IMG/VR virus record: IMGVR_UViG_3300011432_000050
Span: 1-21,738 of that record
Length of the DNA: 21,738 nucleotides
Reading direction: 5' to 3' (one strand)
Origin: a virus
Shown: one piece after another, positions 1 through 21,738 of the stretch
Layout: the number at the start of each line of letters is the position of its first letter
How positions within the stretch are numbered: position 1 is the stretch's first letter
Position numbers and translations under genes: made by a program
Notes under the pieces: model-generated
Databases searched by the model: none
Told to the model about the DNA's origin: nothing
The model's input: only the letters and a program-made list of their open reading frames with translations

Positions 1-2
1 CG

Positions 3-104
3 GCGGACCTCGCCGCGGAGCTGCTGGGCGCCCGATCGCCCGGGACGATCCCCGCGGGATCCGCGTGGATCCGGGCCTATCTTTCGGTAGTGTCAACTCC
101 TTGA
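3..104 (+). CDS. possible C-terminal end of an upstream gene (partial)
   Basis: One frame stays open from the left edge to a TGA at 102-104 and gives 33 residues that look like a real protein end: an alanine/leucine-rich stretch (ADLAAELLGAR) followed by AWIRAYLSVVSTP. Nearly every codon up to about position 80 ends in G or C, as expected for coding sequence in GC-rich DNA. The other two plus frames give arginine- and proline-rich text with no protein character. The stop overlaps the first TTGACA of the repeat cluster at 90-146. No function can be assigned from so short a piece. It could also be chance, since any GC-rich stretch has few stops. Confidence 0.4.
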   Translation, partial: ADLAAELLGARSPGTIPAGSAWIRAYLSVVSTP

Positions 105-146
105 CACCTGTCAAGGTTTTGACGCCGACCGTCAAACATTTGACAC
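90..146. repeat. cluster of TTGACA/TGTCAA inverted boxes
   Basis: Six boxes of the same core alternate in orientation: TGTCAA at 91-96, TTGACA at 101-106, TGTCAA at 109-114, TTTGACG at 118-124, CGTCAAA at 130-136 and TTTGACA at 139-145. They form perfect inverted repeats: GTGTCAA/TTGACAC (90-107), CCTTGACA/TGTCAAGG (99-116) and TTTGACG/CGTCAAA (118-136). The core resembles a sigma-70 minus-35 box, but no suitable minus-10 box follows at 16-18 bases, so a protein-binding array (operator or iteron type) is more likely than promoters. Confidence 0.65.
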
Positions 147-149
147 GCA

Positions 150-198
150 AGTGGTCTTACCACTGGAATACGCCGGAGTGTTTAGTGGTCTTACCACT
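150..198. repeat. pair of AGTGGT-CTT-ACCACT hairpins
   Basis: The 15-base inverted repeat AGTGGTCTTACCACT occurs twice exactly, at 150-164 and 184-198, with starts 34 bases apart. The same AGTGGT half-site recurs at 225-230 and 247-252, and again several times at 2202-2282 beyond the small-gene block, so it looks like the recognition site of one DNA-binding protein. Confidence 0.75.
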
Positions 199-246
199 AT
201 ACGCCGCCGTGCATACGTGGTTTCAAGTGGTATGCATACGGTCGTA

Positions 247-257
247 AGTGGTTAGAC
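247..257 (+). repeat. AGTGGTTAGAC repeat, left copy
   Basis: This 11-base word occurs three times: here, at 2212-2222 and at 2267-2277. The copies thus lie on both sides of the block of three small genes. The right-hand copies are built into larger inverted repeats, whereas this one stands just before the 10-bp tandem array. Confidence 0.7.
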
Positions 258-260
258 CGG

Positions 261-310
261 CTGGGTCGAGCTGGGTCGAGCTGGGTCGAGCTGGGTCGAG
301 CTGGGTCGAG
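261..310 (+). repeat. five perfect tandem copies of a 10-bp repeat
   Basis: CTGGGTCGAG is repeated five times without a mismatch from 261 to 310. The unit is close to one DNA helical turn, so all copies would present the same face to a bound protein. It begins directly after the AGTGGTTAGACCGG motif. The 10-base unit is not a multiple of three and no supported gene spans it, so a coding role is unlikely. Confidence 0.9.
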
Positions 311-472
311 CCTATGCCGACGACGGCAAGGCCGAGCGTATACGCTTGGCTTATGCGTACAGTGCTTAATCACTTTTGCTTATGGGAAAATCTCCATTTT
401 ATTGGAGAACGACGATCGTATGCACTGTAAGGGTAAGACAAGGGTAAACACCTTGCGTGGCTCCTAGAGGCC

Positions 473-488
473 TTAAAACGCGTTTTAA
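473..488. repeat. 16-bp AT-flanked palindrome
   Basis: TTAAAACGCGTTTTAA is a perfect 16-bp palindrome, extended imperfectly to CCTT...AAAGG. Its left part, CCTTAAAACGC (471-481), recurs exactly at 2573-2583 upstream of the terminase operon. It may be a dimeric repressor operator; no promoter boxes of good quality lie right beside it. Confidence 0.6.
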
Positions 489-528
489 AGGCATCGACGT
501 GCATAGTATCGGACGGTAGGACGTATGC

Positions 529-604
529 ACGTGGAGACGGACGGACATACGTACGTGGAGACGGACATAGACACGTGGAGACGGACATAGACACGTGGAG
601 ACGT
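529..604 (+). repeat. 20-bp tandem repeat, about three and a half copies
   Basis: The unit ACGTGGAGACGGACATAGAC starts at 553, 573 and 593 (the last truncated). A diverged first copy at 529-552 carries a four-base ACGG duplication, making it 24 bases. Twenty bases is about two helical turns. It lies upstream of the hairpin and promoter candidate at 609-670. Confidence 0.85.
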
Positions 605-608
605 AAAC

Positions 609-629
609 ACGCCTACGCGCCGTAGGCGT
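609..629 (+). terminator. hairpin upstream of the leader promoter (terminator-like)
   Basis: ACGCCTACG and CGTAGGCGT form a perfect 9-bp stem around a CGC loop, followed by AAAATAATTG. There is no T-tract on the plus strand. Read on the minus strand, the stem is preceded by CAATTATTTT and is not followed by Ts either, so terminator function is uncertain. The position, just before a TTGACA box, suggests insulation of the leader promoter or a protein site. Confidence 0.45.
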
Positions 630-639
630 AAAATAATTG

Positions 640-670
640 TTGACAGCGTACGGCCGTATCGTGGTACCTT
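640..670 (+). promoter_or_regulatory. candidate sigma-70 promoter for the small-gene operon, with palindrome in the spacer
   Basis: A perfect minus-35 box TTGACA lies at 640-645. TACCTT at 665-670 is the best minus-10 match, with a long 19-base spacer, so the minus-10 call is weak. The spacer contains the perfect palindrome TACGGCCGTA at 649-658, well placed for a repressor. No gene lies between this site and the start at 877, giving a leader of roughly 200 bases that carries the boxA-like element. GGTACC at 663-668 recurs at 686-691. Confidence 0.5.
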
Positions 671-701
671 TGTCTGGTCGACGGCGGTACCGGGTCGGCT
701 G

Positions 702-718
702 GCTCTTTGAAAACTAAA
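702..718 (+). promoter_or_regulatory. boxA-like antitermination element in the leader
   Basis: GCTCTTTGAAAACTAAA closely resembles boxA elements of bacterial rRNA leaders (E. coli GCTCTTTAACA, Bacillus TTCTTTGAAAACT), the NusB/S10 recruitment sites used in processive antitermination. It lies downstream of the promoter candidate and about 160 bases upstream of the first gene. Two strong intrinsic terminators follow within the operon (1480-1516 and 1800-1824), which gives antitermination an obvious purpose here. The match is by recall of consensus sequences; function is inference. Confidence 0.55.
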
Positions 719-809
719 GACGGCAAGCGGTCAGGGACTAAACCGGCCGCGCGCCTTGCGCCTTAGAAGCGGGTCAGCACAGCACGACAGTCTAAGGTGT
801 TTACGCAAC

Positions 810-841
810 GGCAGCCTATAGGCTGCACACTGTAGGCTGCC
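810..841 (+). promoter_or_regulatory. leader hairpin with alternative pairing
   Basis: GGCAGCCTA (810-818) can pair with TAGGCTGCC (833-841) in a 9-bp stem around a 14-base loop. The loop contains a second TAGGCTGC (819-826), so GCAGCCTATAGGCTGC at 811-826 is itself a perfect palindrome. The two pairings exclude each other. The element ends 35 bases before the start codon at 877 and may affect translation or transcript stability. Confidence 0.5.
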
Positions 842-876
842 TCATCTAACGTGCAGACGATAGAGAGACAGACAAC

Positions 877-1473
877 ATGGCAACAATCGTTGCGGTACTT
901 CTTACGCTGGCTTACATCAAAGCCGGCGCGGCGCGCATCCTTGACGCATGCATCGGCACTATCGGTGCAGACGGCAAGGGCGAAGGCGCCAACTACGACC
1001 GCGAAGGGCGCGCGTTTGTCCTGACGACGGTCGAGCCCGATGGCTCTGCTACTTGGACTGGCAAGAATTGCGGTGAGCGCGACACTGTTGTGCGCGTTTA
1101 CGCTGCGGCCTTGACGGACAGCAAGTATCACGTGCTTATCGGGGCCAAGCACAAAGGCGGACGTGCTGACCGCGGTATCGGTGGCGCAATCGAATGCGCC
1201 ACACGTGAGGCGGCCGAGTTGCTGATTACCGCAACCGTGCTTGAACTGGCGGCCGGCAAGTATACCGGGCCGCTTACCTCACGCCTTCCGCGTGCGTTCC
1301 ACGGCAAGCGATGCGTGGAACGGCCAGACCAGCATCGGGCTGGCGGGCGCAAGGCAGCGGCCGTAACCACGGTTACGGACGACGCCACGTCGGCCATGCT
1401 GGCGGCCATCAAGGCAGCCGAGGCGGCCGAGTCTAAGCCGGCCGACAAGGCAGCCGACAAGGCAGCCAAGTAA
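877..1473 (+). CDS. hypothetical protein with Ala/Lys-rich tail
   Basis: This encodes 198 residues and I do not recognise the family. The N-terminus (MATIVAVLLTLAYIKAGAARILDACIG) is hydrophobic for about 15 residues but not a clear signal peptide. The centre is soluble in character, with several cysteines and a GKNCGERDTVVRVYAAAL segment. The last 30 residues are low-complexity alanine/lysine/glutamate (EAAESKPADKAADKAAK), probably helical or disordered. The ATG at 877 follows a weak purine stretch (GAGAGA). It is the first gene after the boxA-like leader and is followed by a strong terminator at 1480-1516. Consistent reading frame and GC-rich third positions support it as a real gene. Confidence 0.75.
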   Translation: MATIVAVLLTLAYIKAGAARILDACIGTIGADGKGEGANYDREGRAFVLTTVEPDGSATWTGKNCGERDTVVRVYAAALTDSKYHVLIGAKHKGGRADRGIGGAIECATREAAELLITATVLELAAGKYTGPLTSRLPRAFHGKRCVERPDQHRAGGRKAAAVTTVTDDATSAMLAAIKAAEAAESKPADKAADKAAK

Positions 1474-1479
1474 ACGCGC

Positions 1480-1516
1480 TAGGGCAGCCGGTAGCGACAC
1501 GCTATCGGCTGCCCTA
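1480..1516 (+). terminator. intrinsic terminator after the first small gene
   Basis: A 16-bp stem (1480-1495 with 1501-1516, one G-U pair) closes a GACAC loop, beginning seven bases after the stop codon. The stem is GC-rich (GGGCAGCC/GGCTGCCC). The following CGCTTTACCC is only a weak T-tract, so termination may be partial or controlled by antitermination. Confidence 0.75.
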
Positions 1517-1535
1517 CGCTTTACCCTGACCTACC

Positions 1536-1781
1536 ATGCAAAGCATCACAGAGGAGCGCGCACGCGCTATTGCACAGGCCAATGTAACAGGCATCCTGAC
1601 CTACGGTGCCGACTACGCTGGGACTGTGCGTGACCATCTACTACCTACGCTAGACGACGCGGGAGTCTGGCTACTGTGTGACGCTATACGTAACGTCACA
1701 AGCTACCCTGAGCACGTCCCAACCGTTGACACTATGTCGACGGAAGGCGCGCGAGACTGGGTAGATGGCTGGCTGGCTTAG
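1536..1781 (+). CDS. small hypothetical protein
   Basis: This encodes 81 residues, acidic overall, with no family recognised. The sequence begins MQSITEERARAIAQANVTG and has several tryptophans near the end (DWVDGWLA). It appears soluble and helical. It is bounded by terminators on both sides (1480-1516 and 1800-1824), so it would be transcribed only if the first terminator is read through or if it has its own promoter, which I do not see. No good Shine-Dalgarno precedes the ATG; the 20 bases before it are pyrimidine-rich. Start and expression are therefore less certain than the frame. Confidence 0.65.
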   Translation: MQSITEERARAIAQANVTGILTYGADYAGTVRDHLLPTLDDAGVWLLCDAIRNVTSYPEHVPTVDTMSTEGARDWVDGWLA

Positions 1782-1799
1782 ACGCTAGCCTGTAGTACC

Positions 1800-1824
1800 A
1801 GCCGGGCGCATAGTGCGCCCGGCT
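1800..1824 (+). terminator. intrinsic terminator after the second small gene
   Basis: AGCCGGGCGCA and TGCGCCCGGCT form a perfect 11-bp GC-rich stem around a TAG loop, followed by TTCGTT. It sits 19 bases after the stop at 1781 and 22 bases before the next start, so the next gene needs read-through or a promoter that is not evident. Confidence 0.8.
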
Positions 1825-1845
1825 TTCGTTGGGAGATAAACAGAC

Positions 1846-2202
1846 ATGAACGGTTTGCAAGAGGCGGCTGGTATCCTGCTGGTAACGATGGCTGTTATGC
1901 CGTTGCTGGCGTTGCTACTGTCCTACATGGACTACCGCAGCACGACAAAGGCAAGGCGCGCGCGCGAGGCGCGTATGCACGTCGAGGCGCAAGAGGCGCA
2001 AGAGGCGGCTACGCTGGCGTCGTTGGCTCTGCACACAATGCGGACGGACAACGAATGCCGGCAGTACCTTGATGCGATTCTAAGCGGCAAGGGGCTTTCG
2101 TGGCTGGACGCATCACGCGCAAGGCGCGCGCTAGACGTCAGGCTAGACGCGCGTCGGGAGATACAGGCAAGGCTAGACGCGCGGCTTAAGTCGCGCGCGT
2201 AA
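1846..2202 (+). CDS. small membrane-anchored protein with long charged helix
   Basis: This encodes 118 residues. Residues 7-27 are a single hydrophobic segment (AAGILLVTMAVMPLLALLLSY), followed directly by positive residues (RSTTKARRAREAR), which predicts an N-terminal membrane anchor with the rest in the cytoplasm. Residues 35-118 are strongly helical and charged, with alternating Arg/Glu/Ala patterns (EAQEAQEAATLAS, ARRALDVRLDARREIQARLDARLKSR) suggesting a coiled coil. GGGAG at 1831-1835 is a plausible ribosome binding site ten bases before the ATG. The stop TAA overlaps the first bases of the 2201-2249 inverted repeat. The family is not recognised; small single-span proteins of this sort are common in phage accessory regions. 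Confidence 0.7.
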   Translation: MNGLQEAAGILLVTMAVMPLLALLLSYMDYRSTTKARRAREARMHVEAQEAQEAATLASLALHTMRTDNECRQYLDAILSGKGLSWLDASRARRALDVRLDARREIQARLDARLKSRA

Positions 2203-2249
2203 GTGGTAAACAGTGGTTAGACTGGACATCTTACCACTGCTTACCACTT
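2201..2249. repeat. long inverted repeat built from AGTGGT units
   Basis: Arm AAGTGGTAAACAGTGGTTAG (2201-2220) is complementary to 2230-2249 with two mismatches, around a 9-base spacer. Each arm holds two AGTGGT half-sites 10-11 bases apart. It begins at the stop codon of the preceding gene. With few Ts after it, a protein-binding array is more likely than a terminator, although a 20-bp stem could also stop or stabilise transcripts. Confidence 0.8.
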
Positions 2250-2257
2250 GCCGGTTG

Positions 2258-2266
2258 CGTATGCAC
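2258..2266 (+). repeat. CGTATGCAC motif, right-flank copy
   Basis: This 9-base word also occurs at 417-425, 522-530, inverted at 209-217, and once inside the coding sequence near 1972. It directly abuts the CAGTGGT hairpin at 2266-2282, so the two motif families overlap here. Confidence 0.5.
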
Positions 2267-2282
2267 AGTGGTTAGACCACTG
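2266..2282. repeat. CAGTGGT-TAG-ACCACTG hairpin
   Basis: A perfect 7-bp inverted repeat with a 3-base spacer. It contains the third copy of AGTGGTTAGAC (2267-2277) and is the same architecture as the 150-164 and 184-198 hairpins on the far side of the small-gene block. Confidence 0.75.
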
Positions 2283-2288
2283 GCCCAC

Positions 2289-2324
2289 TGTCACCGGCCG
2301 GTGACATGTCACCCGCGGGTGACA
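2289..2324. repeat. two abutting perfect 18-bp palindromes
   Basis: TGTCACCGGCCGGTGACA (2289-2306) is followed without a gap by TGTCACCCGCGGGTGACA (2307-2324). Both are perfect palindromes with the same TGTCACC...GGTGACA arms and differ only in the central four bases. This is the form expected of a pair of operators for a symmetric dimeric DNA-binding protein, two helical turns apart centre to centre. Confidence 0.85.
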
Positions 2325-2631
2325 CCGCGCGGCCGGCCGGCTCCGGCGGGCCGCGGCCGCCAGCGGCGGCGGGGCGGAGCTGCCCGCGTTAGGCATCCCA
2401 TTTTAAAGAGGATCGTTACACGCGTCACGCGCATCGCCCTTCCCTCCATATCTCCCGCTCCAAAATTCCCCATCCCGTAGCAAACTCCCTTTGTGAATTA
2501 AAGCTCCTACGGAGCCCGTAGCGCGCTCCACGCCCCTAGCCCTTACCTACCTATTACCTGGGAGCGAAAGTGCCTTAAAACGCTTCCTAAATACACGCAC
2601 GCGCACGCTAGCGCGGGAGCGCGGGCGCAGG

Positions 2632-2704
2632 TTGACAGGCCGCCGCTTTCCAAACCTTGGACTGTATTTTCTCCTTGACAGGCCGCCCGGTTGTGTGGTA
2701 CAGT
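2632..2704 (+). promoter_or_regulatory. duplicated TTGACAGGCCGCC boxes and promoter of the terminase operon
   Basis: The 13-base word TTGACAGGCCGCC occurs at 2632-2644 and 2675-2687, 43 bases apart (about four helical turns). The downstream copy serves as a minus-35 box with TACAGT at 2699-2704 as minus-10 (18-base spacer), giving a credible sigma-70-type promoter about 30 bases before the small terminase start. The upstream copy has no matching minus-10 at normal spacing and may be an operator or a promoter duplication remnant. Confidence 0.6.
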
Positions 2705-2723
2705 CGGTTATTCTCTTCCGCCC

Positions 2724-2730
2724 AGGAGGG
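2724..2730 (+). promoter_or_regulatory. strong ribosome binding site fixing the 2739 start
   Basis: AGGAGGG lies eight bases before the ATG at 2739. An earlier in-frame start at 2691 lies upstream of the proposed minus-10 box and lacks such a site, so 2739 is chosen. Confidence 0.85.
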
Positions 2731-2738
2731 TAATTATC

Positions 2739-3125
2739 ATGCGCCCCGTTTACGACGACGACGATCTCCTCGATGTGCCGCCAGGATACATCTCTGGTCC
2801 CTCGAAAGCGGATCTCGTAGATTCTGCAGCGAAGTTTGCGGCCGAGATATTGGAAGATCCCCAATATCTCGAGAAGCTGAAGGCGCGCGCCTTTGCAGGT
2901 GCCCTTCCGCCGGCGATCGAGCAGATGCTCTGGGCCTACCGCTTCGGAAAGCCCATGGAGATGTCCAAGATCAAGCAGGGGCCGAGTGATTCGCAGCTGT
3001 TGGCGGATATGTCCCTCGAAGATCTGACCGCCTTGGCGAGGAAGAACGCCGAGGATGCACAGTTGTTGATGGACGCGAAGTTGCACAAGATGGGAATTGC
3101 TCCCATCCGCGGGCACTTGCAGTAA
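2739..3125 (+). CDS. probable small terminase subunit
   Basis: This encodes 128 residues directly before the large terminase, the usual place for the DNA-recognition subunit of the packaging motor. The N-terminus is acidic (YDDDDLLDVPPGY). A central segment, ARAFAGALPPAIEQMLWAYRFGKP, matches a pattern I recall from proteins encoded immediately upstream of phage large terminases. The C-terminal half has an acidic helix (SLEDLTALARKNAEDAQLLMD). No clear helix-turn-helix can be pointed to by eye, so the small-terminase call rests on position, size and that central motif. It has its own promoter candidate and a strong ribosome binding site, and ends before a terminator-like hairpin at 3135-3159. 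Confidence 0.6.
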   Translation: MRPVYDDDDLLDVPPGYISGPSKADLVDSAAKFAAEILEDPQYLEKLKARAFAGALPPAIEQMLWAYRFGKPMEMSKIKQGPSDSQLLADMSLEDLTALARKNAEDAQLLMDAKLHKMGIAPIRGHLQ

Positions 3126-3134
3126 GAGCTCAGG

Positions 3135-3159
3135 TGGATCGCGCCGTAGGTGCGGTCCA
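3135..3159 (+). terminator. terminator-like hairpin between the terminase genes
   Basis: An 11-bp stem (3135-3145 with 3149-3159, two G-U pairs) closes a GTA loop and is followed by TTCTGTT. It lies ten bases after the small terminase stop. If it terminates, the large terminase and everything downstream need read-through or another start; no good promoter is seen in the remaining 70 bases. Confidence 0.6.
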
Positions 3160-3173
3160 TTCTGTTACAGTGA

Positions 3174-3226
3174 GCGTGTGAGCGAATGCGTGAGCGGGTA
3201 GTACCTTTCTTTTCTAGCTCACACGC
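3174..3226 (+). promoter_or_regulatory. 10-bp inverted repeat ending just before the large terminase start
   Basis: GCGTGTGAGC (3174-3183) is complementary to GCTCACACGC (3217-3226), which ends two bases before the GTG start at 3229. Three GTGAGCG words lie in the left part (from 3170). Pairing in the transcript would bury the region immediately upstream of the start codon, suggesting control of large terminase translation. Confidence 0.5.
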
Positions 3227-3228
3227 AT

Positions 3229-4743
3229 GTGTCAACCATTTCCTCGAAGGACTATTTAGCTAGAACTCTCTCCCAGCAGTCGGCAATTACGGCCGAGCTG
3301 CGGCGGAGGAGATATGCCCTCGATCCGGTGCTCTGGGCGCGAGAGGTTCTCGGGGATACGCTCTGGTCCCAACAGATGCGTATCATGGAGTCTGTTCGAG
3401 ACCACCGCAAGACCGCCGTCCGCTCCTGCCACGAAATCGGAAAGAGTTTTATTGCAGCCGAAGTGATTGGATGGTTCATCGCAACGCGCCGCATTGGCGA
3501 TGCGTTTGTGGTGACATCCGCGCCTACGGCGAAACAGGTGGCGGCCATCTTGTGGCGCGAAATCGGCCGCGTACACGGACGTGGCGATCTTCCTGGGCGG
3601 GTGACTGCCACGGAGTGGAAAGCCGTTCCCGTGCTGCCGGATGGTCGCCCCGGTAAAGAAGAACTAGTCGGGTTCGGCCGCAAGCCGGATGACTATGACA
3701 TGACAGCCTTCCAGGGGATTCATGCTCCGGAAGTGCTTGTCGTGTTTGACGAGGCGGATGGTATGCCTCCCGAGCTCTGGGAAGCGGCCGACTCGCTGAT
3801 GGCGAATGACGACTCTAAGATGTTGGTCATCGGCAACCCGGATAACCCGCAGTCACAGTTCCGCGAGGTCTGTAAGCCGGGCTCCGGGTTCAACACGATT
3901 GGAGTCAGTGCATTTGATTCGCCCAACTTCACCGGTGAACCAATGCCAGAGCGCGTCCGGAAGCAACTTATCGGACCACTCTATGTCGAGGAGAAGAGAC
4001 GAAAGTGGGCTCCTCGATGGACCTGGACAGATGACGGCTCCCGGGTCGTATGCCCCGAAGGAGTCGATCCTCTCGACACGAATCCCTACTGGCAAAGCAA
4101 GATCCTAGGACAGTTTCCCGAACGGGCGGACGCCGACGGGCTGATTCCGGAGGTGTGGATTGCACAAGCCCGAGCCAGAAATCTTCCAGCTCACGGCCCC
4201 TATCAACTTGGGGTTGATGTCGGCGGTGGTGGCGACGCCTCCACCATCGGATTACGTAACGGCGTTCAGTTTAAAATCCTGCACGAAGATCACAACCCGG
4301 ACACGATGGCAACAACCGGACGGGTCGTGGACTACCTCGCCAAGACAAATAGCGACTGCGCCAAGGTTGACGTAATCGGTATCGGGCGGGGCGTGGTGGA
4401 TAGAGGCCTCGAACTGGAACTGCCGTTCATCGGGATTAACGTTGGTGAAAGACCGTCAGAGCCGGAACGGTTTGCGAACCTTCGGGCGGAATACTACTGG
4501 AAGCTCCGCGAACGGTTTGAGTCGGGCCAAATCGTCATGGAAGAAGACGATGAAGACACCGCGGCCGAACTGGTGGAGCTGAAGTACAAACGGCTCAGCA
4601 ATGGAAAGATAGAAATTGAGAGCAAGCAGCAGATGAAGAATCGCGGCGTGCCGAGCCCCAATCGGGCCGAGGCCATGATGCTGGCGTTCGCCGAGCCGAA
4701 AAAGGTGGTTGGCGGAGTGCTTGCTGGAGTGTGCACATGGTAA
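3229..4743 (+). CDS. terL: large terminase subunit (ATPase and nuclease)
   Basis: This encodes 504 residues: the motor that drives genome packaging into the prohead and cuts the concatemer. An atypical Walker A (RSCHEIGKS, residues 65-73) and a Walker B (LVVFDEAD, 170-177) mark the N-terminal ATPase, followed by an IGNP motif (201-204) typical of the coupling segment. The C-terminal RNase H-like nuclease is indicated by LGVDVGGGGDAS (Asp330), KVDVIGIG (Asp381) and the end motif PNRAEAMMLAF, where Glu481 stands in for the commoner Asp. GTG at 3229 is the only start between the upstream in-frame stop (3199) and the ATPase domain, apart from rarer codons. No clear Shine-Dalgarno precedes it. The end overlaps the portal gene. 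Confidence 0.93.
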   Translation: MSTISSKDYLARTLSQQSAITAELRRRRYALDPVLWAREVLGDTLWSQQMRIMESVRDHRKTAVRSCHEIGKSFIAAEVIGWFIATRRIGDAFVVTSAPTAKQVAAILWREIGRVHGRGDLPGRVTATEWKAVPVLPDGRPGKEELVGFGRKPDDYDMTAFQGIHAPEVLVVFDEADGMPPELWEAADSLMANDDSKMLVIGNPDNPQSQFREVCKPGSGFNTIGVSAFDSPNFTGEPMPERVRKQLIGPLYVEEKRRKWAPRWTWTDDGSRVVCPEGVDPLDTNPYWQSKILGQFPERADADGLIPEVWIAQARARNLPAHGPYQLGVDVGGGGDASTIGLRNGVQFKILHEDHNPDTMATTGRVVDYLAKTNSDCAKVDVIGIGRGVVDRGLELELPFIGINVGERPSEPERFANLRAEYYWKLRERFESGQIVMEEDDEDTAAELVELKYKRLSNGKIEIESKQQMKNRGVPSPNRAEAMMLAFAEPKKVVGGVLAGVCTW

Positions 4744-6128
4744 GGGATTCCTCCGGGGATAGCATCTCGATGGGCGCGCTGCGCGTGTTGGGCACTGTCC
4801 TGAATCGCATGGGGCTGCGCGGGCTGGGAAAAACGTTCGACGGGATGCGGGACATGACTCAGGCCCTCGGCTACAAGAAAGATCTTGGTAGCGAGGACTA
4901 CGCGGCGCGTTACGCGCGCAACGGAGTGAGTAATCGGCTTGTGAACATCTTCCCCAAGGCCACCTGGGCAGCCGGTTGTGAAGTTATAGAGATAGAAGAC
5001 CCGTTCAAAATCACTCCGTTTGAACAAGAAATGATCGATTTGGACGAAAAAGTCCACTTCTGGAACGCATTTCTCCGTGCGGATGTGCTTGCGGGACTTG
5101 ATCGGTACAGCGTGATCGTGATCGGTGCGCCCGGTGCCATGGAATCGCCCCTCCCGAACGGAGGAGGGACGATTGATGGAATCGGATATCTTATGCCGTA
5201 CCGGGAGTCGCATGCCCGGATTCAAATCACCGTGAATGATCCCAAAAATCCGCGCTTTGGACAGGCGGAGATGTACATGATCACGCACGTGCAGGATGGA
5301 ACAATTGGAACAGCCGCAAACTCCGTAGAACGCCGGGTTCACTGGAGCCGCGTGCTGCACATTGTGCATGAAAAGTTGGACAGCAATTTGTATGGTCCTC
5401 CGGACTTAGAAAACGTCTGGAATTACCTCGATGACCTGGACAAAGTCGTCGGCGGTGGGTCAGAAGCCTTCTGGAAGACCGTATATCAGGGCATGCAGTT
5501 GGACATTGATCCGGAAATGGACCTCACGCCAGAGGCCAAAGAGGACATGTCCAGACAGATTGACGAATTTGAAGCGAACCTCCGTCGAGTCTTCAGGACC
5601 CGCGGAGTAAAAGCGACGACGCTGGGTGCGTCGGCCACGGATTTCGGGCCTCAGGCGGAGGCGATTATAAATCTGATTTGCGCTACCAAGGGAATCCCAA
5701 AACGCATTTTTATGGGTTCCGAGCGCGGCGAACTCGCATCGGCCCAGGACAAAGCCTCCTGGGATGACGAAATTGACGATCGGCGGGAGCAGTTTGCGTG
5801 GCCGGCGGTCGTGAAGCCGTTCGTGGATCGCCTTATAGAGAAAAATTACCTCAGCAAGCCTGCTAACCCATTTTTCGTACGTTGGCCAGAACGCAACAAG
5901 ATGACCGTGCCAGAAAAGGCTGTGGTCGCGCAGCGTCTTGCGTCTCTCAACAAGAATATGGGTGTGGCGGTCGTCGGGCCGGACGACATTCGCGACAAGA
6001 TTCTTGGATGGGACAAACTGAAGGAAAACGTTCCGGTGCCGATGGATCAGGCACCGGGTCCGCCGCCCGTAAAACGTCCCAACAAGACTCAACGCAGTGA
6101 AGGTGATGTCACTGAGGTTCGGTCATGA
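4737..6128 (+). CDS. portal protein (DUF1073 type)
   Basis: This encodes 463 residues and forms the dodecameric ring at the capsid vertex through which DNA passes. The SNRLVNIFPKATWAAGCEV segment near residues 65-83, the VHWSRVLHIVHEKLDSNLYG segment and the GIPKRIFMGSERGELASAQD signature (about 318-337) are typical of DUF1073-type portals. I chose ATG 4737 because GGAG at 4726-4729 lies seven bases upstream; a GTG at 4731 is too close to it. The start overlaps the end of the terminase gene by seven bases, and the end overlaps the next start by four. Proteins of this family are sometimes labelled anti-CBASS Acb1 in databases, but position and length here fit a portal. Confidence 0.9.
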   Translation: MVRDSSGDSISMGALRVLGTVLNRMGLRGLGKTFDGMRDMTQALGYKKDLGSEDYAARYARNGVSNRLVNIFPKATWAAGCEVIEIEDPFKITPFEQEMIDLDEKVHFWNAFLRADVLAGLDRYSVIVIGAPGAMESPLPNGGGTIDGIGYLMPYRESHARIQITVNDPKNPRFGQAEMYMITHVQDGTIGTAANSVERRVHWSRVLHIVHEKLDSNLYGPPDLENVWNYLDDLDKVVGGGSEAFWKTVYQGMQLDIDPEMDLTPEAKEDMSRQIDEFEANLRRVFRTRGVKATTLGASATDFGPQAEAIINLICATKGIPKRIFMGSERGELASAQDKASWDDEIDDRREQFAWPAVVKPFVDRLIEKNYLSKPANPFFVRWPERNKMTVPEKAVVAQRLASLNKNMGVAVVGPDDIRDKILGWDKLKENVPVPMDQAPGPPPVKRPNKTQRSEGDVTEVRS

Positions 6129-7435
6129 GCGAATATCGCACTCTTCAGTTCCGCTTTGCGACGGGAGAAATCCGCGCAGCGACTTTCGAGGGAAGGGATC
6201 ACGTTGTTGTTCCCGTGGTCGCCCTTGTGGAAGGTGTATTGCACGCTGTAAACGCTAAAAACCCGGAATTGGTCCTTGCATCGGAGTTTGGGAAGTTTCC
6301 GATGGGCTGGAACGGGGAACCGGTCGTCATGAATCATCCCCAGGCGGAAGATGGGACTATGGTTTCTGCCAATTCTCCGGAAATTCTGGAAAAATGGCAG
6401 ATTGGTCGCATTTTTGGGACCCGCGTGGATGGCGACAAACTCCGTATGGACGCCTATTTGGACCTTGCACGGGTCGAAATGGTCGGCGCAAAGGCCCAGC
6501 GGCTCCTTCAGAGGCTTCAAAATGCCGAACTTGCCGAAGTGTCTGTTGGAGCTTTTATCAGTGCTGAGGGCACTCCGGGCGTTCATAAAGGGCGACCTTA
6601 CTCCCGAATTTGGAGGCAAATCGTCCCGGATCATCTTGCTTTTCTAGAAGATGGGTATATTGGTGCGTGCAGCAATGAAGCTGGATGTGGCGCCGGGATT
6701 TCGCGTGCCGCAATCCACGTAGTCACTGCAGAGGGTTTCACCCTCGAAGGAGTGAACACAGTGAAGCGTACTCTGTTGGAGCGCCTGAAAGATTTGATTG
6801 CGGCAGGCGAGCAGGAAGGGGAGCCGGTTGCGGAACCGGTTGCAGAGCCAGTTGCCCCGGTGGCCGCTGCCGAATGTGGCTGTGGCGGTAAGAAGGAAAC
6901 CGTTGTGAGCGCGGAAAGCGCCGAAGGAGGAACAGTGCACAAGAATGCCGAGCGCATTACCGCGCTTATCGCCAACGCCAAGACCCCATGGTCGGAGGCC
7001 GATCGTATTCACCTCGAATCGAAGTCTGATGAGCAGCTGGCGACGCTCGAAGCCTTCGGCAAGGAGCCCGAACCCACGAAGGAAGAACCGGTCGTCGCTG
7101 CCGCCAAGCCCGCAGAACTCAAGATTGAGGATCTGCCGGAAACATGGCAGCGTCTGATCCGCACCGCTGAAGCGAACGAGAAGGCCACGCGCGCCTCGCT
7201 CGTCGAGAAGCTCACCACCGCACAGGAAGCTTTCACCAAGGAAGACCTGGAAGCGATGGGCTACGAGCAGCTCCAGAAGCTCGGCAAGGCTGTCCTCAAG
7301 ATCGCCAACGTCGAAACGGTGGACTTCAGCGCGAACGCGGGTGCTCCTGCGTCAACCCCGAAGGATAGCGACCGTTACGCTGACGACGCGCCGGATCTCG
7401 GTGCGATGTTCCGTCCCGCTCGCAAGATTTCGTAA
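6125..7435 (+). CDS. capsid maturation protease with C-terminal scaffold (DUF2213-like)
   Basis: This encodes 436 residues. Residues 1-200 resemble DUF2213-type prohead proteases (VVVPVVALVEGVLHAVNAKN near 27-46, then GEPVVMNHP around 64-72 and VSVGAFIS around 139-146). A glycine/proline-rich linker with an EPVAEPVAEPVAPVAAAE repeat and a Cys-Gly cluster (AECGCGG) follows at about 237-260. The last 165 residues are charged and helical, as expected of scaffold (KNAERITALIANAKTPW, SDEQLATLEAFGKEPEP). Two in-frame GTG codons preceded by strong ribosome binding sites (6761 and 6935) could start a separate scaffold. The start overlaps the portal stop as ATGA. It precedes the decoration and capsid genes, the usual place for protease and scaffold. 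The catalytic residues are not assigned. Confidence 0.82.
   Translation: MSEYRTLQFRFATGEIRAATFEGRDHVVVPVVALVEGVLHAVNAKNPELVLASEFGKFPMGWNGEPVVMNHPQAEDGTMVSANSPEILEKWQIGRIFGTRVDGDKLRMDAYLDLARVEMVGAKAQRLLQRLQNAELAEVSVGAFISAEGTPGVHKGRPYSRIWRQIVPDHLAFLEDGYIGACSNEAGCGAGISRAAIHVVTAEGFTLEGVNTVKRTLLERLKDLIAAGEQEGEPVAEPVAEPVAPVAAAECGCGGKKETVVSAESAEGGTVHKNAERITALIANAKTPWSEADRIHLESKSDEQLATLEAFGKEPEPTKEEPVVAAAKPAELKIEDLPETWQRLIRTAEANEKATRASLVEKLTTAQEAFTKEDLEAMGYEQLQKLGKAVLKIANVETVDFSANAGAPASTPKDSDRYADDAPDLGAMFRPARKIS
6761..7435 (+). CDS. nested in-frame scaffold protein (internal start)
   Basis: AAGGAG at 6747-6752 lies eight bases before an in-frame GTG at 6761, at the boundary between the protease domain and the linker. 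It would give a 224-residue product beginning MKRTLLERLKDL. A second site, AAGGAGG at 6924-6930 four bases before the in-frame GTG at 6935, would give MHKNAERITALIANAK and a shorter 166-residue product. Both resemble the lambda C/Nu3 arrangement, in which scaffold is made from an internal start inside the protease gene. Either or both may be used; this is inferred from ribosome-site quality and position. Confidence 0.5.
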   Translation: MKRTLLERLKDLIAAGEQEGEPVAEPVAEPVAPVAAAECGCGGKKETVVSAESAEGGTVHKNAERITALIANAKTPWSEADRIHLESKSDEQLATLEAFGKEPEPTKEEPVVAAAKPAELKIEDLPETWQRLIRTAEANEKATRASLVEKLTTAQEAFTKEDLEAMGYEQLQKLGKAVLKIANVETVDFSANAGAPASTPKDSDRYADDAPDLGAMFRPARKIS

Positions 7436-7461
7436 CCAGCTTTCAAGGAGAGGAGATAGGC

Positions 7462-7875
7462 ATGTCGGCTTCCAAGGCGGTCGTCCTTCAGGGCGTCCCA
7501 ACGTACAACGAGAATGGTGTAGCTAGCGAGAATGGAATCATTCCTGGGATGCTCGTCCAGGGTGTGACCACCATCGCCAAGCACAACGTTGCTGGCGGTG
7601 TCGCTGCCCGCACGTTCGCCCTCGAACGTGATGAAATGGGTGATGCGCTGGACGTGGCGTACGTGATTGGCGACGTTGTCAAGGTGGGATCGTTCTCACC
7701 CGGTGACGTGGTCAACGCAGTCGTCGCATCTGGTGCGAACATCGCAGCAGGTTCATTCGTCGAAAGCGCCGGCAATGGTGCTGTCCGTGTGTATGCGGCC
7801 GGTACACGCATTGGTCGCGCTGTGGAAACTCAGGCAGCTGCCCCAGCAACGCGTCTCGCGATCGAAATCTACTAA
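7462..7875 (+). CDS. capsid decoration / stabilising protein
   Basis: This encodes 137 residues just upstream of the major capsid gene, where siphoviruses often encode the small outer-surface protein that cements the capsid lattice. The sequence is rich in beta-prone valine/glycine segments. It carries the pattern IIPGMLVQGV near the start, then VAARTFALERDEMGDALDVAYVIGDVV, then SFSPGDVVNAVVASGANIAAGSFVESAGNGAVRV, which I recall from capsid-stabilising proteins in phages with encapsulin-like capsids. A very strong ribosome site (AAGGAGAGGAG, 7445-7455) precedes the ATG, consistent with abundant product. No membrane segments are seen. Confidence 0.72.
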   Translation: MSASKAVVLQGVPTYNENGVASENGIIPGMLVQGVTTIAKHNVAGGVAARTFALERDEMGDALDVAYVIGDVVKVGSFSPGDVVNAVVASGANIAAGSFVESAGNGAVRVYAAGTRIGRAVETQAAAPATRLAIEIY

Positions 7876-7922
7876 CCAAATTCAGTCTGAACCGACTGGA
7901 CTGTACAAGAAGAGGAGAAGAC

Positions 7923-9179
7923 ATGAATGCAGTCGTAGAGACTGGCCGCGAGTTCTGGGGCGCTTCCGACGGCAAGTGGGCCGGCGAGCAGATGCTCAAG
8001 GCTCTCGAAGCTGGTCGCCCATTGGCAGCCAAGGAGCTTCGCGTCGCTTCTACTCTCCGCAAGGATGAGTGGAAGGTGTTCGACGAGGCTCTCGTCGAGG
8101 AAGTTCACTTGCGTCTCCGTGGTGTCGCCGATCTGTACGGGGCGGGCCTCACGAAGAGCATCAGTGGCGGACTCGGAAAGACGGTCTACGAGTACGAGAA
8201 GATGTCCGACATGACGCCTGCCATCGTGTCGATGGACGGCAACGTGCGTTCGGACAACGATCGCGTGGACTTCAGCCGGGCTGGCATTCCGCTGCCCATC
8301 ACCCACAAGGACTTCAACCTCAACCTGCGGACGCTTCAGGCCTCCCGCAGCGGCGGTGAAGGCCTCGATACCGTTCAACTTCGTGTCTGCGGGCGTCTCA
8401 TTGCTGAGAAGCTCGAAGACATGCTGTTCAACGGTTCTACCAAGATCTACCAGGGCCTTCCGATCTACGGGTACACGACGTTCCCGCAGCGGAACAAGCT
8501 CGCCTTCGGTACGGGCGGCGCGTGGTCCTCGGGTAGCAAGACCGGTGAGCAGAAGCTCAACGACGTCCTTGCGATGATCGCTGCCGCCAACGCCGATCGT
8601 ATGTACGGACCGTTTGTCCTGTACATCCCGGCGACGGACGCAGTGGCCCTCAACCAGGACTTCAAGACAGCTTCCGACAAGTCGGTTCTGTCCCGCCTCC
8701 TGGAGATTCCGGAACTCTCCTCGATCCGCACGAGCGACGTTCTCGCTGCGGACAACCTGCTTCTCGTCCAAATGACGGCGGACAACGTCCAGCTGCTCGT
8801 TGGAGAGCCACTGCAGAACATTCAGTGGGACATCAACGGCGGGTTCACCATCGCGTTCAAGAGCTTCACGATCCAGGTACCGCTGATTCGTGCTGACGCC
8901 GCCGGCCGTTCCGGTATCGTTCACATGAACGTCACCGGCACGTTGCTTCGTGACTCTGGCGATGAGATTCGCGCAGCGGTTTCGGACCGCAACCTGAACG
9001 AGCCCACGATCGAGGTGGACAAGGCTGGTGTGGTCCGGGCGATTATCGCCAACGACGACACTCTGCCGGAGAAGCCGGATCAGGGTCTGCCGGGTGACGG
9101 GCGTGAGCGTCGTCCGCGGGTGGACAACGAACTTCCGGAGACTCCGGAGCCGAAGAAGACTGGCGACGCGAAGAAGTAG
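7923..9179 (+). CDS. major capsid protein, encapsulin/linocin-like family
   Basis: This encodes 418 residues forming the HK97-fold shell. The core resembles the encapsulin/linocin (bacteriocin family) branch: GIPLPITHKDFNLNLRTLQASRSGGEGLDT around residues 118-147, an RLIAEKLEDMLFNGS helix, and an IPELSSIRTSDVL segment. The family core ends near residue 345. About 70 further residues are charged, proline-rich and probably disordered (DTLPEKPDQGLPGDGRERRPRVDNELPETPEPKK). AGAGGAG lies five bases before the ATG. GC-rich, strongly biased third positions fit a highly expressed gene. A weak hairpin (CAGTC/GACTG, 7883-7898) lies in the 47-base gap upstream. The tail is longer than in cellular encapsulins as I know them. 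Confidence 0.88.
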   Translation: MNAVVETGREFWGASDGKWAGEQMLKALEAGRPLAAKELRVASTLRKDEWKVFDEALVEEVHLRLRGVADLYGAGLTKSISGGLGKTVYEYEKMSDMTPAIVSMDGNVRSDNDRVDFSRAGIPLPITHKDFNLNLRTLQASRSGGEGLDTVQLRVCGRLIAEKLEDMLFNGSTKIYQGLPIYGYTTFPQRNKLAFGTGGAWSSGSKTGEQKLNDVLAMIAAANADRMYGPFVLYIPATDAVALNQDFKTASDKSVLSRLLEIPELSSIRTSDVLAADNLLLVQMTADNVQLLVGEPLQNIQWDINGGFTIAFKSFTIQVPLIRADAAGRSGIVHMNVTGTLLRDSGDEIRAAVSDRNLNEPTIEVDKAGVVRAIIANDDTLPEKPDQGLPGDGRERRPRVDNELPETPEPKKTGDAKK

Positions 9180-9186
9180 GTAAATC

Positions 9187-9702
9187 ATGGACTTTGACGC
9201 GACAGTCGGCGGGCCAGACTCCACTAGTTTCGTAACCGTTGAAGAGGCGGATGCATACTTCACGGCACACCCGTTTGGAGAAAACTGGTTCGAACTTGAT
9301 GAGTCGCAGAAAGAGTCCTATCTCATGATGGCTACGCGAACGCTGTCGGCGCAATGCTGGACGGGTCAGGCGAGTTCGCCTGACCAAGCGCTCGCGTGGC
9401 CGCGCACGGGGATGTTGGGTACCAATGGGTACCCAATTCCTTCGGACATTATTCCGAGGGAAATCAAGTACATGACGTACGAGCTGGCTTTTCGCACCTA
9501 CTCTGAAGGATCAACTGGTTCTTCGAGTACCGGTGATCAGGGACTCAAGCGAGTGAAGGCTGGTTCAGTCGAGGTAGAATACTTCAGCCCGGGGAGCATG
9601 GAAGGGGCATTCAGTCTCGTACCTTCAGATATCAAGGCGTACGGAAGTGCTTCTTGGTTCTGCACGTCACCGGGTCAGTTTGCTGAATTCGTGGTAATCT
9701 AA
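9187..9702 (+). CDS. head-tail connector (adaptor; DnaT-like domain)
   Basis: This encodes 171 residues with the domain often named DnaT-like ssDNA-binding in databases, which in this position is a head completion adaptor binding under the portal. Diagnostic features are the TSFVTVEEADAYFTAHPFGENW opening, the segment SQKESYLMMATRTLSAQCWTG, the ALAWPRTGM motif and the IPREIKYMTYELAF helix. The C-terminal part (LKRVKAGSVEVEY) also fits the family. The stop overlaps the next ATG by one base (TAATG). Two strong inverted repeats lie inside the coding sequence (9364-9385 and 9415-9436). Confidence 0.85.
   Translation: MDFDATVGGPDSTSFVTVEEADAYFTAHPFGENWFELDESQKESYLMMATRTLSAQCWTGQASSPDQALAWPRTGMLGTNGYPIPSDIIPREIKYMTYELAFRTYSEGSTGSSSTGDQGLKRVKAGSVEVEYFSPGSMEGAFSLVPSDIKAYGSASWFCTSPGQFAEFVVI
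9364..9385. repeat. 10-bp-arm inverted repeat inside the adaptor gene
   Basis: GGTCAGGCGA and TCGCCTGACC are perfect complements with only GT between them. As RNA this is a 9-bp stem with an AGTT loop. Thirty bases later a second strong hairpin follows. Confidence 0.75.
9415..9436. repeat. 9-bp-arm inverted repeat inside the adaptor gene
   Basis: TTGGGTACC and GGTACCCAA are perfect complements around AATG. Together with 9364-9385 it gives two stable stem-loops within 73 bases of coding sequence, in the segment coding for the conserved WPRTGM motif and just after it. Confidence 0.7.
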
Positions 9703-10109
9703 TGGCTGGACTATCTGACGTTCTTCGTAACGGTGTAAAGACGATTTACGGTGTTACGAAGACCGCACAGACCAAGATTACTCTACATCGTTGGCAGGGG
9801 CAGGGTTACGACGGAGCGCCGAACTATGCGGCTCCTTTGACACTGACAGCGATCGTTGAATACAAACAAGAAGCCCGGCAGTCGAATACCGGCCAGCTCA
9901 GGACTTCTCGCGCGTATATCATCATTTTATCTCCGCTTTCTGCTTTGGGTGCTGCGGAACGTTCGGAACCAATAGATGAAAGAGATTTGATCACACTTCC
10001 GAACATGACTACGGGGCCGATCATTGAAACATACGGTGTGATTGACGCCAAGACTCAGTTGCCGTACTGCCACGAAATTTGGATGGGAGATCGTAGAGGA
10101 GATAATTAG
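9702..10109 (+). CDS. head-closure / head-tail joining protein
   Basis: This encodes 135 residues. By position after the adaptor it is the stopper or head-closure protein that seals the packaged genome and receives the tail. The sequence is beta-rich (TKITLHRWQGQGYDG, TLTAIVEYKQEARQ, SRAYIIILSPLSAL, DLITLPNMTTGPIIETYGVID, LPYCHEIWMGDR), as in compact beta-barrel connector proteins. The family was assigned by fold-like pattern and synteny, not by a single signature. It is translationally coupled to the adaptor (TAATG overlap), and its own stop overlaps the GTG start of the glycosyltransferase gene by one base. In a standard siphovirus the next gene would be the gp10-like protein now at 14274. 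Confidence 0.68.
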   Translation: MAGLSDVLRNGVKTIYGVTKTAQTKITLHRWQGQGYDGAPNYAAPLTLTAIVEYKQEARQSNTGQLRTSRAYIIILSPLSALGAAERSEPIDERDLITLPNMTTGPIIETYGVIDAKTQLPYCHEIWMGDRRGDN

Positions 10110-10813
10110 TGAAGCTGCTATCCATCCTGACAGTTACAAAGGCTGAACCGTATGCTGAGTATTTCCTGAAAAGGATGCAGCAGTTAGCAGTGGCGTCGAA
10201 CGCTGAACTTGTAATTGCAGGTGATGGAACAGAGGCGATAAATCAACTCAAGCGGTCCGGGTTTGGTGACGAAGACGTACTTGTTTCGGTGAAGTCCGAC
10301 GGCTATATCGAAAGCGTGTTGGACGCGGCGGTTCGGTGCTGTAGTGGTAAATATATTCTTAGATTAGATGATGACGAAGCTGTTTCTCCGGAGATGTTCA
10401 GATGGATAGTCAATCAAAACTTCACGGAAGCGGATCACTGGAAGTTCGCACGGGCTCATTTGTGGCACCACGCAAGCTTGTATATCACAAATGGACCCCT
10501 GTGGCCGGATCACCAGACACGATTGAGCGTAAGGAAGAAGTCTGGGGGGCGGACGAGTATACATGCAGGAAGCCCCTTTGGTGGCGGACGTCTGGCTCCG
10601 GTAGTTCTTGAGCATTGGAAGTTCCTCGTAAAATCGAGGGAGGAACGACGGGCGATAGCAAATAGATACGATTCTCATGGCATGGGGCTTGGAACGCAGG
10701 GTATGCTTTGGTTTAACATACCTGAAGAATCATATGTGAAGATGGAATTGAAAGATATATCTGAAGCGGCTCTCCAGGCGGTAATTGACGCCGAACAGTG
10801 GGTGGAAGCGTGA
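10109..10813 (+). CDS. glycosyltransferase, family 2-like (GT-A)
   Basis: This encodes 234 residues. The order LSILTVTKAEPYAEYFL (5-21), SDGYIESVLDAAVRCCSGKY (63-82) and ILRLDDDEAVSP (83-94) is that of GT-A family-2 transferases, where DDD at 87-89 would bind the metal of a nucleotide-sugar. A HWKFARAHLW segment and a HAGSPFGGGRL segment follow in the acceptor half. It is slightly short for the family and has no membrane span, so a soluble enzyme is expected. The start is GTG, overlapping the preceding stop by one base, with GAGGAG about eight bases upstream. It opens the four-gene cassette and is AT-richer than the upstream head genes. Sugar and acceptor cannot be read from sequence. Confidence 0.82.
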   Translation: MKLLSILTVTKAEPYAEYFLKRMQQLAVASNAELVIAGDGTEAINQLKRSGFGDEDVLVSVKSDGYIESVLDAAVRCCSGKYILRLDDDEAVSPEMFRWIVNQNFTEADHWKFARAHLWHHASLYITNGPLWPDHQTRLSVRKKSGGRTSIHAGSPFGGGRLAPVVLEHWKFLVKSREERRAIANRYDSHGMGLGTQGMLWFNIPEESYVKMELKDISEAALQAVIDAEQWVEA

Positions 10814-11379
10814 ATATTGACCAAGCCTTCGCCTCTGTGAAAAGAACAATGGAGCAATGGCCGAATGAAATTCGTCCGTTTACTCAGTTTCTTGCAGAAA
10901 AGAAGCCGGAGAATATTTTAGAAATTGGTGTAAGAAACGGCGGGACTGCTTCTTTGTGGTGCCATGTTGCTTCAGGATTAGTGGTTGGGGTTGATTGGGA
11001 TCAACGTGATAGTTTGGGACATTCCAATACTATTCAACTTTCGAACGCTATGCTGTCGGATTACCCAAATTATAGATTTGTCTTTGGTGATTCGCACTCG
11101 GAAAGTACACGGAAACTCATTGAAAGTTTGGTACCAGAAGTAGATTTCCTGTTCATTGACGGGGACCATAGCTACGAGGGCGTAAAGAAAGATTTTGAGA
11201 TGTACAGTCCGCTGGTTAAATCAGGCGGGTTGATTGCTTTTCACGATATTGTAGATACAGACCTCATTCGTAGCGCAGGGCACGGAGTTCATATTTTCTG
11301 GCGTCAGCTTAAGGGTAAGAAGACAGAATTCTGCATTAACGGTGCTTGGGGCGGAATCGGCGTTTTGGAGACTGAATGA
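10810..11379 (+). CDS. SAM-dependent methyltransferase (Methyltransf_24-like)
   Basis: This encodes 189 residues with a class I Rossmann fold. NILEIGVRNGGTASLW (35-50) is the SAM-binding motif I region, VVGVDWD (58-64) the acidic end of strand 2, and VDFLFIDGDHSYEGVKKDFE (111-130) with SGGLIAFHDI (138-147) the pattern of Methyltransf_24 and related cephalosporin-hydroxylase-like enzymes, often found in glycan clusters acting on sugar hydroxyls. I chose GTG 10810 because it overlaps the previous stop as GTGA with GGTGGA just upstream; a GTG at 10798 is also possible. The C-terminus (GAWGGIGVLE) fits the family. The likely role is O-methylation of the glycan made by the neighbours, which is inference. 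Confidence 0.8.
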   Translation: MNIDQAFASVKRTMEQWPNEIRPFTQFLAEKKPENILEIGVRNGGTASLWCHVASGLVVGVDWDQRDSLGHSNTIQLSNAMLSDYPNYRFVFGDSHSESTRKLIESLVPEVDFLFIDGDHSYEGVKKDFEMYSPLVKSGGLIAFHDIVDTDLIRSAGHGVHIFWRQLKGKKTEFCINGAWGGIGVLETE

Positions 11380-12164
11380 TCCAGATTCCTCACTTGGAAA
11401 CGGACATTACTACTGCCTGCCAGCTCTCCTGCGTGGCGTGCAACCATCACGTTCCCCTGTGGCGGAAAGTTGGACCTAAGCACGCTTCTGTTGAGCAGGT
11501 GAAGCGGGATCTGAACCACCTCACTACTATACTACACGCGCACGTGTGGGGAGCGTTGGGTGGGGAGCCTACCCTGAACCCCGACCTCGTAAATATTCTA
11601 CAGATTGCTCGTCACAGCGGTATTGCTGACAAGCTCGAGGTGTGGACCAATGGTCTCCTACTCCCTCGAATGAGCGAAGCGTTCTGGCGTAGCTTTGATG
11701 TGCTAGTCCTGTCAATCTATCCAGGTAAGCACACCGAAGAAAGTCTCAAGTGGATCATGACAAAGTGCGCCACTTCGGGCGTGAAGTTTTCACCCCGTGA
11801 TGAGACAAAGAATCCAAACTTCCGCACGCTACTCGAGAAGGTTCCCACAGGCTACGAAGAGACAAAGCGAAAATATGCTGGTTGTTTCTTTCGGCAGTTT
11901 TCGCGTGTTGCGAACTGGGGATACTTTTATACATGTTGCTGTGCTCCCCATATGTCTACGCTCGTGCAGGGAAAAGCGGAAAATCCGGACGGGATTAAAA
12001 TAGAAGGACTGACTGAAGAAGCGCTGTATGCGTATCTGGCAGACCCAGAGCCGCTTTCAGCATGTACAACTTGCGCCGGTCGGGATACTGCGATCAGTAT
12101 TCCCTGGCGAGAGGAGCGGGATCCAATTAAATGGTTGCGCGCGAGCGCCGGGAGCGTGGCATGA
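11376..12164 (+). CDS. radical SAM enzyme with extra C-terminal cysteines
   Basis: This encodes 262 residues. The CxxxCxxC iron-sulfur motif is Cys15, Cys19 and Cys22 (ACQLSCVACNHH), and GALGGEPTLNP (59-69) is the SAM-binding GGE motif, followed by KLEVWTNGLLL (86-96). The C-terminal part has additional cysteines at 170, 187-189 and 230/233 (CFFRQF, YTCCCAPHM, CTTCAGRD), as in SPASM-like domains carrying an auxiliary cluster. It is therefore probably a complete oxygen-sensitive enzyme that modifies a sugar, lipid-linked intermediate or peptide side chain. It overlaps the methyltransferase stop and the next start as ATGA on both sides. Substrate unknown. Its place among capsid and tail genes is unusual. 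Confidence 0.85.
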   Translation: MIQIPHLETDITTACQLSCVACNHHVPLWRKVGPKHASVEQVKRDLNHLTTILHAHVWGALGGEPTLNPDLVNILQIARHSGIADKLEVWTNGLLLPRMSEAFWRSFDVLVLSIYPGKHTEESLKWIMTKCATSGVKFSPRDETKNPNFRTLLEKVPTGYEETKRKYAGCFFRQFSRVANWGYFYTCCCAPHMSTLVQGKAENPDGIKIEGLTEEALYAYLADPEPLSACTTCAGRDTAISIPWREERDPIKWLRASAGSVA

Positions 12165-14284
12165 AAGTATTTCTGAAGACTCAGTATCAGCTCAGCATAG
12201 CGATGGACCGCATTGTATCGAACTTGATTCGTTACAAGTCCAGCAAAGTGACGATTGTCAACTCCCCAGAAGAATCAGATCTGGCTGTTCTGCACGTAAT
12301 TGGATATGAAGAGACTGCGCAGAGCATCCGTCGACTCACGGCGCTTGGTAAGAAATACGCAATGATTCAGTATTGCCTGCGTTCTACTGAGGCACAGAGC
12401 GCGCAGGAGTGGATTCCATTGTGGACAGAAGCGGCCTTTGTTTGGTCGTACTACGATTTGCCGAAACTGTGCAAGGAAGAGGGTCTGGAGTTCCCGGACA
12501 CACCGTTCTTGTTTGCACCACTTGGTGTCGATACACAGGTGTTTTCCCAGGGACTTAGTCTTGCCAAGTATCCACACAAGGTTCTCACAACGGGAACAGT
12601 CGCGCCAAGTGAGTGCATCGATCTTGTAAATGCGGCGTGTGCTCAGGTAGACACTCGAATGGGTGCCCACATGCACGTGGGAATCCTGACAGAAACTACC
12701 GAAGAATTCAACGGCTCAATTGTCCACTACGAGCATGAAATACCCGATAACAGACTCGCCCAGCTTTACCGACAGACAGAATATGTATGCGGACTACGTC
12801 GAGTCGAGGGGTTCGAACTCCCAGCAGCAGAGGGACTTCTTTGTGGGACAATTCCTATTCTTTTTGACAAGCCTCACTATCGGGATTGGTTTGGCGACTT
12901 TGGTGCTTTGTTCATCAAAGAAGGCACTGATGACGAAATCATTCAGAGTCTTGTAGAAATTTTCCAGAAGCCAAAATCACATTGGCCGCCGAGAGACATC
13001 GAGGGTGCCAAGAAGCAGTTCGATTGGCAGCACATTTGTGAAACGTTCTGGGAATTTGCTAACGAATTGGTTCCTGTTGATGCATCAACGTCAAATGTCC
13101 AGGTTAGTAAGTCCACGCGTCGACTTCTCTGGATTGGTGATGCTGTTGTTTCTACTGGTTTTGCGAAGTGTACACACCACATCCTCGAAACTGTCCGGCA
13201 CGAGTGGGATACCTATGTTCTTGGGTTGAACTATTTCGGTGACCCACATCAGTACCCGTATCCGATTTTCCCCTGTATTCGTGGCACACGAGGTGACATT
13301 TTTGGTCTCTCTCGTATTAAATCACTTATAGATTCAATTCGCCCTGAACTTGTGATAGTACAGAATGATCCATGGAACTTTCCAGAGTACATGAAAGCCA
13401 TTGGAAACGTGCCCACCGTTGGTGTTGTTGCGGTAGATGGCAAAAATTGTCGTGGAGAAGGACTAAATGGTCTTCTTCATGCGATTTTCTGGACAGACTT
13501 TGGCGCGAAAGAGGCAGCACTCGGTGGCTACCGTGGATCGTCTACGGTAATTCCGCTAGGAGTAGATAGAGAGATTTTCAAGCCTATCCGTAAAGAACTT
13601 GCCCGTCAATCCATGGGTTTGCCCCAGAAGCAGTCAAAAGGTTTTATTGTTGGAAATATCAACCGAAATCAGGCTCGGAAACGGCTGGACCTGACGATTC
13701 AGTACTTCTGCGAGTGGGTCAAGACCTATCGGGTTGACGACGCATATCTGTATCTGCACATTGCCCCTACTGCTGATGTAGGGTACGACGCTTCACAGTT
13801 GATGCGGTATTACGGATTGACAGGTCGCCTGATTCTCGCGGAACCTGATCCAGGGTTTGGCATTGCCGAGACGGCGCTCCCGTTTGTCTATAACAGTTTC
13901 GATGTCCAGGTCACGACTACTCAGGGCGAAGGCTTTGGACTGACCACCCTCGAAGGTATGGCCTGCGGTATTCCGCAAATTCTTCCTAACTGGTCAGCAC
14001 TTGGTGATTTGTTTTCTGATAGCTGTAATATGGTTTCTTGCCCCACTACAGCTTGCACGCCGAACAATATCAATGCGGTTGGCGGTGTGCCGGATAAAGA
14101 TGAATTCATTGGGGCTTTGAACAGTTTGTACAGCAACGAACAGTACCGATCGAATCGTAGTGAACAGGTGCTTCAGAAAGCTTCTGAGGCGCGATTCGTT
14201 TGGAAGAGCGTTGGAGACAAATACATCGAAGCTCTTGAGAATGTTTTTGCGCCGAAAGTGATGGTGAGTTCAAATGGCCTTTAG
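12161..14284 (+). CDS. tandem two-domain glycosyltransferase (GT4-like, GT-B fold)
   Basis: This encodes 707 residues containing two GT-B units. Unit one (about 1-305) ends with RVEGFELPAAEGLLCGTIPI, whose E216 and E224 form an E-x7-E motif. Unit two (about 320-705) has an STGFAK opening, VIPLGVDREIF, IVGNINRNQARKRLD (496-510, probable phosphate-binding segment) and QGEGFGLTTLEGMACGIPQI with E590 and E598 as a second E-x7-E. Both units thus look catalytically intact, so the protein may add two sugars in turn. ATG 12161 overlaps the radical SAM stop (ATGA) with GGGAG upstream; a longer start at 12131 is less likely. The end overlaps the gp10-like gene by 11 bases. Confidence 0.87.
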   Translation: MKVFLKTQYQLSIAMDRIVSNLIRYKSSKVTIVNSPEESDLAVLHVIGYEETAQSIRRLTALGKKYAMIQYCLRSTEAQSAQEWIPLWTEAAFVWSYYDLPKLCKEEGLEFPDTPFLFAPLGVDTQVFSQGLSLAKYPHKVLTTGTVAPSECIDLVNAACAQVDTRMGAHMHVGILTETTEEFNGSIVHYEHEIPDNRLAQLYRQTEYVCGLRRVEGFELPAAEGLLCGTIPILFDKPHYRDWFGDFGALFIKEGTDDEIIQSLVEIFQKPKSHWPPRDIEGAKKQFDWQHICETFWEFANELVPVDASTSNVQVSKSTRRLLWIGDAVVSTGFAKCTHHILETVRHEWDTYVLGLNYFGDPHQYPYPIFPCIRGTRGDIFGLSRIKSLIDSIRPELVIVQNDPWNFPEYMKAIGNVPTVGVVAVDGKNCRGEGLNGLLHAIFWTDFGAKEAALGGYRGSSTVIPLGVDREIFKPIRKELARQSMGLPQKQSKGFIVGNINRNQARKRLDLTIQYFCEWVKTYRVDDAYLYLHIAPTADVGYDASQLMRYYGLTGRLILAEPDPGFGIAETALPFVYNSFDVQVTTTQGEGFGLTTLEGMACGIPQILPNWSALGDLFSDSCNMVSCPTTACTPNNINAVGGVPDKDEFIGALNSLYSNEQYRSNRSEQVLQKASEARFVWKSVGDKYIEALENVFAPKVMVSSNGL

Positions 14285-14699
14285 AGTTACCATCAAGGGC
14301 GTTGAACAAATGAAGGGTCGTCTCAACCTTATGGGCTTAAAATTGGAGGGAAACCTTCAGAATGCTCTGATGGAAGAGATGAAGACAGAACAGGAAGAAG
14401 TAATTCGTAGAATTCCAAAAGACACACGTGCTTTGTCACAGTCTACGGAACTGTTCGAGGGAGTAAGAAAAGGTAGTCCTAATCGGAAGGGCATAGTTGC
14501 CGCCACGATTACTGTTGGTAATGACCTAACAAATCCGAAAACAGGTCGTAGAACAGCCGATTATGCAATTCAGGTGCATGAAGATTTGGAAGCACACCAT
14601 AATGAGGGGCAAGCGAAATTTCTTGAGAGTACGCTCAAGGAAGCTGCTCCGTATATGGCTGATCGTGTAATTCGGCGGTTGGATAAGAAGCTAGGCTAA
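14274..14699 (+). CDS. HK97 gp10-like neck / tail-completion protein
   Basis: This encodes 141 residues. The pattern of an N-terminal beta segment (FRVTIKGVEQM), a long helix (LEGNLQNALMEEMKTEQEEVIRRIPKDT, about 26-53) and the C-terminal DYAIQVHEDLEAHHNEGQAKFLESTLKEA motif (about 96-124) is typical of the HK97 gp10-like family, which sits between connector and tail. In the usual gene order it follows the head-closure protein; here four glycan-type genes intervene. GGTGAG lies just upstream of the ATG within the end of the glycosyltransferase gene, so the tail genes are translationally linked to the cassette. Confidence 0.83.
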   Translation: MAFRVTIKGVEQMKGRLNLMGLKLEGNLQNALMEEMKTEQEEVIRRIPKDTRALSQSTELFEGVRKGSPNRKGIVAATITVGNDLTNPKTGRRTADYAIQVHEDLEAHHNEGQAKFLESTLKEAAPYMADRVIRRLDKKLG

Positions 14700-14700
14700 T

Positions 14701-15111
14701 ATGTCATCCACCGATTATCTAAAGATATTCGCACAGCGGCCCTTTGAATTGGGCCTGGATGACAATCACCGTATCCGAATTGTGTTCAATATTCGGGTAG
14801 AAAAAGTACCATCGGATACGTTCGCCCAGGAAATTCTGTCCATGCTTGTTACGGCTGGTGTTGGGACTCTGGGAACTAACCTGTTTCTAAGTTCCTCTGT
14901 GACCTTGCCGACTGGTGACGGTCCATATCTGTCGGTCATCGAGACCCCAGGGAGGGAGGGCTCCTACATTCAGAACCAAGGTGCTCCTGCGTATGATCAT
15001 CCTTCTGCTCAAATTGTTTGTAGAGCGAGGGCCAGGGGTCCTGCCTTTGCCATGGCGACTGCAGCGTACAACGCTCTCAAAGGCGTTGTGAATCAAACTG
15101 TCACCTTTTAG
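14701..15111 (+). CDS. tail terminator (minor capsid-like family)
   Basis: This encodes 136 residues. By position between the gp10-like protein and the tail tube it is the protein that caps the finished tail and joins it to the head. The central segment, GPYLSVIETPGREGSYIQNQ, followed by GAPAYDHPSAQIVCRARARG and the helix AFAMATAAYNALKGVVNQ, resembles the siphovirus minor capsid / tail terminator family. The ATG begins two bases after the preceding stop, without a strong ribosome site of its own, which suggests coupled translation. Confidence 0.75.
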   Translation: MSSTDYLKIFAQRPFELGLDDNHRIRIVFNIRVEKVPSDTFAQEILSMLVTAGVGTLGTNLFLSSSVTLPTGDGPYLSVIETPGREGSYIQNQGAPAYDHPSAQIVCRARARGPAFAMATAAYNALKGVVNQTVTF

Positions 15112-15119
15112 GAGGTAAC

Positions 15120-15677
15120 ATGTCCGAGGGAATGTCGGCACAGGGAACACTCATCGCGGTCAGTCATGACCCCAAGTGGCCCATTATCAACCCGAGCGGT
15201 GGGGTTGCTGCGTTCACAAATATCGGCGAGTTGCGCGAGATCACCGCTCCGGCGCTCACGCGTAACACGATCGAACTGACGAACCACAACAACGCAGACG
15301 ACGAATACATTGTTGGTATTCGCCGTCACGGGGACATGACGTTCAACGTCAACTTCGTGCCTCGTAATTCTACCATCGATCACCTGACGGGCCTTCAGCA
15401 GAAGTGGTTCACAGGTAGTCGTAACATCTACAAGCTGACCTATCCCGACGGAACGGCGTGGATGTTCAGCGGGTTCATCACGAACTTCGGTGTATCGGCC
15501 CCGGTCGATGATCGTCTGTCGGCTGACGTGACGATTCGACCCACCGGAAGGCACGACTGGATCGTTGGCACGCCAAATCCGCCAACCCTTCTCGATTTCG
15601 AGTCGATGACGTCCTTGTCTCCGGACAAGGACAAGGACAGGGACCTCGGTGAGCGGTCCCGTCCGATTGCGCCGTAA
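15120..15677 (+). CDS. major tail tube protein
   Basis: This encodes 185 residues, the repeating ring subunit of the tail tube. An optimal ribosome site (AGGAGGT) five bases before the ATG fits a protein needed in many copies. The IGELREITAPALTRNTIELTNHNNADDEYIVGIRRHGDMTFNVNFVP region (about 36-82) and TYPDGTAWMFSGFITNFGVSAPVDDRLSADVTIRPTG (about 107-143) are characteristic of lambda gpV-like/tail-tube proteins. The last 25 residues (PDKDKDRDLGERSRP) are charged and probably exposed. GC-rich codons resemble those of the capsid gene. Its 3' end encodes a strong hairpin (15611-15632). Confidence 0.87.
   Translation: MSEGMSAQGTLIAVSHDPKWPIINPSGGVAAFTNIGELREITAPALTRNTIELTNHNNADDEYIVGIRRHGDMTFNVNFVPRNSTIDHLTGLQQKWFTGSRNIYKLTYPDGTAWMFSGFITNFGVSAPVDDRLSADVTIRPTGRHDWIVGTPNPPTLLDFESMTSLSPDKDKDRDLGERSRPIAP
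15611..15632 (+). repeat. hairpin in the 3' end of the tail tube gene
   Basis: GTCCTTGTC and GACAAGGAC form a perfect 9-bp stem around a TCCG loop, inside the coding sequence for the charged C-terminus. With the hairpin at 15698-15725 it gives two stable stems flanking the stop codon. Confidence 0.65.
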
Positions 15678-15697
15678 GTAGTTCGTTGGCTGAGTGC

Positions 15698-15725
15698 GGG
15701 GAGGGGAACGGTGATTCCCCTCCCT
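15698..15725 (+). terminator. hairpin between tail tube and chaperone genes
   Basis: A 10-bp stem plus one G-U pair (GGGAGGGGAA with TTCCCCTCCC) closes a CGGTGA loop, with no T-tract after it. It is better read as an attenuator or RNA-stabilising element that keeps tail tube expression above that of the following genes than as a complete terminator. Confidence 0.5.
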
Positions 15726-15752
15726 CGAAAGGAACAGGATAGGGAGAATACA

Positions 15753-16130
15753 ATGAGCGAGAATGGCAAGCGTTACCTGACTGCAGAACAGATCCTCGAG
15801 ATGGACGATCTCAACACGATGGACGTTGAGGTCCCTGAGTGGCCGGTCGACGGCGAACCGGGCGTTATTCGCCTCAAGACATTGACTGCACGGGAAGCCC
15901 TCACTTTCCAGAAGCAGATGCAAACATCCGCAAAGGCACGCGAAGATGCGATGGTCGCAATCGTGGTGCTCTCCGCTGTGGATGGTGGTGGAAACCGCCT
16001 TTTCAATTCCAAGCAGGTTGAGTTGCTGCGAGACAAGAGTGTGAAGGTATTCACTCGTCTTCAGACTGCCGCCATGGAGTTGAATGGATTCTCCACGCCG
16101 AAGAAGGATGAAGAACTAAAAAACGTCTAG
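15753..16130 (+). CDS. tail assembly chaperone, first frame (gpG-like)
   Basis: This encodes 125 residues. It sits between tail tube and tape measure, where siphoviruses encode chaperones that coat the tape measure during tail assembly. RLKTLTAREALTFQKQM and AMVAIVVLSAVDGGGNRLFN followed by a VKVFTRLQTAAMELNGFS helix match the family as I know it. ATG 15753 is chosen because AGGGAG lies six bases upstream; a longer reading from 15711 would start within the hairpin. A slippery A_AAA_AAC lies in frame two codons before the stop, so a fraction of ribosomes should continue into the next frame. Confidence 0.82.
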   Translation: MSENGKRYLTAEQILEMDDLNTMDVEVPEWPVDGEPGVIRLKTLTAREALTFQKQMQTSAKAREDAMVAIVVLSAVDGGGNRLFNSKQVELLRDKSVKVFTRLQTAAMELNGFSTPKKDEELKNV

Positions 16131-16146
16131 CGCGTGGAACCATGCG
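16118..16146 (+). promoter_or_regulatory. programmed minus-one ribosomal frameshift site
   Basis: A_AAA_AAC (16118-16124) is a textbook slippery heptamer, in the correct phase of the upstream frame (codons CTA AAA AAC GTC TAG). Six bases later a stem CGCGTG/CATGCG (16131-16146, one G-U pair, GAAC loop) can form. A second, competing hairpin, CGTAGG-TTCG-CCTACG, lies at 16145-16160. After slippage the reading continues from 16124 without a stop into the second frame. Confidence 0.88.
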
Positions 16147-16486
16147 TAGGTTCGCCTACGATTTGGCTCTGCGCCTTGGGCGCGTAAACGTCGACGAAAT
16201 GCTCGACGAAATATCGTGGAATCAGTTCGAGGAGTGGATGGTGTATGATAGTCTTACACCATTCACTTCTGACCGTGACGAATATCGATTCGCAAGTATT
16301 GTTTCGATGTTGGCAAACATAAACCGTGATTCAAAGAAGCAAAAAGATCCCTGGCCAATAGATCAGTTTGTATTACGGTTTGGTGATATGCCAGAAGCAG
16401 CTTCGTTGAAGAAAAAGCAGACTGCTGAAGAACAAAAGCGAATTGGTAGGGAGTATTTCCTAATGTTTGGTGGGGGCGGGGAATAA
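16142..16486 (+). CDS. tail assembly chaperone, second frame (gpT-like), expressed by frameshift
   Basis: The frame encodes 114 residues from the first ATG, but it has no convincing ribosome site and is probably made as a C-terminal extension of the first chaperone. A minus-one shift at 16118-16124 gives a fusion of about 244 residues (124 from the first frame, 120 from this one). The segment LALRLGRVNVDEMLDEISWNQFEEWMVYDSLTPF, with a following FASIVSMLANI helix, is the gpT/DUF4035-like pattern seen in the second part of many gpGT proteins. The C-terminus is lysine-rich and ends FLMFGGGGE. The stop TAA directly abuts the tape measure ATG. Confidence 0.82.
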   Translation: MRRFAYDLALRLGRVNVDEMLDEISWNQFEEWMVYDSLTPFTSDRDEYRFASIVSMLANINRDSKKQKDPWPIDQFVLRFGDMPEAASLKKKQTAEEQKRIGREYFLMFGGGGE

Positions 16487-19400
16487 ATGGGTACTATTGT
16501 CCTAGGAACACTCCAGTTTGTCAATCAGGCTTCGCCACAGATTATGGCTGTGGCGAACTCGTTGGATACACTTGGAGCTGCAGCTCGTAGTCTTGGGATG
16601 CAGTTGATTGTCTTAGGAGGTACTCTTTACCGTTCTCTAACTGTTCCTTTGATGGGACTTGTTAAAATCGGGATAGATTTTGAACATCAGTTTGCCAATG
16701 TTGTCAAGACAGTTCAGGGCTTTGGCTATGTAGATGCTTTTGGTAAACTGAATATTCAGGCGAAGGCATTTCAGGATCAACTTCGTGAGATGGCAACAAG
16801 ATTGCCATTTACGCACAAGCAGCTCACAGAGATTGCAGCATTTGGCGGACAGTTCGGCGTACATAAGCGGGATCTAGCAGATTTTACCGAAACAGTTGCC
16901 AAACTTGGTACTACGATTGATGGCATCGAAGTTGAGACTGCTGCAAAAGCTCTGGCCCAGATCAAGAACATTACAGGTGATGCTTCCAAAGGCTACGGAA
17001 AACTAGCGGCAACTCTCGTCGATCTTGGCAACAAGGGTATCTCTACCGAGGGTACTATCCTCGAAATTACCCGACGTATGTCAGGTGCTGGTGCAGTTGC
17101 TAAGATGTCTTCGTCTCAGATGTTTGGTTGGTCAGCTGCAGTTGCAAATCTTGGTCATCGTTCAGAGCTTGGCGGTAATGCGATTGCAAATACCATCCTG
17201 AAAGTTTCGCGTTCTGTTGCAGAGGGTGGAGATAAACTTGCTGCACTTGCCAGAATTTCAGGAAAATCTGCAAAACAGTTTGCAGAAGATTGGGGTAAAG
17301 ATGCATCAGCTGCATTGAATCAGTTGCTTACCAGAATTTCCACGATGTCGAAGACTAAAATCCCTTCGGCAATTTCAGAATTGTTCGGTACATCCGTTCG
17401 TCAGAATCAGGTGTTGTTGACTCTTGTCAACACGATGGATGATTTGAACAAGACTCTTGGAGATTCAGAAACTGCCTATAAAAAAGGCACAGCAATGGAG
17501 GACGAGTTTGCGAAGAAGGCAATAACCCTCCAGAATCAGTTAGCAGTTTTGCAGAATCGTGTACGTGATGTAGCAATTACGATAGCACAGCCTTTCATGG
17601 ATGCGCTTCGTGGTGTTATTATTTGGTTGGACCCATTCTTTAAGCATATCGAAAGTCTTGCGAAAAGTTTTTCTGAATTAGATAAAAGTGCACAACGGAT
17701 TATTGTAACATTTGCAGTACTTGGCGGAGTTGGAATTCCAACTCTAATAATTGCTGTTGGTGGACTTTTGTGGGTTTTCGGTTCACTTGTTGGAATTCTT
17801 GCTCAGGTTGGCATAGCAATTGCAACTATTGGAGGTTCAGCAGCTACAGCTTCTCTTCTAGGCTGGCTTACTGCATCTTCTGCTGCGATTGGTGCTTTTG
17901 TAGTGAGTGCTTCGACTCTTGTAGGTGTGGTTTTGTTGGTTATAGGAACATTGTACGCTCTTACAAAAGCTAGAGACGCTGCTTTTGATAGTTGGGTTGC
18001 TCCACAAATTATACAGATGGCTCAGGATTTTGGAGTTCTTTCTAAAGAAGTAAAGACGTTTGCATCTGCTGAAGAAGAAGCGGCATATAAATCAGAACAA
18101 TTGGGTTTGGCGTATTATGGTCTTCGGCAGAAAGTTATTGATTTTGGTGTGGAGCAGGGTATCATTGGTGATAAAACTCAGGACATGATCACCAATTGGG
18201 ATTCGTTGTATTCCAAGTTTGGTAGTGTTTCAAAAATCCTAGATATACTTAGAAGGCAATTTATTGACTTCTCCAAGGATGTAGCTCCTCCTGACTGGTT
18301 AATGATGATATTGACTGGAGGAGCTGGGGCATGGACTCTCAATGCTATAATGAATGCAAATACGAGACGTAACTATGTTCCACCTGCTGGAGCTAATATT
18401 GCTCCAAAGGGCTTCAGACTTCCGGCTGAAGATGAAAAAGAACTTGGCGCTTTAATTCCATTTCCAGAAACAATAGGCCGTCTTCCAAGAATGGGTTTTG
18501 GAGGAATGGCCTATAGTGATGTATTTAGCAAGGTCAATAAGGACTTAGCTCTAACAAATCTGTTGATGTCTAAGAATCAGGTTATTCAGAGTGACCTGAA
18601 TGCCATGTTGTTGGAGGAAACTCCATATGAAAGAATGGCAAAAGATGCAAAAGCTGCTTCTGAAGCAGCTAGAAAAGAGGCTGAAGCTTTAAAGAAGTTG
18701 ATGGAAAATTTCGAGTTCTATCAGGATATGCACAAAATGATTGGACTTGAAGATTACATGAAGTTCAATCGAATGACCATTGCTCTTCAGGATCTTACTT
18801 CAAAAGGAATTAAGCCGGGCGCAGCATTCTTTAGAGAATACGGCGATACTGCTGTTAAAGCGGCTGATTATATCACAGCAACTGGTGGAACAATTTCTAA
18901 AGAAATGAAAGGCATTATTGCTGGATCTGAAGAAAATATAAAGAAGCTGAATGAAATATTTTTGGAGATGGCAGATCCGAAAAAGTTTAGCACAAAACTT
19001 CAGGAATTCGGACTTAGCATATATGAATTCAAACAGGAATTGGATGATCTTCAGTTCGAGCAGTGGGTTGAACGTCAGACTAACGCAACAGTTCAAGCAA
19101 TTGCAAAGTGGGAACATGGCTTAAAGGATCTGAAAGAAAAGGTAGATATTAAGCCATCAAATGTTTCAATTGAATTGTGGGAAAGATACGTAGCTACATT
19201 AAATCAGATAGAAGTTGGAAAACTTGCGCGTATTGTCCGCGAGTCGGACGAACTGCGTAAGGTGTATGTTCTCTTCTCTAAGCTTCCTGGTGGCGGGTTT
19301 GGAATCAAAGCTATTGAAGATTTCTTGAACTTGATGGGTGGTGGTAAGGCGAAAGGTGGGGAAGATGATCCTACAAAGAAAATACAGACTGGTATAGAAA

Positions 19401-21430
19401 AAGTTCACAAACTTGTTAAAGATACTGCTCAGGCATTTAGTAAGCTCAAGAGTATTATGGGAGATACTTGGAATCAGGACTCTCTCATTGCATATATTGC
19501 TGAACTTGCTAATGTTGCCAATGTAGCTGGTGAGATTGGGGAACAGTTCGAGGTAAGTTTGAAATTGTTCAAGGATGCTATATCGGAAGCGGGAGAAAAT
19601 AAAGGAAAGGATCCAGCTTCTGCGATTGCTGCTGCGATAGGAATGGTCATGGCTGCTGTTCAGGCATATGCGTTATTGCAAGCAGCCACAGATAAAGCGA
19701 GTAAAGCCCAGCGTGTTCTTGGTGGTGCGATGGCTGGAGCAATGCTTGGCGCCTCGATTGGTGGACGTGCTGGTATCTACGGAGCAATTGCTGGTTTCGT
19801 AGTTGGTGCATTTGTTGGTGCGTTCCGAAAGGTACCGTGGGCTGAAATCGGTCAGCGAGTTGGACACGACTTTGGCGTTGCGATTTCTGATTCTCTAGCC
19901 AAGACAATTAAAGCTGACGCTGATAAGATATTTGGAGGAGATTGGCAATCAGCTGCAATTTACCACCTGAAAGAGATTATTGACGCGGCTGGCGGAATTA
20001 ACAATATAAACTTCGATCAATTGCTCCGAAATCTTCGTGACGCCTTTGTCATGTTGGATCAGGGGCGAATGACTGCTGGGCAAGTACAGAAGATTCTTGA
20101 TGATACGTTTGATCAGTTCTTAGCAGAGGGAACTGATGCTCTTGGCTTTGTTAGTACAAAACTTCTAGAAATTGTTGATCTGTCCCTTAGATTTGGAATT
20201 GAATCTAAAAAGATCAAGGAGTTCTTCAAGGCACAGGGTGACAGTCTCATTGATGCCATAAACGTTATGGGCAAAATGATGCCCAAACAAGATGCCTGGA
20301 TGGCTCTTGGTGACACGATTGATTCGGCGAGAAAGGCTATCGAGGAACTGAATAAGACTCCACTCGGAGAACGTGATGCCGATTGGACGAAGGACATGGC
20401 AAAGGAGACAGAGAAGCTCAACAAGGCACTTGCTGAACAGCAGGTGGAAGCTGCTGGTGCCGCGACCCAGATGGAAAATCTTGGTCTCACAATTGCCGGT
20501 ACGTTCTTTGCCGCGATCGCCGCCGGCAGGACGTTTAATCAGGCGATGCGTGACGCCAAGGATGGCCTCGATAGCTTCTTTGGAGCGATGAAAGCTCTTG
20601 GCCTTTCATCCAGTGATCCCCTACTAAAGCTCCTCGAAATTCAGTGGAAGGTCCAGCAGGCGATTCCGAATACTATCGCTGGAGTTGACGCCCTCGGTCA
20701 GAGCATTGTTGGCTTGTTCAACATGAAGCTTCTGACCCCTGACATCTTCTCCTCAGTTCAGAAGACAGCGTATGATGCGTACGTAGCGATTCAGGGTCAG
20801 GTTGCTGCAGTTGGTGGCACGACGAGGGATGCACTTATCCCGATGCAGGCGTACCTGCAGCAGGCTGCGAAAGCTGCCAAGGATCTGAATATCCCGCTCG
20901 ACGAAACTACTCAGATGATGATCGACCAGTCGATTGAACTGGGCATCTGGAAAGAACTTGGCCCGTCGGCGATGGAGGCACTGACCTCTGCATTGAATAC
21001 GCTGATTACCCGGTTGGACGTTCTGATTACGCAGTTGATAGATATGCCGGAAGCACCTAATCCGTTTAGAAATTGGACCGTGCCGCCGGTTCCTGATCCG
21101 GAAAATCCGAATGCGCCGATGCCTCCAGGCGGAAATCGCAAGGGGCCACCTGAAGAATTTGCTGGCGGAACAATCGGTAGTGGTAGTTGGTTCGGTAATT
21201 TCGGCGCTGGAACAAATGCCATTCTGCACGGTAGTGAAGCAGTAATCACTCCCGGACAGGCCGTGCCGTTCGCAGCGAGTATTCTCGGACAGGACATGTT
21301 CGCCGGTTCGAGTGCGTCTTCTGGCGGTCCAATTCCCGTAACGCTTTTGGTGAAGAATCACCGGGTGCTCACTGAGGTTGTCCTCGAAGATGCGGACAGC
21401 TTCCTCGCGTCACGGGGTGTCCGTCGGTGA
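16487..21430 (+). CDS. tape measure protein
   Basis: This encodes 1647 residues. It sets tail length; at roughly 0.15 nm per residue the tail would be near 250 nm. The N-terminal third resembles TP901-type tape measures (AANSLDTLGAAARSLG-like opening, FEHQFANVVKTVQGFG, QLREMATRLPFTHKQLTEIAAFGGQFG, ELGGNAIANTILKVSRSVAEGG). Hydrophobic stretches lie near residues 405-490 and 1045-1115 (the latter glycine/alanine-rich: GGAMAGAMLGASIGGRAGIYG). A lysine/glutamate coiled-coil region spans about 715-745. The C-terminus has GAGTNAILHGSEAVITPGQ, a motif common at tape measure ends. The middle is clearly AT-richer than either end, with GC-rich codons returning near 20.3 kb. No lysozyme or peptidase motif was recognised. 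Confidence 0.93.
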   Translation: MGTIVLGTLQFVNQASPQIMAVANSLDTLGAAARSLGMQLIVLGGTLYRSLTVPLMGLVKIGIDFEHQFANVVKTVQGFGYVDAFGKLNIQAKAFQDQLREMATRLPFTHKQLTEIAAFGGQFGVHKRDLADFTETVAKLGTTIDGIEVETAAKALAQIKNITGDASKGYGKLAATLVDLGNKGISTEGTILEITRRMSGAGAVAKMSSSQMFGWSAAVANLGHRSELGGNAIANTILKVSRSVAEGGDKLAALARISGKSAKQFAEDWGKDASAALNQLLTRISTMSKTKIPSAISELFGTSVRQNQVLLTLVNTMDDLNKTLGDSETAYKKGTAMEDEFAKKAITLQNQLAVLQNRVRDVAITIAQPFMDALRGVIIWLDPFFKHIESLAKSFSELDKSAQRIIVTFAVLGGVGIPTLIIAVGGLLWVFGSLVGILAQVGIAIATIGGSAATASLLGWLTASSAAIGAFVVSASTLVGVVLLVIGTLYALTKARDAAFDSWVAPQIIQMAQDFGVLSKEVKTFASAEEEAAYKSEQLGLAYYGLRQKVIDFGVEQGIIGDKTQDMITNWDSLYSKFGSVSKILDILRRQFIDFSKDVAPPDWLMMILTGGAGAWTLNAIMNANTRRNYVPPAGANIAPKGFRLPAEDEKELGALIPFPETIGRLPRMGFGGMAYSDVFSKVNKDLALTNLLMSKNQVIQSDLNAMLLEETPYERMAKDAKAASEAARKEAEALKKLMENFEFYQDMHKMIGLEDYMKFNRMTIALQDLTSKGIKPGAAFFREYGDTAVKAADYITATGGTISKEMKGIIAGSEENIKKLNEIFLEMADPKKFSTKLQEFGLSIYEFKQELDDLQFEQWVERQTNATVQAIAKWEHGLKDLKEKVDIKPSNVSIELWERYVATLNQIEVGKLARIVRESDELRKVYVLFSKLPGGGFGIKAIEDFLNLMGGGKAKGGEDDPTKKIQTGIEKVHKLVKDTAQAFSKLKSIMGDTWNQDSLIAYIAELANVANVAGEIGEQFEVSLKLFKDAISEAGENKGKDPASAIAAAIGMVMAAVQAYALLQAATDKASKAQRVLGGAMAGAMLGASIGGRAGIYGAIAGFVVGAFVGAFRKVPWAEIGQRVGHDFGVAISDSLAKTIKADADKIFGGDWQSAAIYHLKEIIDAAGGINNINFDQLLRNLRDAFVMLDQGRMTAGQVQKILDDTFDQFLAEGTDALGFVSTKLLEIVDLSLRFGIESKKIKEFFKAQGDSLIDAINVMGKMMPKQDAWMALGDTIDSARKAIEELNKTPLGERDADWTKDMAKETEKLNKALAEQQVEAAGAATQMENLGLTIAGTFFAAIAAGRTFNQAMRDAKDGLDSFFGAMKALGLSSSDPLLKLLEIQWKVQQAIPNTIAGVDALGQSIVGLFNMKLLTPDIFSSVQKTAYDAYVAIQGQVAAVGGTTRDALIPMQAYLQQAAKAAKDLNIPLDETTQMMIDQSIELGIWKELGPSAMEALTSALNTLITRLDVLITQLIDMPEAPNPFRNWTVPPVPDPENPNAPMPPGGNRKGPPEEFAGGTIGSGSWFGNFGAGTNAILHGSEAVITPGQAVPFAASILGQDMFAGSSASSGGPIPVTLLVKNHRVLTEVVLEDADSFLASRGVRR

Positions 21431-21738
21431 GCAACGTAGTAATGACCATCAATGGGGTGGACATGTCGGATGTTCTTCTCCGGCGTGGCGCATGGTCGTT
21501 AAATAAACGATGGTCAGTGGAGACGTTCAAATTCACCGTTCGTAACTATATCTTTGGACCTACCGCGTACCGTGTGCCGATTGGTGCTGATGTAGTATTG
21601 CACTATCGTGGTGACTTGATGTTTGGTGGACAGGTTCAAAGTATCGAGGAGTACCGTGCTGGCGATGAAGGTCCTATCTTTATAGATGTCAATTGTATCT
21701 GCTACGACCTTATTGCACATCAGGTAATTCTCACAGGA
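21427..21738 (+). CDS. distal tail / baseplate-type protein (partial, runs off right edge)
   Basis: GTG at 21427 overlaps the tape measure stop as GTGA, and the frame stays open for 104 residues to the window end. It begins MSNVVMTINGVDMSDVLL. The segments WSVETFKFTVRNY, GADVVLHYRGDLMFGGQVQSIEE and PIFIDVNCICYDLIAHQ are the pattern of siphovirus tail proteins encoded after the tape measure (distal tail or hub-like, with a beta-sandwich followed by a conserved cysteine-aspartate segment). Which of the two roles applies cannot be decided from this part. Confidence 0.72.
   Translation, partial: MSNVVMTINGVDMSDVLLRRGAWSLNKRWSVETFKFTVRNYIFGPTAYRVPIGADVVLHYRGDLMFGGQVQSIEEYRAGDEGPIFIDVNCICYDLIAHQVILTG

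Follow-up and report, generated by a model that had tools for sequence, protein, structure and literature searches.

What does a phage do with four putative sugar-handling enzymes encoded in the middle of its head and neck genes, and to what would the sugars be attached? The question is raised by a 21.7-kb virus record (IMGVR_UViG_3300011432_000050; 21,738 nt), analysed over its whole length and called the window below, in which four such genes lie between a putative head closure gene and a gp10-like neck gene. The four genes, their flanks and three candidate acceptors of a glycan are as follows.

7462 to 7875, plus strand: candidate acceptor, small protein encoded ahead of the capsid; resembles a decoration protein in position only, putative role
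7923 to 9179, plus strand: candidate acceptor, major capsid protein (DUF6260, phrog_771)
9187 to 9702, plus strand: flank, head-tail adaptor Ad1 (phrog_477, 3e-34)
9702 to 10109, plus strand: flank, putative head closure, by position alone and without a family match
10109 to 10813, plus strand: GT2-like glycosyltransferase (GT-A fold), 234 aa, GTG start, DDD motif at residues 87-89
10810 to 11379, plus strand: SAM-dependent O-methyltransferase, 189 aa (Methyltransf_24, also RMNT_CmcI), optional
11376 to 12164, plus strand: twitch radical SAM sugar enzyme resembling SpeY, 262 aa, radical SAM cluster cysteines C15/C19/C22
12161 to 14284, plus strand: double GT4 (GT-B), two glycosyltransferases fused, 707 aa
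14274 to 14699, plus strand: flank, Neck1 / tail completion (gp10-like; weak match, phrog_5, 7e-4)
15120 to 15677, plus strand: candidate acceptor, tail-tube-like protein by position; putative role

Four coupled genes between head closure and neck

The sequence-only reading had described four coupled genes running from closure to neck, and both the open reading frames and their junctions bear this out. The closure gene ends on the base at which the GT2-like gene starts (position 10109, an overlap of 1 base), the next three cassette genes start at 10810 (GTGA), 11376 (ATGA) and 12161 (ATGA), each overlapping its predecessor by 4 bases, and the neck1 start, at 14274, lies 10 bases ahead of the end of the GT4 stop codon, an overlap of 11 bases. 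The enzyme types assigned in that reading are likewise backed by Pfam, structure and profile searches: the Pfam matches are above the cut-off for Methyltransf_24 (3e-15) and for Glycos_transf_1 in the second GT4 half (2.7e-12) and below it for Radical_SAM (1.9e-5) and GT2 (1.2e-3). No membrane segment was found in the four cassette proteins (maximum 19-residue hydropathy 1.25), which by hydropathy are predicted to be soluble. Comparison with the closest relative gave dN/dS values of 0.15 for the radical SAM gene and 0.07 for the GT4 gene, revealing purifying selection on both, while synonymous sites in GT2 were saturated. The same gene order recurs in several diverged phages, and the cassette is therefore not a product of chance.

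A radical SAM enzyme of the SpeY family

Radical enzymes of the SpeY kind are best known from sugar-containing antibiotics. The third cassette protein matches SpeY at 1e-22 by sequence and at 3e-33 with a profile (26% identity), and its structure model aligns with SpeY at a VIA-align Z of 23.0 (2.9 A over 238 residues), followed by BtrN (Z 12.7) and by MoaA and viperin (10-11); because confidence in this model is moderate (pLDDT 76), most weight falls on the sequence match. With SpeY (PDB 7wzv, 7wzx, 7x0b) the phage enzymes have in common the fold, the CX3CX2C triad, the GGEP motif and four C-terminal cysteines. The triad and GGEP are invariant in 22 non-redundant phage radical SAM sequences, as are C170 and C187 (22/22), which together with C230 and C233 (present in all 21 sequences that cover them) align with the SpeY cysteines. 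By fold and motifs we thus place the enzyme with SpeY among the twitch-type sugar enzymes, and the first reading is supported in so far as the radical SAM protein is of a sugar type.

The phage proteins differ from SpeY in being shorter, in lying in capsid operons rather than in an antibiotic cluster, and in an additional cysteine, Cys188, which is invariant in 22/22 phage sequences and aligns with a proline in SpeY. This is a spare cysteine beside the auxiliary ligands, a feature not expected of a SpeY-type dehydrogenase, and we have therefore filed the enzyme in the SpeY fold family and not as a dehydrogenase. By its title, a paper on the twitch radical SAM epimerase HygY reports that mutating one cysteine reveals dehydrogenase activity (JACS 2021 143:15152, cited in PMC10991966). 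If one cysteine decides in this way between epimerase and dehydrogenase activity, the extra Cys188 suggests, by an analogy drawn from that title and not from sequence, that the phage enzyme is a putative epimerase, which we prefer over a dehydrogenase.

A viperin-like antiviral function, suggested by a weak NCBIfam match, was rejected, since the score is 26.9 bits where the cut-off is 180 and the structural Z is about 10, compared with 23 for SpeY. RiPP or peptide maturation was considered as well and is disfavoured, SkfB, SuiB and PqqE-type structures reaching only Z 9-10. A tblastn search located a relative on a Streptomyces plasmid (31%, 1e-24) that sits between a glycosyltransferase and an epimerase, amid DegT aminotransferases and galE.

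Three transferases and an optional methyltransferase

In its structure model the GT2 protein adopts a GT-A fold, with Z values of up to 13.2, and its DXD-type motif, D87-D89, is invariant among the relatives compared, which places the protein among GT2 enzymes though its Pfam score is below the cut-off. In the double GT4 protein the EX7E motif is invariant in each half (E216/E224 and E590/E598), joining the profile match of the second half. Most relatives encode GT4a and GT4b as separate genes, which the window has fused. The best solved match for the second half is the chlorovirus protein B736L (PDB 3oy2, 7e-14), which belongs to a virus of eukaryotic algae and is a single GT unit, compared with the window's fused two. 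The methyltransferase is an optional part of the cassette: in the relative G002 it is gone without trace, and the GT2 stop codon overlaps the radical SAM start directly.

The cassette recurs in one slot of diverged phages

A GT2 profile scan yielded 55 viral (metagenomic phage) loci, onto which profiles of the window genes were mapped; their core is GT2 and GT4b, whereas GT4a, the methyltransferase and the radical SAM gene vary. Glycan genes lie between the closure and neck genes in about 20 records, some of them near-duplicates, in which capsid identity to the window falls to 23-55% and that of the radical SAM enzyme, where present, is 47-78%. The closest relative, G002, keeps the gene order at 70-82% protein identity, G003 retains radical SAM, GT4 and neck, and five more distant records (G006, G008, G009, G010 and G011) hold all or part of the cassette in the same slot, with identities to the window of 58-62% for radical SAM, 44-48% for GT2, 32-49% for GT4 and 23-55% for the capsid protein. 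The proposal that the gene set travels together and occupies one slot is thus upheld by co-occurrence and by these closure-neck records, except that the methyltransferase is dispensable. The sequence-only reading had also taken head closure to be normally followed directly by the gp10-like gene. This holds for some relatives, such as the cultured Brevundimonas phage MaInes (capsid 37%), where the corresponding place has no glycan genes and short genes follow directly, but among the phages of the window's lineage glycan genes usually occupy this place.

One record departs from this placement: in G007 the whole cassette ends the replication operon, opposite the structural genes. Gaps in late operons can be insertion spots of a general kind, and some of them also hold lysis-like, ThyX-like and tail genes.

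Close relatives of GT2 or of the radical SAM enzyme were absent from 50,697 phage records, and 84,980 prokaryote genomes, scanned twice with short conserved patterns that distant relatives escape, returned no relative. The earlier expectation that a radical SAM step would be uncommon in such a cassette agrees with the isolated phages searched, none of which has one, but needs caution in view of the 22 non-redundant metagenomic sequences that were found.

Placement beside unrelated capsid genes

Four capsid groups carry the cassette, which in all of them follows the capsid gene, either immediately or at a distance of a few genes: phrog_771 (the window), phrog_10/617 (L074, L075 and L076; <=6e-30 for L074 and L076), phrog_1357 (L103) and phrog_544 (L081, L094 and L106; 5e-6 for L081). 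BLASTP at 1e-3 detected no capsid similarity between the groups or to the window's capsid. In L074-L076 the order is capsid, one small gene, cassette and head-tail adaptor (phrog_442). For the radical SAM enzymes tested in the other capsid groups, identity to that of the window is still 37-48%. In L094, L106 and L099, several candidates for capsid or connector proteins match no PHROGs family and take their roles from synteny, to which similarity to L081 is added for the capsid candidates in L094 and in L106; the group assignment leaves out L071 and L093.

The transferase genes hence adjoin structural genes, a trait of virion glycosylation, and the repeated arrival beside capsid genes is our strongest argument, a positional one, for a putative capsid-level acceptor. 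Placement by structural genes, on which the first reading had relied, is confirmed in the closure-neck slot and beside the capsid genes of unrelated phages, with G007, outside the structural genes, as the exception.

Several related cassettes encode additional sugar enzymes. A cytidylyltransferase-cupin protein occurs together with a class III aminotransferase in L076 and L079. L076 also has SIS and FkbM proteins, L085 has an aminotransferase, and both encode an MptE-like protein, with matches slightly below the Pfam cut-off. Several occupants of the closure-neck slot with no radical SAM match carry other sugar enzymes; these are, in L112, a GT11 fucosyltransferase-like protein and FkbM methyltransferases and, in G011, a record cut at its end, a DegT aminotransferase and a hexapeptide acyltransferase.

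Discussion

The recurrent capsid-side placement, the extra sugar enzymes, the match to SpeY and the precedent of mycobacteriophages lead us to favour, with moderate confidence, the reading that the cassette is a mobile module glycosylating the phage particle on a putative protein acceptor. At least one of the three transferases, GT2 or either GT4, would attach and extend a short glycan, using nucleotide sugars of the host, on a head or neck protein that is abundant and is being synthesised from the late operon. The radical SAM enzyme would then abstract hydrogen from a carbon of the sugar, and this centre would be epimerised, the reaction we prefer, with Cys188 as a possible hydrogen donor, or oxidised to a ketone as by SpeY. 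The optional methyltransferase would cap a hydroxyl, and the phage may benefit through masking of the particle or changed adsorption. A more specific version, which we put forward tentatively and consider rather less than probable, is that the radical SAM enzyme acts as an epimerase that inverts a centre of the attached glycan, giving the coat sugar an unusual stereochemistry, and that the mobile module was acquired independently by at least four unrelated lineages. Weighing against particle glycosylation are the position of the cassette in G007, the hydroxymethyluracil (hmdU) genes of several carriers and the insertion-prone late gaps.

The hmdU genes make DNA a real rival acceptor, and the main one, since they occur in a near-identical phage. 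G004, a 48.3-kb record 99.4% identical to the window over 19 kb, continues beyond the tape-measure and tail genes into an opposite-strand block with a helicase, an exonuclease, a homologue of thymidylate synthase, the helical domain of a 5-hmdU DNA kinase (3.5e-38), genes for a P-loop kinase and for HD and GT2-like proteins and, at the contig end, a GFO/IDH/MocA fragment; from these genes, the window's phage type probably makes modified, hydroxymethyluracil-type thymine. The transferases could then put a sugar on 5-hydroxymethyluracil in DNA, to be modified by the radical SAM enzyme and the methyltransferase and to shield the genome from host nucleases. HMUDK and thymidylate synthase also occur together in G006, G025, G026 and G028. 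Neither was found in the carriers G024 (102 kb), G007 (51 kb) and G034 (46 kb), whose records may be incomplete; overall, HMUDK is present in 5 records and was not found in 36 others, which include fragments and seven non-carrier phages picked by their capsid, and thymidylate synthase was not found in G024, G007, G033, G034 and G036. The carrier G009 has genes of the 7-deazaguanine type instead (PTPS and GTP cyclohydrolase I), and the cassette thus does not appear to track one DNA chemistry. In G006, a TET-associated glycosyltransferase (TAGT, 8e-16) sits beside the kinase, far from the late cassette, so that DNA glycosylation in this phage would have its own enzyme. A DNA acceptor would also leave the four unrelated capsid neighbourhoods unexplained. 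We regard it as unlikely and retain it because hmdU genes are found in the window's own lineage. A test for homology between the cassette GT2 and the GT2-like protein of the DNA-modification block gave no support for it (E 0.04). By eye, G009 also has a QueE-like gene, which has no Pfam match.

Surface modification is a common reading of phage glycosyltransferases, for example in pelagimyophages (PMC7029224), and the cassette enzyme types overlap with those of O-antigen synthesis; tail-like and lysis-like genes are, moreover, nearby in G006 and G009. The enzymes might alter glycans on the surface of the host cell, so as to exclude superinfecting phages or to free progeny from receptors. The window cassette, however, contains no membrane-bound, lipid-carrier or flippase enzyme of the gtr-like kind, its coupling to head genes implies late expression, and the placement by capsid genes recurs, all of which makes a cell-surface target improbable. 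An origin of the nearest solved enzyme and of the Streptomyces relative in antibiotic or sugar gene clusters, and the displaced cassette of G007, would suit a small diffusible sugar compound or a non-virion protein as the target, the position being a tolerated late-operon gap, but the window's core transferases come without a dedicated scaffold synthase and the cassette keeps to a recurring capsid-gene neighbourhood and not to random gaps, and we hold this to be improbable as well.

For glycosylation of the particle there is precedent in different phages: the mycobacteriophages Che8 (gp110), Corndog (gp38) and Myrna glycosylate capsid or tail-tube proteins with their own glycosyltransferases, with no radical SAM step described (PMC12363180, PMC11256854). 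In Maravista, a Che8 relative, the genes lie near the 3' genome end, as opposed to the closure-neck position of the window. Phage particles are rarely regarded as glycosylated, the demonstrated cases that we found being those of mycobacteriophages, and a limited search of open papers found no description of a radical SAM enzyme in such a phage cassette; the module is widespread in uncultivated phages and apparently undescribed so far. Its carriers would form a second family of candidate glycosylated phages, spread across metagenomes, in which radical chemistry of the antibiotic type acts on a virus coat. If the reading is true, sugar epimerases or dehydrogenases could be drawn from a new source, and the effect of particle sugars on adsorption or recognition would have a testable explanation.

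Among isolated phages, no relative was found beyond a weak Synechococcus match. The cultured Synechococcus phage S-CBS4 has no radical SAM or GT2 relative by sequence, and its genes are in another position; gp014-gp016 encode a glycosyltransferase, a hypothetical protein and a methyltransferase, and the likeness consists of a GT4b relative (31%) and a methyltransferase placed in the head module after the portal gene.

Gene content of related viral records

The block outside the window in G004, a 48.3-kb record near-identical to it, likely serves thymine hypermodification; its genes are listed with other features of this record and of G006, G009 and G010, more distant carriers of the cassette or its parts.

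G004, L023:43-5084: GFO/IDH/MocA fragment, GT2-like protein, HD, P-loop kinase, 5-hmdU kinase domain, thymidylate-synthase homologue and DUF3310
G004, L023:16942-18747: tail-region protein, 601 aa
G006, L048:19136-19927: TET-associated glycosyltransferase (PF20691, 8e-16)
G009, L054:248-1973: PTPS, QueE-like radical SAM and GTP cyclohydrolase I
G009, L055:7122-7922: second radical SAM/SPASM protein, encoded downstream of the cassette
G010, L032:8732-9580: ThyX-like gene, identified by eye

The glycosyltransferase gene of G006 adjoins its 5-hmdU kinase gene, and the genes at L054 in G009 are of 7-deazaguanine type, the QueE-like member having been recognised by eye, as Pfam gave no match. G006 also has a second radical SAM gene, apparently split over the contig ends (66715-67107 and 2-1066), which suggests that this 67-kb genome is circular and possibly complete. 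The ThyX-like gene of G010 separates GT2 from radical SAM within the cassette. The 601-aa protein of G004 is possibly a tail protein of sugar-binding or hydrolase-like type; Pfam gave nothing below 0.001 for it, DUF7910 being the only weak match.

Left end and base composition of the window

The window and G004 share 99.4% identity, but to the left of about 2674 (1-2674) the figure drops to 84-90%. In G004 an HNH-like gene (3182-3649) takes the place of about 50 bases of the window. Together these features suggest a recombination or homing-gene boundary. The G+C content of the window is about 60% in its left third, declines to 39% at about 18-19.5 kb, in the tape-measure gene, and then rises again.
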